This document shows positions 1 through 64,000 of a DNA stretch of 64,000 nt, piece by piece. The translations under genes and the position numbers were made by a program. The first letter of the stretch is position 1. Every line of letters starts with the position of its first letter. The notes under the pieces are model-generated. The model saw only the letters and a list, made by a program, of their open reading frames with translations, was not told where the DNA came from and did no database searches. Origin of the DNA: Tritonibacter mobilis (lineage in GTDB: Bacteria; Pseudomonadota; Alphaproteobacteria; Rhodobacterales; Rhodobacteraceae); the NCBI RefSeq assembly GCF_001681715.1, contig NZ_LNWY01000013.1, positions 1 to 64,000 on the forward strand, in the 5' to 3' direction.

Positions 1-2159
1 GTCTGAAAGGCGATGTCATCGATTACGGAAATGATCTGCGCGATTTTGCCGGAGCTTTGTTCAATCTCCGTCATCGCCGAAACCGCATTGCGCACGATTT
101 CCCCGCTGGCTTCGGCTTCGGCCCGCGCTTCGTTTGTGGTGCGTTCCACATCCCTGGCTCCCGTCGCCGCCGAGGTCACGCTGGCGGTCATCTCATCCAA
201 CGCCGCTGCCGTCTCCTCCAGCGTTGCCGCCTGGCTCTCGGTGCGATGCGACAGATCCTGCGAGGCCTGGCTGATCTCAGAGGCTCCATTGCGGATCGAA
301 GACGAGGTGTTGATCACCTGTCCAACGGTATCATTGAGCGTATCCAGCGTGCGGTTGAAATCAATACGCAGCCGGTCATATCCCTCGCCCAGTTCATCGG
401 AAATATGCGCGGTGAGATCGCCCTCTGACAAGCGGGCCAGACCCGTTCCAAGCGCATCCACCGCCTTGTCCTGCACCGCACGCCGCTGCGCACGTTCTTC
501 GGAGGCCGCCTCTTCCATCTTCTCTTTTTCTACGATCCCATCCCGGAACACTGAAAGCGAACGCGCTATGCGGTAAATCTCCGTGCTGGCATTTGCAAAA
601 CCGCTGATGGGTTTCCGGTCGCCATTTGCCAGCGCCTCCGTGCGGTCACTCACCCGGTTCAAAGGGCGCAGGATAAGCACTTGGATAAATACGAGCATGG
701 ATAGGAAGAACACAGCCGCGATGCTGACAGAGATCACGAGGTTTCGCACAATAAGCGCGACCTCCGCAAAGATATCATCTGTCATCACATCAATTTCATT
801 CAGCGTGCTGGCGGTAAACTCCGATGCGCGCTGCGAGATCGCTTCAACCGATGCCCTTGCAAAAAGAGTAGCCTCATCCGCTGCCTCTGCAGCTTCAATG
901 CCTCTGATTTGAAGCGCCGCCAAACCGGTTTGCGGGTCATTGAGGCTATTGAGTGCAAGGAGCAACTCCGCCACGCGCTCATCCCGGAAATCCTGATATT
1001 GAGCAAGAACCGCACCTGCCTCGGCCATCACTTGGGCGGCTTCATTAACGCTTGCCTCATCATCTGAGGTTGCTACATCAAGCGCTGCGACCTGAAACTT
1101 ATTGGCCGCGATTCCGATTTCAATCAATTCGTCGAGGAATCCGATCTCGTTCGTCAACAAGAGCTCTAGCGCCTCGCCATTTGATTTACTCGCCTTATCG
1201 ACAGCCGCATGCAGTTTAAACATCTGCGCATCAATGGCCATGGTAATAAAACGATCGGTGTCAGAGCGCGCTTTCATGGCAGCCTTACGGAGTGTTTCAG
1301 ATGGGAAAAGACTTTGCGCGAGCACTGTCTCAAGCGTAAAAACAGCGTTTCTGATCAAAGAAGCATCTATTAATTCTGGGGCGCGCTCATCGATAAGATC
1401 AGAAATTTCCAACAAACGCGCGCGGGACGTCTCAGCCAGTTTTTCAATACTGGCCAAAGTCTCCGGGTCTTTTGTCCCCCCTGCAGCAACAGAGGCCCCT
1501 GCCATGAGATTAAGTTCTGCTCGCGACTCTAAAAGAAGTGAGAGGTTCTGAAAATCGACATCAACGAGATTTTTGACAGAAGTGTCAATTTTTTGATCGG
1601 TCGCTTCAGCTCCCTCTTTCAACTCTTCAGCTGCGGAGTCCGACAATTCGGCCATCGCACCGCTAAGTTCACTGATAATGCTCTGCATTTCGCGCACACG
1701 TGCTTCGATCTGGTCATCACTGGCAAAGGCAGTATTGCGGGCTTGTGCAAGATCACTGAGGGCGCGCGAGACCTCGTCAAGACCGGATGAAAATTGTGGT
1801 TCAATTTCATCGTTGAGGTGCTCAATCGACATCGCCAAAGCAGTGGTCGCGGCATTGACCTCTTGCATGGCCTTTTCTACGCCAGCCGGGCTATCTACCA
1901 CCAGCATGGTGATCATACTGTCCTTAGCCATATCTGCAGCCAGAGTGATTTCCTGAGATACACCAAGGTCAGGCAGGTTTTCATCGTTCAACTCCGTCAT
2001 ATGGATGTCGATTTCCATCAACATGGCGTAAATCAGGTAGGCAAATAATGTGAAGCCAAGCCCCACCGATAGCAAAATAGCGGTTAGTTTCGCGCGTACG
2101 CTTCGTAAAACTCCAAAACGACGGCGAGTTTCTGGATGGGTATCGGACAGATCAGACAT
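1..2159 (-). CDS. Methyl-accepting chemotaxis protein (3' end beyond window)
   Basis: The frame reads from an ATG at 2159 down through position 3 with no stop, so about 719 residues are visible and the C-terminus lies outside the window. A first membrane helix lies near residues 23-46, followed by a very long (about 425 residue) mostly helical sensor region, a second helix near 472-495, a HAMP-like segment, and the first half of a signalling domain. The visible end is at VIDDIAFQ, just before where the family's conserved hairpin tip ([17 protein letters not shown]-type) would begin. Such proteins are inner-membrane chemoreceptors that control the CheA kinase. The ligand cannot be told from sequence. 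The ribosome binding site is weak (AGAGTG). Function is sure at the family level only. Confidence 0.93.
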   Translation of the reverse strand, partial: MSDLSDTHPETRRRFGVLRSVRAKLTAILLSVGLGFTLFAYLIYAMLMEIDIHMTELNDENLPDLGVSQEITLAADMAKDSMITMLVVDSPAGVEKAMQEVNAATTALAMSIEHLNDEIEPQFSSGLDEVSRALSDLAQARNTAFASDDQIEARVREMQSIISELSGAMAELSDSAAEELKEGAEATDQKIDTSVKNLVDVDFQNLSLLLESRAELNLMAGASVAAGGTKDPETLASIEKLAETSRARLLEISDLIDERAPELIDASLIRNAVFTLETVLAQSLFPSETLRKAAMKARSDTDRFITMAIDAQMFKLHAAVDKASKSNGEALELLLTNEIGFLDELIEIGIAANKFQVAALDVATSDDEASVNEAAQVMAEAGAVLAQYQDFRDERVAELLLALNSLNDPQTGLAALQIRGIEAAEAADEATLFARASVEAISQRASEFTASTLNEIDVMTDDIFAEVALIVRNLVISVSIAAVFFLSMLVFIQVLILRPLNRVSDRTEALANGDRKPISGFANASTEIYRIARSLSVFRDGIVEKEKMEEAASEERAQRRAVQDKAVDALGTGLARLSEGDLTAHISDELGEGYDRLRIDFNRTLDTLNDTVGQVINTSSSIRNGASEISQASQDLSHRTESQAATLEETAAALDEMTASVTSAATGARDVERTTNEARAEAEASGEIVRNAVSAMTEIEQSSGKIAQIISVIDDIAFQ

Positions 2160-2242
2160 TTTCACTCTACACGTTATTTTCACTGACGGGCGGGTGGTTT
2201 CTTTTCCAAAACTGAACTGTTAAAAATGCCTGATTGCAAACG

Positions 2243-2268
2243 CCCTTAACATCGACTTTCATTAAGGG
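2243..2268. promoter_or_regulatory. Inverted repeat upstream of chemoreceptor gene
   Basis: CCCTTAA and TTAAGGG arms are separated by 12 bases, 84-109 bases upstream of the chemoreceptor start at 2159. The spacing does not match the CtrA consensus (TTAA-N7-TTAA), so the binding factor is unknown. Confidence 0.35.
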
Positions 2269-2450
2269 TGATTGGTGCAACGGGTATTTTCCCGGTTCAT
2301 CGAAAAACTTGGCGCGCAGCACTTAAAGATTGATAAAACCGCCCAAGAAAACATCAGAAAATGTGAACTTTTCACCCTGGCATTGCTGTATGATAAGATT
2401 TCATTCTCATATGACAGCAGAGGCCATGCGCAGTTTTTTTGTTAACTATG

Positions 2451-2466
2451 TGATCATATATGATCA
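2451..2466. promoter_or_regulatory. Perfect 16-bp palindrome TGATCATATATGATCA
   Basis: The sequence equals its own reverse complement over 16 bases, in the divergent intergenic region. It looks like a dimeric repressor operator. It is about 290 bases from the chemoreceptor start and 500 from the ABC transporter start, so which gene it serves is unclear. Confidence 0.4.
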
Positions 2467-2825
2467 TACCTTTCCGTTAGGAAATTCCGAGGCCATTCCA
2501 AAGACTTGCATTGCCCACCTTTTTTCAAGATGCGCTGGAGACTGATCTGATGTGGTCTGGACGACGCCCAACCAGCACGGGCGTAAGGCCTGCGGCTGCG
2601 CGCGCGTCCCCTCAGTCTGGTTGTCGGCGTATTTTATTCAGAACTTCCAATGAGCTCCGGGGAGCACATCAAAGCCCCGCCGCGTTTGACGTCGTCTCGA
2701 CAGTCGCAAAACCATCGTCAAGACAGGTCTAAATACTGCCATCACCCGGCGCGCTCACCGGTTCGTCTCGCGATGCCTATAGAAGTGGCACACATCGCGT
2801 CTGCGTTAAAAATTATTGACTCTCA

Positions 2826-2837
2826 ATTTGATCAAAT
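2826..2837. promoter_or_regulatory. 12-bp palindrome ATTTGATCAAAT upstream of ABC importer
   Basis: A perfect palindrome 126-137 bases upstream of the ATPase start at 2963. It shares the TGATCA core with the palindrome at 2451-2466, so both could be sites for one regulator. This is inference. Confidence 0.35.
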
Positions 2838-2962
2838 CGCAAGCTGACCGGGCAGATGCCGCGAAAGGCCGCCAGAAGCCAGCAAATTGCATTCGGGCAT
2901 TTTACCCAGATCACAGGACACCCGGGCGCGTCGCGCTCGCAATGCCAACAGGGAGCGCACGC

Positions 2963-4045
2963 ATGATCGAAATAGAGGGCCTGACCAAGACATTTGGAGA
3001 AGGGCCAACTGCTTTTACCGCGCTGGACGATGTCTCGGTCACGATCCAATCCAACGAATTTTTCACGCTCCTCGGGCCATCGGGGTGTGGCAAAACCACC
3101 CTTCTGCGCACCATTGCGGGCTTCCTTGATCCAACCCGGGGAAAGTTGACGCTGGACGGTGAGGACCTGCTCAGCAAGCCGCCGCACCATCGCCCGGTCA
3201 ACACGGTATTTCAATCCTACGCACTGTTCCCGCATATGACGGTTTCGGAAAACATTGCCTTTGGATTGCAGATGCTTAAGCGGCCAAAGGCGGAAATCTC
3301 TGCCACCGTTTCAGAGATGCTGGAATTGGTGCAGATGACGGCCATGGCCGACCGCAAGACCGCTCAGATTTCGGGCGGGCAACAGCAACGTGTCGCGCTG
3401 GCTCGTGCCCTCGCGCCGCGTCCGAAGGTTCTGTTGCTGGACGAGCCGCTCTCCGCGCTGGATTTCAAACTGCGTAAAGAGATGCAGCTGGAATTGAAGC
3501 GCCTGCAACATGAAACCGGCATCACCTTTGTCTTTGTCACCCACGATCAGGAAGAGGCGCTCACCATGTCTGATCGCATTGCGGTGATGAATGCGGGCAC
3601 CATCCGGCAAATCGGCGGGCCACGTGATATCTATGATCACCCGGCGGAACGCTTTGTGGCGGATTTCATCGGTGACACCAATTTCCTCAAGGCCCAGATG
3701 CTCTCGACCGAGGGCGCCGGCTCCAAGGTGCGCCTGTCGTCTGGTGCGGAAATCATGGCGAAACCTGCACAGGGCGAGCCTCCGGCGACGAATGGCGCCT
3801 CCGTGACCCTTGCCGTACGCCCGGAGCACGCCGATCTGTGCGATCCCAATGGCGCGCTCTTGGCCGGGAGTCTGAAAAACGTCGTCTATTTCGGCACCGA
3901 TACGCATTATCATGTGGGTCTGGAGAGCGGGGAGATGTTCATTCTGCGCCGCCAAAACCAGCCGGGCCACACGCAAAACTGGGCGACGGGCGATCGGGTG
4001 GGACTGGACTTTGCCCCCGGCACCGCCCAGATCCTGAAGGATTGA
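2963..4045 (+). CDS. PotA-type ABC transporter ATP-binding protein
   Basis: A 360-residue ATPase that powers uptake through the two permeases encoded next. Walker [10 protein letters not shown] is near residues 38-46, Q-loop region follows, the signature ISGGQQQR is near 136, Walker B LLLDEP near 160, and the H-loop VTHDQEEA follows. A C-terminal TOBE-like regulatory domain (about 280-355) fits the PotA/CysA-type family. The frame is open further upstream, but the ATG at 2963 has an AGGGAGC ribosome binding site 8 bases away and gives the standard N-terminus [12 protein letters not shown]. It is the first gene of a five-gene + strand unit. PotA-like spermidine/putrescine family is clear; the true substrate is not. 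Confidence 0.93.
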
Positions 4046-4049
4046 TCGG

Positions 4050-4985
4050 ATGAGTGATATGGCACTGTCCGACCCCGCCCCAAGCCCCGAGACACGGGCC
4101 CGCCGCGAGCGGCGCAGCCGCTGGTTGCTGCTCACCCCGGCCCTCGTGATCCTCAGCCTTGCTGCCAGTGGTCCCCTTCTGGTGGTGGTGATTTATTCCT
4201 TCCTGACGCCCGGAGACTATGGCGGCGTGGAGTGGCAGTTTTCGCTCGATCCATGGTTCAATGTGGTCGCCGAGAGAGATTTTTTCACCGAAGAACTCAA
4301 GCTCGCCGATGCCCATCTCTTGGTTTTCTGGCGCTCGATTAAACTCTCGCTGATGACGGCGATCCTTTGTTTGATTGTGGGCTTTCCCACCGCCTATTTC
4401 ATCGCCACCCGCCCCGCGCATCGACGGGATATGTGGATGCTGTTGATCATGATCCCCTTCTGGACCAACCTGTTGATCCGCACCTTCGCGATCATGGAGC
4501 TGATCCGCAACCAAGGCACCATCAACACCCTATTGATGGCCAGCGGCGTGATAGATGAGCCGATCCAGATGCTCTACACAGAGTTTTCGGTGCTGGTGGG
4601 CATGACCTATGTTTACCTTCCACTGATGATCCTGCCGATCTACGCCTCGATGGAGCGGCTCGACTTCAATCTTGTGGAGGCAGGCTATGACCTCTACGCG
4701 ACCCGGCTTCAGGTGTTGCGGCGCATCATCTTCCCTCTGGTCAAACCGGGCGTGGTGGCCGGGTCTATTCTGGTCTTTGTGCCATGTCTCGGGGCCTATG
4801 TGACCCCGCGCGTTCTGGGCGGGGGCAAGCAATTGATGCTCGGCAATCTGATTGAATTGCAGTTTGGACAATTGCGCAATTGGCCGCTTGGGGCCGCGCT
4901 GGCGCTGACGCTTTTGGCCGTGGTGATGGTGGCGCTGGTCTTTTACGTGCGTGCCATTGGACGGGAGGGCGAACACAATGCGTAA
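4050..4985 (+). CDS. PotB-type ABC transporter permease
   Basis: A 311-residue inner-membrane permease that starts 4 bases after the ATPase stop. A charged cytoplasmic N-terminus is followed by a hydrophobic helix near residues 26-50 and about five more membrane segments. The EAA loop that docks onto the ATPase is seen as EAGYDLYATRLQVLRRI near residue 210. Length and layout match PotB/PotH-type permeases of the BPD (binding-protein-dependent) family. The last 8 bases overlap the next permease gene, which implies translational coupling. Confidence 0.92.
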   Translation: MSDMALSDPAPSPETRARRERRSRWLLLTPALVILSLAASGPLLVVVIYSFLTPGDYGGVEWQFSLDPWFNVVAERDFFTEELKLADAHLLVFWRSIKLSLMTAILCLIVGFPTAYFIATRPAHRRDMWMLLIMIPFWTNLLIRTFAIMELIRNQGTINTLLMASGVIDEPIQMLYTEFSVLVGMTYVYLPLMILPIYASMERLDFNLVEAGYDLYATRLQVLRRIIFPLVKPGVVAGSILVFVPCLGAYVTPRVLGGGKQLMLGNLIELQFGQLRNWPLGAALALTLLAVVMVALVFYVRAIGREGEHNA

Positions 4986-5778
4986 GGGATTTGATGTTCG
5001 CCGTCAGCCGGGCTTTACCGCAATTGCGATGGGCTGTTTCATCCTGCTGTATCTGCCCATCATCTTGTTGGTGGCCTACTCTTTCAATGCCGGTGAATCG
5101 ATTGCAATCTGGGAAGGTTTCTCATGGCGCTGGTATGCCTCGGCTTGGGAAAACGAGCAGGTCAAGGACGCCACGATCCGTTCTTTGATCCTCGCGGCCT
5201 CCTCTTCTGCCGTGGCCACCACCGCTGCGGTTCTGGCGGCGCTGGCCACCACCCGCAGTAAACCATGGCGGGGACAGACGGTGGTGTTTGCCATGGTCAA
5301 CCAACCGCTGATGGTGCCTGAAATCGTGACCGCCGTGTCGCTGCTCATCGTCTTTGCCGTGGTGAAATCCTTCACCGGCTACACCGGGCTTGGCTACTTG
5401 ATCCTCGCGCATTCGGCCTTTTGCATTCCATTTGCCTATATGCCGGTGCGCGCGCGCCTGCAGGGCATGGATCTGAGCCTCGAACAAGCGGGATCTGATC
5501 TCTACGGTACGCCCCTACAGGTCTTTCGCCACATCACCTTGCCGCAGCTGTGGCCGGGGATTTTGGCCGGGGCGATGCTGGCGTTTGTTATTTCGCTTGA
5601 TGACGTGGTGATCACCGAATTTGTGAAATCTGCGGGACAGGACACGCTGCCCACCTATATGCTGGGGCAGTTGCGCCGGGTGGTCACACCCGAAATCAAC
5701 GCGATCTCGACCGCCCTTCTGGCCATCTCAGTTATCATGGTCACGGCGTTTTTCTTTATCAACAAGACCCGCAAATAA
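4978..5778 (+). CDS. PotC-type ABC transporter permease
   Basis: A 266-residue second permease of the importer. The frame is open from 4951, but the ATG at 4978 (MRKGFDVRRQPGF) has a GGGAGGG ribosome binding site about 8 bases upstream, inside the end of the previous gene. Six hydrophobic segments are seen, with an EAA loop EQAGSDLYGTPLQVFRHI at about residue 170. It pairs with the upstream permease to form the membrane channel. Family assignment is firm, the substrate open. Confidence 0.92.
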   Translation: MRKGFDVRRQPGFTAIAMGCFILLYLPIILLVAYSFNAGESIAIWEGFSWRWYASAWENEQVKDATIRSLILAASSSAVATTAAVLAALATTRSKPWRGQTVVFAMVNQPLMVPEIVTAVSLLIVFAVVKSFTGYTGLGYLILAHSAFCIPFAYMPVRARLQGMDLSLEQAGSDLYGTPLQVFRHITLPQLWPGILAGAMLAFVISLDDVVITEFVKSAGQDTLPTYMLGQLRRVVTPEINAISTALLAISVIMVTAFFFINKTRK

Positions 5779-5847
5779 TCCGAAAACCACGAGCCGGATA
5801 TAACTGGCCGCACATCAAAACCCAACATCCGACAGGAGAGAAGACAC

Positions 5848-6873
5848 ATGAAACATCTGCTAGCAGCCACGGCGCTTGCAACCGTCTCCGTGACGGCGGC
5901 CACGGCCGAGGGACAGTTGAACATCTTCAACTGGGGCAATTACACCAGCCCGGAGCTGATCGAGAAGTTCGAACAGGAGTTCGACATCGACGTCACCATC
6001 ACCGACTATGACAGCAACGACACCGCCCTCGCCAAGCTCAAGGCGGGTGGTCATGGCTATGATATCGTGGTCCCGTCAGGCACCTATGTGCCGATCTTCA
6101 TCAGCGAAGGGCTGTTGATGAAGTCGATGCCAAACCAGATGGAGAACTTTAAAAACATGGACCCGCGTTGGGTCGATGTGGAGTTTGATCCGGGCCGCGA
6201 CTACACCGTGCCATGGCAATGGGGCACCGTGGGCGTCACCGTGAACACGGCGGTCTATTCCGGCGATATCAACTCGGCCGCGCTGGTCTTTGATCCCCCC
6301 GAAGAGCTGAAGGGCAAAATCAACGTGGTGCCAGAAATGGTCGACGTGATGAGCATGGCCATTCACTATATGGGCGGCGAGCAATGTACCTCCGACAAGG
6401 ACGTCTTGCTGAAAGTCCGCGACAAACTGGTCGAAGCCAAGAAACACTGGCTCTCCATGGCCTATGGCAACATTGAGAAATTTGCCAAAGGTGACCTTGC
6501 GGCGGGGACCAACTGGAACGGCGCATCCCTTCGCGCCCGTCTGCAAAATGATGACATCGCCTTCGGCTACCCCCAGACCGGGTTTTCGATCTGGATGGAC
6601 AATGCCGCAATCCTCGCGGATGCGCAGAACGTCGAAAATGCAAAACTGTTCATCAACTACATCATGGCACCGGAAAACGCCGCGCTGCTGTCGAACTTTG
6701 CCCGCTACGCCAATGGCATCAAAGGGTCAGAGCCCTTTATGGATGAGGTGATGGCCACGGCACCCGAAATTGTCGTCCCCGAGGGTCTGCAGGACGCAGG
6801 CTATCTGGCGACAAGCTGCCCGCCCGAGGTGCTGAAAATCTACTCTAAGATCTGGACCGAACTGACCAAGTAA
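5848..6873 (+). CDS. PotD-like periplasmic solute-binding protein
   Basis: A 341-residue binding protein that captures the substrate in the periplasm and hands it to the permeases. A signal peptide (about residues 1-21, ending ATAEG) precedes a mature start [11 protein letters not shown]. Compared with PotD, as I remember that sequence, the WNGAS and [10 protein letters not shown] segments that line the polyamine site are kept. The early W-x-E/D-Y motif is WGNY here, so the acidic residue that contacts the amine is Asn. This makes a classical spermidine or putrescine ligand less certain. A strong AGGAGA ribosome binding site precedes the ATG. Confidence 0.9.
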
Positions 6874-6897
6874 CCGCACCAGATCTGATGACACATC

Positions 6898-6924
6898 GGG
6901 TCGCGCCCTGATACGGCGCGGCCC
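6898..6924 (+). terminator. Strong hairpin between binding-protein and amidohydrolase genes
   Basis: A 10-bp stem (one G-T pair) with a 7-base loop lies right after the binding-protein gene. No T run follows, so it is more likely an RNA-stabilising or partly attenuating hairpin, as often found after highly expressed binding-protein genes, than a full terminator. Confidence 0.5.
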
Positions 6925-6948
6925 ATCCATAAAAAGACGGACCCCATT

Positions 6949-8616
6949 ATGACCAAAGCCCCAGATACCGTGATCCTCAATGGGCGCCTGATCACCTTTG
7001 ACAGCGCGCGCCCCTACGCCGAAGGCCTGGCCATCGCAGATGGGGTCATCACCGCGGTTGGCTCCACCGCAGAGATCCGCGCATTGGCGGGGCCTTCCAC
7101 CCGCGTGATCGACGCTGCTGGCTCTACGGTGTTGCCGGGTTTCATCGACAGTCATGTCCATCTGTTTGGCGGCTCGGTCGAATTGGCCTGTCTTGATCTC
7201 ACCAGTATCAAAGGCGAGGCCCAGCTGACCGAGGTGGTGCGCGACTGGGCCAAGTGGAACACCGATGACCAGTTGGTCTTTGCGGTGCAAGCCGACTACG
7301 CCATTTTGGGCGATGGCATCAAAACCACGCGGCAAGCGCTGGACCGGGTCCTGCCGGACCGCCCCTTTGCCATGTATGCCCCCGACCACCACACGGTCTG
7401 GGCCAATACCGCCGCACTGGAGGCCGCAGGTCTGTTGCACGGGGCCGAGGTCGAGGCCGGGGCACAGGTGGTGATGGGCTCTGATGGGCTGGCCAGCGGC
7501 GAGTTGCAGGAACCCTCAGCCTATGCGCCGGTGTTGCGCATGACCCGCCACGCAGGCCGCGACATGATGGGGCTGGTGACCGGCGCGGATCCGGTACCGC
7601 CTGCAACATTGGAGGAACGCACGCTGGATAAGGCCGCGCTGGAACGCGGTCTTCAGCATTGTGCCAGCCATGGGATCACCGGTCTGCACAATATGGACGG
7701 CAATTTCTATCAGCTGGAACTCCTCTCGGAGATGGAGCGCGACGGCACGCTCTTGTGCCGGACTGAGGTGCCATTTCACTACAAAAGCCCCGACCCGCTG
7801 GAGCGTTTCTCAGAGGCGCAAGAGATGCGGCAGCGCTTTAACAGTGACATGGTCTGGTGCAACCGGGTGAAAATGTTCATGGACGGCGTGGTCGAGAGCG
7901 GCACCGCCCTGATGTTGCAGCCCTACCCCGGCACCGATCACATCGGGGACGCGGTTTTTGAGGCCGAGCATTTCAATCAGGCCTGTATCCGCGCCGATGC
8001 CATGGGCCTGCAGATCGCCACCCATGCGATTGGTGACCTCGCAGTCCGGCGCACGCTTGATGGCTACGAGGCCGCGCGCCGCACCAATGGCGCAAGAGAC
8101 AGCCGCCACCGGATCGAACATATCGAGGTGCTGCATCCGGACGACCTGCCCCGGTTCAAGGACTTGGGCGTGGTGGCCTCGATCCAACCGGGCCACGCAC
8201 CGTTTGGCGGCTATTTCCCTCCCTCAGGCGTTGGTGCGATGCTGCATGACGCGCAGATCCCCCTGTCTTATGCTTGGGCCGACATCCGCAACAGCGGCGC
8301 AAAGGTGATCTTTTCGACAGATTGGCCGGTGATCCCGGTGGATGTGATGCCCACAATCAAGGGCGCTGTCGCTCCGCTGAAACTCGGCGCGCCTTGGCGT
8401 GACCAATCGCAAAGCTTGCTGGATACGCTCGAAAGCTACACCGCCGGAAACGCGTGGGTCGAATTCAACGAGACCCGCAAAGGCAAGCTGAAACCCGGTA
8501 TGATGGCCGACATTGCCGTCATGGATCATAACCTTGAAACCATGGATCCTGAGACCCTGAACCAAGCGCGCGCCGCCTTCACATTCTGCGCCGGACGTAT
8601 GACATGGCAAGCCTAG
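6949..8616 (+). CDS. Amidohydrolase family protein (YtcJ-type, amidohydrolase 3)
   Basis: A 555-residue metal-dependent hydrolase. After a small N-terminal beta domain the metal motif DSHVHLFG (HxH) appears near residues 66-73; later His residues in TGLHNMDG, ATHAIGD and HRIEHIEVLH and an Asp in FSTDWPV fit the amidohydrolase barrel. No signal peptide is seen, so it is probably cytosolic. It follows the ABC importer in the same direction with only the hairpin between, so it probably hydrolyses an imported amide or a derivative. The substrate cannot be named. Confidence 0.88.
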   Translation: MTKAPDTVILNGRLITFDSARPYAEGLAIADGVITAVGSTAEIRALAGPSTRVIDAAGSTVLPGFIDSHVHLFGGSVELACLDLTSIKGEAQLTEVVRDWAKWNTDDQLVFAVQADYAILGDGIKTTRQALDRVLPDRPFAMYAPDHHTVWANTAALEAAGLLHGAEVEAGAQVVMGSDGLASGELQEPSAYAPVLRMTRHAGRDMMGLVTGADPVPPATLEERTLDKAALERGLQHCASHGITGLHNMDGNFYQLELLSEMERDGTLLCRTEVPFHYKSPDPLERFSEAQEMRQRFNSDMVWCNRVKMFMDGVVESGTALMLQPYPGTDHIGDAVFEAEHFNQACIRADAMGLQIATHAIGDLAVRRTLDGYEAARRTNGARDSRHRIEHIEVLHPDDLPRFKDLGVVASIQPGHAPFGGYFPPSGVGAMLHDAQIPLSYAWADIRNSGAKVIFSTDWPVIPVDVMPTIKGAVAPLKLGAPWRDQSQSLLDTLESYTAGNAWVEFNETRKGKLKPGMMADIAVMDHNLETMDPETLNQARAAFTFCAGRMTWQA

Positions 8617-8699
8617 TCGGGGTGTAGCCGAGACGACCATCAGAGGCTCAGGACCACAGAAAAGATGCGCATAACACCACGGCGTGATAGGTTTGCGGT

Positions 8700-9323
8700 A
8701 TGATGATCACGGATATCGAGACCTATTTTTCAAAAGGCTGCGGACGTTGCGCGCGCTTCAGCACGCCGGAATGCTCAATCAAGGATTGGCAAGAGGGTCT
8801 GGCGCAGTTGCGCAGTATTTGCATCTCGGCCGATTTGAAAGAGACGGTCAAATGGGGCCATCCCTGCTACATGTTCGCAGATCGCAACATCGCGCTTTTG
8901 GGGGCATTTCGGAAGGACTTCGGGCTTAGCTTCTTTAACGCTGCGCTGATGAAAGACGCCGAAAATATCCTCGAACGACAAGGTCCGAACACCAAACATT
9001 CAAACCTGATCCGCTTTACATCAAATAGCGGCCCGGCGCAGATGGAAGATGTCATCCTCGCCTATCTGCAAGAGGCAAAAGGCTATGCCGAGGCGGGTCA
9101 GAAGCCCCCAAAGGACGACAGCGCTCTCGACCTCCCCGAAGAACTCATCGAAGCGCTCGATGCCGACCCGGAGCTGTCAGAGGCCTTTCACGCCCTGACA
9201 CGCGGGCGGCAGAGAAGTTACGTCATTAACCTCAACGGTGCCAAGAAACAGGAAACAAGGGTAAACCGGATCGCGAAATTTCGCGATAAGATCATCGACG
9301 GAAAAGGCGCCAACGAGCGCTAG
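8700..9323 (+). CDS. YdeI/OmpD-associated family protein (DUF1801-type)
   Basis: A 207-residue soluble protein. The N-terminal half has the DUF1801 pattern (VKWGHPCYMFADRNIALLGAF, then FFNAALM), and the C-terminal part (LPEELIEALDADPELSEAFHALTRGRQRSYV) matches the YdeI-like bacteriocin-protection/OmpD-associated domain. The biochemical role of this family is not established. The ATG at 8700 is followed directly by another ATG at 8703. It is not obviously co-transcribed with the amidohydrolase, 83 bases upstream. The family call comes from remembered motifs. Confidence 0.75.
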   Translation: MMITDIETYFSKGCGRCARFSTPECSIKDWQEGLAQLRSICISADLKETVKWGHPCYMFADRNIALLGAFRKDFGLSFFNAALMKDAENILERQGPNTKHSNLIRFTSNSGPAQMEDVILAYLQEAKGYAEAGQKPPKDDSALDLPEELIEALDADPELSEAFHALTRGRQRSYVINLNGAKKQETRVNRIAKFRDKIIDGKGANER

Positions 9324-9438
9324 GGCAGGCATTCCTGTCCCCACAACGCCGCGCACTCCGGCCAACACTGGCCCACATTGCCCCACACCTTATCGGTAGA
9401 GCACGCAGCCCGAACACCCTGATCGGGCTGCGCTGAGA

Positions 9439-10170
9439 TCAGTTCTTATACGCCGAAACCATCAACATCATTGGCCGTTCCAGTTCCTCCGCCAATTCCG
9501 GCATCGCTGCAATCTGCTGCGGCGAAGGCGCGAATTCCTCAACCCTGCGCAAGGTGAACCCCGCGTTGATCAGGGTGTTGATCGTCGTGGCAAGTGTCCG
9601 GTGGTGTTTCAACACCCCTTTGGCGAACCAGTCGGTGCGGCGTTCACCCTCGTTTGAATACCCGTTGACCGGCCAAGTTTTGCGCCCGTCCTCATCCTCG
9701 ATCCAGTGCGGATGTGCTGCGGCCATGAAAATCGGGTGTTCGATGGTAAAGACCAGATCACCGCCTGCACTCAGCGCCGCGTGGATCATACGGATCAAGC
9801 GCTCAAAATCCTGCACATAGTGAAAGGTCAGAGCGCTGTAGATCAGATCAAATGCGGTTTCGGGCAGTTCAAGCCTATCAAGATCGGCAATGCGATAGGT
9901 GATAGCGGAATCGCTGGTGTCAGCTTGCGCTCGGTCGATCATGTTTTGCGACAGGTCTAGTCCCAGAACCCTGTCCGCCCCCTGCGCGCGAAACCAGCGC
10001 GACGCCCAGCCGAAGCCGCAGCCTAAATCCGCCACACGCTTGCCTGTGAGCTCCGGCAATAACGCGCGAATGGCGGGCCACTCCGGCGCGCCATCCAGCC
10101 CCTGCACCTGCCGGGGCAATTGGCTGTAGCCTGAGAAGAAGTCGGGATTGTCGTAGATATTCTGTGCCAT
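9439..10170 (-). CDS. Class I SAM-dependent methyltransferase
   Basis: A 243-residue methyltransferase. The frame is open further upstream, but the ATG at 10170 (MAQNIYDNPDFFSGY) has an AGGAGA ribosome binding site and gives a normal N-terminus. SAM motif I VADLGCGFGWAS lies near residues 47-58, an acidic motif II (LGLDLSQNM) follows, and a FTIEHPIF segment sits further on. The substrate is unknown; ubiquinone/phospholipid-type and small-molecule methyltransferases share these motifs. It stands alone on the - strand. Confidence 0.85.
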   Translation of the reverse strand: MAQNIYDNPDFFSGYSQLPRQVQGLDGAPEWPAIRALLPELTGKRVADLGCGFGWASRWFRAQGADRVLGLDLSQNMIDRAQADTSDSAITYRIADLDRLELPETAFDLIYSALTFHYVQDFERLIRMIHAALSAGGDLVFTIEHPIFMAAAHPHWIEDEDGRKTWPVNGYSNEGERRTDWFAKGVLKHHRTLATTINTLINAGFTLRRVEEFAPSPQQIAAMPELAEELERPMMLMVSAYKN

Positions 10171-10550
10171 GTGTATCTCCTGATAAAAAGCAGGACGAGG
10201 CACGTTTTCCACGCCAAGAGACCTCGTCCAAAAGGGGCGAGGCCGAGGCTGGCAATCGGCGTGGTCAGGTCGCGTGATCGTCATCCCGGCATCCCGCCAT
10301 GGGGATACCGGCTGACCGGGCGACAATGTGGATGTCCTTCTCAACCATAGGGGTGATATCGCCCCTACTGCGAAAAAAGTCAATTTCACCGCAGTGGCGT
10401 AAAGCCGTAAAACCGATGTCTCGCCCACGGTGTGGTGTCCACGGCCGCTGCCGGATCTGGTGGGGCCAATTGCGCGTCTCAGTTTAAAGGTTTGGCAAGC
10501 TCAACCTGATACCAGCCGATAGATAGTTGGACATTCGGGGCGCATCAGCC
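10171..10550. other. Intergenic region between divergent methyltransferase and chemoreceptor genes
   Basis: About 380 bases that must hold both promoters. The - strand frame of the methyltransferase stays open through most of it but lacks a credible upstream start or family residues. I see no strong dyad, RNA gene or repeat here. Confidence 0.6.
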
Positions 10551-12821
10551 ATGAGCGATCTTTTCAAAACGGTAGCGGGCAAACTGGTCTTAGCGACCGG
10601 AATAGCAATCACTGTCATTCTCGCGGGCTACATCAGCTACAGCGGATGGCGCGCGTCGCGACAGGCCGATCACCAGGTCATGGCCCTCGCCAGCGAAACA
10701 GCGGGAGAGATTGCCCAGACCATAGCGGTTCAAATCACACAAGCGACGTCGGCGGGTGCAGCCGTCAGTGGCGCGGTCTCGGGCTATATGTCCACTGGCA
10801 ACGCCACCACTGCCAATGTGATCGAAATCCTGCGTGGTGTTCCCACACAGTACGATACAGTCTTTTCTGCGTGGATGGCGGGCCTGCCCGATGGGGGAAC
10901 CGATGCCTTTCTGACAGGATCGGAGGGTCGCAACGACAACGGTGTCTTCACCCCCTATTGGACCAAGGCCGCGCAGGGTGGTCTGGATTTTGCAACCTTT
11001 GCGATCGACGCGAGCGCCCAGTGGTTTGCCGTGCCAGTCAAAACCGCAAAAGGAATAATCACCGAACCTTACCTCTCTGAGGAAGGCCGGCTTTTGACCT
11101 CAGTCGCTGTTCCCGTCATCGTCGATGGGCAAACGCTCGGCGTGGCCGGCGTCGACATCGTGTTGACAGATCTGACCACAATGCTCGCAACGCTCGAAAC
11201 CTTCGAAGGTGGACGCGTCATGTTGGTGGACAGCAGCGGCAAATGGCTCGCCAACCCAGATGAAGCAATCTTGACCCAACCTTATGACGACGCCGGGGCG
11301 GATCTCCTGAAGGCGGCCCTGGCAGACGGCGCACCACGGGTGATCGAGGGGCTTCCTGATGGCGCCACCCGCCTCGTCTTTCCGTTCACCGCGCCCGGCA
11401 TGAACACCACCTGGGCCACAATTTTGGATGTCCCGGCCGCGGTCTTCACCAACCCGGTCCGCGAGGCCGTCTTCTCTTCCGTGTCAGGTGGGGTATTGAT
11501 CCTGATAATGTCGCTGGGCACGATCTACCTGACCGCGCGGGCCTTGGTGGGACGCCCCCTTGGCGACATGCTCGCCTCAGTCAATAAGCTCGCCGCCGGG
11601 CAATACAGTGATGCTGTGCAGGGCACCGAACGCCAGGACGACGTCGGCACAATGGCCGCATCTGTCGAAGCCCTGCGCGCACGCTTGCTCGAAAAAGAAG
11701 AGATGGAGCAGGAACAGGACCGCCAGCAAGCAGAGCAGGCGCGGGTTGTGGAAACACTCGCCAAGAGCCTGCAAGCCCTAGCAAAAGGCGATCTGTCGCA
11801 CACGATTGATGTCCGCTTCTCCGGCTCCTACGAGGCCCTGCGAGAGGACTTCAACCTGACCGTCAACACGTTGAATGACATGATGGCAAAGCTCTCCGAG
11901 AGCATCAGGGAAATTCGCGCGCGTTCAGATGAAATCAGCTTGGGTTCTGATGAGTTGGCGCGCCGCACGGAAAGCCAGGCTGCCACGCTGGAGGAAACGG
12001 TCGCAGCGCTTGATGAGATGACAACCTCCGTCCGCTCGGCCGCGGATACAGCCTCCAATGCGGAACGCAATATTTCCGAGACCCGCAAAAATGCCCAAAC
12101 CTCCGGTACCATCGTCAGAGATGCGGTGGTCGCCATGTCAGAGATCGAGAAGTCCTCGGAAAAGATCAAACACATCATCAATGTCATCGAAGACATCGCC
12201 TTTCAGACCAATCTGCTGGCTCTGAACGCCGGCGTTGAGGCCGCGCGCGCAGGCGAGGTCGGTCGTGGCTTCGCGGTTGTGGCCTCCGAGGTGCGCGGCC
12301 TTGCGCAGCGCTCGTCTGAGGCAGCCATGGATATCAAACAGCTGATCGAAGCCAGCTCTGCCCAAGTGACGACCGGGGTCGATTTGGTCAACCGCGCAGG
12401 GGACTCCCTCACCGACATCGTGGAGCGCGTTGCCCGCGTCGCCGACGAGATGTCAGAAATCGCTGCGGGTGCAAACGAACAATCCGTTGGGCTTGGTGAA
12501 ATCAACGTGGGCGCAACGCAGCTCGATCAGGTGACCCAGCACAACGCTGCAATGGTCGAGGAAACATCTGCCGCAGCCGCCACGCTCCAGCAGGAGGCTG
12601 CATCTCTCGAAAGTCAGGTCGGTCGGTTTACATTGCGCAAAGGCACCGCTCAGGCCCAACCTCAAGCGCCGCGCAAGCCCGCCCCGACCAGTGGCTCTCC
12701 ACTCATCGAGCTTGGCTCTGACGGACGAACCAGAACGCGCAATGATCAGCCCGAGGTGGTCGTGTTCGAACCACCACGCGGCGGGCAACGCGTTTCAAAT
12801 GGGGATTGGACTGACTTCTAA
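10551..12821 (+). CDS. Methyl-accepting chemotaxis protein with C-terminal docking pentapeptide
   Basis: A 756-residue inner-membrane chemoreceptor. A TTG start at 10527 is possible, but the ATG at 10551 ([12 protein letters not shown]) is preferred by likeness to other receptors. A membrane helix at about 8-30 is followed by a double-Cache-like periplasmic domain (35-300), a second helix (310-332), two HAMP segments, and a complete signalling domain with the tip [21 protein letters not shown] split over about residues 555-575. The protein ends DWTDF, which fits the x-W-x-x-F docking motif for CheR/CheB. The ligand is unknown; dCache receptors often sense amino or carboxylic acids. Confidence 0.93.
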
Positions 12822-13176
12822 AGGGTATTGAATGTCAGATGACAATCAACCTTGGCGTCATGAACTGAACCAAACAACACCTCTGCCGGGCAACCTGTAT
12901 CGCGGATCTGCTCCTCACAGCGCCAACCAGGTTGCCCGTCGCAGACCAGACTGTCCAACAGATCGTGCGCTCATCAGAGATTGAGGTCAAATTTTCACAG
13001 CACAGCAATTTGGAGCGCAGCGGGCACAGCAAACCTCAAATAGTAGTTCGGATTGGCACCGATACAGATTGGCTTCGGCACCCCTCGTCCCATGTTGATG
13101 CACCACCGCTAAGCACCAGTCGGGGCAGAATTTTCCTGCAATTAAGCAGAAACCCATGCAAATCAAAGGGGTAGAA
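12822..13176. other. Intergenic region between chemoreceptor gene and tRNA-Val
   Basis: About 355 bases between convergent units. No clear terminator, RNA gene or repeat was seen. Short open frames on both strands have no ribosome binding site or recognisable product. Confidence 0.55.
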
Positions 13177-13251
13177 TGGTGGGTGATAAGAGATTTGAAC
13201 TCCTGACATCTTCGATGTGAACGAAGCGCTCTACCACTGAGCTAATCACCC
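13177..13251 (-). tRNA. tRNA-Val (anticodon CAC)
   Basis: All four arms pair. The acceptor stem GGGTGAT/ATCACCC (13245-13251 with 13181-13187) is fully paired, and the D stem is GCTC/GAGC. The anticodon stem CTTCG/CGAAG closes the 7-base loop TTCACAT, giving anticodon CAC (13217-13219), which reads the Val codon GUG. The T stem AGGAG/CTCTT has one G-T pair. CCA is encoded (13177-13179) after discriminator A. It lies downstream of the HU-like gene on the same strand. Confidence 0.96.
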
Positions 13252-13270
13252 GTGAGGCTGGTGTTTATCC

Positions 13271-13711
13271 TCAGCACTCAGGCTTCGCAAGAGGGGTACT
13301 TGCAGTTTTTTGCTCCTGCGATGGCTTTTCGGCAATCGCAGGTTTACGCCGCAATTTGCAAATATGGATGCGCCCGTTTGGGGTATCCTTGCTGCGGTTT
13401 ACGCGCAGTTTCCCCATCGGTTCCAGATGCAGTGGCCGTTTAGCGTCAATGGCCTCGCCCAGAACCGCCAGCATGGCCTCGACCACAGGTTTTGCATCGC
13501 GTTTTTTTACACCACTGCGCGCCACAACTTGGTCGATCAACTCCTTTTTGCGTAGCTCGAGAACTGGGGTTTGCTCCACAGGTGAAGAGGACGAATCCGC
13601 CGCTGTTTCAACTGCAGATGTCGCAACCTCTACCTTTGGAGATGAGGACGCAACGCGCGCGGTGCTGTGTTTCGGCCGCGGGCTTGTGGAGGGGGTGCGG
13701 GGTTTTGCCAT
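13271..13711 (-). CDS. HU-family DNA-binding protein with long N-terminal tail
   Basis: A 146-residue protein. The C-terminal 85 or so residues have the HU/IHF fold pattern: LRKKELIDQVVARSGVKKRDA, then a beta arm region with the PMGKLRVNRSKDTPNGR segment. The first 60 residues are a low-complexity tail rich in Ser, Thr, Pro, Ala and Lys, absent from classical 90-residue HU. The ATG at 13711 (MAKPRTPSTS) has an AGGA motif just upstream and is preferred over in-frame starts further up. It probably binds and bends DNA in the nucleoid. Copy or histone-like role is inferred only. Confidence 0.85.
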   Translation of the reverse strand: MAKPRTPSTSPRPKHSTARVASSSPKVEVATSAVETAADSSSSPVEQTPVLELRKKELIDQVVARSGVKKRDAKPVVEAMLAVLGEAIDAKRPLHLEPMGKLRVNRSKDTPNGRIHICKLRRKPAIAEKPSQEQKTASTPLAKPEC

Positions 13712-13839
13712 AGTTCCTGCCTTTTGTTTTTCTGTGCTCGTCTCACCTGCGCGGATTTCGATACTCGAGCGCACGCAGATCACTTTCTGCGGTGAAACTA
13801 GCGCATAACCGATAGAAAATCATGGAAAACCCAACATCC

Positions 13840-13898
13840 GGGGCTCTGCCCCTCTTGGCCTGCGGCCAATTCACCCCGGGATATTTTTAGTTAGAAGA
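13840..13898 (-). repeat. Intergenic repeat, copy 1
   Basis: Read on the - strand it runs TTCTAACT, AAATATCCCGG, a GGTGAATTGGCC segment, and a GGGGCAGAGCCCC hairpin (13840-13852). It faces copy 2 head to head, so the two outer AAATATCCCGG/TTCTAAC parts form a long inverted repeat. Relatives are at 24666-24726 and 49081-49128. Confidence 0.75.
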
Positions 13899-13923
13899 AT
13901 AGGTGAGAAACACCCCCCGGCTC

Positions 13924-13966
13924 TCTTCTAACTCCAAATATCCCGGAGCGCGAGGCAGAGCCTCGC
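13924..13966 (+). repeat. Intergenic repeat, copy 2
   Basis: On the + strand: TTCTAACTCCAAATATCCCGG followed by a 7-bp hairpin GCGAGGC-AGA-GCCTCGC (13950-13966). It has the same order of parts as the other copies, with compensated stem changes. Confidence 0.72.
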
Positions 13967-14265
13967 ATCCTGTTGCAGGGCGAGCGGGCGCTGGGGTTGG
14001 GGGATTTTCAGGTTTCTGTGGCACACTGACAAATGTCGCGACATGGCACCGGAATTGACACCTCCGGACCGGGATTTACCCCCAGAGATCACCTCTCAAC
14101 CAAAGGTGCAGGGGGTCCGATCTGAAGACTTCATCCGGATCACGCGCGGGACAGGCCCGCGTGGATCAAACCCGCCTGCCCTCCCGGCGGCGCCGCCATC
14201 TGGTGCAAAACCGCGAAACCTAAGGATCGCACCGCACCCAACCCAACGACGCCCAGCATATAGAA

Positions 14266-14290
14266 AGGGCGCCCCGAACCGGGACGCCCT
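14266..14290 (-). terminator. Terminator of lon
   Basis: On the - strand AGGGCG-x-CCC pairs with GGG-x-CGCCCT around a 5-base loop, with one mismatch, and TTTCTAT follows. It begins 27 bases after the lon stop. Confidence 0.75.
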
Positions 14291-14316
14291 CCATCACACT
14301 CAATACGCGACGGTGC

Positions 14317-16725
14317 TTAGTGCGCCGTGGCGCCGCTGGCGTCTCCGCCTTTCAGCGCGGCAGCGGCGGCGGCGGCCTCTTCGGCCTCCTCGTCCCACTC
14401 GATCGCTTCGGGCTGGCGGACCAGCGCGTGTTTCAGCACCTCAGAGACGTGATCGACCGGGATGATTTCCAGCCCTTCTTTCACGTTGTCCGGGATCTCC
14501 GGCAGGTCTTTTTCGTTCTCCTTGGGGATGAGAACGGTCTTGATGCCGCCACGCAGCGCTGCGAGCAGTTTTTCCTTCAGACCACCGATGGCCAGCGCAT
14601 TGCCGCGCAGGGTGACCTCGCCGGTCATGGCGATGTCCTTGCGCACGGGAATGCCCGTCAGCACCGACACGATGGAGGTCACCATCGCCAGACCCGCCGA
14701 GGGGCCGTCTTTGGGCGTTGCGCCTTCGGGGACGTGGACGTGGATGTCCCATTTGTCAAAGCGCGGCGGCTTGATGCCCAGACGTGGCGAGACGGAGCGC
14801 ACATAAGAGCTTGCCGCCTCGATCGATTCCTTCATCACATCGCCCAGTTTACCGGTGGTCTTCATCCGACCTTTACCCGGCAGGCGCAGCGCCTCGATGG
14901 ACAGCAGTTCACCGCCAACGGAGGTATAGGCAAGCCCGGTGACCACACCGACCTGATCCTCAAGCTCCGCCAGACCGTAGCGATACTTCGCCACGCCCAG
15001 GAAATCGCCGAGATTGTCGGGCGTCACCTTCACGCTTTCGGTCTCTTTTTTGACGATAGAGGTCAGCGCCTTGCGGGCCACTTTGGCAATCTCACGTTCG
15101 AGGTTCCGCACGCCCGCCTCGCGGGTGTAGGTGCGGATGATCTCTGTGAGTGCTGCGTCGGTCAGCTCGAACTCCTTGGCCTTCAGGCCATGGTTCTTCA
15201 CCTGTTTGGAAATCAGGTGCTGCTTGGCGATCTCACGCTTTTCGTCCTCGGTGTAGCCAGAGAGCGGAATGATCTCCATCCGGTCCAGAAGTGGGCCCGG
15301 CATATTGTAGCTGTTCGAGGTGGTCAGGAACATCACGTTCGAGAGGTCATATTCGACCTCCAGATAGTGGTCCACAAAGGTGCCATTCTGTTCCGGATCA
15401 AGCACTTCGAGCATCGCCGAGGCCGGATCGCCACGGAAGTCCTGCCCCATCTTGTCGATCTCGTCCAAGAGGATCAGCGGGTTCGTGGTCTTGGCCTTTT
15501 TCAGCGCCTGAATGATCTTGCCCGGCATGGAGCCAATATAGGTCCGGCGGTGACCACGGATCTCGGACTCGTCGCGCACGCCACCCAGAGAAATCCGGAT
15601 AAATTCACGACCCGTCGCCTTGGCAACGGATTTGCCCAGCGAGGTTTTACCCACGCCCGGAGGGCCAACAAGGCACAGGATCGGGCCTTTGAGTTTGGCA
15701 GAACGCTGCTGCACCGCGAGATATTCGACGATGCGTTCTTTCACCTTTTCAAGGCCATAGTGGTCCTTGTCGAGGATATCCTGCGCGCGGCCCAGATCCT
15801 TTTTGACGCGGGATTTGGTGCCCCACGGGATCGACAGCATCCAGTCGAGGTAGTTGCGCACAACTGTGGCCTCGGCCGACATCGGCGACATATTCTTGAG
15901 CTTCTTGATCTCGGCATCGGCCTTTTCACGGGCCTCTTTCGACAGCTTCGTGCCTTCGATCTTTTCTTCCAGCTCGGCAATCTCGCCAGCGCCATCTTCG
16001 CCGTCGCCAAGCTCCTTCTGAATGGCTTTCATCTGCTCATTCAGATAGTACTCGCGCTGGGTCTTCTCCATCTGCGTCTTGACGCGGGTCTTGATCTTTT
16101 TCTCGACCTGCAGCACCGACAGTTCGGACTGCATCAGCGCATAGACCTTCTCCAGCCGCTCGCTGATCGGCAGGGTTTCCAGAAGCTCCTGCTTGCGGTC
16201 CACCTCGATGCCGAGATGTCCAGCCACGAGATCGGCCAGTTTGGCAGGTTCGGTGGTTTCACCGACGGCGGTCAGCGCCTCTTCGGGGATGTTTTTGCGC
16301 ACCTTGGCATAGCGCTCGAACTCATCACCGACGGTGCGCAGCAGCGCCTCCGTGGTGGTCACATCGCCGGGCATTTCCGACAGCGCCTCGGCGCGGGCCT
16401 CAAAGAAAGTGTCGTTGTCCAGAAACTCGGTGATCTTCACCCGCTGATGACCTTCGACCAGCACCTTCACGGTGCCGTCGGGCAGCTTCAGCAGTTGCAG
16501 CACATTGGCCAGCACGCCAGTGCGGTAGATACCATCCTGATCCGGATCGTCCTCGGACGGGTCGATCTGGCTGGACAAGAGAATCTGCTTGTCATCGGAC
16601 ATGACTTCTTCGAGGGCATGTACCGACTTCTCCCGGCCCACGAACAGCGGCACGATCATGTGGGGGAAAACCACGATGTCGCGCAGCGGCAGTACGGGGT
16701 AGGAGGAATTGAGAGGCTCTTGCAT
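14317..16725 (-). CDS. lon: ATP-dependent protease Lon (La)
   Basis: An 802-residue cytosolic AAA+ protease that removes damaged and regulatory proteins. The N-terminal substrate-binding domain starts PVLPLRDIVVFPHMI. Walker A GPPGVGKTSLGKS lies near residue 355, Walker B (LILLDEIDKM) follows, and the serine-lysine protease dyad is in PKDGPSAGLA (Ser about 676) and GGLKEKLLAA (Lys about 718). Length is normal for bacterial LonA. The ATG at 16725 has AAGGA about 7 bases upstream. It ends in an acidic, Ala-rich tail. The terminator follows directly. Confidence 0.98.
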   Translation of the reverse strand: MQEPLNSSYPVLPLRDIVVFPHMIVPLFVGREKSVHALEEVMSDDKQILLSSQIDPSEDDPDQDGIYRTGVLANVLQLLKLPDGTVKVLVEGHQRVKITEFLDNDTFFEARAEALSEMPGDVTTTEALLRTVGDEFERYAKVRKNIPEEALTAVGETTEPAKLADLVAGHLGIEVDRKQELLETLPISERLEKVYALMQSELSVLQVEKKIKTRVKTQMEKTQREYYLNEQMKAIQKELGDGEDGAGEIAELEEKIEGTKLSKEAREKADAEIKKLKNMSPMSAEATVVRNYLDWMLSIPWGTKSRVKKDLGRAQDILDKDHYGLEKVKERIVEYLAVQQRSAKLKGPILCLVGPPGVGKTSLGKSVAKATGREFIRISLGGVRDESEIRGHRRTYIGSMPGKIIQALKKAKTTNPLILLDEIDKMGQDFRGDPASAMLEVLDPEQNGTFVDHYLEVEYDLSNVMFLTTSNSYNMPGPLLDRMEIIPLSGYTEDEKREIAKQHLISKQVKNHGLKAKEFELTDAALTEIIRTYTREAGVRNLEREIAKVARKALTSIVKKETESVKVTPDNLGDFLGVAKYRYGLAELEDQVGVVTGLAYTSVGGELLSIEALRLPGKGRMKTTGKLGDVMKESIEAASSYVRSVSPRLGIKPPRFDKWDIHVHVPEGATPKDGPSAGLAMVTSIVSVLTGIPVRKDIAMTGEVTLRGNALAIGGLKEKLLAALRGGIKTVLIPKENEKDLPEIPDNVKEGLEIIPVDHVSEVLKHALVRQPEAIEWDEEAEEAAAAAAALKGGDASGATAH

Positions 16726-17038
16726 ACTCGGTCCTTTTTCTTAGCAAGACGGCCAGGCCCCGTATGTTCGGCAACCGCGGTCGTCTCCTCACTCGGATTA
16801 TTTATCTGGTCAGGCGGGTCGAGATATTCAACCGCCCTGCCTCAAACGTTGTCTACCAGAATGCCCCGTGCATGATCTGACCACAAGGGCGCAAATGGTG
16901 AAACGGTGAGCAAAGCCCTAACATCGTCAGCCCATGCCGTTCCGTCGCCAATAAGCTGGCGTAAATTGTCTGTGATCCGCAGGCGGATTTCCCCGCCTGC
17001 GTCGATATAGCTAAGGTGATCTGGCCAGAGGTCGAGAC
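16726..17038. other. Intergenic region upstream of lon
   Basis: About 313 bases. It should hold the lon promoter; a possible TTGAAT...AGATAA pair on - (18-base spacer, around 16790-16835) is weak. An 8-bp-stem hairpin (16979-17000) lies downstream of the reductase gene. No gene is seen. Confidence 0.5.
16979..17000 (-). terminator. Hairpin downstream of reductase gene
   Basis: A perfect 8-bp stem GCAGGCGG/CCGCCTGC with a 6-base loop, 39 bases after the reductase stop. No T run follows on -, so it may be a 3'-end stabilising hairpin rather than an intrinsic terminator. Confidence 0.4.
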
Positions 17039-18139
17039 CTATTCCGCCGCCTGAAGTTCCAGCGTCGGATAGTCGGTGAACCCTTTGTCACCACCGCCAT
17101 AAAAGGTCGCTTGATCGCCTTCTGCCAAGGGGGCGTCCGCCTTCAGGCGCGCCACCAGATCCGGGTTGGAGATGAAGGGCCGCCCAAAGGCCACCAGATC
17201 CACCGCGCCGCTTTCGGTCCGGGCCAGGGCCGTCTCGCGATCATAGCCGTTATTGGCCATATAGGTTCCGGTATAAAGCTGGCGCAGGGTCTCAAAATCC
17301 CCTTCGCGCGCGCCACCGGTGTCGCCTTCGATCAGGTGCAGATAGGCCAGATCATAGGTGTTCAGTCGTTCGATCACCGGGGTGTAATGGGCCACCGGGT
17401 CGCTGTCGGAGACATCGTTAAAGCTGGCAAAGGGCGACAGCCGCACACCGATGCGCCCCGGCTCCCAGACGGTGGCCAATGCGTCCAGCACCTCAAACAG
17501 GAAACGCGCCCGATTTTCTGCCGAGCCACCATAGGCATCACTGCGGGTGTTGACCCCATCCTTGAGGAATTGTTCCAGCAGATAGCCATTGGCGGCATGC
17601 AGCTCAACGCCGTCAAATCCCGCCTCTTTGGCGTATTTTGCGGCCTGAACGTAATCTTCGATCACGCGCTGAATGCCTGCAACCGTCAGCGCCTCGGGCG
17701 TCGCGGTGGGTTCAAACCCGGCATGGGTAAAGGTCTGCGCCTCCGCCGCCTGATCGGTCGGCCCCACCGCTTTTACGCCCTCGGGCAGCAGCGAGTCATG
17801 GGTGATCCGCCCCACGTGCCACAGCTGGATCACGATCTTGCCGCCCTTGGCATGCACCGCATCGGTGACCTTGCGCCATGCGGCGGCCTGCGCGGCGGTG
17901 TGGATGCCGGGGGTCTGGATATACCCTTTGGCCTCGGCGCTGATCTGGCTGCCTTCGGTGATGATCAAACCGGCGCTGGCGCGTTGGGCGTAGTATTCGG
18001 CGTGACGGTCGAGCACCTCTCCGGTGGTGTCGTCGGCACGGTTGCGCGTCAGCGGCGCCATCACCACGCGATTTGTCAACTCAAGGGCACCGGCGGTGGT
18101 TGCGGCAAACAGGTTCTGGCTCACGGGTTTCTGGCTCAC
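17039..18139 (-). CDS. Old Yellow Enzyme-type alkene reductase (NADH:flavin oxidoreductase)
   Basis: A 366-residue FMN-dependent reductase that reduces activated C=C bonds or nitro compounds with NAD(P)H. The N-terminus LFAATTAGALELTNRVVMA, the substrate-binding HAAN pair (near residue 180, in ELHAANGYLLEQFLKDG) and the FGRPFISNPDL segment are typical of the NemA/OYE family. The start is GTG. Two in-frame GTGs, at 18139 and 18124, lie in a 15-bp tandem repeat; the upstream one is chosen because a GGA lies about 10 bases before it, but either could be used. Operator-like sites lie upstream. The natural substrate is unknown. Confidence 0.9.
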   Translation of the reverse strand: MSQKPVSQNLFAATTAGALELTNRVVMAPLTRNRADDTTGEVLDRHAEYYAQRASAGLIITEGSQISAEAKGYIQTPGIHTAAQAAAWRKVTDAVHAKGGKIVIQLWHVGRITHDSLLPEGVKAVGPTDQAAEAQTFTHAGFEPTATPEALTVAGIQRVIEDYVQAAKYAKEAGFDGVELHAANGYLLEQFLKDGVNTRSDAYGGSAENRARFLFEVLDALATVWEPGRIGVRLSPFASFNDVSDSDPVAHYTPVIERLNTYDLAYLHLIEGDTGGAREGDFETLRQLYTGTYMANNGYDRETALARTESGAVDLVAFGRPFISNPDLVARLKADAPLAEGDQATFYGGGDKGFTDYPTLELQAAE

Positions 18140-18143
18140 GGGG
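18114..18143 (-). repeat. 15-bp tandem duplication carrying two GTG start codons
   Basis: Units 18114-18128 and 18129-18143 differ at one base. Each contains an in-frame GTG followed by Ser-Gln codons, so the reductase can start as MSQKPVSQNL or MSQNL. Confidence 0.85.
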
Positions 18144-18164
18144 AGTATCCTTCGCTCAAAGTAT

Positions 18165-18183
18165 CCAGCAACAGGAATGTTGC
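18165..18183. promoter_or_regulatory. Operator-like site 1 upstream of reductase
   Basis: CCAGCAACAGGAATGTTGC contains a GCAAC-N6-GTTGC inverted repeat (18168-18183), 26 bases upstream of the reductase start. It is repeated with three changes at 18224-18242. Binding factor unknown. Confidence 0.45.
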
Positions 18184-18223
18184 CCCACAAGAACTGAGCA
18201 TCCCCCCTCCGCCTTTCAACCCT

Positions 18224-18242
18224 CCAGCAACGAGAATGTTTC
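18224..18242. promoter_or_regulatory. Operator-like site 2 upstream of reductase
   Basis: A direct repeat of site 1 with 16 of 19 bases the same; the right half-site is degraded (GTTTC). The centre-to-centre distance is 59 bases. Confidence 0.4.
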
Positions 18243-18320
18243 GAAACCCCGAAAAACCCAGCGCAATCGCCCCCTTCGTTCCGCAACAATGTGGGAAATA
18301 TCTCATAATATCAGAACGTT

Positions 18321-18348
18321 AAAAGTCCTCCCCGAAGGGCGGCCTTTT
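18321..18348 (-). terminator. Probable terminator downstream of tgt
   Basis: An AAAAG-x-CC-x-CCC stem pairs with GGG-x-GG-x-CTTTT around a short loop (two mismatches). A and T runs on both sides would allow it to act in both directions. Confidence 0.5.
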
Positions 18349-18411
18349 TACGTTCACGAAGAGGTGCGCGACTGCCCTCCCGCTTGGCGGTCGGGTTCAA
18401 ACCCGCGCGTG

Positions 18412-19542
18412 TCACAAGGGTTCGATATCGCCTTGGGCGCGCATGTCGTGGAAAGTCTTCTGCCAAGCGTCAAATGTGCCCGCTGCGATTGACTCTCGCA
18501 TGCCAGCCATGATGTCCTGAAAGTAATGCAGGTTGTGCCATGTCAGAAGCATGCCGGAGATCATCTCGTTCGACCGGAACACGTGGTGCAGATAGGCGCG
18601 CGAATAATTGCTGCATGCCGGGCAGCTGCAATTCTCATCCAAGGGACGCGGGTCGTCCTGATGGCGGGCGTTCTTGATATTGACCACGCCGTGACGGGTA
18701 AACGCCTGCCCCGTGCGACCAGAGCGCGAAGGCAGCACGCAATCCATCATGTCGATACCACGGGCCACCGCGCCGACGATATCGTCGGGCTTGCCGACGC
18801 CCATCAGGTAGCGCGGCTTGTCCACGGGCAGCATGTCGGGCGCATAGTCCAGACAGCCAAACATCGCCTCTTGTCCTTCGCCCACCGCAAGGCCGCCAAC
18901 GGCGTAGCCGTCAAAGCCGATCTTGGTGAGAGCTTCGGCGCTTTCTTCGCGGAAGTCTTTTTCCAGCCCACCCTGCTGGATGCCAAAGAGCGCATGGCCC
19001 GGCCGATCACCAAAGGCCTCGCGCGAGCGTTCCGCCCACCGCATCGACAGGCGCATGCTCTCGGCGATGCGATCCCGGTCGGCAGGCAGCGCGGGGCATT
19101 CGTCAAAACACATCACAATGTCAGAGCCCAAGAGCGCCTGAATTTCCATCGAGCGTTCCGGCGTCAACTCGTGACGCGAGCCGTCGATGTGGGATTTGAA
19201 GGTCACGCCCTTTTCGGTGAGCTTGCGCAGCCCCGCCAGCGACATCACCTGAAAACCGCCACTGTCGGTCAGGATCGGCCGGTCCCAGTTCATAAATTTA
19301 TGCAAGCCCCCCAAGCGGTCGATCCGCTCGGCGGTGGGGCGCAGCATCAGGTGGTACGTATTGCCCAACAGAATATCCGCACCGGTCGCACGCACGCTTT
19401 CGGGCATCATCGCCTTAACGGTGGCGGCGGTGCCGACGGGCATGAAGGCAGGGGTGCGGATGTCGCCGCGTGGTGTATGAATTACACCAGTGCGTGCCTT
19501 GCCGTCCGTTGCTGTCATTTCAAAGTTGAAAAGCTCTGCCAT
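18412..19542 (-). CDS. tgt: tRNA-guanine transglycosylase (queuine tRNA-ribosyltransferase)
   Basis: A 376-residue enzyme that swaps guanine-34 of Asp, Asn, His and Tyr tRNAs for the queuosine precursor preQ1. Substrate motif [12 protein letters not shown], the nucleophile region [11 protein letters not shown] and the zinc site CSCPAC...HH near the C-terminus are all present. The ATG at 19542 ([11 protein letters not shown]) has AGGA 8 bases upstream and is preferred over one nine codons earlier. It stands divergent from the RimB-RimK gene. Length matches the family. Confidence 0.97.
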
Positions 19543-19612
19543 CTCATGTTCCTGCGTCAGTCTGCACACCGCGAGGGCGGTGATTCACCCCTAATGCCAA
19601 GGAGGCGTCCCT

Positions 19613-21028
19613 ATGTCCACAGATGACCCGAACCAGAACCTGCGTCTAGGTTGGGAGGAATGGGTCAGATTGCCCACACTTGGCCTGCCCGCGTTGCGTG
19701 CAAAGGTCGACACTGGCGCGCGGACCTCTGCCCTTCATGCGACTGACATTGAGACCTTCGGCCCCTCCAAGGCCCCCAAGGTCCGCTTTACCGTGCACCC
19801 GATTCCGGGGCGCGATGATCTGCTCATCCCCTGCTCTGCCGAGATCAAGGACCGCCGCGAGGTGACCTCCTCCAATGGGGATCGTGAACTGCGCTATGTG
19901 ATTGAAACCAATCTGGAAATCGGCGGGCAGATCTGGCCCGTGGAGATCACGCTGACCGACCGGCGCGGCATGGCGCTGCATATGCTGCTGGGACGGCAGG
20001 CGCTTACCGAGAACATCTCTGTGGTGCCGTCCGAGCGCTATTGCCAACCGGAGCTGGATTACTCCGTCTACACCACGCCTGCGATCCGCAAAAAGGCCCC
20101 GAACCGCGCGTTGCGGATTGCGGTGCTGAGCCGCGAGGACAATTATTCCACCCGCCGTCTGGTCGAAGAAGGCGAACGCCGTGGCCATTCGGTGGAGGTG
20201 ATCGACACGACGCGCTGCTATATGTCGATCAACGCGTTGGCACCGGAAATCCACTATGACGGCAAGCGTCTGCCCCGCTATGACGCGGTGATCCCGCGGA
20301 TCGGAGCCTCGATCACCCAGTATGGTACGGCGCTGTTGCGCCAGTTTGAGACCATCGGCACCTATTGCGTCAACGGCAGCGCGGGCATCACCGCCAGCCG
20401 CGACAAGCTGCACGCACATCAGATGCTGGCACGTCACAAGATCGGCATGCCCCCCACCGCCTTTGCCGCCTCGCCCAAGGACACCAACGCGCTGATTGAT
20501 ATTGTCGGTGGTGCGCCGCTCATTGTGAAGCTGCTTGAGAGCACACAAGGCAAAGGTGTGGTGCTGGCGGAAACCAAGAAGGCGGCGGAGTCGGTGATTA
20601 CGGCGTTTCGTGGCCTCAAGGCCAACTTCCTCGTGCAGCAATTCGTCAAAGAGGCCGCAGGCGTCGACATTCGCTGTTTTGTGGTGGGGTCCAAAGTGGT
20701 CGCAGCAATGAAGCGATCCGGTGCGGAGGGCGATTTCCGCTCCAACCTGCATCTGGGCGGCAGTGCGGTCTCGGTCCGCATCACCAAGGAAGAGCGCGCA
20801 ACCGCAATCCGCGCCGCGCGCTGCTTTGGCCTTGGGGTGGCGGGTGTCGATCTCTTGCGCTCGGAAACCGGGCCAAAGGTTCTGGAGGTGAACTCCTCGC
20901 CGGGTCTTGAGGGGATCGAGAAGACATCAAACAAAGACATCGCGGCCCTGATCCACGACGAGATCGAGACCAATGTGCGCCCCACGCCCCTACGCAGCCG
21001 CAAGGCGCTGGGCGACGCCGCCGAATAA
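19613..21028 (+). CDS. rimK: Fused RimB-like retropepsin and RimK-type ATP-grasp ligase
   Basis: A 471-residue two-domain protein. Residues about 14-150 match the ATP-dependent zinc protease/RimB retropepsin family, with the aspartyl motif D33-T34-G35 in [11 protein letters not shown] and the later MLLGRQAL. Residues about 165-460 form a RimK ATP-grasp domain: [40 protein letters not shown] and [12 protein letters not shown]. RimK adds glutamates to the C-terminus of ribosomal protein S6; RimB is a separate protein in Pseudomonas, as I recall. Here the two are one chain. An AAGGAGG site precedes the ATG. Whether the target is S6 is not shown. Confidence 0.93.
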
Positions 21029-21120
21029 CCCATGCGGTGAACGAAGACCCTTTCCCCTTGACGCTCCGGCGTTGAGGGGAAACTCTGCGCTCATTGTTGA
21101 TTTAGACCCGGATTTTTCCC

Positions 21121-22008
21121 ATGACAGAACAAGATATCATCGACGCCCTCTCTGGTGGGCTGCTCTATATCGTTGCCGCCCTCTTTGTGATCATCGTGAT
21201 CTTCAAAGGGGTCCGCATCGTACCCCAATCGGAAAAATTCGTGGTTGAGCGCTTTGGCCGCCTGAAATCCGTGCTTGGGCCGGGCATCAACTTTATCGTG
21301 CCATTTCTGGATGTTGTACGCCACAAAGTCTCCATTCTGGAGCGTCAGCTGCCCAACGCCAGCCAAGACGCGATCACCCGCGACAACGTGCTGGTGGAGA
21401 TCGACACCTCGGTGTTTTACCGCATTCTGGAACCGGAAAAGACCGTCTACCGCATCCGCGATGTGGACGGAGCGATTTCGACCACCGTGGCCGGGATCGT
21501 GCGCGCCGAGATCGGCAAGATGGATCTCGACGAGGTGCAATCCAACCGCTCGCAGCTGATCGGTGAGATCAAGAAAAGCGTGGAGAGCGCGGTGGATGAC
21601 TGGGGCATCGAGGTGACGCGCGCGGAGATCCTCGACGTGAACCTCGACCAAGCCACCCGCGATGCGATGTTGCAGCAGCTCAATGCCGAACGCGCCCGCC
21701 GCGCGCAGGTGACCGAAGCCGAAGGCAAGAAACGCGCGGTCGAACTGGCCGCCGATGCTGAGCTTTATGCAGCAGAGCAAACCGCAAAAGCGCGCCGTAT
21801 TCAGGCCGAGGCCGAAGCCTTTGCCACCGAAGTCGTGGCCAAGGCGATTGCCGAGAACGGTCTGGCCGCAGCGCAGTATCAGGTGGCGCTCAAACAGGTC
21901 GAAGCCCTCAACGCGCTGGGCAATGGCGATGGCAAACAGACCATTATCGTGCCAGCACAAGCCATTGAGGCCTTTGGCGATGCCTTCAAAATGCTGAAGG
22001 CGAAGTGA
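21121..22008 (+). CDS. SPFH/Band 7 (stomatin-like, QmcA type) membrane protein
   Basis: A 295-residue protein with one N-terminal membrane helix (about residues 13-32), the stomatin core FVVERFGRLKSVLGPGINF, a DNVLVEIDTSVFYRI segment, then a long coiled coil rich in Ala and Glu (ARRAQVTEAEGKKRAVELAA). Such proteins form large rings in membrane microdomains and regulate proteases. It overlaps the NfeD gene by 4 bases (ATGA type), the usual stomatin-NfeD pair. Length matches QmcA. Confidence 0.94.
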   Translation: MTEQDIIDALSGGLLYIVAALFVIIVIFKGVRIVPQSEKFVVERFGRLKSVLGPGINFIVPFLDVVRHKVSILERQLPNASQDAITRDNVLVEIDTSVFYRILEPEKTVYRIRDVDGAISTTVAGIVRAEIGKMDLDEVQSNRSQLIGEIKKSVESAVDDWGIEVTRAEILDVNLDQATRDAMLQQLNAERARRAQVTEAEGKKRAVELAADAELYAAEQTAKARRIQAEAEAFATEVVAKAIAENGLAAAQYQVALKQVEALNALGNGDGKQTIIVPAQAIEAFGDAFKMLKAK

Positions 22009-22280
22009 TGGGCGCGCTCTGGTCACTGTGGTGGGTCTGGGGCGTGATTGCCCTAGGCCTTGCTATCATTGAGATCCTGCTGCCGGGGTTTGTCTTTCTT
22101 GGCTTTGCCATTGGTGCGGCAGCGGTTGCGGTGATCCTGCTGACACCATTGAGCCTCACTTTACCGGTGCTTTTGCTGGTCTTTGCGGTGCTGTCACTGG
22201 CAGCATGGCTGATCCTCAGACGCGTCTTTGCCCTGCCCAAGGGTCAGGTGAAGACCTTCGACACCGATATCAACGATTGA
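22005..22280 (+). CDS. Short NfeD family membrane protein
   Basis: A 91-residue protein with three hydrophobic segments (about 5-22, 27-45, 52-72) and a short tail LPKGQVKTFDTDIND. It is the partner of the upstream SPFH protein and overlaps it by 4 bases. Many NfeD proteins carry an additional C-terminal OB-fold; here the chain ends just where that would start. A strong terminator follows. Confidence 0.85.
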   Translation: MMGALWSLWWVWGVIALGLAIIEILLPGFVFLGFAIGAAAVAVILLTPLSLTLPVLLLVFAVLSLAAWLILRRVFALPKGQVKTFDTDIND

Positions 22281-22290
22281 GCAACACATG

Positions 22291-22318
22291 AGCGCCGAGG
22301 GAACGCCTCGGCGCTTTT
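22291..22318 (+). terminator. Terminator of SPFH-NfeD operon
   Basis: A perfect 10-bp stem AGCGCCGAGG/CCTCGGCGCT with loop GAACG, followed by TTTTG. Confidence 0.88.
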
Positions 22319-22431
22319 GCCTTTCCGGCTGCCAGCGGGAAGTGAGATCTGGTCGTTGAAAACGCCACGCTCTCTGGACCCGGCGCGCTCGTTTCCCTAT
22401 ATAAAACCTCAGATAACTGACCGAGGCTTGA

Positions 22432-22794
22432 ATGACCGACGCATCCGAACCGCTTGAAGGCACCCCGCTGATTGCGCCCTCCTCCGTGTCCCACTCGCTC
22501 TATGAGCCGGTGGTTGATGCCTGCCGTACCGTCTTTGACCCGGAAATCCCGGTCAACATCTATGATCTTGGCCTGATCTACACGGTTGATATCACTGATG
22601 AAAACGATGTGAAAATCATCATGACCCTAACCGCGCCCGGCTGCCCCGTCGCAGGCGACATGCCCGGCTGGATTGTTGATGCGGTTTCCCCCGTGCCCGG
22701 CGTCAAAAGCGTCGATGTGGAACTCACATGGGAGCCACCCTGGGGCATGGACATGATGTCGGATGAAGCCCGGCTGGAACTCGGGTTCATGTAA
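22432..22794 (+). CDS. sufT: SufT-type Fe-S assembly protein (DUF59/MIP18)
   Basis: A 120-residue protein with all MIP18 hallmarks: DPEIPVNIYDLGLIY, LTAPGCPVAGDM with the conserved Cys, and the end WEPPWGMDMMSDEARLELG. SufT helps mature Fe-S proteins when demand is high. The next gene is an A-type carrier, so the pair forms an Fe-S unit separate from any full suf operon in this window. Confidence 0.92.
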   Translation: MTDASEPLEGTPLIAPSSVSHSLYEPVVDACRTVFDPEIPVNIYDLGLIYTVDITDENDVKIIMTLTAPGCPVAGDMPGWIVDAVSPVPGVKSVDVELTWEPPWGMDMMSDEARLELGFM

Positions 22795-22919
22795 TCGAAA
22801 CCCTGCGGTCGAAGTATCGTGATCGCAGGCCAGTCGGCCCCACCCTGTTGTCAGCCGCCCCTTGATGGGCCGCAGCGGACCCCTTAGGTTACAGGGTAAC
22901 ACATAACGGAGCCTTCCTC

Positions 22920-23273
22920 ATGTTCGCCATTCCCGGCAAGCAAGCTGTCACCATGACCCCCCGCGCCGCCGCGCAGATCTCCAAGCTGATGGAGAAGGCG
23001 GGCCATGCCGGTCTGCGCATCGGCATCAAAAAAGGCGGCTGTGCGGGCATGGAATACACCATGGAATATGTCGATGCCGCCGATCCCAACGATGAGGTGG
23101 TGGAACAGGACGGCGCGCGGGTGCTGATTGCGCCGATGGCGCAGATGTTCCTGTTTGGCACCGAGATCGACTATGAGACCACGCTGTTGGAGTCGAGCTT
23201 TAAGTTCAACAACCCCAACGTCGCTGAGGCCTGCGGTTGCGGTGAATCGATCAGCTTTAAGGTCGGCGAGTAA
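22920..23273 (+). CDS. A-type Fe-S cluster carrier (HesB/IscA/SufA family)
   Basis: A 117-residue protein with the three conserved cysteines: one in KKGGCAGMEY and two in EACGCGESISF near the C-terminus. These carriers accept a cluster from the scaffold and deliver it to target enzymes. It lies 125 bases after sufT and ends with a terminator at 23303. SufA, IscA and ErpA cannot be separated on the motifs alone. Confidence 0.93.
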   Translation: MFAIPGKQAVTMTPRAAAQISKLMEKAGHAGLRIGIKKGGCAGMEYTMEYVDAADPNDEVVEQDGARVLIAPMAQMFLFGTEIDYETTLLESSFKFNNPNVAEACGCGESISFKVGE

Positions 23274-23302
23274 CCCCCGAACAGCACTCATATTCCGTAT
23301 CA

Positions 23303-23330
23303 AAAGGGTGGCCATGCGCCGCCCTTTTTT
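23303..23330 (+). terminator. Terminator of A-type carrier gene
   Basis: A stem AAAGGGTGGC/GCCGCCCTTT (one G-T pair) with a 5-base loop and a T run, 30 bases after the stop. Confidence 0.85.
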
Positions 23331-23419
23331 GATGGGGGGTGCAGCGATGATTGCCCGCCTCGCGCCTCGGTGCTACCACCAATGACAACAGTATTATGCA
23401 ACAAGATATGGGGGGCGAC

Positions 23420-24160
23420 ATGGCGCGCAAACTCGCGGCAGGCAATTGGAAGATGAACGGCACCGGCGACAGCCTCGCAGAGCTGGAAGCGCTCGCCAAG
23501 GGGGATCTGCCCAAAGGCGTGGACGTGTTGATCTGCCCCCCCGCCACGCTGATCTCCCGCGCGGCAGAACGTGCGGACAAGATCGCTATCGGCGGGCAGG
23601 ATTGCCACGCGGCCGCATCCGGCGCGCATACCGGGGACCTGAGCGCCGAGATGCTGCGCGATGCGGGGGCGTCTTATGTGATCCTCGGCCATTCCGAACG
23701 CCGCGCCGATCATGGCGAGAGCGACGAAATGGTGCGCGCCAAGACCGACGCCGCCCATGGTGCCAATCTGGTCGCCGTGGTCTGCATCGGTGAAACCCTG
23801 GAAGAACGCGAGGCAGGCTCCACCCTGCAGGTGGTGGGCATGCAGCTGGCAGGCTCCCTGCCCGATGGTGTCACCGCACAAAACACTGTTGTCGCCTATG
23901 AGCCGGTCTGGGCCATTGGCACCGGCAAGGTCCCCACGCTGGAGCAGATCGCAGAGGTGCATAACGCCTTGCGCGACGCCTTGGTGCAGCGCTTTGGCAA
24001 TGCGGGCGCGGATGTGCCGCTTTTGTATGGCGGATCGGTGAAACCCGGCAATGCGGCAGAGATTTTTGCCGTCTCAAACGTCGACGGCGCGTTGGTGGGC
24101 GGGGCCAGCCTGAAGTCCGCTGATTTTGCACCGATCATTGCGGCGCTGGCGGCCAGCTAA
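23420..24160 (+). CDS. tpiA: Triosephosphate isomerase
   Basis: A 246-residue glycolytic/gluconeogenic enzyme that interconverts dihydroxyacetone phosphate and glyceraldehyde 3-phosphate. Catalytic residues are in NWKMNG (Lys), ILGHSERR (His) and [12 protein letters not shown] (Glu). The frame is open further upstream; the ATG at 23420 ([14 protein letters not shown]) gives the family's usual N-terminus and has a G-rich ribosome binding site. Single-gene unit. Confidence 0.97.
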
Positions 24161-24249
24161 GCGCTCATATTTCCGCAAAATTATCGCAAACGGAGCCCTC
24201 GGGCTTTGTTTACGATACTGCCTAACCTTTTATTTTCAAAGAGAAACCT

Positions 24250-24615
24250 GTGAACATTATTGCCCACGTTGAAATTCCTGTACGCGATCTCGCGCGCGCC
24301 ATGACATTTTACAGCACCGTATTTGAAATCACATTTTCCGATATCACCAGCATCCACGGCAACCGTATGGCCTTCTTTCCCTTCACCGAAGGACAAGACG
24401 GGGCCAGCGGAGCCTTGGCAGAAGGAGAGATCTACGTGCCCACACATCAGGGCGCGTTGCTGTATCTCAGCGTGAACGACATCGACGCGGTGCTGCAACG
24501 CGCAACAAACCTTGGCCAGCAGATCCTGCTTCCAAAGACCGCTTTGGACGATGGTGGGTTTGTTGCGGAAATCGAAGACAGCGAAGGCAACCGCATCGCA
24601 GTTCAGATGCTTTAA
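24250..24615 (+). CDS. VOC (glyoxalase/bleomycin-resistance fold) protein
   Basis: A 121-residue protein beginning at GTG. The VOC pattern is seen: IIAHVEIPVRDLARAMTFY at the start, YLSVNDIDAVLQRA in the middle and FVAEIEDSEGNRIAVQM at the end. The family includes glyoxalases, dioxygenases and resistance proteins; which one cannot be told. It is convergent with rnj, with a repeat copy between them. Confidence 0.82.
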   Translation: MNIIAHVEIPVRDLARAMTFYSTVFEITFSDITSIHGNRMAFFPFTEGQDGASGALAEGEIYVPTHQGALLYLSVNDIDAVLQRATNLGQQILLPKTALDDGGFVAEIEDSEGNRIAVQML

Positions 24616-24665
24616 CGACCCATGGAACGAACGAAGGGAGAGGACAGAGCGCCTCCCCCTTCATC

Positions 24666-24726
24666 TTTTCAAAAATACCTCGGGAGTGAAGTGACCCGAA
24701 GGGACACGAGGGGGCAGCGCCCCCTC
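24666..24726 (+). repeat. Intergenic repeat, copy 3
   Basis: TTTTCAAAAATACCTCGGGAGTGAA is followed by an 8-bp hairpin GAGGGGGC-AGC-GCCCCCTC (24708-24726). It has the same order of parts as the other copies and lies between two convergent genes, where it may terminate both. Confidence 0.65.
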
Positions 24727-24734
24727 CTGCGCGA

Positions 24735-26402
24735 TCAGCGCATACGGCTGACGACAACCGTCACTTCGGGCTTCTTGCCGATCTCGGACTGGGCGGTCTG
24801 ACGCGCGATGCGCTTCAGTTCCTGTTCCAGCTTATCGTCATCCTTCAGCGTTTTCTTGCCCGCGCGCATCAGGAACTGGTTCAGATCCTCTTCCATGACC
24901 TCGGCCAGCGCGGCGTTGGACTGACCGGTCTCGGCAAGACCCTTGAGGTCGACCCAGGGTTCGCCCAGCGGTTCGTCCTCTTCGTCGAGGATGGCCGTGA
25001 CCACCACATGACCGTTAAGCGCCATACGAATACGGTCGCGCACGATGCCATCCATGGCGCCAATCTTGACTGAGCCATCCAGATAGGTACGGCCGGTGTC
25101 GATATAGTCGGCCACCTTGGGCGTATCGCCCGTGAGGTCGATCATCATGCCGTTGACGGCAATGGCGGAGGCGATGCCCTTGTCCTCGCCGAGGCGCGCA
25201 TGCTGGCGCAGGTGGCGGTGTTCGCCGTGCATCGGGATCAGGATCTTGGGCTTCACGATGTCATGCATCTGCTCAAGGTCGGGGCGGTTGGCGTGACCAG
25301 ACACGTGATAGAGACCGGAGCTGTCATCCACCACATCAACGCCCTTCTCGGAAAACTGGTTGATGATCCAGATCACGCCTTTTTCATTGCCGGGAATGGT
25401 CTTGGAGGAGAACAGGAACAGATCGCCCTCCTTGAGCTCCATGCCGCGATACTTGCCACGGGCCAGCTGTGCAGTAGCAGCCCGGCGTTCGCCCTGCGAT
25501 CCGGTGGTGATCAGCATCAGGTTTTCGCGCGGAATATCAGCCGCTTCCTCGGGTTGAACCACTTTGGGAAAATCGCTCAGCACCCCGGTTTCGATCGAGG
25601 CTTCGATCATCCGGCGCATGGCACGGCCCAACAGCACAATAGAGCGCCCTGCCCGTTCGCCCGCCTGCGCCAGTGTTTTGACGCGCGCAACGTTGGAGGC
25701 AAAGGTGGTCGCGGCCACCATGCCGGAGGCCTCAGAGATGAGTTTGGTGATGTTGTCGCCCAGATCGCTCTCGGAGCGGCCCGCATGCGGTGAGAACACA
25801 TTGGTGGAATCGCACACCAGCGCCTGCACGCCATCCTTGGAAATCTCGGCCCAGAGGTCGGGATCAAAGGCCTCGCCCACGATGGGGTTGGCGTCCAGTT
25901 TGAAATCGCCGGTATGGATCACCCGGCCTGCGGGGCTGTCGATCACCAGACCACCCGATTCCGGGATCGAGTGCGAAATGGGCACCGCACCGATGGTGAA
26001 GGGGCCGAGCTTGGTCACTTCGGGCCAAGGCGAGATCGTCACCACGGCGTCGGGGTCATGGCCCTGCTCTTCCATCTTGCGACGGGCGATATTGGCGGTA
26101 AAGGCGCGCGCATAGACCGGCACATTGAGGCGGCTATAGAGATGCGCCACCGCGCCGATGTGGTCCTCGTGGGCGTGGGTGATGAAAATCCCCTCCAGCT
26201 GATCGGCGCGTTCCGCCAGCCAACTGATGTCGGGCATGATCAAATCCACGCCGGGGGTGGTGTCCATGTCGGGAAAGGCCACGCCCAGATCAACCAGGAT
26301 CAGGCGTTCCTTGCCCGGCGCGCCATAGCCATAGACGTAGGCGTTCATGCCGATTTCACCTGCCCCGCCGAGGGGCAAATAGATTAAACGTTCACTGCTC
26401 AT
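24735..26402 (-). CDS. rnj: Ribonuclease J
   Basis: A 555-residue metallo-beta-lactamase/beta-CASP ribonuclease with endonuclease and 5'-3' exonuclease activity in mRNA and rRNA maturation. The metal motif THAHEDHIGA is near residues 78-87, and later motifs HTGDFKLD, CDSTN and VSGHANRPDL follow. The C-terminal domain is normal. Its start overlaps the coaX stop by 4 bases. Length fits the alphaproteobacterial enzyme. Confidence 0.96.
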   Translation of the reverse strand: MSSERLIYLPLGGAGEIGMNAYVYGYGAPGKERLILVDLGVAFPDMDTTPGVDLIMPDISWLAERADQLEGIFITHAHEDHIGAVAHLYSRLNVPVYARAFTANIARRKMEEQGHDPDAVVTISPWPEVTKLGPFTIGAVPISHSIPESGGLVIDSPAGRVIHTGDFKLDANPIVGEAFDPDLWAEISKDGVQALVCDSTNVFSPHAGRSESDLGDNITKLISEASGMVAATTFASNVARVKTLAQAGERAGRSIVLLGRAMRRMIEASIETGVLSDFPKVVQPEEAADIPRENLMLITTGSQGERRAATAQLARGKYRGMELKEGDLFLFSSKTIPGNEKGVIWIINQFSEKGVDVVDDSSGLYHVSGHANRPDLEQMHDIVKPKILIPMHGEHRHLRQHARLGEDKGIASAIAVNGMMIDLTGDTPKVADYIDTGRTYLDGSVKIGAMDGIVRDRIRMALNGHVVVTAILDEEDEPLGEPWVDLKGLAETGQSNAALAEVMEEDLNQFLMRAGKKTLKDDDKLEQELKRIARQTAQSEIGKKPEVTVVVSRMR

Positions 26403-27181
26403 GCGTGAGTACCGATATCCTTATTATGTTCGTGGATGCGCCGCAGACCTTGCATGGTCAGGTCATCCTCGTATGCGTCAAATAGATCTGCTGTCTGCTG
26501 GAAGAGCGGCGCCAGCCCGCCGGTTGATATGACTTTCATCGGCACGCCGGATTCGGCCTTGATGCGATCGCAGATCTCGCGCACGAGGCCGACATAGCCC
26601 CAGAACACGCCGGATTGCATACAGGCGACCGTGTTGGTGCCGATGACATTTTGTGGTTTCGAGATGTCGACATGGGGCAGCGCGGCGGCGGCATGGTGCA
26701 GCGCCTCAAGGCTGAGGTTTACCCCCGGCGCGATGACACCGCCCACATAGGCGCCGTCCTTGGCCACCACGTCGAATGTGGTTGCGGTTCCAAAATCAAC
26801 GACGATCAGATCGCCGCCGTATTTGTGATAGCCGGCGACCGTATTGACCAAACGGTCCGGGCCAACGGTGGTGCCTTCGTCGACGCGCACATCCACCGGG
26901 AGCGCGCATTCAGGTTTGCCCACCACCAGCGGGCGGGTCTTGAAATAGCGGTCCGACAGCACGCGCAGGTTGAAAACCACGCGCGGCACGGTTGAGGAAA
27001 TGATGACATCGGTGATCTGCGCCTTGATGCCTTGCAGGGTCATCAGGGTGGAAAGCCAGACGTAATACTGATCTGCGGTGCGCTGCCATTCGGTCGAGGT
27101 GCGCCAATGGCCAATCATCTGATCGCCATCCCAGAGTGCAAAGACAGTGTTGGTGTTGCCGCAATCAACCGCGAGAAGCAT
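26399..27181 (-). CDS. coaX: Type III pantothenate kinase
   Basis: A 260-residue kinase that phosphorylates pantothenate in the first step of CoA synthesis. The ASKHA phosphate motif DCGNTNTVFALWDGD is at the N-terminus; VDFGTATTFDV and GGVIAPGVNLSLEAL follow. It sits between birA and rnj in one - strand unit (14 bases after birA, 4-base overlap with rnj). Confidence 0.96.
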   Translation of the reverse strand: MLLAVDCGNTNTVFALWDGDQMIGHWRTSTEWQRTADQYYVWLSTLMTLQGIKAQITDVIISSTVPRVVFNLRVLSDRYFKTRPLVVGKPECALPVDVRVDEGTTVGPDRLVNTVAGYHKYGGDLIVVDFGTATTFDVVAKDGAYVGGVIAPGVNLSLEALHHAAAALPHVDISKPQNVIGTNTVACMQSGVFWGYVGLVREICDRIKAESGVPMKVISTGGLAPLFQQTADLFDAYEDDLTMQGLRRIHEHNKDIGTHA

Positions 27182-27195
27182 GTGCCCCGCCTCCG

Positions 27196-27945
27196 TCAGA
27201 AAAAGATATCCGCGGCGGGGATGGTGACTTTCCCCTTTGCGGTCTTGAGAACGAGGTTGCCCGCGTCGTCGATGGTTTCAAAGGTGCCCGAGGTTTCCTC
27301 GCGCGCGGTGCGGGCGGTGATCACCTCACCCAACTTGGCCGCCCGTGACAGCCACAGCTCGCGGATGGGCGCAAAGCCGTAGGTGGTGAACTGGTCCTCA
27401 TGACGGGCAAATGCAAGGGCAAGCGCCGACAGAAACGTCTCCGGGTCAACGCGCACGCCGGTTTCCGACTGTAGCGACACCGGCCACACTGCGCCGGGTT
27501 CCAGCCATTCCTTCATCGGGGTTTCGGCCAGATTGACGCCAATCCCGATAGAAAGATGATCGACACCGGATTTGACGCCCGCGCTTTCAAGGAGGATGCC
27601 TGCAAGCTTGCCGCCATTGAGCAGCACATCATTGGGCCACTTGAGCGCAAGTCCGCTGGTGCGGCCGGTTACGGTCTCTACGGCGTCATAGAGCGCAAGT
27701 GCGGCGATAAAGCTGCGCAGGGCGATCTGGTCGGGCGTGCCCTTGGGGCGATAGACCAGCGTGCCTGCAAAGTTGCCCTTGGGATCGGTCCACGCGCGTC
27801 CGCGTCGTCCGCGGCCTTTGGTCTGGCGCAGGGCGAGTATCCACTCCGGCCCGGTAAGGCTGGGCGCAAGGCGGGCGGCCTCGTCTAAGGTGCTGTCGAC
27901 TTCTGCCAGCACACGGCGCCCGTATCCGATAGGCCAATCTGTCAT
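27196..27945 (-). CDS. birA: Biotin-[acetyl-CoA-carboxylase] ligase
   Basis: A 249-residue ligase that attaches biotin to carrier proteins. The ATP/biotin loop RQTKGRGRRGRAW and ALKWPNDVLLNGGKLAGIL are present. No N-terminal winged helix is seen, so it is the single-function type without repressor activity. The ATG at 27945 (MTDWPIGYG) has AAAGGGG upstream; a start 12 codons earlier would overlap the nuo terminator and is rejected. It lies downstream of nuoN, as in other alphaproteobacterial nuo clusters (recalled for Paracoccus). A client in this window is MccA. Confidence 0.95.
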   Translation of the reverse strand: MTDWPIGYGRRVLAEVDSTLDEAARLAPSLTGPEWILALRQTKGRGRRGRAWTDPKGNFAGTLVYRPKGTPDQIALRSFIAALALYDAVETVTGRTSGLALKWPNDVLLNGGKLAGILLESAGVKSGVDHLSIGIGVNLAETPMKEWLEPGAVWPVSLQSETGVRVDPETFLSALALAFARHEDQFTTYGFAPIRELWLSRAAKLGEVITARTAREETSGTFETIDDAGNLVLKTAKGKVTIPAADIFF

Positions 27946-27979
27946 GCGCGCCCCTTTAGCACCCGGTTTGACAAAAGGC

Positions 27980-28011
27980 AAAAGGCCCGGTCGCTCCGGA
28001 CCGGGCCTTTT
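27980..28011 (-). terminator. Terminator of the nuo operon
   Basis: A stem AAAAGGCCCGGTC/GACCGGGCCTTTT with a 6-base loop, followed on - by GCCTTTTGTC. It lies between nuoN and birA. Confidence 0.88.
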
Positions 28012-28033
28012 GACGAATTATTGCCTGCACTCA

Positions 28034-29470
28034 TCAGTTGACCAGCATGGCCGCCGCAGAGGCCGCAGCACCTTCCAGCCCGAAGGTGGTGATAACCCCC
28101 ACCAGCATCAGCGCCGCACCAACTGTAAAGAAGGCCAGCAGCACCGGCGAGCGGGAAGTTTCCACGTCATCGCCCTCAGAGCCGAAGTACATGAAGAACA
28201 CGATGCGCAGGTAGTAGTAGGCCCCGATCACCGAGGCGATCACACCGGCAATGGCGAGCCATGCCATGTCCGCCTCGACCGCGGCGCGCAGCACGAAGAA
28301 CTTGCCAAAGAAGCCCAGCATCGGTGGCACGCCCGCAAGCGAGAACAACAGCACCAGCATGCCAAGCGCGCGGCCCGGCTCACGTTTGGCGTATTGATTC
28401 AGCGCGGCGATGTCGGTGACGGGTTTGCCATCGCGGTGCAGCATCATGATGAAGGCAAAAGTGCCGATATTCATCGCCACATAGATCGACATGTAGATCA
28501 GCAGCGCCTGCACACCCAGCGCAGTGCCCGCCGCCAGACCGATCAGCGCATAGCCCATATGGGCAATCGACGAATAGGCCATCAGGCGTTTGAGGTCAGT
28601 CTGGCCAATGGCCGCAACCGCGCCGAGGAACATCGACAACACCGACAGGAGCGCGATGACCTGGCTCCAGTCCTCGATCGCGTAGCCAAAGGCATCATGC
28701 AACACGCGGGCAAAGAGACCCATCGCGGCCACTTTGGGTGCGGAGGCAAAGAAGGCGGTGACCGGGGTCGGCGCGCCCTCGTAGACGTCCGGCGTCCACA
28801 TGTGGAACGGCACCGCAGAGACCTTGAACGCCATGCCGGAGATCAGGAAGACGATCCCGAACAACAGGCCGATTGAGACCTCACCATGCTGGGCAACCTC
28901 GATGATGCCTGCAAATTTGGTGGTGCCCGCGAAGCCATAGACCAGCGACGCGCCATAGAGCAGCAGACCGGAAGAGAGCGCGCCAAGTACGAAATACTTG
29001 AGGCCCGCCTCGGTGGATTTGATGCTGTCGCGGCGCAGAGCGGCGACCACATAGAGCGCCAGCGATTGCAGCTCCAGCCCCATATAAAGCGCCATCAGAT
29101 CGCCTGCGGAGACCATCACCATCATGCCGATGACAGAGAGCGCGATCAGGATCGGGTACTCAAACCGCAGCATGCCGCGTTTGGACATGTAGTCCTGCCC
29201 CATCACCATCACGGCGGCGGCAGAGAACAGGATCGCCACTTTGGCAAAGCGCGCAAAGGCGTCATTGACGATCATGCCGCCAAAGGCCTCGGTGGCACCG
29301 GAACCGGAGGTTCCGATCCAGATGCCCAGCACCACCATCAGCGCGGCGGTCACCCACACGAGCATCGGCGCCAGCTTGTCCTTGACGGTGTAGACAGCCC
29401 CGAGCAGCGCCGCCATCGAGAAGACGGCGAGGATGATCTCGGGCAGGATCACGGAGAGATCAGCTTGCAT
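28034..29470 (-). CDS. nuoN: NADH-quinone oxidoreductase subunit N
   Basis: A 478-residue antiporter-like subunit of the complex I membrane arm, with about 14 hydrophobic segments. Landmarks are the Glu-bearing helix region ([14 protein letters not shown]) and the proton-channel Lys segment ([11 protein letters not shown]), as well as [19 protein letters not shown]. Last gene of the operon, before a strong terminator. Confidence 0.96.
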
Positions 29471-29482
29471 CTCATCAGCTCC

Positions 29483-31048
29483 TTAGTGGGAATTGGTGGC
29501 GGCGACATCGACCTCGGCGGCATCCCAGAGGGGCCCCGCGTCGGCAACGGCCGTGTTGACGGATTGCACCAGCGCTTCGGTCGAGGGACCGATCACATCA
29601 GTGACGACGGAAGGGTAGATCCCCAGCAAGAGTGTCATTGCGACCAGTGGTGCAAAGATCCATTTCTCGCGGGCATTCATGTCCTTGATACTCTTGAGGC
29701 TTTCCTTGATCAGATCGCCAAAGACCACCCGACGATAGAGCCAGAGCGCATAGCAGGCCGAGAAGATCACGCCCGTGGTGGCCACAAAGGCAACCCAGGT
29801 GTTTTCCTGAAAGACACCCATCAAGGTCAGGAATTCCCCGATAAAGCCTGAGGTGCCCGGCAGGCCGACGTTGCCCATGGTGAAGAACATGAAGACCAGC
29901 GCATAGGCGGGCATGCGGATCACCAGACCGCCATAAGCGTCGATGTCGCGGGTATGCATGCGGTCATAGATGACGCCCACACAAAGGAAGAGAGCGGCAG
30001 AGATGAAGCCGTGACTCAGCATCTGGAAGATCGCCCCATCCACACCCTGCTGGTTCGCCGCAAAGATGCCCATGGTCACAAACCCCATGTGGGCGACCGA
30101 GGAATAGGCGATCAGCTTTTTCATGTCTTCCTGCACCATCGCCACCAGCGAGGTGTAGACAATCGCAATCGCCGACATCCACAGGATCACATCGGTCATC
30201 ACCTCAGATCCGACAGGGAACATTGGCAAGGAAAAGCGCAGGAAGCCGTAGCCGCCCATCTTCAACAGGATCGCCGCCAGCACCACGGAGCCCGCCGTCG
30301 GGGCCTGAACGTGGGCGTCCGGCAACCATGTGTGCACCGGCCACATCGGCATCTTCACCGCAAAGGAAGCAAAGAAGGCCAGGAACAGCAGCGTCTGCAT
30401 GCCGCCCAGCACGTGAATGCCCAACACATTCATGCTTGCATAAGAAAACTCATGCGCCAGCAGCTTGACGATATCGGTGGTGCCCGCATCGAAATACATC
30501 GCCACCATCGCCACCAGCATCAGCACGGAGCCAAAGAAGGTGTAGAGGAAGAATTTGAACGAGGCGTAGATGCGGTCCTTGCCCCCCCAGATGCCGATGA
30601 TCAGGAACATCGGGATCAGGCCCGCCTCAAAGAACAGGTAAAAGAGCACCATATCCAGCGCCATGAACACGCCGAGCATCAGCGTTTCCAGCAGCAGGAA
30701 GGCGATCATATATTCCTTGACGCGGGTGGTGACGGACCAGCTGGCCAGAATGGTCAGCGGCATCACAAAGGTCGTCAGCAGCACAAACAGCACCGAGATG
30801 CCATCAACGCCCATCTTATACTTCAGGCCAAAGATCCACGCGCGTTCCTCGACGAACTGAAAGCCCGTGTTAGAGGGATCAAACTGAAAATAGATGAACA
30901 GTGAGACAAAGAAGGTGATCGAGGTGGCCATCAGCGCAACATATTTGGCGTTGCGCTGTGCCGCTTCGTCCTCGCCGCGCATCAAGAGCGCCATCACAGC
31001 GGCTGCCAATGCGGGAATGAAAGTTACGATGGAGAGAATATTGTCCAT
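29483..31048 (-). CDS. nuoM: NADH-quinone oxidoreductase subunit M
   Basis: A 521-residue antiporter-like subunit of complex I that pumps protons in the membrane arm. The conserved [18 protein letters not shown] helix carries the key Glu, and [18 protein letters not shown] and [15 protein letters not shown] are typical. It overlaps nuoL by one base and is followed by nuoN after 12 bases. Confidence 0.97.
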
Positions 31049-33156
31049 CAGTGCGATCCTCCGCCGATCGACATCCAGGTGACGAGGGCTGCGATCCCCA
31101 GCACCATCCAGAAGGCATAAGTGAAGATGTAACCGGACTGAGCCCGGCCAGCGAGACGGGTGAAGAAGGGCACGATCCCCATCGCCACACCGTTGAGGAA
31201 CCCATCAATGGTCTTGCCGTCGCCCTTCTTCCAGAAGAAGCGGCCAAGCGCCAGCGCCGGTTTGACAAAGACCACGTTATAAAGCTCGTCAAAGTACCAC
31301 TTGTTCTTGAGGAACAGGTAGAGCGGACGCTGCTGCTGCGCGAGGCGTTTGGGCAGCTCCGGTTTCACGATGTAGAAGAGGAACGCCAGACCAAAGCCCA
31401 GGAGCATGGCGATGAAGGGCGAGACCTTCACCCATTTTGGCGCGGCATGGGCGTCATCCAGAACATGGTTGTCCGGTGCCATATAGAGCGCGCCCTCACC
31501 CGGTTTGCCTGCAAACACATAGTGATGTTCGCCCGCTGCTGCGGTCTCTTCGCCATGACCTTCGGGTGCGTCCGTGCCATGTGCTGCAGCCTCGCCTTCT
31601 GCGGCGTGACCCTCGGCAGAGGCCTCGGCCACCGGGATGCCGTAGAATTTGCCCACCTTGTCGGCGTGACCAAAGAAGGAGTTGTACCAGAGCATACCGG
31701 CAAACACCGCCCCCAGCGCCAGAACACCCAGCGGGATCAGCATGACCATCGGGCTTTCATGCGCGTGATCATGGGTGTGCTTGTCGCCGCGCGGCTTGCC
31801 GTAGAAGGTCAGGAACATCAGGCGCCAGCTATAGAACGATGTCATCGCCGCTGCGATTACCAGCATCCAGAAGCCATACATGGAGCCGCCCGCATAGGCG
31901 CTCTCGATGATGGCATCTTTGGACAGGAAGCCTGCAAACCCGATGTGGGTGAGCGGAATGCCAACGCCGGTGATGGCCAGCGTGCCGATCATCATCGCCC
32001 AGAAGGTATAGGGGATCTTTTTGCGCAGGCCGCCGTAGTTCATCATGTCCTGTTCGTGGTGCATCGCGTGAATGACGGAACCAGCCCCAAGGAACAGCAT
32101 CGCCTTAAAGAACGCGTGGGTGAACAGGTGGAACATCGCCGCCGAATACATGCCGACGCCTGCGGCCACGAACATGTAGCCCAGCTGCGAGCAGGTCGAG
32201 TAGGCGATCACGCGCTTGATGTCGGTCTGAACCAGACCCACGGTCGCGGCAAAGAACGCGGTGGTGGCACCCAGCACGGTGATAAAGGTGGTCGCTTCGG
32301 GCGCAACCTCCATCAAGGGCGACATGCGGCACACAAGGAAGACACCCGCGGTCACCATGGTTGCGGCGTGAATGAGTGCCGACACCGGGGTCGGACCTTC
32401 CATCGCGTCCGGCAGCCATGTGTGCAGGATCAGCTGCGCCGATTTCCCCATCGCACCGACAAACAGCAGGAAGGCAATCAGGTTGGCCGCGTTCCAGTCG
32501 GTCCAGAGGAACGACACAGTGGTTTCCGCCAGATCCGGCGTCGCCGCAAAGATCGTGCCAAGGTTGATGCTGTCCGTCAGGAAGAACAGCGCAAAGATCC
32601 CGAGCGAAAAGCCAAAATCACCGACACGGTTGACGATGAAGGCTTTCATCGCCGCCGCCCCGGCAGAGGGCTTGCGATAGTAAAATCCAATCAGAAGGTA
32701 GGAGGCAACGCCCACGCCTTCCCAGCCGAAGAACATCTGCACCAGGTTGTCGGAGGTCACCAGCATCAGCATCGCGAAAGTGAAGAACGACAGATAGGCA
32801 AAGAAGCGCGGCTTGTAGCTCTCGCCCTCTTTGTACTGCGGGTCGTGATCCATGTAGCCGAAGGAATAAAGATGCACGAGCGCCGACACGGTGGAGATCA
32901 CGATCAGCATGATCGCGGTCAACCGGTCCAGTCGGATCGACCAGGAGGTCGACAGGCTACCGCTCTCGATCCAGCGGAAAATCTCGATGATGCGGGTTTC
33001 GCCGTCAAAGGTCAGGAAAGTCACCCACGACAGAAGCGCCGTGAGGAACAACAGGCCGGTGGCGGTCCACATGGCGGCTTTTTCGCCGATGATCTTATGG
33101 CCAAAGCCGCAGATCACCGCCCCCACCAGCGGGGCAAAGAGGAGAATGGTTTCCAT
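31048..33156 (-). CDS. nuoL: NADH-quinone oxidoreductase subunit L
   Basis: A 702-residue distal antiporter-like subunit with the long lateral helix near the C-terminus. [17 protein letters not shown] and [20 protein letters not shown] are conserved. A histidine-rich stretch (THDHAHESP, near 460) and an Ala/Glu/His-rich loop (about 512-544) interrupt the C-terminal third; many NuoL proteins are shorter there. About 60-90 residues longer than the E. coli form (613 as I recall). Confidence 0.97.
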
Positions 33157-33161
33157 CTGGA

Positions 33162-33467
33162 TTAGCCCTTCATCACGTTGATGTCTTCGACAGCGATGGT
33201 GCCGCGGTTCCGGAAGAAGCAGACGAGGATCGCAAGGCCAATCGCGGCCTCAGCGGCGGCGACGGTCAGCACGAACAGCGTGAACACCTGCCCCACCAGA
33301 TCGCCAAGGAACGACGAGAAGGCGACGAGGTTGATGTTCACGGCCAGCAGCATGAGTTCGATGCTCATCAAAAGGATGATCACGTTCTTGCGGTTCAGGA
33401 AGAGCCCGAAAATGCCGATAACGAACAGCGTCGCCGCGACGGTGAGATAATGTTCAAGTCCGATCAT
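33162..33467 (-). CDS. nuoK: NADH-quinone oxidoreductase subunit K
   Basis: A 101-residue membrane subunit with three helices. The two conserved membrane Glu residues are in [12 protein letters not shown] and [12 protein letters not shown]. Five bases separate it from nuoL and three from nuoJ. Confidence 0.97.
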
Positions 33468-33470
33468 CGA

Positions 33471-34073
33471 TCAAAGCCCCTGCCCCGGTTTGATGTCCTT
33501 GAGCTCCATTGCCTTGGCCGGGTCGCGATACATCTGGGCGAGCACGTCCTGACGCTTCACATCCTGGCGGTGGCGCAGGGTCAGAACGATGGCACCGATC
33601 ATGGCCACCAGAAGGATCAGACCCGCAAGCTGGAACAGAAGGAAATATTGGTCGTAGATAATGAGGCCAAGCGCCTCGGTGTTGTGCCGATCAACGGGGA
33701 TCGGCTGGCTCAGATTCTGCGCCACGTCATGCGCGCTCTCCCACGAGCCATAGGCGATCACGAACTGCATCAGGATCACCAGCCCGATCAGCAGTGCCAG
33801 CGGCATGTAGCGGGCCATTTCGGCCTTGAGCTCGGCAAAGTCCACGTCGAGCATCATCACCACAAAGAGGAACAGCACCGCGACCGCGCCCACGTAGACG
33901 ATCACCAGCAACATGGCGACAAATTCCGCCCCCAGCAGCACAAACAGCCCGGCCGAGGAAATAAACGCCAGGATCAGCCACAGCACCGAATGCACTGGCT
34001 GACGGCTGATCACAGTGAACAGCCCGCCGGTGATGGCGCTGATGGCGAAGAGGTAAAAGGCAAACACGCTCAT
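33471..34073 (-). CDS. nuoJ: NADH-quinone oxidoreductase subunit J
   Basis: A 200-residue membrane subunit with five helices. Conserved [20 protein letters not shown] and [17 protein letters not shown] are seen, the latter forming the pi-bulge helix region. Its start overlaps the preceding small gene by 4 bases. Confidence 0.96.
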
Positions 34074-34480
34074 GTCTCATCGTCCCCTTTGTCGTCCATG
34101 ACCTCCTGCGCCAAATCCATGGCGCGGGTCATGGCCGGAATGCCGGCAAACACCGACATCTGTCCGATCGTTTCAACGATCTCTTGTTTCTTCGCGCCCG
34201 CCGCAAGAGCGTGGCGCACGGTCTGACGCACGGCCGTATCGGCCTGCGCGCCCTGCATGGTCAACCCCGCCAGCGTCAGCAGCAGCCGGGTTTTGGCATC
34301 AAGCCCGTCTTTGTTGACGGTGTTGCCGAACATCATCTCCATGACCTCTTTGGGCATGGTGGGCCAGAGCGCCTCAAACCCTTTGGGAGAGAAACTCTCA
34401 AGCGCAGGATTGAGGGCCTTCGCCATCTCCTGCGCCTGGGCCATCATGGCCTCGAAAGGGTTTTTCGGCGTCTCACTCAT
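34070..34480 (-). CDS. Carboxymuconolactone decarboxylase-fold protein inside nuo operon
   Basis: A 136-residue helical protein between nuoI and nuoJ, overlapping each by 4 bases. The core [20 protein letters not shown]...[29 protein letters not shown] fits the CMD/AhpD-like fold. No cysteine is present, so it lacks the CxxC of AhpD-type peroxidase reductases. Tight coupling implies a stoichiometric or assembly-linked role with complex I, but function is not known. Confidence 0.85.
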
Positions 34481-34971
34481 CTGTACGGTGCGTCCAGCTC
34501 AAGGTTGCGGGCAATCTCGGCTTCCCAGCGCTCGCCATTGGCCAGAAGCTTGTCCTTGTCGTAGAACAGCTCCTCGCGGGTCTCGGTGGCGAATTCAAAA
34601 TTCGGCCCCTCGACAATGGCGTCCACCGGACAGGCCTCCTGGCAGAAACCGCAGTAGATGCATTTGGTCATATCGATGTCGTAGCGCGTGGTGCGGCGGC
34701 TGCCGTCCTCGCGCGGTTCGGCATCAATGGTGATGGCCTGCGCCGGGCAGATCGCCTCGCAGAGTTTGCAGGCAATGCAGCGTTCCTCGCCGTTGGGGTA
34801 GCGACGCAGCGCGTGCTCGCCGCGAAACCGCGGGCTGAGCGGGCCTTTTTCATGCGGGTAGTTCAGGGTCGCCTTGGGGGCGAAGAAATACTTCAGCCCC
34901 AGTTTGAACCCCTGCCACACGTCTTGCAGCAGGAAGTATTTGGCGGCGCGGGTGTAATCGATTTGGGTCAT
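34477..34971 (-). CDS. nuoI: NADH-quinone oxidoreductase subunit I
   Basis: A 164-residue peripheral-arm subunit carrying clusters N6a and N6b. Two CxxCxxCxxxCP motifs are seen: [12 protein letters not shown] and [12 protein letters not shown]. The ATG at 34971 ([13 protein letters not shown]) has GGAGG upstream and is chosen over an open frame that extends into nuoH. One base separates it from nuoH. Confidence 0.97.
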
Positions 34972-34972
34972 A

Positions 34973-36010
34973 TCAGCCTCCTGTGCTCCAGCGGGCGAAC
35001 GCCCCCCAGAACCAATCGAAACGTGCGGCAAAGGCCACGAAGACCACCCAGATCAGGCTGAACGGCAGGAAGACTTTCCAGCCCAGACGCATCAGCTGGT
35101 CGTAGCGGTAGCGCGGGGTGATGGCCTTGACCATGGCAAAGAGGAAGAAGAAGAACGCCATCTTTGCGATCATCCACAGCGGGCTGTCCGGCAGGAATGG
35201 CACCGGCGACAGCCAGCCACCAAAGAACAACAGCGAGGTGAGCGCGCACATCAGGAAGATGGCGATGTATTCACCGGCCATGAACAACAGGAACGGCGTC
35301 GAGGAGTATTCCACCTGATAGCCTGCCACCAGTTCGGACTCCGCTTCGGGAAGGTCGAACGGTGGACGGTTGGTTTCCGCAAGGCAGGAGATGAAGAACA
35401 GGAACACCATCGGGAAATGCGGCAGCCAGTACCAGTTAAACAGGCCTGCATTGCCGTCCTGTGCCCGCACGATGTCGCCAAAGTTCATGCTGCCTGTCGA
35501 CAGGATCACACCAATGATGATGAGGCCGATGGAGACCTCATAGGAAATCATCTGCGCCGCAGAGCGCAAGGAGCCAAGGAACGGGTATTTGGAGTTCGAC
35601 GCCCAGCCGCCCATGATGACGCCGTAGACCTCAAGCGAGGAGACCGCGAACACATAGAGGATGGCGACGTTGATGTCCGAGAGCACCCATGTGTCGTTGA
35701 ACGGGATCACCGCCCAGGCGATCATCGCCAACACGAATGAGGTGAGCGGCGCCATGATAAACACGGTCCGGTCAGAGCCAGCCGGGATGACCACCTCCTT
35801 GACCACGTATTTCAGCGCATCCGCGACGGTCTGCAACAGGCCATAGACGCCCACCACATTGGGACCGCGCCGCATCTGGACAGCCGCCCAGATTTTACGG
35901 TCGCCGTAGACAAGGAACAGAAGCGAGATCATCACAAAGGCGACAACCGCCAGGGTCTGCGCCAGGATGATGACAGCAATGCCGCCTGGGGTGTTAAAGA
36001 ATTCAGCCAT
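34973..36010 (-). CDS. nuoH: NADH-quinone oxidoreductase subunit H
   Basis: A 345-residue membrane subunit at the junction with the peripheral arm, next to the quinone site. Conserved segments include [39 protein letters not shown] and [20 protein letters not shown]. About eight membrane helices. It follows a small lipoprotein gene after 6 bases. Confidence 0.97.
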
Positions 36011-36016
36011 GGGTCC

Positions 36017-36409
36017 TCACACCGTAGGTATTCCGTTTGCCTTGCAGTCCTGCACCACGACTTCGGCGTCGAGCGTGCGCAAACCGCGCGGTAAGGCTGG
36101 CGAGATGGTGTAGACCGCATCGGCCTTCCAAATACCAGCCTCTTGTTTCGTTTTTGTGCGCACATGACGCGCAAAGCCGTATCCCCGGATCAGCGCATAT
36201 TGTGCTGCCGCGCAATCGGCATAATCGTTCAGATCCTCAAGCGCCCCAACCCGGTCCATGGTGACATGGAACTGCACCAGATCCCCATCGAGGAGGCTGG
36301 TGTCCACGCCCAGATAATCGGGCGCGGCGCGGCTCACCTCATCGCCCGACACATCCGTGCAGGCCATGAGGGCAAGCCCCGCGAGCGATATGAGCGCCGC
36401 CCGGATCAC
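36017..36409 (-). CDS. Small lipoprotein encoded between nuoG and nuoH
   Basis: A 130-residue protein with a signal peptide and lipobox (LALMAC, Cys near residue 17), so it should be a membrane-anchored lipoprotein facing the periplasm. Two more Cys ([13 protein letters not shown]) could pair. It overlaps nuoG by 4 bases and precedes nuoH by 6. I do not recognise a named family. Its location suggests a link to complex I but does not prove it. Confidence 0.8.
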
Positions 36410-38424
36410 TCTGCCGCAATCGCCGTGTCGCGACGCGCCTTGGCCTGAGCGGAGAGCTCTGCCATCAGCTGCGATGCGCGCGCAATCGGGTTGGTCAGGT
36501 AGAAGTCTTTGACCGCAGGCAGGAAGTCCGCCTTGCCGAGTTTTTCAACCGGCAGCGCCTCGCCGTCATTGGCAACAACGCGATCGACCTTGGCCAGATG
36601 CGGGACGTCTTTGATCAGCGCCTTGCGCAGTTGCGCGAGGCTGTCATAGGGCAGTTTTGCATCGAGTTCCGCCGACAGCGCCCGCAGGATGGCCCAGTTT
36701 TCTTTGGCCTCGCCCGGAGCAAAACCTGCGCGCATGGCAAGCTGCGGACGGCCCTCGGTGTTCACGAACAGGCCGTTTTCTTCGGTATAGGCTGCACCAG
36801 GCAGGATCACATCGGCACGGTGCGCACCACGGTCGCCGTGGCTGCCCTGATAGATCACAAATGCGCCTGCATCAATTTCGACCTCATCGGCTCCGAGGTT
36901 GTAGATCACATCTGCACCGTCAATCGCAGCAGCTACGCCGCCCTCGGTGACAGCCCCGATGTCCATAGCACCGACACGGGCGGCGGCGCTGTGCAGGATC
37001 ATCAGCTTGGAGCCGGTATCTGCCGCGAGTTTCTGCGCGGCGGCCAAAACGGCCAGACCATCAGCCTCACGCAGAGCACCCTGCCCCACGATCACCACGG
37101 AGGGCGCCTCCAGCACCGCACCGTAGTCTTTGTTCAACAGCCCCTCGAGCGCGGCACGATCGGTGCCCACATGGGCGTAATCATAGGTCAGATCCACTGC
37201 AGGGCCGACAAGCCCCACTTGCGCGCCTTTGAGCCATGCCTTGCGGATGCGGGCGTTCAGCACCGGAGCCTCATTGCGAGGATCGGTGCCGATCAGCTGG
37301 ATAAACTTGGCGTTATCAATGTCTTCGATGGTGGCGGTGCCGACATATGCGGCGCGGTTGCCGATGGGCAGACGCGCATTATCGGTGCGGCATTCGACCT
37401 TACCCTCAAGGCTCTCGATCAGGTTTTTCAGCGCATAGGCCGCCTCAACCGGGACCAGATCACCGATCAGACCTGCGACTTTCTTGCCCTTCATCGCAGT
37501 GGCGACAGCCTCCAGCGCCTCGGGCCATGTGGCGGGCTTCAGTTTGCCTTCCACGCGCACATAGGGGCGGTCCAGACGTTGGCGACGCAGACCATCCCAG
37601 ACAAAACGGGTCTTATCAGAGATCCATTCTTCGTTCACGCCATCATGGTTGCGCGGCAGAATGCGCATCACTTCGCGGCCCTTGGTGTCCACGCGGATGT
37701 TCGATCCCAGCGCGTCCATCACGTCGATGGTCTCGGTCTTGGTCAGTTCCCACGGGCGGGCGGTAAAGGCATAGGGTTTCGAGGTCAGCGCACCCACCGG
37801 GCAGAGATCAATGATATTGCCCTGCAGGTTCGAATCCAGCGTCTCGTTCAGATAGGAGGTGATCTCCGCATCCTCGCCGCGACCGGTCTGGCCCATCTGG
37901 GAGATGCCCGCGACCTCGGTCGTGAAGCGCACGCAGCGGGTGCAGGAGATGCAGCGGGTCATTGCGGTGCCCACAAGCGGGCCGAGGTTCAGATCGTCAA
38001 CCGCGCGCTTCGGCTCGCGGAAGCGAGAGAAGTCAACGCCGTAGGCCATCGCCTGATCTTGCAGGTCGCATTCGCCGCCCTGATCGCAGATCGGACAATC
38101 GAGCGGGTGGTTGATCAGGAGGAACTCCATCACCCCTTCGCGTGCCTTTTTCACCATCGGTGAATTGGTCTTCACCTGCGGCGCTTGCCCCTCGGGACCG
38201 GGGCGCAGATCGCGCACCTGCATCGCGCAGGAGGCGGCGGGCTTGGGCGGGCCGCCGACGACCTCCACAAGGCACATACGACAGTTGCCCGCAATCGAGA
38301 GACGCTCGTGGTAGCAGAAGCGCGGGATCTCGATCCCGGCCTGCTCGCAGGCTTGGATCAGGGTCATCGCCCCGTCGACTTCGATCTCGGTTCCGTCAAT
38401 GTTGATCTTGCGGAGGTCAGACAT
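36406..38424 (-). CDS. nuoG: NADH-quinone oxidoreductase subunit G
   Basis: A 672-residue peripheral-arm subunit. The N-terminal 240 residues hold the clusters N1b, N5 and N4: CxxCxx-type sites in [36 protein letters not shown] and [10 protein letters not shown]...CPVGAL. The rest is a formate-dehydrogenase-like domain without an obvious active site. Length is usual for alphaproteobacteria. It begins 3 bases after the previous gene. Confidence 0.97.
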
Positions 38425-38427
38425 GGT

Positions 38428-38877
38428 CTATTTCGCCCTCAGTAACACGCCGATCGCGCTGTTTTTCTTAATTTCCGCCAGCCCGTAGGCGCAGAATGTT
38501 TCTGGCTGGTCCAGTTTGACCCCTGCCTGCCGCAGCAAGCGCTCGCCCTTGGCGCGCATCCGAGATTTTTCCTGGTCCGACTTGATGTAAGACTTAATTT
38601 CAGCGTCGCTGTAGCCAAGCGCATTGGCGCGCGCGCGGATCTGATAGAGCTGGTTCAGCCCTTTGAGCGTGCGGGGCGCGAGGCGATCACATTGATCGGC
38701 CACTTCGCTGGCCACGGCCACGGCAAAGAGCGGATCCTCGATTTCCTGCACATCGCGCAACGACGGCCTGGCCTCGCCCGCGCTGGCACCAAAGGCCAGA
38801 AGCAGGGCCGCCAAAGCCGCCAGAGAGGTGGCCATCACAGCGGTGCGTGCCGGGGAAATGGCAATTGATTCAGACAT
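38428..38877 (-). CDS. DUF5333-type exported protein between nuoF and nuoG
   Basis: A 149-residue protein with an N-terminal hydrophobic signal/anchor (TSLAALAALLLAFGASAGEA). The mature part RPSLRDVQEIEDPLFAVAVASE...CDRLAPRTLKGLNQL with a later Cys (ETFCAYGL) resembles a family I recall as DUF5333, restricted to Rhodobacterales. The ATG at 38877 has AAGGAG at 8 bases. A 21-bp palindrome lies directly upstream. Role unknown. Confidence 0.78.
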   Translation of the reverse strand: MSESIAISPARTAVMATSLAALAALLLAFGASAGEARPSLRDVQEIEDPLFAVAVASEVADQCDRLAPRTLKGLNQLYQIRARANALGYSDAEIKSYIKSDQEKSRMRAKGERLLRQAGVKLDQPETFCAYGLAEIKKNSAIGVLLRAK

Positions 38878-38889
38878 GTCAGACTCCTT

Positions 38890-38910
38890 TGTGGTTCTGA
38901 CAGAACCACA
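38890..38910. promoter_or_regulatory. 21-bp perfect palindrome upstream of DUF5333-type gene
   Basis: TGTGGTTCTG-A-CAGAACCACA: 10-bp arms around one base, next to the ribosome binding site of the DUF5333-type gene. It can be an operator for an internal promoter, or an RNA hairpin controlling translation. Confidence 0.6.
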
Positions 38911-38975
38911 GGAGTGAGACGCGCTGTTATTCAATAACGCCCCGCCGAACCGGCCATGATATGCCGATCTGCGCA

Positions 38976-39332
38976 TCAAGACTCGCAGCTTCCCGTGTAG
39001 ATCGCATCGCTCTTGTCGAGCTGGATCTTATAGTTGCCCTCGGCGTCCAGCGCGATGTTGGTCCAATCAAACCGCGAGGTGCCGTAGTTTTCTATACAGT
39101 AGCGTTTGGCCTCGTGATCGGCAGCCGCCAGCGCACCACGCTGGGATCGCAGCGCATCACGCACCTCGACGCGGAAATTCGCGAGGGTCTCTTTTTTGTT
39201 GATCGCTTTGACGCTTGTGCGGAACGCGATGCCGTCGAACCGCATGCGCTTGTCCTCGCGGGTTTTGCCGCCACAGGCCGCAAGCCCGACCGAGGCCGCC
39301 AATATCAGCGTTAAAGTAAAACGTGAGGTCAT
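38976..39332 (-). CDS. Small lipoprotein between nuoF and nuoG
   Basis: A 118-residue protein with a clear lipobox (VGLAAC, Cys about 20). The mature domain has two more Cys (KRYCIENYG and the C-terminal TGSCES). The ATG at 39332 is preferred because GAAGAG lies at proper distance; another ATG two codons before it lacks spacing. It comes 15 bases after nuoF. Family not recognised. Confidence 0.78.
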   Translation of the reverse strand: MTSRFTLTLILAASVGLAACGGKTREDKRMRFDGIAFRTSVKAINKKETLANFRVEVRDALRSQRGALAAADHEAKRYCIENYGTSRFDWTNIALDAEGNYKIQLDKSDAIYTGSCES

Positions 39333-39347
39333 TATCATCTCTTCAGG

Positions 39348-40646
39348 TTATTCCGCTGCCATCACGCCGACGCGACCCGTTTTCTGAGCCTTGATGCGGT
39401 CTTCGATTTCTTCGCGGAAGTTGCGAATGAGACCCTGAATGGGCCAAGCAGCTGCATCACCCAATGCACAGATGGTGTGGCCTTCAACTTGTTTTGTGAC
39501 ATCCCAGAGCATGTCAATTTCTTCGAGTTCTGCTTCGCCCCGGACCAGACGATCCATGACGCGCATCATCCAGCCGGTGCCCTCACGGCACGGGGTACAC
39601 TGGCCGCAGCTCTCGTGTTTGTAGAATTTGGACAGACGCCAGATCGCTTTGATGATGTCGGTCTGTTTGTCCATCACGATCACCGCAGCGGTGCCAAGGC
39701 CGGAGCCCAACTCGCCGCGCAAGTAATCAAAATCCATGATCGCGTCGCGCATCTTCTCGCCGCGCACACAGGGCACGGAAGAGCCGCCGGGGATCACCGC
39801 CAGAAGGTTGTCCCAGCCGCCGCGAATGCCGCCGCAGTGTTTTTCGATGAGTTCCTCAAAGGAAATGCTCATCGCTTCCTCGACGACGCAGGGGTTGTTG
39901 ACGTGACCGGAGATCGCAAAGAGCTTGGTGCCCGCGTTGTTCTGACGGCCAAAACCCGCAAACCACTCCGCCCCGCGCCGCAGGATGGTCGGCACCACGG
40001 CGATGGATTCCACGTTGTTCACGGTGGTTGGGCAGCCATAAAGCCCTGCGCCTGCCGGGAATGGCGGCTTCATGCGCGGCATGCCTTTTTTGCCCTCAAG
40101 GCTCTCGATCAGGGCGGTTTCCTCGCCGCAAATGTAGGCCCCTGCCCCGTGGTGCAGGAAGACGTCGAAATCCCAGCCGGAGCCTGCGGCGTTTTTGCCC
40201 AAGAGACCCTTGTCGTAGCATTCGTCAATCGCCGCCTGCAGCGCCTCGCGCTCGCGGATATATTCGCCGCGCAGGTAGATGTAGCAGGTGTGCGCGTTCA
40301 TCGCGAAGGATGCGATCAGCGCGCCCTCGATCAGCGTATGCGGATCGTGACGCATGATTTCGCGGTCTTTGCAGGTGCCGGGCTCAGACTCATCGGCGTT
40401 GATCACCAGATAGGCCGGACGTCCGTCGCTTTCCTTGGGCATGAAGGACCATTTGAGGCCGGTGGGGAAGCCCGCACCGCCGCGCCCGCGCAGGCCGGAA
40501 TCCTTCATGGTTTGGATAATCCAGTCGCGCCCTTTTTCAATGAGGCCCGCCGTACCGTCCCAATGGCCACGCTTTTGTGCGCCCGCCAACGTGCGTTCGT
40601 GCATCCCGTAAAGGTTGGTAAAGATCCGGTCCTGATCCTTCAGCAT
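39348..40646 (-). CDS. nuoF: NADH-quinone oxidoreductase subunit F
   Basis: A 432-residue subunit where NADH binds and FMN is held; it carries cluster N3. FMN loop [20 protein letters not shown] site [19 protein letters not shown], and the N3 motif [13 protein letters not shown] with a later Cys (HTICALGD). It follows a small two-helix protein after 6 bases. Confidence 0.98.
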
Positions 40647-40652
40647 GTGTGC

Positions 40653-40883
40653 CTACCTTTGACTGTTCTGACGCATGCGCCAGAGTTGAATGATGTTGAC
40701 GCCCGCATAGATCATCGCCGCCAGAGCGGCGAAATCGAACAGCAGCGCATAGCGGCCCGGCAGGCCGATCGCGGGACCGATCAGAAGCGACAGGATCAGC
40801 CAGGCCACCATCGTGCCGGCGATCACCAGCGAGATGTGCCGCCCCTTGGCTGCAATGGCCTTATCCTGTTCGTCCTTCGTCAT
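40653..40883 (-). CDS. DUF5337-type two-helix membrane protein between nuoE and nuoF
   Basis: A 76-residue protein with a charged N-terminus (TKDEQDKAIAAKGRH) and two membrane helices (about 19-37 and 44-64). It resembles a short family I recall as DUF5337, found in Rhodobacterales nuo operons. Could serve as an accessory or assembly subunit; no biochemical data are known to me. Confidence 0.75.
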   Translation of the reverse strand: MTKDEQDKAIAAKGRHISLVIAGTMVAWLILSLLIGPAIGLPGRYALLFDFAALAAMIYAGVNIIQLWRMRQNSQR

Positions 40884-40935
40884 CGGGTCCAGTCATCCTT
40901 GACCACAGCGCACGGCCCATGGCCGCGATCTGCGA

Positions 40936-42168
40936 TTATGATTTGTCTTTATAACGGCCGTCTTTCTTGGCCGATTTGGCAAACTCGGTCTCTTCACCGG
41001 ATGCCAGTTGCTTGGCTTGGTCGATCCAGCCGTCACGTTCGATGCGGCCTTTAAACTTCAGGCGCGCATCAACCCAAGCCACCTCGGCCCCGGTCCATTT
41101 GGCGATCTGGTCAAAGTGGAAAAAGCCTAGCTCATTCAGTGTCTGTTCGAGCTTCGGCCCCACCCCTTTGAGGAGTTTGAGGTCGTCCGCCCCGCCCTCG
41201 CGCGCCGCTGTCAGCGTCTCGGGTGCTTTTTCCTCGACCGTCTCGGTCGCCTCAGCCTTAGGTTCTGCCTTGGGCTCCGTCACCTTCGCGGCGGCGGCCT
41301 CGGGCTGTGCCGGGGTGGCGGCGTCGGATTTCTTGACCGGCGCTTTTTTCTTAGGTGCGGCCTCTTTCTTGGCGTCCTCGGCCTGCTTTGCCGCTGGCTT
41401 GGGGCGCTCGGGCGCTGCCGGAGTGGGCTCTGCCGCAGCACGTCCGGCAACCACGCCATCTTTGCCGACCCAAGGGGTCAGCAGCGGTACTTCATCGCCC
41501 TGAATGCGCTTCACACCATCGCCAAGCTCGGTCGCCAGCGCGGCAGACGCGTTATACTGCGGCTTGTCCGCATCATAGTCCTTGAGCGAGGTTAGGCCGG
41601 ATTTTGGCTCTGCCGCGTAGCGGCCATTTTGCGGACCGGGCACAACAGCTTTGCCCGCAGCAAGATCGTCGATCAGCTTGGTAAAGCTCGCGGCGGTCAG
41701 ATCCTCGTAGTAGTCCTTGCCGATTTGCGCCATCGGCGCATTGGTGCAGGACCCGAGGCATTCCACCTCTTCCCAAGAGAACTTGCCATCCGCCGACAGC
41801 GTATGCGGCTTTGCGGCGATTTTGTCCTTGCAGACCGCGATCAGATCCTCAGCGCCGCAGATCATGCAGGAGGTGGTGCCGCAAACCTGAATATGCGCAA
41901 CAGAACCGGTCGGTTGCAGCTGGAACATAAAGTAGAAGGAGGCCACCTCCAGCACGCGGATATAGGCCATACCGAGCATATCGGCGACATATTCCAGCGC
42001 GGGTTTGGTGACCCAACCCTCTTGTTCCTGCGCGCGCCACAGGATCGGGATCACCGCCGAGGCCTGACGGCCCTCGGGGTATTTGGTTATTTGCGCCTCT
42101 GCCCAAGCCTGATTAGCGGGCGTAAAAGCGAAGCTGTCGGGTTGTTCGTGGTGCAGACGGCGCAGCAT
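40936..42168 (-). CDS. nuoE: NADH-quinone oxidoreductase subunit E with long C-terminal extension
   Basis: A 410-residue form. Residues 1-185 are a normal NuoE with the N1a cluster residues [10 protein letters not shown] (2 Cys) and CLGSCTNAP (2 Cys). Then follow about 140 residues rich in Ala, Pro, Lys and Glu, probably disordered, and a helix-hairpin-helix-like end: [20 protein letters not shown]. The extension more than doubles the usual ~170 length. It begins overlapping the previous gene's stop by one base (TAATG). Confidence 0.95.
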
Positions 42169-42437
42169 TACTTGTCGAACTCCTCAAGCAGAATGCAGGT
42201 CGATGTAAGCGCCCCTTCGGGAATCTCCTGACCAGCGGCTTTGGCGTCGAAAGCGGCATCGGTGGCGTTCAGGCGGCAGATGTATTCATCATACTCATCC
42301 TCGACGAGGATCACGCCCTCGCGCACATGCACATAGCCGACAGACTCGGCGATGAGATCCGCCAAGGATTTCTCTGCCAGTGCGGTTTGGCCGATGAGGC
42401 ACAGGGAAACCCCTGCAATAAGAGCGCGCAGTGTCAT
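42168..42437 (-). CDS. Small exported protein between nuoD and nuoE
   Basis: An 89-residue protein with a signal peptide ([19 protein letters not shown]) and a mature acidic domain [21 protein letters not shown], with two Cys (YICRLNAT and STCILLEE). It overlaps nuoD by 4 bases and nuoE by one. Family not recognised. The position implies co-synthesis with complex I. Confidence 0.75.
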
Positions 42438-43651
42438 CGGTCAATCTCCCCGAACACGATGTCCATGGTTCCAATAATTGCGGCAACATCCGCGAGTTGG
42501 TGGCCCTTGGCGACGTAATCCATCGCCTGAAGGTGCAAGAACCCCGGCGCGCGCAGCTTGGCGCGATAGGGTTTGTTGGTGCCATCCGCCACCAGATAGA
42601 CGCCGAATTCGCCCTTGGGGGCCTCAACCGCGGCGTAGACCTCGCCCTCGGGGACGTGGAAGCCTTCGGTGTAGAGCTTGAAGTGGTGGATCAGGCTCTC
42701 CATCGAGGTTTTCATATCGCTGCGTTTGGGCGGGCTGATCTTGCCCCGCGCCATGACGTCGCCCGTGGCCTCGCGCAGTTTTGCGATGGCCTGACGGATG
42801 ATCGACAGCGACTGGCGCATCTCTTCCATGCGGACAAGGTAGCGATCATAACAGTCGCCGTTTTTGCCAACCGGGATCTGGAATTCGAACTCGTCGTAGC
42901 ATTCATAGGGCTGCGCGCGGCGCAAATCCCATGCAAGGCCGGAGCCGCGCACCATGACACCCGAAAAGCCGTATTTCTGAATGTCGTCTTCGGTAACCAC
43001 GCCAATGTCGCAGTTACGCTGCTTGAAGATGCGGTTTTCCGTCAGCAAGCCGTCGATGTCATCCATCACCTTGGGGAATTCCATCGCCCAGAGGTCGATA
43101 TCATCGAGGAGCTCATCCGGCAGGTCCTGATGCACACCACCGGGGCGGAAGTAGGCCGCGTGCAGACGTGCACCACACGCCCGCTCGTAGAAGATCATCA
43201 GCTTTTCGCGTTCTTCAAAGCCCCAGAGCGGCGGCGTCAGCGCGCCCACGTCCATCGCCTGCGTGGTGACGTTCAAGAGGTGATTGAGAATGCGCCCGAT
43301 TTCCGAATAAAGAACCCGGATGAGCTGCGCGCGGCGCGGCACCTCAACCCCGGTGAGTTTCTCGATCGCCAGACACCATGCATGCTCCTGATTCATCGGC
43401 GCCACATAATCGAGGCGGTCGAAATACGGCAGGTTCTGCAGGTAGGTGCGGCTCTCCATCAGCTTTTCGGTGCCGCGGTGCAAAAGGCCGATATGCGGGT
43501 CGCAGCGTTCCACGATCTCGCCGTCCAGTTCCAGCACCAGACGCAAAACGCCGTGGGCCGCCGGGTGTTGCGGGCCGAAGTTGATGTTGAAGTTACGGAT
43601 CTTCTGCTCGCCCGTCTGGGCGTCGTCGAAACCTTTGGAGCCGTCCATCAT
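42434..43651 (-). CDS. nuoD: NADH-quinone oxidoreductase subunit D
   Basis: A 405-residue subunit of the quinone-reduction module. Conserved [22 protein letters not shown] (split over the start), [14 protein letters not shown] and the quinone-site region [17 protein letters not shown] are seen. Overlaps nuoC by 4 bases. Confidence 0.98.
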
Positions 43652-44253
43652 TTCGCCCCCTCTTTCTCGTCACCGGGCAGGATGTAGTCGGCACCCTCCC
43701 ATGGGCTCATGAAGTCAAACTGGCGGTATTCCTGAACCAGTTTCACCGGCTCGTAGACCACGCGCTTTTGCGCCTCGTCATAGCGGACTTCGGTGTAGCC
43801 GGTGGTCGGGAAATCCTTGCGCAGCGGGTGGCCGCGAAAGCCGTAGTCCGTCAGCAGGCGGCGCAAGTCCGGGTGACCTGTGAACAGGATGCCGAACATG
43901 TCAAAGACTTCGCGCTCGAACCAGTTGGCGGAGGGGTGCACATCCACGATGGAGGGCACCATGTCCTCTTCGCGCACCGCAACCCGCAGGCGAATGCGGT
44001 GGTTCTGGTACATCGACAGCAGGTGATACACCACGTCAAAGCGCTTGGTGCGCTCGGGGTAATCGACGGCGGTGATGTCAACCAAGGTGGAGAACCGGCA
44101 AGCGCTGTCCACGCGCAGGAACTCCACAAGACCTGCGATATTGGCCGGTTTCACGTCGATATTCAGCTCGCCATGCGCGATGTCCCAGGACAACACACAA
44201 TCGGGGCGCTTGGCTTCGATCTGATGGCCAAGGTCTTGCAATGCTTCAATCAT
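43648..44253 (-). CDS. nuoC: NADH-quinone oxidoreductase subunit C
   Basis: A 201-residue 30-kDa-type subunit. [23 protein letters not shown] and the family signature [22 protein letters not shown]...GHPLRKDFP are present. A separate gene, not fused to nuoD. AGGAG precedes the ATG. Confidence 0.98.
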
Positions 44254-44268
44254 CTGTGTCTCCTGCCC

Positions 44269-44793
44269 TTAGCGCACAAGGGTGCCGGTGCGGCGGATCT
44301 TGCGCTGCAGTTGCATCAGCCCATAAAGCAGCGCCTCTGCGGTGGGCGGGCAGCCGGGCACGTAGATGTCGACCGGCACGATCCGGTCACAACCGCGCAC
44401 GACGGAATAGCTGTAGTGGTAATAGCCACCGCCATTGGCGCAGGACCCCATCGAGATCACGTAGCGCGGCTCTGGCATCTGGTCGTAGACCTTGCGCAGC
44501 GCCGGGGCCATTTTGTTGGTGAGGGTGCCCGCAACAATCATCACATCCGATTGACGCGGGGACGCGCGCGGCGCGATGCCGAAGCGTTCGGCGTCATAGC
44601 GTGGCATGGAGGTATGCATCATCTCAACCGCGCAGCAGGCCAGACCAAAGGTCATCCAGTGCAGCGATCCGGTACGCGCCCAGTTGATGATATCTTCGGC
44701 AGAGGTCAGCAGAAACCCTTTGTCCTGCAGTTCTGCGTTGAGGGCCTGAGTGACCACTTCCTTGTCGACACCTGCGGTGTTCGCGCCAGCCAT
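44269..44793 (-). CDS. nuoB: NADH-quinone oxidoreductase subunit B
   Basis: A 174-residue subunit that carries the terminal cluster N2 which reduces quinone. Cluster residues are in [18 protein letters not shown] and [11 protein letters not shown]. Three in-frame ATGs are possible (44823, 44802, 44793). The last gives [12 protein letters not shown] and overlaps the nuoA stop by one base (TGATG), so it is chosen; the second has the better ribosome binding site spacing. Confidence 0.95.
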
Positions 44794-45158
44794 CACTCCC
44801 ATTCCAGAGCCCCTTTCTTCCACTCGTAGGCAAAGCCAATGGTCAGAACGCCCAGGAACACCATCATGGACCAGAAGCCGGTATCGCTGATGTCCTTAAA
44901 GCCAACGGCCCAAGGGAACAGGAAGGCAATTTCCAGATCGAAGATGATGAACAGGATCGAGACCAGATAAAAGCGCACGTCGAATTTCATGCGGGCGTCA
45001 TCGAATGCGTTGAAACCGCACTCATAGGCGCTGACTTTTTCAGGGTCGGGATTGCGCACCGCAACAACAACGGCAGCAAGAATAAGCACGAGACCAAGGC
45101 CGATGGCGACGGCCAAAAACACCAGAATGGGCAGGTATTCCCGCAACATCTCTTCCAC
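44793..45158 (-). CDS. nuoA: NADH-quinone oxidoreductase subunit A
   Basis: A 121-residue membrane subunit with three helices and the conserved loop [30 protein letters not shown]. The GTG at 45158 ([12 protein letters not shown]) has AAAGGAG at 8 bases and is chosen over an upstream ATG. First gene of the complex I operon. Confidence 0.95.
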
Positions 45159-45228
45159 GAGTGGCTCCTTTCCGCGCACACGGCAAGATCTGCTCGTGCA
45201 CCGTCAATTGGCGTGTTGACTTGCGCCG

Positions 45229-45257
45229 TTACTACTCCTGTCCCTACAGACCGTCAA
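45229..45257 (-). promoter_or_regulatory. Putative nuo operon promoter
   Basis: On the - strand TTGACG (45252-45257) and TAGTAA (45229-45234) are 17 bases apart, 71-99 bases upstream of nuoA. A fair housekeeping-sigma match; the transcription start is not known. Confidence 0.45.
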
Positions 45258-45353
45258 CCAAGGGGAAGTTAATGTGAAAAGCTTTATTGGCCAGTTTCGC
45301 AGCAGTGCAACAATACCCTAAAACCTTATGGTTTCACTCAGTTTTTAAGCTGC

Positions 45354-45381
45354 GAAAAACGGGCGCAAATTTGCTGCGCCC
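45354..45381 (-). terminator. Terminator of leucine-catabolism operon
   Basis: On -, a GGGCGCA stem pairs with TGCGCCC around a 7-base loop and is followed by GTTTTTC. It lies 18 bases past the stop of the enoyl-CoA hydratase gene. Confidence 0.8.
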
Positions 45382-45398
45382 GAGGGGGATGAATCCCC

Positions 45399-46190
45399 TT
45401 ATTTGTCACGCCAAGAGGGGCGCCGTTTTTCAAAAAACGCATTGATGCCTTCGACCGCTTCCGGGCTCTCCCAGCGGGTGACGAGGGCGGAAATGGTAAA
45501 ATCGATTGTGGATTTATCGATCTTAGGACCCAGTGCGCGGGCCAGAGCCTTGGCATCGGCCACCGCACCGGGCGCACAATCGAGGTAGGGAGTTACCTCT
45601 GCCTCCACTGCGGCATCAAGTGAGTCGGCAGAAACGGCGCGACTGAGCAAGCCCAGCTCCACCGCTTCCGACGCATCAAAAAGCCGCGCCGACATAAAGA
45701 CGCGCCGCGCGCGCGCCTCGCCCATGCGGGCGATGACATAGGGGCCGATGGTGGCGGGGATCAGGCCAAGGCGGGTCTCGGTGAGGCCCATCTTGAGGCT
45801 GTCGACACCGATGGCCACATCACAGACCGAGGCCATGCCCACGCCACCGCCGAACGCGTTGCCCTGTAGCCGCCCGATCAAGGGCTGCGGCAAGGTGTTC
45901 AGAAGGTTCAGCATTTCCGCCAGCACCCGCGCCTCGCGGGCGCGAGTCTCGGCATCCGCATCCATCTGCGCCTGCATCCACGCCAGATCGCCCCCGGCGC
46001 AGAAGCTCTTGCCCGCGCCGGTCAAGACCACCACACGCACGCTTTGGTCCGCAGCCAGCGCGCGCGCTGCATCCTGCAATTCCTGCAGCATCTGTCCCGA
46101 CATGGCGTTGTGCTTTTCGGGACGGTTGAGCGTCAGGGTCGCCACGCCGCGATCATCGCGCGTGAGCGTTAGCGTGTCATACATGGCCAA
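45399..46190 (-). CDS. liuC: Enoyl-CoA hydratase family protein, likely methylglutaconyl-CoA hydratase
   Basis: A 263-residue crotonase-fold enzyme. LNRPEKHNAMSGQM, oxyanion-hole segment AGKSFCAGGDLAWM and the GNAFGGGVGMASVCDVAI region with ETRLGLIPATIGPYV are typical. In this cluster it is best placed as the hydratase that turns 3-methylglutaconyl-CoA into HMG-CoA in leucine breakdown; that specificity comes from context. Last gene before the terminator. Confidence 0.88.
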   Translation of the reverse strand: MAMYDTLTLTRDDRGVATLTLNRPEKHNAMSGQMLQELQDAARALAADQSVRVVVLTGAGKSFCAGGDLAWMQAQMDADAETRAREARVLAEMLNLLNTLPQPLIGRLQGNAFGGGVGMASVCDVAIGVDSLKMGLTETRLGLIPATIGPYVIARMGEARARRVFMSARLFDASEAVELGLLSRAVSADSLDAAVEAEVTPYLDCAPGAVADAKALARALGPKIDKSTIDFTISALVTRWESPEAVEGINAFFEKRRPSWRDK

Positions 46191-46213
46191 AGGGTCCTTA
46201 TTATGATGAAGGG

Positions 46214-47080
46214 TCAGGCATCGGCGGCAATGGGGCGCAGGGCGCGCGCCATGGCGGCGGCCTCCTGCAGGACATTACCATCCAGCCCAGTGTCATAGCC
46301 CAGCCGGGTCAGGTGTTCGTGCACAACCTCGGTGGCGACATTGCCCGCCGCACCCGGCGCATAGGGACAGCCGCCAAGCCCGCCCACGGCGGCATCAAAC
46401 ACCCGCACGCCCAGCGCCAGCGAGGCGTCGATATTGCCCACGGCCCGGCCTGCGGTGTCGTGGTAATGCCCCGCAAGCCGCGTCACTGGCACGGCGTCTT
46501 TGACCGCAATCAGCATCTTGGCGATCTTGTCGGGGGTGGCCTTGCCGATGGTGTCGCCCAGCGAGATCTCATAGCAGCCCATCGAGAACAGCCGATCCGC
46601 GACCTCGGCCACTTTGTCGGGGGCGACAGCGCCATCATAGGGGCAGTCGGTCACGCAGGAGACATAACCCCGCACCGGCAGGTCGATATGGCGCGCGGCC
46701 TCCAGAATGGGGGCAAAGCGTTCAATACTCTCGGCAATCGAGGCATTGATATTGGCCTGCGAAAACCCCTCGGATGCGGAGGCAAAAATGGCGATTTCAT
46801 CGGCGCGCGCAGCCAGTGCGTCTTCATAGCCCCGCATATTCGGGGTGAGCGCCGCATAGCGCACGCCTTTGGCCTTGGTGATCCCGGCCAGCACATCGGC
46901 GCTACCGGCCATCTGCGGCACCCATTTCGGCGACACGAAGCTTGCCACCTCGATCCGGGAAAAGCCTGCGCGGCTGAGGCAATCCACCAGCGCCACCTTG
47001 TCGGCGACGGGGATGTCGCGCTTTTCGTTTTGCAGCCCGTCACGTGGGCCCACCTCAAAGATCTCGACGCGGTCTTTCAT
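46214..47080 (-). CDS. hmgL: Hydroxymethylglutaryl-CoA lyase
   Basis: A 288-residue metal-dependent TIM-barrel lyase that splits HMG-CoA to acetyl-CoA and acetoacetate, the last step of leucine degradation. EVGPRDGLQNEK at the start, GHYHDTAGRAVGN in the middle and the loop GGLGGCPYAPGAAGNVATE with the catalytic Cys are all present. 32 bases follow mccA. Confidence 0.96.
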   Translation of the reverse strand: MKDRVEIFEVGPRDGLQNEKRDIPVADKVALVDCLSRAGFSRIEVASFVSPKWVPQMAGSADVLAGITKAKGVRYAALTPNMRGYEDALAARADEIAIFASASEGFSQANINASIAESIERFAPILEAARHIDLPVRGYVSCVTDCPYDGAVAPDKVAEVADRLFSMGCYEISLGDTIGKATPDKIAKMLIAVKDAVPVTRLAGHYHDTAGRAVGNIDASLALGVRVFDAAVGGLGGCPYAPGAAGNVATEVVHEHLTRLGYDTGLDGNVLQEAAAMARALRPIAADA

Positions 47081-47112
47081 GGGTTTTGCTCCTCCCGGTT
47101 CATGGGCGCGGC

Positions 47113-49050
47113 TCAGGCGTCTTCCTCCAGCCGGACCAGCGCTGCTCCAGCCTCCACCTGATCGCCCGCTTGCGCAAGAACTTCTGCAACCACGCCGTCA
47201 CGGGCGGCCAGCAAAGAGTGCTCCATTTTCATCGCCTCCAGGATCGCGAGCCGGTCGCCTTCTTTGACTGCAGCGCCTGCCTCGGCAAAGACCGCCTTGA
47301 CCAAGCCCGGCATCGGGGCCTCGATCAGGTTGCCATCCCCGGCGGCGCCTGCGGCGCGGTCCAGCGGGTCGATCACCGTAAAGCTCAGCCCGTAGTGATC
47401 AAACACCGTGATCGTGTCGCCGCAGATCGAAAGGGGCGGCAGGGGCATGCTGCCAATCACCCAGCCTGAGGCCATGCGGTTCACGGCGATATGCGCGCCC
47501 TCAATCGTCCAGTCCTGACGGTCGGGGCCGTCGACCTCGACAGTGGCCTCAAACTGCTCGCCCTGCCACTCCAGCGTGACGGAGCGATGCAGGTCGGCCC
47601 ACAGCGTAAAGCCCATCTCGGGGCGCGCCTCGATCAGATCAAGCGCAGCCATCGCTGCGGCGGCCTTATGCTCGGGCTTGGCGACCGGTGCTGCCGCGAG
47701 TGCGTCGAGATCACGTGCGATCAGGCCCGTGTCCACGTCGCCTGCGGCAAAGCCCGCGTGACGGGTCAGTGCGCCAAGGAAGGCAAGGTTGGTGACAGTT
47801 CCGGCAACCTCGGTGCGGGCCAGCGCGTCATCCAGCTGGCGCAGCGCTGCAGCGCGGGAGGGGCCATGTACGATCACCTTAGAGATCATCGGATCATACC
47901 ACGGGCTGATGGTGTCCCCTGCCCTCACCCCGCTGTCGGCGCGCACACCTTTGGGGAAGGCCAGATGCGAGAGCGTGCCGGTGGCGGGCAAAAAGCCCTT
48001 GGGCACGTCCTCGGCATAAAGCCGCGCCTCAAAGGCGTGACCGCTGATGGAGAGATCCTCCTGCTGCAGGGGCAACCCTTCGCCAGAGGCGACGCGTAAC
48101 TGCCATTCCACCAGATCAACGCCAGTGATGAGTTCGGTTACCGGGTGCTCGACCTGCAAACGGGTGTTCATCTCCATGAACCAGAACCCGTCCGCACGCA
48201 GCCCGTCTGAGCCGTCCACAATGAACTCCACCGTGCCTGCGCCCGCATAGCCGATCGCCTCGGCCGCACGCACTGCGGCCTGCCCCATGGCGGCGCGCAT
48301 CTCTTCGGTCATGCCGGGGGCCGGGGCTTCTTCGATCACCTTTTGGTGGCGGCGCTGCAGCGAACAGTCACGTTCAAAGAGATGCACCGCCGATGTGCCG
48401 TCGCCAAAGACCTGCACCTCGATATGGCGTGGTTTCTGGATATATTTTTCAATCAATACCGCCGGGTTGCCAAAGGATGTGGTGGCTTCGCCCTGCGCCG
48501 AGGCCAGCGCATCGTTGAAATCCTTGGGGTCCTCGACCAGCCGCATACCCTTGCCACCGCCGCCTGCAACCGCTTTGATCAGGACCGGATAGCCGATGCT
48601 CTCGGACTGTTCGGCGAGGAAGCCCGCGTCCTGAGTGTCACCGTGATAGCCGGGAACAACGGGCACGCCTGCCTCTTCCATCAGAGCCTTGGCGGCGTCC
48701 TTGAGACCCATTTTGCGGATCGCACTGGCAGAGGGACCGATGAAGGCGAGACCTGCGGCCTCGACCTTTTCTACGAAATCGGGGTTTTCAGAGAGAAACC
48801 CATAGCCCGGATGTATGCCTTGCGCGCCGGTGGTTTTGGCGGCGGCGAGGATCTCGTCCTGCAGCAGGTAGCTATCCGCCGGGGCAGGTCCATGACCGAT
48901 ATGGACAGCCTCATCCGCAAGCGCCACATGTTTGGCGTCTCGGTCGGCATCGGAGTAAACGGCGACGGTGCGTACACCCAGACGACGGGCGGTTTCCATC
49001 ACCCGGCATGCAATTTCGCCACGGTTGGCAATCAGGATCTTGTTGAACAT
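47113..49050 (-). CDS. mccA: Methylcrotonyl-CoA carboxylase biotin-carrying (alpha) subunit
   Basis: A 645-residue subunit that carboxylates its biotin with ATP and bicarbonate. The N-terminus KILIANRGEIACRVMETARR, ATP-grasp motif AVAGGGGKGMRLV, and C-terminal biotin site LEAMKMEHS (Lys carries biotin) are seen. Works with MccB. A repeat copy lies between mccB and mccA; AAAAGGAGC precedes the start. Confidence 0.95.
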   Translation of the reverse strand: MFNKILIANRGEIACRVMETARRLGVRTVAVYSDADRDAKHVALADEAVHIGHGPAPADSYLLQDEILAAAKTTGAQGIHPGYGFLSENPDFVEKVEAAGLAFIGPSASAIRKMGLKDAAKALMEEAGVPVVPGYHGDTQDAGFLAEQSESIGYPVLIKAVAGGGGKGMRLVEDPKDFNDALASAQGEATTSFGNPAVLIEKYIQKPRHIEVQVFGDGTSAVHLFERDCSLQRRHQKVIEEAPAPGMTEEMRAAMGQAAVRAAEAIGYAGAGTVEFIVDGSDGLRADGFWFMEMNTRLQVEHPVTELITGVDLVEWQLRVASGEGLPLQQEDLSISGHAFEARLYAEDVPKGFLPATGTLSHLAFPKGVRADSGVRAGDTISPWYDPMISKVIVHGPSRAAALRQLDDALARTEVAGTVTNLAFLGALTRHAGFAAGDVDTGLIARDLDALAAAPVAKPEHKAAAAMAALDLIEARPEMGFTLWADLHRSVTLEWQGEQFEATVEVDGPDRQDWTIEGAHIAVNRMASGWVIGSMPLPPLSICGDTITVFDHYGLSFTVIDPLDRAAGAAGDGNLIEAPMPGLVKAVFAEAGAAVKEGDRLAILEAMKMEHSLLAARDGVVAEVLAQAGDQVEAGAALVRLEEDA

Positions 49051-49080
49051 CTTGCGGTGCTCCTTTTGAGGGACCGTCGC

Positions 49081-49128
49081 GGCCGGGGGCTCTGCCCCCG
49101 GACCCCCGGGATATTTGAGGTTAGAAGA
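49081..49128 (-). repeat. Intergenic repeat, copy 4
   Basis: On -, CTTCTAACCTCAAATATCCCGGGGG is followed by the hairpin CGGGGGC-AGA-GCCCCCG (49084-49100). It begins 2 bases after the mccB stop, inside a run of co-directional genes, so it does not fully block transcription into mccA. Confidence 0.75.
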
Positions 49129-49130
49129 GG

Positions 49131-50735
49131 TTACATGCGGAACACGCCAAAGCGTGTGTCCTCGATGGGGGCGTTGAGGGCGGCGCTGAGCGACAGTGAC
49201 AGCACATCGCGGCTTTTGCGTGGGTCGATAATGCCGTCATCCCAAAGCCTTGCCGAGGCATAGAGCGGGTGGCTTTGTTCGGCGAACATGTCGATGGTGG
49301 GCTGTTTGAACTGCGCCTCTTCTTCAGCGGACCATGTGCCACCCTGCCGTTCGATGGCGTCGCGCTTCACCGTGGCCAGAACGCCCGCCGCCTGCTCGCC
49401 GCCCATCACGGAGATGCGCGAGTTGGGCCATGTCCAGAGGAACCGAGGGCTATAGGCGCGCCCCGCCATGCCGTAGTTTCCGGCGCCAAAGGAGCCGCCG
49501 ACCAGCATGGTGATCTTGGGCACGTTGGTGGAGGCTACCGCCGTTACCATCTTGGCGCCGTGGCGGGCGATGCCTTCGTTTTCGTATTTGCGACCCACCA
49601 TGAAACCGGTGATGTTTTGCAGGAAGACCAGCGGGATCTTGCGCTGGCTGCAGAGTTCCACGAAATGCGCGCCCTTTTGTGCGGCCTCAGAGAAGAGCAC
49701 GCCGTTGTTGGCGATGATGCCAATCGGGCAGCCCTTGAGGTGGGCAAAGCCGGTGACCAGCGTTTCGCCAAAGCGGGGTTTGAACTCATCAAAGCGCGAA
49801 CCATCCACGAGACGCGCGATCACCTCGCGGATGTCATAGGGCGTGCGCAGATCGCCCGGCACCACGCCAAGGATTTCCTCGGGGTCATAGGCGGGCTCTT
49901 CGGGGCTCTGCCAGTTCACGCCTTGGGGTTTGGTGCGATTGAGATGGCTGACCGCGCGCCGCGCGAGGGCCAGCGCATGGGCGTCATCCTCAGCGAGGTA
50001 ATCCGCGACGCCCGAAAGCCGCGTGTGCACATCCCCGCCGCCCAGATCCTCGGCCGAGACGACCTCGCCCGTGGCGGCCTTCACCAGCGGCGGGCCTGCA
50101 AGGAAGATGGTGCCCTGCTCCTTAACGATGATGGTGACGTCGGACATTGCCGGCACATAAGCACCACCTGCGGTACAGGAGCCCATGACAACGGCGATCT
50201 GCGGAATGCCCTTGGCCGACATCCGCGCCTGATTGTAGAAGATGCGGCCAAAGTGGTCGCGGTCGGGAAAGACCTCATCCTGCTGCGGCAGGTTGGCACC
50301 GCCACTGTCCACCAGATAGACGCAAGGAAGGTTGTTTTCCTCGGCAATCTCCTGCGCGCGCAGGTGTTTTTTCACCGTCATCGGGAAATAGGTGCCGCCT
50401 TTCACGGTGGCGTCGTTGCAGACCACCATGACCTCCTGACCGTGGACGCGCCCGATGCCTGCGATCACGCCTGCCGCCGGGGCTGCGCCGTCATACATGC
50501 CATGAGCCGCCGTCGCGCCGACCTCCAAAAAGGGCGAGCCGGGATCAAGCAGGTTCGCCACCCGGCGGCGCGGCAGCATCTTGCCGCGGCTTTCATGACG
50601 GGCACGGGATTTCTCGCCCCCGCCCAAGCGCGCGGCCTCGGCGGCCTCGCTGATCTCGGCCAGTGCGGAGAGATGGGCAGCTTTGTTTGCCTTGAACCCT
50701 TCAGAGGAGGGCATTGCCTTGGATTGAAGTTTCAT
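49131..50735 (-). CDS. mccB: Methylcrotonyl-CoA carboxylase carboxyltransferase (beta) subunit
   Basis: A 534-residue subunit that transfers CO2 from biotin to 3-methylcrotonyl-CoA, giving 3-methylglutaconyl-CoA. Family parts include [39 protein letters not shown] and [16 protein letters not shown]. Related propionyl- and geranyl-CoA carboxylases share this fold, but the neighbours support methylcrotonyl. It overlaps the zinc-ribbon gene by 4 bases. Confidence 0.94.
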
Positions 50736-51070
50736 AGTTCCTCCACTTCAAAGAAGAAGTTCATGATAGATTTCGACCACAGTTGCCAAACAACAAGGAA
50801 TGCCGTGAAGAAGGACAACCCCACCACAAGCCCAGCACCACCGAGAAACAAGAACGCAGAGATAGCCAGCACCGGAACCCCAACCTGAATCAAAACTAGC
50901 TCCGTCTCGGCTAGTCTCGACTTCAACCGCAGCCTCGCCCCACAGTTTGGGCACCCTGAAAACTTCTGCATTGGCACGAAATTCAGGCCACCCTTAAAAG
51001 TTGTTCTAAGCGCAAAATTGTTCTGTGCGGCTCCGCAACGTGGACAGCTTAGATCAGATTTACCAAACAA
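50732..51070 (-). CDS. Zinc-ribbon membrane protein of unknown function
   Basis: A 112-residue protein with two CxxC pairs (CPRCGAAQ and CPNCGARL) about 30 residues apart, likely a zinc ribbon, then a hydrophobic region (about 58-97) with two helices. The start is TTG at 51070, 2 bases after the acyl-CoA synthetase stop, with AAGG upstream; no good ATG before the first zinc pair. It overlaps mccB by 4 bases. Function not recognised. Confidence 0.72.
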
Positions 51071-51072
51071 GT

Positions 51073-52602
51073 TTATCTACCTTCCTCCCCCGCAGCCCGC
51101 GCCTTGAGTTCCTTACGGATCACCTTGCCCGTGACCGTCATCGGCAGGGCCTCCAGAAAGGCGATCTCGCGGGGATAGGAATAGCTGGCAAGGCGCTCTT
51201 TGACGTAGTCTTGCAGCTCTTTTTCGCTTGCGGCGTGGTCCGGTTTCAGCACCACATAGGCCTTGACGATCTCGGTACGCAGGGCGTCGGGCTTGCCGAC
51301 CACACCGACGGTGGCAACGGCCGGGTGGGTCATCAGGCAATCCTCGATCTCGGAGGGGCCGATACGATAACCGGCAGAGGTGATCACGTCATCCTCACGC
51401 CCCACAAAGCGCAGATAGCCCGTCTCCCAAATGCCGCGATCCCCGGTCACCAGCCAGTCGCCGTGAAACTTCTCGGCGGTGGCGTCGGGGCGGTTCCAGT
51501 ATTCCAGCATCATAGACCCGGAACCACGGCGCACCGCCACGTCGCCTTCCTCGCGGGTGGGCTGGCCGTCTGCGTCGATCACCTCGACCACATGCCCCGG
51601 CACCGGTTTGCCGATGCAGCCGGGGCGCACGGGGAAGTCCGCGCCACAGGAGGACACCGTCATATTGCATTCGGTCTGGCCGTAGAATTCGTTGATGGTG
51701 ACGCCCAGATGATGCTGGCCCCAAGCGAGCATCTCCGCGCCCAGGGGCTCTCCGCCGGAGGCCACGGAACGCAAGGCCCGAAGCCCCTGCCCCGCCGCTT
51801 TCAGCATGCGCAGGGCGGTGGGGGGAAAGAAGACGTTGCGCACCTCGCCCAAGCGGATCACCTCGGCGCAGGTGTCTGGCGTGAACTTATCAAGCCGCGC
51901 GGCCACCACCGGCACGCCCAGCGCAAGCCCCGGCATGGCGACGTCAAACAGCCCGCCGATCCACGCCCAGTCCGCAGGCGTCCAGAGACAATCACCGGGC
52001 TGGCCCAGATGGTCGTGACTGATTGACACGCCCGGCAGGTGCCCTGTCAGCATCCGGTGCCCGTGCAAGGCTCCCTTGGGTTTTCCAGTGGTGCCGGAGG
52101 TATAGATAATGACCGCCGGGTCCTCAGATCCAGTATCGGCAAAGGGCACCGTTTCGCCCTCGACGCCAATCTCTGCGGCGATCAGCGGCTCGGCCAGATC
52201 GCCAAGCTGCGCCGCGCCCTCCCGGTCGGTCAGCACATATTTTGCACCTGCATCCTCGACCCGGTTGGCAAGGGCGTCGTGCTGAAACAGTTTAAAGAGC
52301 GGCACGGAAATGGCGCCGATCTTCCAGATCGCCAGATGCGCCGCCGCACACCACGGCGACTGAGACAGGAGCACGCCAACCCGATCACCGGGGGCGACAC
52401 GTTGCAGCAATGCGCGCGCCAGACCATCGACCATCACGGCCAGATCACCATGACTCACATCACGGCGGGTCCCGGAGGTGAGGTCGATGATCGCCAGTTT
52501 ATCACCCGCGTGATCCATCACCTGCGCCGCCATATTGAGCCGCTCTGGAATGTCCCAAGCGCCTGCCTCTGTCAGCCCCGGAATGATGCGTTTGGTAGTC
52601 AT
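51073..52602 (-). CDS. AMP-forming acyl-CoA synthetase
   Basis: A 509-residue ANL-superfamily enzyme that activates an acid through an acyl-adenylate. The phosphate loop IIYTSGTTGKPKGALHGH, the NEFYGQTECN motif, VTGDRGIWE and C-terminal MTVTGKVIRKELK (catalytic Lys) are present. Placed upstream of the carboxylase genes, it may activate isovalerate, a branched acid or acetoacetate; the choice is inference. Confidence 0.9.
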   Translation of the reverse strand: MTTKRIIPGLTEAGAWDIPERLNMAAQVMDHAGDKLAIIDLTSGTRRDVSHGDLAVMVDGLARALLQRVAPGDRVGVLLSQSPWCAAAHLAIWKIGAISVPLFKLFQHDALANRVEDAGAKYVLTDREGAAQLGDLAEPLIAAEIGVEGETVPFADTGSEDPAVIIYTSGTTGKPKGALHGHRMLTGHLPGVSISHDHLGQPGDCLWTPADWAWIGGLFDVAMPGLALGVPVVAARLDKFTPDTCAEVIRLGEVRNVFFPPTALRMLKAAGQGLRALRSVASGGEPLGAEMLAWGQHHLGVTINEFYGQTECNMTVSSCGADFPVRPGCIGKPVPGHVVEVIDADGQPTREEGDVAVRRGSGSMMLEYWNRPDATAEKFHGDWLVTGDRGIWETGYLRFVGREDDVITSAGYRIGPSEIEDCLMTHPAVATVGVVGKPDALRTEIVKAYVVLKPDHAASEKELQDYVKERLASYSYPREIAFLEALPMTVTGKVIRKELKARAAGEEGR

Positions 52603-52620
52603 GTTTAACCCTGCACGTAG

Positions 52621-52637
52621 CGCATAGCTGATATGCG
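52621..52637. promoter_or_regulatory. Dyad in the ompW/acyl-CoA synthetase divergent region
   Basis: CGCATA-GCTGA-TATGCG, 19-35 bases upstream of the synthetase start. Perfect 6-bp arms. Confidence 0.45.
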
Positions 52638-52645
52638 ATTTTTCC

Positions 52646-52669
52646 CTGTCTTTCCAAAGGGAAAGACAG
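52646..52669. promoter_or_regulatory. Second dyad in the ompW/acyl-CoA synthetase divergent region
   Basis: CTGTCTTTCC-AAAG-GGAAAGACAG: a perfect 10-bp-arm repeat, 44-67 bases upstream of the synthetase gene and 83-106 upstream of ompW. It may be an operator for both genes. Confidence 0.5.
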
Positions 52670-52751
52670 AGGTAATTTGATCTGGATCAGAGATGTCGCG
52701 CGGCTGACGTGGCACTGTCGCGACGTACTGATTGAAGAAGGGATTACCCCC

Positions 52752-53354
52752 ATGAAAACTCTGGTTTCCGCCCTCGCTCTGGGCGTTGCCGCATCGAGCT
52801 TCGCCGCCCCTGCCATGGCACAATCGCAGGGCGACTGGACCTTCGGTGTCGGGATCATCAACGTGAACCCAAAATCCGACAATGGCACCCTTGCCGGTGC
52901 TGCGGCCAAGATTGACGACGACACCCAACTGTCGCTCACGGCGGAGTACTTCATCCGCGACAACCTCGGCATCGAGCTTTTGGCAGCCACCCCGTTTGAG
53001 CATGACATTGCGCTTGGCGGCACCAACATTGGGTCCACCAAACATCTGCCGCCAACCCTGTCGCTGGTCTATCACATCCCCACCAACGGCAAGATCACGC
53101 CCTTTGTCGGGTTGGGTGTGAACTACACCACCTTCTTCTCGGAAAAGACTGCGCTGGGGCGTCTGGATCTGGACAACAGTTTTGGCCTTGCTGCAACCGT
53201 GGGGGCGGATTGGAAAATCTCTGAGCAGGGCGCGCTGCGTCTGAACGTGCGCTACATGGATATCGACACCGACGCCAAGCTCAACGGGGCCCCCATTGGC
53301 ACCGCGAGCATTGATCCGATCACTGTGGGTGTCTCTTACGTGCACCGCTTCTGA
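52752..53354 (+). CDS. ompW: OmpW-family outer membrane beta-barrel protein
   Basis: A 200-residue protein with a signal peptide cut after AMA (PAMA-QSQG), then an 8-strand beta barrel with alternating residues: GDWTFGVGIINVNPKSDN, LSLTAEYFIRDNLGIELLAATPF, ITPFVGLGVNYTTFFSE and the C-terminal VGVSYVHRF ending in Phe. OmpW channels are linked to entry of small hydrophobic molecules. The ATG at 52752 fits the signal peptide. It lies inside the leucine cluster, divergent from the synthetase. Confidence 0.93.
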   Translation: MKTLVSALALGVAASSFAAPAMAQSQGDWTFGVGIINVNPKSDNGTLAGAAAKIDDDTQLSLTAEYFIRDNLGIELLAATPFEHDIALGGTNIGSTKHLPPTLSLVYHIPTNGKITPFVGLGVNYTTFFSEKTALGRLDLDNSFGLAATVGADWKISEQGALRLNVRYMDIDTDAKLNGAPIGTASIDPITVGVSYVHRF

Positions 53355-53404
53355 TCCCTTTCAGATGCCGGGTTGGCCCTGCCCGCCCGGCGTTTGATCC
53401 AAGT

Positions 53405-53432
53405 GGCGCCGCCTGCCTGCGGCGCCTTTTTT
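53405..53432 (+). terminator. Terminator of ompW
   Basis: A perfect 8-bp stem GGCGCCGC/GCGGCGCC with a 6-base loop, followed by TTTTTT (53427-53432), 51 bases past the stop. Confidence 0.92.
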
Positions 53433-53474
53433 GTCGCAACCTTCAAAGCGTATTCGCCTGCAATCGGCCCTCTC

Positions 53475-53825
53475 TCAGGTCTGGGGCGTTGTGGGCGGCG
53501 TTTGCCCCAGCCTTGTGACATCAATCAGCCCACCCAACCAATTGACCTGATAGCGAAACCCCACGTCTTGGGCGGTGCCATCAGGGCGACAGGTGACCAC
53601 AAGCCACGTCCAGAAACCGGCGTCTTTTGCGGGCCGCGCCACGCAATCGCTGAGCTTTGCCCGGCCAGCGGCCCCAGAAACCGCGTGATCCGCGAGATAT
53701 TTTTGCGCGTAATGCGTGATCACATCGGACTCGGTGATGCCTTGGCGAATGATGCCATAGCGGAACCCGATGCCGGCCAGCACCAATGCCAGCACCGCAA
53801 TCGGGATCCAGTAGGCGATCCGCAT
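53475..53825 (-). CDS. Small membrane-anchored protein downstream of ivd
   Basis: A 116-residue protein with one N-terminal hydrophobic segment (IPIAVLALVLAGIGFRYG) and a periplasmic domain with two Cys (LSDCVARP and VVTCRPDG). Its start overlaps the ivd stop by one base (TGATG). Function unrecognised; it is co-transcribed with ivd. Confidence 0.75.
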   Translation of the reverse strand: MRIAYWIPIAVLALVLAGIGFRYGIIRQGITESDVITHYAQKYLADHAVSGAAGRAKLSDCVARPAKDAGFWTWLVVTCRPDGTAQDVGFRYQVNWLGGLIDVTRLGQTPPTTPQT

Positions 53826-54988
53826 CAGCTCATATGCGACATCAATTCGCGCCCAATCAGCATGCGCCGGATTTCCGATGTGCCCGCGCCGATTTCCATC
53901 AGCTTGGCATCGCGGAAGATCCGACCAACCGGATTGTCGCTCAGATAGCCCGCCCCGCCAAAAGCCTGCACCGCCTGATGCGCCTGCGTCATCGCCACCT
54001 CAGAAGCATAGAGGCAGCAGGCCGCCGCGTCCTGACGGGTCACCGTGCCCTTGTCGCAGGCCTTGGCGACCTCATAGACATAGGCGCGCGCGGTGTTCAT
54101 CGCGGTGTACATATCGGCGATTTTGCCCTGCATCAGCTGGAAGTTTCCGATGGGTTGGCCGAACTGTTTGCGCTCTGCCATATAGGGCATCATCTCATCC
54201 ATGCATGACGCCATGATCCCGGTGCCGATGCCTGCCAGCACCACGCGTTCGTAATCCAGACCGGACATCAGGACGCGCACGCCCTTGCCCTCCTCGCCCA
54301 GCACGTTTTCAAACGGCACCTCGACGTCTTCGAACACCAGCTCGGCAGTGTTTGATCCACGCATGCCGAGCTTGTCGAAATGTTTGGAGGTGGAGAACCC
54401 TTTGAACTCTTTCTCAATTAGGAAGGCGGTGATGCCTTTGGAGCCTGCTTCGGGATCGGTCTTGGCATAGACCACCAGCGTGTCCGCGTCAGGACCATTG
54501 GTGATCCAGTATTTGTTGCCGTTCAAAACATAGCGGTCGTTGCGCTTTTCGGCGCGCAGCGACATCGACACCACGTCGGAGCCCGCGCCAGCCTCGGACA
54601 TTGCCAGCGCGCCAACATGTTCGCCGGAAATCAGCCGCGGCAGGTATTTTGCCTTTTGCTCGGCGTTGCCGTTGAGCTTGATCTGGTTGACGCAGAGGTT
54701 GGAATGCGCGCCGTAAGACAGCGAAACCGAGGCCGAGGCCCGCGCGATTTCCTCGACCGCGACGGTATGCGCCAGATAGGACATGCCAGCGCCGCCATAT
54801 TCCTCATCCACGGTGATCCCCAGAAGGCCCAGCTCGCCCATCTCTTTCCAGAGGTCGGCGGGGAATTCGTTCTTCTGGTCGATCTCCTGCGCCATTGGCT
54901 TGACGCGCTCTTGCGCCCAGCGGTGCACCATGTCGCGCAGGGCGTTTACGTCCTCGCCCAGATCGAATGTCATGCTTGCGTTGAACAT
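53825..54988 (-). CDS. ivd: Isovaleryl-CoA dehydrogenase
   Basis: A 387-residue flavoprotein that oxidises isovaleryl-CoA to 3-methylcrotonyl-CoA and passes electrons to ETF. The catalytic Glu of this subfamily is in [11 protein letters not shown] (unlike the other acyl-CoA dehydrogenases that have it near the C-terminus); [12 protein letters not shown] and [15 protein letters not shown] are also seen. The ATG at 54988 ([11 protein letters not shown]) has GGAGGAG upstream; the frame is open earlier but without support. A TetR-type palindrome lies 33 bases upstream. Confidence 0.95.
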
Positions 54989-55020
54989 TTGCGCGTCTCC
55001 TCCCGAGTCACGATATTTAA

Positions 55021-55034
55021 TGAACACTTGTTCA
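55021..55034. promoter_or_regulatory. Palindrome TGAACACTTGTTCA upstream of ivd
   Basis: Perfect 6-bp arms with a 2-base spacer, 33-46 bases upstream of ivd. The form resembles operators of TetR/AcrR-type repressors of acyl-CoA metabolism. Confidence 0.55.
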
Positions 55035-55164
55035 ATAAATGCCACAGCCCCGCAGATCGGTCAACGCCGATGTTCGTTCCGCTGCTGCCGCGACGGATTT
55101 GTGGACACGCGCGCGGTGGAATGGCGGCCTATCGGTCTTTGCGGGTCGAAAACTTCACATTGGA

Positions 55165-55180
55165 TTGATTTTTTAATCAA
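55165..55180. promoter_or_regulatory. Inverted repeat TTGATT-TTTT-AATCAA upstream of Hint gene
   Basis: A perfect 6-bp-arm dyad 86-101 bases before the Hint-domain gene. The spacing (TTGAT-N6-ATCAA) is two bases too wide for an FNR site. Possible regulator site or AT-rich promoter element. Confidence 0.35.
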
Positions 55181-55265
55181 AGGGTTACTTTTGGTCCCAC
55201 TTTGGCCATATCCCCTACCAATAAGTTACCATAAACAGTTTGGCCCGACGGGAGAGATACGTCTC

Positions 55266-56357
55266 ATGCCGCTTCACAATCTGATTCTGAATGGCACGTT
55301 TGACAGCGGTGCTGCGCATTGGACGGGCAACGATATCGAAGCCTCGTATAATCAGTCGTCCTACATCAGTGGCGGCTCCGGCAACCGCGTGGCGGAACTG
55401 GATGGTCATCGTGGCCAGACCACGGTCATGCAGCAGAGCTTTAGCGTCGACAATCCGATCACAACGCAGCTGACCTTTGATGTGGCGTTGCGCACGGCCT
55501 CCAATTCCAATGCGGGTATTGAGGGGTTCGAGGTCGAAATCCTTGATGATGCGGGCAATGTTGTCTCGTCTATGACGGTTCTGCCCACCACCAACAGCTT
55601 TAATCAGGTGTCGCTGGACATCACCTTCCCCGCTGCGGGCGATTACACCCTGCGTTTCACAGAGCTTGGCCCCAACGACAGCCTCGGCGCGATCATCGAC
55701 AATGTGGAGATGATGGTGTGTTTTTGCGCAGGCACGCTGATTGAGACTGCACAGGGGCAACGCCACGTTGAGGATCTGCGCCCCGGCGATATGATTGTCA
55801 CCGCGCGTGGGCTCAGGCCACTGCGCTGGATGGGGCGGCGCCCGCTGTCGCGTCAGCACCTCGCGCAGAACCCGAAACTGCGCCCGGTGCGGATTGGACG
55901 CGGCGCATTAGGCGGCGGCTTGCCGCAACAGCCGCTCTATGTCTCACGTCAGCATCGTATGCTGGTGCGCTCGCGGATTGCTGAGCGAATGTTTGGCGAG
56001 GCCGAGGTTTTTGTCGCAGCGGCACGCCTCTTGGATCATCCCGATGTCAGCCTATGCGAGGCGGAGCAGCCGGTGACTTATTTTCACATGCTGTTTGATG
56101 CGCATGAGGTGGTCTATGCCAATGGCGCGCCGAGCGAGAGTTTTCTGGTCACGGAGCGCTCTCTTTCGGCGGTCACACCGGAGGCACGGGCAGAGATCAC
56201 CTATCTGTTCCCGGAACTGGCAGCGGTGGGCGGTGTTTTGACCGCCCCCGCCCGTCCCATTCCACAAAACGCGCGTCAGAAACAATTCATTGCGCGGGCG
56301 CTCAAAAACCAACGGGCACTGCTGGAGCCGTCCATGGTCACGCAAATCGCGGTCTAG
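55266..56357 (+). CDS. Hint-domain protein with N-terminal beta-sandwich
   Basis: A 363-residue protein. Residues 1-150 look like a secreted carbohydrate-binding-like beta sandwich: LILNGTFDSGAAHWTGNDIE, SGNRVAELDGH, and GDYTLRFTELGPNDSLGAI. At about 155 the Hint_2 domain begins: CFCAGTLIETAQGQRHVEDL, PGDMIVTA, LRWMGRR, VSRQHRMLV, VTYFHMLFDAHEVVYANG and APSESF. Hint domains can cleave and link protein chains; Cys is in place at the junction. No Sec signal peptide is seen, which fits type I secretion as known for many Rhodobacterales relatives. The ATG at 55266 is chosen; a longer frame runs over the ivd 5' end. Confidence 0.88.
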   Translation: MPLHNLILNGTFDSGAAHWTGNDIEASYNQSSYISGGSGNRVAELDGHRGQTTVMQQSFSVDNPITTQLTFDVALRTASNSNAGIEGFEVEILDDAGNVVSSMTVLPTTNSFNQVSLDITFPAAGDYTLRFTELGPNDSLGAIIDNVEMMVCFCAGTLIETAQGQRHVEDLRPGDMIVTARGLRPLRWMGRRPLSRQHLAQNPKLRPVRIGRGALGGGLPQQPLYVSRQHRMLVRSRIAERMFGEAEVFVAAARLLDHPDVSLCEAEQPVTYFHMLFDAHEVVYANGAPSESFLVTERSLSAVTPEARAEITYLFPELAAVGGVLTAPARPIPQNARQKQFIARALKNQRALLEPSMVTQIAV

Positions 56358-56369
56358 CGCGACATAGGG

Positions 56370-57587
56370 TCAGCCATCTGCGCCCTGAGCTTGCCAGACC
56401 GCGCTGACCTCGGCGCGGATGATGCGGGCAATTAGTGCGCAATCCTCAAGGCTGAAGGTCAGCGGCACACGCATGTCTATAATGCCCGCAAGGATACGGT
56501 CGCTGTCAGGCAGGCTTTGCGCCGGAGCATAGCGCCAGCTGTCGTAGCGCGAGGTAAAGGCGACAGGTTCCGGCACACCAAACCATTTTAGCTCCACGCC
56601 ACGCGCACCGCAGCGTGTCAGCACCTCCTGGACGGCCTCAGGCGACCAATCCAAGAGCAGGAACTGGATCGAAGAGCCGACATAGACCTCCGCCTCTGGG
56701 CGCTCAATCACGGTAAGGCCCGGCGTGTCGCGCAGACCTGCCTCCAGCGTGCGGTAACGCTCATTCCAGCGATCGACCTGAGTGTTCAGATCACGCAGTT
56801 GCGGGCGCAGGATCGCGGCGCGCAGATTGTCCATTCGGCCCGAAATATTAGGGGTGTCGTATTTTACCCGCTCAAACACCTCAGGTTCAGGTGCCGCCAA
56901 ATGGCGGGAATAGAGCATATAAGACCCCGACAGCATAATGGCGCGGGCCGCGACCTCCGCATCATCGGTGATCAGCAGGCCGCCTTCGCCGGAGTTTACG
57001 TGTTTGTAGGTCTGACAAGAGTAACAGCCGATTAATCCATGACGCCCAGACAGCGTGCCATTCCAACTGGCCCCCATGGTGTGGGCGCAATCCTCGATCA
57101 CCGTGACCCCGGCGGCCGTGCAGATCTCCATCAGGCGATCCATATCACACAGATGCCCTCGCATATGGCTGAGCATCAAGACCTTGGCGTCCTGCGCCTT
57201 CGCCGCCAGATCCTCAAGGTCGATGGTCAGATCCTCGGTCACACCCACATAGATCGGCGTGCCCCCCACCGAAGCAATCGCCCCCGGCACTGGCGCGAGG
57301 GTAAAGGCGTTGGTCAGCACCTTGTCCCCCTGCCCCACCCCGATGGCGCGCAGCGCGGTGGCGAGCGCATAACCGCCCGATGCCACCGCAAGGCAATATT
57401 TTGCCCCCATGATCTGCGCAAATTCCTGCTCCAGAAGCGCGGTATCGCCCTGCTCGTCACCGGCAAGGTTGTAGCGGTGAATACGCCCATGGCGCATCAC
57501 CTCGACGGCGGCGGCGATGGCCTCCTCGGGGATGGGGTCTTGCTGGGTGAAGTTTCCGGTAAATCGCTCTGTCATAAGCAAAGTCAT
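56370..57587 (-). CDS. DegT/DnrJ/EryC1/StrS-family aminotransferase
   Basis: A 405-residue PLP enzyme of the sugar aminotransferase family. VASGGYALATALRAIGV, VIEDCAHTMGASWNG, and the PLP Lys in SCQTYKHVNSGEGG are conserved. The ATG at 57587 (MTLLMTERF) is preferred; an alternative is 4 codons later. Such enzymes aminate keto-sugars in surface polysaccharide or antibiotic pathways. No sugar pathway genes lie adjacent, so its role is open. Confidence 0.88.
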   Translation of the reverse strand: MTLLMTERFTGNFTQQDPIPEEAIAAAVEVMRHGRIHRYNLAGDEQGDTALLEQEFAQIMGAKYCLAVASGGYALATALRAIGVGQGDKVLTNAFTLAPVPGAIASVGGTPIYVGVTEDLTIDLEDLAAKAQDAKVLMLSHMRGHLCDMDRLMEICTAAGVTVIEDCAHTMGASWNGTLSGRHGLIGCYSCQTYKHVNSGEGGLLITDDAEVAARAIMLSGSYMLYSRHLAAPEPEVFERVKYDTPNISGRMDNLRAAILRPQLRDLNTQVDRWNERYRTLEAGLRDTPGLTVIERPEAEVYVGSSIQFLLLDWSPEAVQEVLTRCGARGVELKWFGVPEPVAFTSRYDSWRYAPAQSLPDSDRILAGIIDMRVPLTFSLEDCALIARIIRAEVSAVWQAQGADG

Positions 57588-57717
57588 GATCCGCTGCCCG
57601 CCCAAGGTCAAGAGCACGCGGGATGCCAGCTTGCCGCAGGTTTTGCGGTTCCCTCGCCCTTCGGCTCAGGGTAGCTTTGGGCGCAACGATGACCCGAACC
57701 CGCGAAAGGGCCCTTTT

Positions 57718-58176
57718 ATGTCTTCCATTTTCACCCCGATTGCGCTGGCGGCAGCGATCTACAGCACCGCAGCCGAGGCGCAGGACACCACCAGCCTCAC
57801 CGCAGAACCGCAGATTGTGACCGGCAAATTCCTGACCGCCACAGAGGTGAAACCGGTGCTGAACGCAACGCAGGCCAATTGGGTCGCGGTGCGTGAATAT
57901 GACGGGCAGGATCTGGTCTATGTGACCCATCTGTGGGCGTGGCGCTGCGGGCTCTTGCAGATGGAAGTGGCCATCAATGAGGGGGAGTATGAAATCTGGG
58001 ACATGCCGAAATGCCACGCCGATGAGGGCTCTCCCGGCGCAATCAAGAGCGGCGACGGCGCGCCTTATCGCAGCTTTGAGCTGGGGTCCGTGCAAAACAT
58101 CAAGGTCCGTCTGGTCTATGATGATCTGACCACCGCAGAGGCCGCGTTCGAGCGCGCGGCAATCATGACGCCCTGA
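57718..58176 (+). CDS. Exported protein of unknown function
   Basis: A 152-residue protein starting at ATG 57718 (AAAGGG upstream) with a signal peptide, MSSIFTPIALAAAIYSTA, likely cut near AEAQD. The mature part has two Cys (WRCGLLQM and MPKCHADEG) that could pair in the periplasm. I do not recognise the family. The frame is open upstream over the aminotransferase start, but that part is rejected. Confidence 0.78.
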   Translation: MSSIFTPIALAAAIYSTAAEAQDTTSLTAEPQIVTGKFLTATEVKPVLNATQANWVAVREYDGQDLVYVTHLWAWRCGLLQMEVAINEGEYEIWDMPKCHADEGSPGAIKSGDGAPYRSFELGSVQNIKVRLVYDDLTTAEAAFERAAIMTP

Positions 58177-58190
58177 GACCCAATGCGGGG

Positions 58191-58868
58191 TCAGCCGATG
58201 TTGTTGACCCCAATCAGCTCCGCCACGATCCCCGGCAGATCGGCATAATCATGCAACAACGCCTCGGGGTTGAGCGCGGCCATTTCCGGCCCGGCCGGAC
58301 CAAAAGTCACCAGCACTGACGGCACCCCTGCATTCTTTGAGGTATTGCGGTCAGTGTCGCTGTCCCCGATCAGCACGCACATTTCTGGCGCGCCCCCGGC
58401 CCGGCGAGCAGCCTCAAAGAGCGGTTTGGGGTCCGGTTTGCGCACCGGCAAAGTGTCAGCGCCCACGAGAGACGCAAACGCATCACGCACGCCAAGGCGC
58501 TGCATCAGTTCCTCAGCCAAGGCTTCGGGTTTGTTGGTGCAGATGCCGACGCCGTAGCCCGCCGCTTTCAGGGCCTCCACCGCGTCCATTGCGCCGGGAT
58601 ACATCACTGTATGCGTGTCGATGCCATCGCGGTAGGCCTCTAGCAGCACGGGGTAGTATTCTTCGACCGTGGCGTCCTTGAACTGGCCCGCACGGATCAG
58701 CCCCTCGGTCAGCATACGCTTGCCGCCCCGCAGCGCGATCTTGGCGTCCTCCGGGTGGGTCAGCATGTCACCAAGCCCCATAACGCCAAAGCAGTGATTG
58801 GCCGCCGCCAACAAATCCACGGAGGTATCGGCCAGGGTGCCATCAAGGTCAAAGATCACTGTGCGCAT
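58191..58868 (-). CDS. gph: Phosphoglycolate phosphatase-type HAD hydrolase
   Basis: A 225-residue HAD-superfamily hydrolase. Motif I FDLDGTLADTSVDLL at the start, motif II ICTNKP near residue 110, and the motif IV IGDSDTDRNTSKNAG. The ATG at 58868 (MRTVIFDLDGT) has GGAGGAC upstream. Probably removes phosphate from 2-phosphoglycolate; related HADs share the motifs. Divergent from glmU. Confidence 0.88.
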   Translation of the reverse strand: MRTVIFDLDGTLADTSVDLLAAANHCFGVMGLGDMLTHPEDAKIALRGGKRMLTEGLIRAGQFKDATVEEYYPVLLEAYRDGIDTHTVMYPGAMDAVEALKAAGYGVGICTNKPEALAEELMQRLGVRDAFASLVGADTLPVRKPDPKPLFEAARRAGGAPEMCVLIGDSDTDRNTSKNAGVPSVLVTFGPAGPEMAALNPEALLHDYADLPGIVAELIGVNNIG

Positions 58869-59003
58869 CAAAAGTCCTCCGCTTCGGCGCAAATTCGCCG
58901 CCAGATATTGCAAGTCGCAACTGAAGTTTATGGTCACGCACCTTGCGCATCCTCTGTTAGCGGATAGAACGGGGGCAACAAAAACTCAAAGGGAAAACAC
59001 CCC

Positions 59004-60353
59004 ATGAGCACTGCCCTCGTCATCCTCGCCGCAGGCAAAGGCACCAGGATGAATTCCGATTTGCCAAAAGTCCTGCACCCGATCGCACAAGCTCCGATGT
59101 TGGAACATGCCATGCGCGCCGGGCGTGCGCTTGACCCGGATCGCACGGTGGTCGTGGCAGGTCATGAGGCAGATCTGGTGCGCGCCGCCACCACCGAGAT
59201 CGACCCGGATGCCGCCGTGGTTCTGCAAGAAGAGCAACTTGGCACCGGTCATGCCGTCCTGCAGGCGCGTGCGGCGCTTGAGGGGTTTCAGGGCGATGTG
59301 GTGGTGCTTTATGGCGACACACCGTTTGTGTCGGCAGACACGCTGGAGCGCATGATTGCCGCCCGCAGCCGCGCTGATCTGGTGATCCTTGGCTTTGAGG
59401 CTGCGGACCCTGCACGTTATGGCCGGTTGATCATGGACGGCGAAAGCCTTGAGAAGATCGTCGAGTTCAAGGACGCAAGCGAAGCCGAGCGCGCGATCAC
59501 CTTTTGCAATTCAGGCCTGATGGCGTGTGATGCGGACGTGATGTTCCGCCTGCTAGATAAGGTCGGCAACGACAATGCCTCTGGCGAATATTACCTGACC
59601 GATCTGGTGGAGCTGGCCCGTGCGGACGGGCTTGCGGTGACGGCTGTAGCCTGCCCCGAGGACGAGACGCTCGGCATCAATTCCCGCGCAGATCTGGCCA
59701 CTGCGGATGCGGTCTTTCAGGCCCGTGCGCGGGCGGAGCTGTTGGACCTCGGCGTCACGCTGATGGCACCAGAGACGGTCTATCTGGCGTTTGACACCAT
59801 CGTGGGGCGCGACAGCGTGATTGAACCCAATGTCGTCTTTGGTCCCGGCGTCACCGTGGAGAGCGGCGCGTTGATCCGGGCGTTTTCGCATCTTGAAGGC
59901 TGTCATGTGTCGCGTGGCGCGAAGATCGGCCCCTACGCCCGCCTGCGCCCCGGCGCGGAACTGGCCGAGGACACCCATGTGGGCAACTTCGTTGAGATCA
60001 AAAATGCCGAAATCGCGGCGGGCGCCAAGGTCAACCACCTGAGCTACATCGGCGATGCCTCTGTGGGCGAGGCGACAAATATCGGCGCGGGCACTATCAC
60101 CTGCAACTATGATGGCGTGATGAAGCACCGCACGGAAATCGGCGCGCGGGCCTTTATCGGCTCCAATACCTGTCTGGTGGCTCCGGTGAAGGTCGGCGAT
60201 GAGGCGATGACCGCGACCGGCACCATCGTCACCAAGGATGTTGATGACGGAGATCTTGCCATTGCACGCGCCCAGCAGACAAACAAACCCGGCCGCGCGC
60301 GCAAGCTGATGGACATGCTGCGCGCGAAAAAAGCGGCGAAGGCCAAAGGATAG
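59004..60353 (+). CDS. glmU: Bifunctional GlmU (N-acetylglucosamine-1-phosphate uridyltransferase / acetyltransferase)
   Basis: A 449-residue cytosolic enzyme that makes UDP-GlcNAc. The uridyltransferase motif LAAGKGTRMNSDLPKVLHP is at residues 6-24. The left-handed helix domain at the C-terminus shows hexad repeats, and the acetyltransferase residues are in LRPGAELAEDTHVGNFVEIK, NHLSYIGDA and GTITCNYDG. 5 bases separate it from glmS. Confidence 0.97.
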   Translation: MSTALVILAAGKGTRMNSDLPKVLHPIAQAPMLEHAMRAGRALDPDRTVVVAGHEADLVRAATTEIDPDAAVVLQEEQLGTGHAVLQARAALEGFQGDVVVLYGDTPFVSADTLERMIAARSRADLVILGFEAADPARYGRLIMDGESLEKIVEFKDASEAERAITFCNSGLMACDADVMFRLLDKVGNDNASGEYYLTDLVELARADGLAVTAVACPEDETLGINSRADLATADAVFQARARAELLDLGVTLMAPETVYLAFDTIVGRDSVIEPNVVFGPGVTVESGALIRAFSHLEGCHVSRGAKIGPYARLRPGAELAEDTHVGNFVEIKNAEIAAGAKVNHLSYIGDASVGEATNIGAGTITCNYDGVMKHRTEIGARAFIGSNTCLVAPVKVGDEAMTATGTIVTKDVDDGDLAIARAQQTNKPGRARKLMDMLRAKKAAKAKG

Positions 60354-60358
60354 ATTTT

Positions 60359-62163
<1,805 letters not shown>

Positions 62164-62167
<4 letters not shown>

Positions 62168-62841
62168 CGCCGGACGCGGCGCTGGACGCGCTCCGGGCGC
62201 AGGTTGAACCGGGGCGCGCAGAGCAGATGATCGCCTATCACAAACAGAGCCGCACGGTTCTGGGTGTCGGCAATGAGGTGCTCAACACGCTGTCGCGTGA
62301 CTGGCGCGGGCAGCTGGACCTTGAGGCCCGCGTGGATCTTGCCGCAGGTCTGTGGGCCAGTGACATCTTTGAAGCGCGCATTCTCGCGGCCAAGCTGCTG
62401 ACACAGGCCCGGATCAAGCCGGATACGGCGGTCTGGGATCTTGTGCAAACCTGGGTTCCCGATTTCGACAGCTGGGCGATTGCCGACCACGCGGCCTCGG
62501 CCATTTCCAAGCGCTTGCAGGCCGATCCGGCGCGGCTGGATGTGGTCGAAGGCTGGACAACATCAGACCATATGTGGAGCCGCCGTGCGGCGCTGGTCTC
62601 CACCCTGCCATGGGCCAAGCTGTCCAATCCAAAACCTGCGGAACTAACCACGCGCGAGCGCATCCTTGGCTGGGCAGCAACCTATGTGCAAGATCGCGAC
62701 TGGTTCATCCAGAAATCCATCGCGTGGTGGCTGCGGGATCTGTCGAAACATGACGCAGACCGCACCCGTGCGTTTCTCGCGGAACATAGCGATCAGATGA
62801 AAGCCTTCGCCCGCAAAGAAGCGGTAAAATACTTGAAATAA
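62164..62841 (+). CDS. AlkD-like DNA alkylation repair (HEAT-repeat) protein
   Basis: A 225-residue all-helical protein of the AlkD/DUF-type alkylation repair family. RTVLGVGNEVLNTLSRDWR at the start, EARILAAKLLTQA, DFDSWAIADHAAS and WFIQKSIAWWLRDLSKHD are family marks; conserved aromatic and acidic residues (such as Asp in NWxxxD-like sites) support a glycosylase-like role. It overlaps glmS by 4 bases. Activity is inferred. Confidence 0.85.
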
Positions 62842-62869
62842 AACGCGTAAATTCGGGTTGGCGCAGCGT

Positions 62870-63463
62870 TTAAGCCGGGCCAACTTTCAATTCGACCAAT
62901 TCCGTCAAAGGCAAGCCCAGCGCCCGCATCCCGTCAATCGACAGGCGGCTGCCCTGCCCTGCGGCACCTGAGATCGGCTCCAGCGTCACGACGATTGATT
63001 TGCCGTTCGGCGCGGTCAGGCGCGCATTGCGGCGCGATGAGACCAGCGGTGTTTCCATCCACAACCCATCACGACCGGGGTCGCCCAGACCTGCGACGGT
63101 GGTTTTCTGGCCAACAAAAGACTGCGCGGAGGCCACCACAGGGGCGGGTGCGCTGGTCTGCGATGTGGTTGTTGTCACAGGCGCGACCTCACGGGAGGTG
63201 GGCGTGTCCAACGCGGCGGTGCTGACCTCTTGGCGATCAGACGGAGAGGACCATGTGGTCCCACCCGAGGACGAAAGCTCCTGCGTTTGAACTGCAGGCG
63301 GCGCATCCGGGGAAACCGGCCTTGAGGGCTCCATCCGCACACCAGAGCCGGAGCCCTGCAGAACCTGAGAACTCAGATGCACACCGCCAAGGGCGTTGCA
63401 CGCGGAGACCCCTCCGGCAGCGAGCGCGGCAAGGGTCAAATATTTGAACACACGTCGAGTCAT
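62870..63463 (-). CDS. Ser/Thr-rich lipoprotein of unknown function
   Basis: A 197-residue protein with a lipobox (GGVSAC, Cys about 22). Residues 40-120 are a low-complexity Ser/Thr/Pro linker. The last 80 residues form a compact domain (NGKSIVVTLEPISGAAGQGSR split around NARLTAPNG; SIDGMRALGL). Homologs are usually unannotated in Rhodobacterales. It converges with the AlkD-like gene; only 28 bases lie between. Confidence 0.75.
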   Translation of the reverse strand: MTRRVFKYLTLAALAAGGVSACNALGGVHLSSQVLQGSGSGVRMEPSRPVSPDAPPAVQTQELSSSGGTTWSSPSDRQEVSTAALDTPTSREVAPVTTTTSQTSAPAPVVASAQSFVGQKTTVAGLGDPGRDGLWMETPLVSSRRNARLTAPNGKSIVVTLEPISGAAGQGSRLSIDGMRALGLPLTELVELKVGPA

Positions 63464-63567
63464 GGCGCGACCCTAGCGGCACCGCAGCGCGGATGCCAGT
63501 CACAATGCCGCTTGCACCATGCAAGCCCCTATTGTCCTGAGCGAATTACCGCCTTACCTATGTCTTT

Positions 63568-64000
63568 ATGACAGCACCTCTTATTGATCCCTTCGCACGC
63601 GCGATCACCTACCTGCGGGTCTCGGTCACAGACCGTTGCGATTTTCGCTGCGTCTACTGCATGTCCGAGAACATGACCTTCCTGCCGAAGAAAGAGCTTC
63701 TGACGCTGGAAGAGCTGGACCGCATGTGCTCCACCTTTGTGCATCTCGGGGTCGAGAAGCTGCGCATTACCGGCGGTGAGCCTTTGGTGCGCCGCGATAT
63801 TATGACCTTTTTCCGGTCGATGACCCGCCATCTGGACAGCGGCGCGCTCAAGGAGCTGACCCTGACCACCAACGGCTCGCAGTTGGAAAAACACGCACAA
63901 GCGCTGTTTGATGCGGGTGTGCGTCGGGTCAATGTCTCACTTGATACGCTGGATGAGAAGAAATTTGCGGATGTCACCCGTTGGGGTCGCTTGCCGCAGG
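63568..64000 (+). CDS. moaA: GTP 3',8-cyclase MoaA (3' end beyond window)
   Basis: The first 144 residues of the radical SAM enzyme that starts molybdenum cofactor synthesis. The SAM cluster motif CDFRCVYC (C-x3-C-x2-C) lies at about residues 23-30, followed by [14 protein letters not shown]. The ATG at 63568 ([13 protein letters not shown]) has no clear ribosome binding site and overlaps the stop of a 3-codon reading frame (63560-63571). Confidence 0.96.

Follow-up and report, generated by a model that had tools for sequence, protein, structure and literature searches.

The RimBK hybrid of Tritonibacter mobilis, a putative self-contained polyglutamate cycle enzyme whose chain is probably not built on ribosomal protein S6

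In the window, by which we mean the whole 64,000-nucleotide stretch of Tritonibacter mobilis DNA that was analysed, a single gene (rimBK) encodes both a protease that would trim glutamate chains and a ligase that would build them. The questions raised by this locus are whether the two halves really form one protein, and on what such a protein acts. A sequence-only reading had recognised a retropepsin of RimB type joined to a RimK ligase in a single chain, and had proposed as target probably ribosomal protein S6 or another C-terminal tail. The first of these proposals is upheld here. S6 as the probable target is not, and another C-terminal tail may still serve. It should be said at once that the hybrid itself is not new. 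RimBK was described by Little et al. (2025; PMC11957791), who report rimBK in 12% of 2226 rim-containing accessions, the majority of these being from Flavobacteriales and Rhodobacterales. That the two domains are fused, and that Rhodobacterales are rich in such fusions, is therefore already published, which the sequence-only reading had missed.

Reading frame, domains and active-site residues

The gene is one uninterrupted open reading frame of 471 codons, with no internal stops (Table 1). A frameshift or a misread start was considered as the origin of the fusion and can be ruled out, because the frame is fully open, because the ATG is preceded by AAGGAGG, and because 47 of the 149 genomes sampled from the order, all of the 47 within the window's own family, retain this fused layout. 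The T. mobilis genome contains one full-length copy; two extra matches are weak, cover only the ligase part, and have 24% and 28% identity.

Table 1 Features of the rimBK locus, in positions of the window.
Feature	Position	Strand	Basis
tgt, queuine tRNA-ribosyltransferase, divergent, 43 bp from rimBK	18412-19569	-	Pfam; at least 42/47 fused loci
AAGGAGG, Shine-Dalgarno-like, last base 7 bases 5' of the rimBK ATG	19599-19605	+	Sequence
rimBK, RimB-type retropepsin and RimK glutamate ligase in one chain	19613-21028	+	ORF, Pfam, fused frame in 47/149 genomes
RimB / Pfam Zn_protease (retropepsin-like), residues 12-146	19646-20050	+	Pfam
Catalytic D33-T34-G35 motif, same in 47/47 fused proteins	19709-19717	+	Alignment
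LLGR, residues 125-128; L125, G127 and R128 invariant in 47/47, L126 replaced by I in 2	19985-19996	+	Alignment
Linker, residues 147-166	20051-20110	+	Alignment, model
RimK pre-ATP-grasp domain (Rimk_N), residues 167-259	20111-20389	+	Pfam
RimK ATP-grasp domain, residues 263-449; K306, D413, E425 and N427 present	20399-20959	+	Pfam, alignment, fold match
C-terminal tail, residues 455-471; basic RRRK-type end in many fused relatives	20975-21025	+	Alignment
SPFH/Band 7 protein, downstream of rimBK in this genome	21121-22008	+	Pfam
FeS_assembly_P (PF01883) gene, downstream in at least 37/47 fused loci	22432-22794	+	Pfam

Pfam places three domains in succession, with scores of 103.6 bits for Zn_protease (cut-off 27), 134.8 for Rimk_N (cut-off 26.4) and 206.4 for RimK (cut-off 21). 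Among the NCBIfam models, the ligase half passes the RimK equivalog (PRK10446), S6--L-glutamate ligase, with 402.3 bits against a cut-off of 331. The protease half reaches 115.7 bits against the 200 needed for the RimB equivalog NF052261, and is therefore termed RimB-like here rather than assigned as a RimB equivalog; RimBK also scores far under all three RloA cut-offs. In a sequence search of the PDB the ligase half matched the RimK proteins of Pseudomonas and E. coli; the RimB half gave weaker matches, to chains 9g59, 9g58 and 2pma.

AlphaFold2 was used to model RimBK from 33 sequences (mean pLDDT 78.4, pTM 0.61). The model consists of two folded parts and a connecting stretch (residues 133-163) with pLDDT below 50, and how it places one half against the other is unreliable. 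The modelled ligase half resembles RimK crystal structures, with TM-scores of 0.89-0.92 by target length, and all 50 of the fold matches listed for the model fall on this half.

All 47 fused proteins were extracted and aligned. The D-T-G and LLGR motifs that had been noticed within the first 150 residues are indeed there, at D33 and at residues 125-128. K306 and D413 are invariant in all 47 proteins. E425 and N427, which we take to be metal ligands, are present in 46, the exception being genome G146, which has serine at both positions. Loss of catalytic residues from the window protein was also considered, and is ruled out by this alignment, in which they are intact.

In P. aeruginosa RimK the glutamate chain is held by S7, R8, S14, R64, S68, R189 and N262 (PMC10092738). 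The counterparts in RimBK are S173, R174, S179, R229, S233, R354 and N427, each of them kept in 42-47 of the 47 fused proteins. As far as can be judged from the alignment, the ligase half looks well suited to glutamate chains. One position differs. Glu178 of Pseudomonas RimK, which contacts ADP, is glutamate in all 20 of the separate RimKs from the order that were aligned; in the window protein it is glutamine, and among the 47 fused proteins it is aspartate in 30 and glutamate in one, so that ATP handling may differ in the fused proteins.

Distribution, neighbourhood and origin of the fusion

A survey of how often the fusion occurs in the order had been proposed along with the sequence-only reading. 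In our sample of this one family, a PF05618 match is present in 71 of the 149 genomes. It lies in the same open frame as RimK in the 47 already mentioned, which shows that RimBK is no assembly accident; 22 genomes have adjacent separate rimB and rimK genes, two have a RimB-like gene alone, and in the remaining 78 there is no match to PF05618. No genome combines the fusion with a complete separate pair (0/149, where 6.9 would be expected if they were independent, ignoring shared ancestry). This mutual exclusion suggests that RimBK and the separate pair share one job. The fusion occurs together with a separate RimK in two genomes, against 7.6 expected, again ignoring shared ancestry. One of these, G143 (L056/L269, L232), has RimBK alongside a separate-type RimK that stands alone, and no separate RimB was found there. 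The other is G146, in which the fused gene (L016, 1480-2847) has Ser425, Ser427 and an altered ATP loop, and a full-length separate RimK (L268) stands without an adjoining RimB; L016 looks like a natural dead-ligase variant. It is worth adding that another fused genome, G148, carries a second RimB-like gene (L007, 1347-1923) with an N-terminal hydrophobic stretch resembling a signal peptide. This gene may be an RloA-type secreted relative.

The remark that no rimA-like gene is adjacent stands for the neighbours that were run on Pfam, which are TGT, SPFH/Band 7, FeS_assembly_P and Fe-S_biosyn genes, together with one small ORF that has no Pfam match. The numbers of fused loci with tgt (42/47) and FeS_assembly_P (37/47) are lower bounds, because six loci have flanks of only 1.5 kb and four are truncated by contig ends. 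We looked for the same two genes in 30 genomes that lack RimBK (28 without a PF05618 match and two with separate rim genes), and in 16 of them the two lie no more than about 1.5 kb apart. The block thus exists with and without RimBK, which implies that RimBK has been gained or lost at one site; within one genus, it is present in G015 and G114 and absent in G019. The neighbourhood was considered as a clue to function and set aside, since the tgt-FeS_assembly_P block stands without RimBK too.

We used a fused gammaproteobacterial-type RimB to rank a survey of named sequences. Out of at least 590 matches, the 80 that ranked best comprise 73 fused, 6 separate and 1 RimB-only; given the way they were selected and ranked, this split does not measure a frequency. 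The best named plasmid matches to the window protein are from Thioclava (Rhodobacterales), with 67-68% identity. On a Thioclava plasmid (L386, 3986-5356) the annotation of RimBK gives just rimK, S6--L-glutamate ligase, and leaves the protease half unnamed.

A tree of 77 RimK rows has two fused groups, separated by starred branches. One consists of the Rhodobacterales-type fusions and two more rows from the same class, and the other of the Bacteroidota/Microbulbifer/Rickettsiales-type fusions. A second tree of 78 rows had two outgroups, excluding the long-branched L278 and L353 and including E. coli RimK. It requires two changes between the fused and separate states; its outgroup branches are very long and its central fork is unsettled. 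On these trees, one fusion followed by one split (L350) and two independent fusions would both fit. A RimBK from a Candidatus Nitrotoga MAG (L323) is nested in the tree among Flavobacteriaceae, as the result either of a recent transfer or of a misbinned contig.

Viral contigs were also scanned. A whole-protein scan gave no match to RimBK, and a scan with the RimB alignment gave three loci, beside which no RimK was found at the threshold used, two of the stretches being short. In one locus (L354, 3953-5290, on a 147-kb viral contig) a RimB-like retropepsin is followed by EGLEDADEF acidic repeats and cysteine pairs, with no RimK within the 8.4 kb examined. In another (L355, 155-658), the RimB-like gene has a tail resembling the RimBK linker (QPRLHYRVYEQGGR) and ends there. 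The same contig has a terminase-like gene, and the RimB-like gene could be a split or a not-yet-fused form.

Candidate acceptors of the glutamate chain

S6 of the T. mobilis genome ends in RDERDSRRERR, a basic tail with arginine as the last residue. None of the 149 genomes of the order has an S6 ending in glutamate, whether or not RimBK is present. S6 ends in arginine in 35/47 of the fused genomes, 20/22 of those with separate genes and 56/80 of the remainder, and over its last 20 residues the net charge averages +2.3 to +2.5 across all three groups. Glutamate-ended S6 is equally absent from the separate-gene genomes (0/22), so the result is not peculiar to the fusion. By comparison, S6 ends in ADE in Pseudomonas and in EE in E. 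coli, and in some bacteria it is reported not to end in glutamate (PMC11957791). A Pseudomonas S6 with its penultimate Asp replaced by Lys (S6-D139K) was left unmodified by two RimKs in vitro (PMC4741518). In a limited look through open-licence literature, including PMC7343187, we found no published statement on the S6 tails of Rhodobacterales or Flavobacteriales.

S6 tails were also read from 22 RimBK hosts outside the order, leaving aside two MAGs (L293, L301) with no S6 match. S6 ends in glutamate in none of 15 Bacteroidota, none of three alphaproteobacterial or Rickettsiales MAGs and neither of two further genomes from the window's class. Both hosts of gammaproteobacterial type, Microbulbifer L274 and G266 (whose RimBK is closest to that of Microbulbifer), have an acidic S6 ending in glutamate, so that S6 may still serve as the target there. 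Of eight separate-gene genomes from the same phylum, two of them Vibrio, six have a glutamate-ended S6.

Taken together, the basic tails, the complete absence of glutamate ends in the order and the effect of the D139K change make S6 an unlikely acceptor, in the sampled Bacteroidota as well as in the sampled order, and the earlier proposal of S6 as probable target is not sustained. The contrary case, that RimBK modifies S6 here with a RimK half tolerating the basic tail, does have some support: the ligase half exceeds the cut-off of the S6--L-glutamate ligase model, a public Thioclava record gives RimBK that name, and RimB is reported to cut polyglutamate behind a Lys-Arg end, although more slowly (PMC11957791). 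It is conceivable that a RimK whose recognition of acceptors has changed could act on a basic tail. However, the tails are alike with and without RimBK, none of the 149 ends in glutamate, and D139K abolished modification by both RimKs (PMC4741518), and we regard this case as quite improbable. We think it even less probable, to the point of being hardly credible, that the ligase half is dead and that RimBK is just a protease or scaffold. The fused copy of G146, with serine at 425 and 427 and a separate RimK in the same genome, is what such a protein could look like, but it is one of 47, and the window protein retains all of these residues.

A further candidate would be some other protein with an acidic, glutamate-ended C-terminus. 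We scanned the whole genome for gene ends of the form [DE][DE]EE and found only two, ribosomal protein L17 (EAVEDEE) and FliG (KSDEEEE), both of them the ends of recognisable genes. This was a single strict motif in one genome, and L17 alone was surveyed across genomes, leaving aside MAGs L327 and L343 with no L17 match, and reading among the Bacteroidota only those that bear RimBK. Among RimBK genomes of the order, L17 was read in 21 and ends in glutamate in 17 (14/16 and 3/5; in G021, one of these five further fused genomes, it ends in aspartate) and in 14/15 of the RimBK-bearing Bacteroidota, whose S6 does not. Against this, it also ends in glutamate in 6/8 genomes without rim genes and 5/7 with separate genes, as well as in three separate-gene genomes whose S6 ends in ADE. 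It ends in alanine in three RimBK genomes with all of the checked residues (G014, G125, G126), in the two hosts with both RimBK and a glutamate-ended S6 (L274, G266), and in the Rickettsiales MAG L346. L17 as a substrate that tracks RimBK is therefore not supported, its glutamate ends being found also in genomes with separate or no rim genes. From its sequence L17 is a possible acceptor, and an acidic-tailed protein of this kind, L17 or FliG in this genome, is in our view unlikely, if less so than S6.

The proposed cycle and its relation to known systems

The reading that we prefer, and consider probable, is that the window protein is a RimBK hybrid functioning as a self-contained polyglutamate cycle enzyme, with a chain that is most likely not carried by S6. 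Several published observations bear on this. The purified RimBK of D. psychrophila and its isolated RimB part cleave polyglutamylated S6; no glutamylation of Pseudomonas S6 by RimBK is reported as observed, other activity being left open; the synthesis of free poly-α-glutamate by RimK is stimulated by RimB; and RimB cleaves glutamate chains that have reached a length of five or six or more (PMC11957791). A retropepsin active site is made from two copies, and RimK of both Pseudomonas and E. coli is a tetramer (PMC11957791, PMC10092738).

For the window protein we infer the activity, the assembly and the non-S6 acceptor. The RimK half would use ATP to join L-glutamates into α-linked chains. The RimB half, as an aspartic protease, would complete its active site by dimerising with another copy, and would cut the chains once they contain about five to six glutamates. 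A single chain gives a fixed 1:1 ratio of protease to ligase, and the fusion would hold builder and trimmer together, fixing their proximity as well as their ratio. Since retropepsins need two copies and RimK forms tetramers, the expected assembly is a RimK tetramer bearing two RimB dimers. The glutamate chain would be either free poly-α-glutamate or attached to an acceptor other than S6, and we rank both of these as likelier than S6.

The S6 tails constrain a point left open in the published work, in which no glutamylation of S6 by RimBK was seen (PMC11957791). On balance we lean towards the view that in both of the bacterial groups rich in RimBK the protein acts not on S6 but in a different polyglutamate cycle, where the name S6--L-glutamate ligase would be wrong. 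At the least, the label should be applied to RimBK with caution when assigned automatically, there being no acceptor-like S6 in 149/149 genomes of the order and 15/15 Bacteroidota with RimBK.

The nearest known system is the D. psychrophila RimBK DP2392, likened here by its description, which likewise has RimB at the N-terminus and RimK at the C-terminus of a single chain (PMC11957791). Rhodobacterales is one of the two main orders in which the hybrid is described, and the biochemistry reported comes from a member outside it (PMC11957791). RimB and RimK of Pseudomonas are the same two domains encoded by two genes; chains of P. aeruginosa RimK (7qyr) are 60-63% identical to the ligase half of our model, with the residues for the glutamate chain conserved. 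A rimA gene is part of the Pseudomonas locus in some species only (PMC12239564), and the neighbours of rimBK that were run on Pfam do not include one. E. coli RimK has a ligase fold that RimBK is predicted to share (PDB 5zct, 5zk6), and unlike rimBK its gene stands alone. The RloA/RloB/RloC system of P. aeruginosa also brings together a RimB-related retropepsin and an ATP-grasp protein, in one operon (PMC12239564). RloA, however, is a separate protein with a signal peptide (PMC12239564), unlike RimBK, where the retropepsin and the ligase form a single chain.
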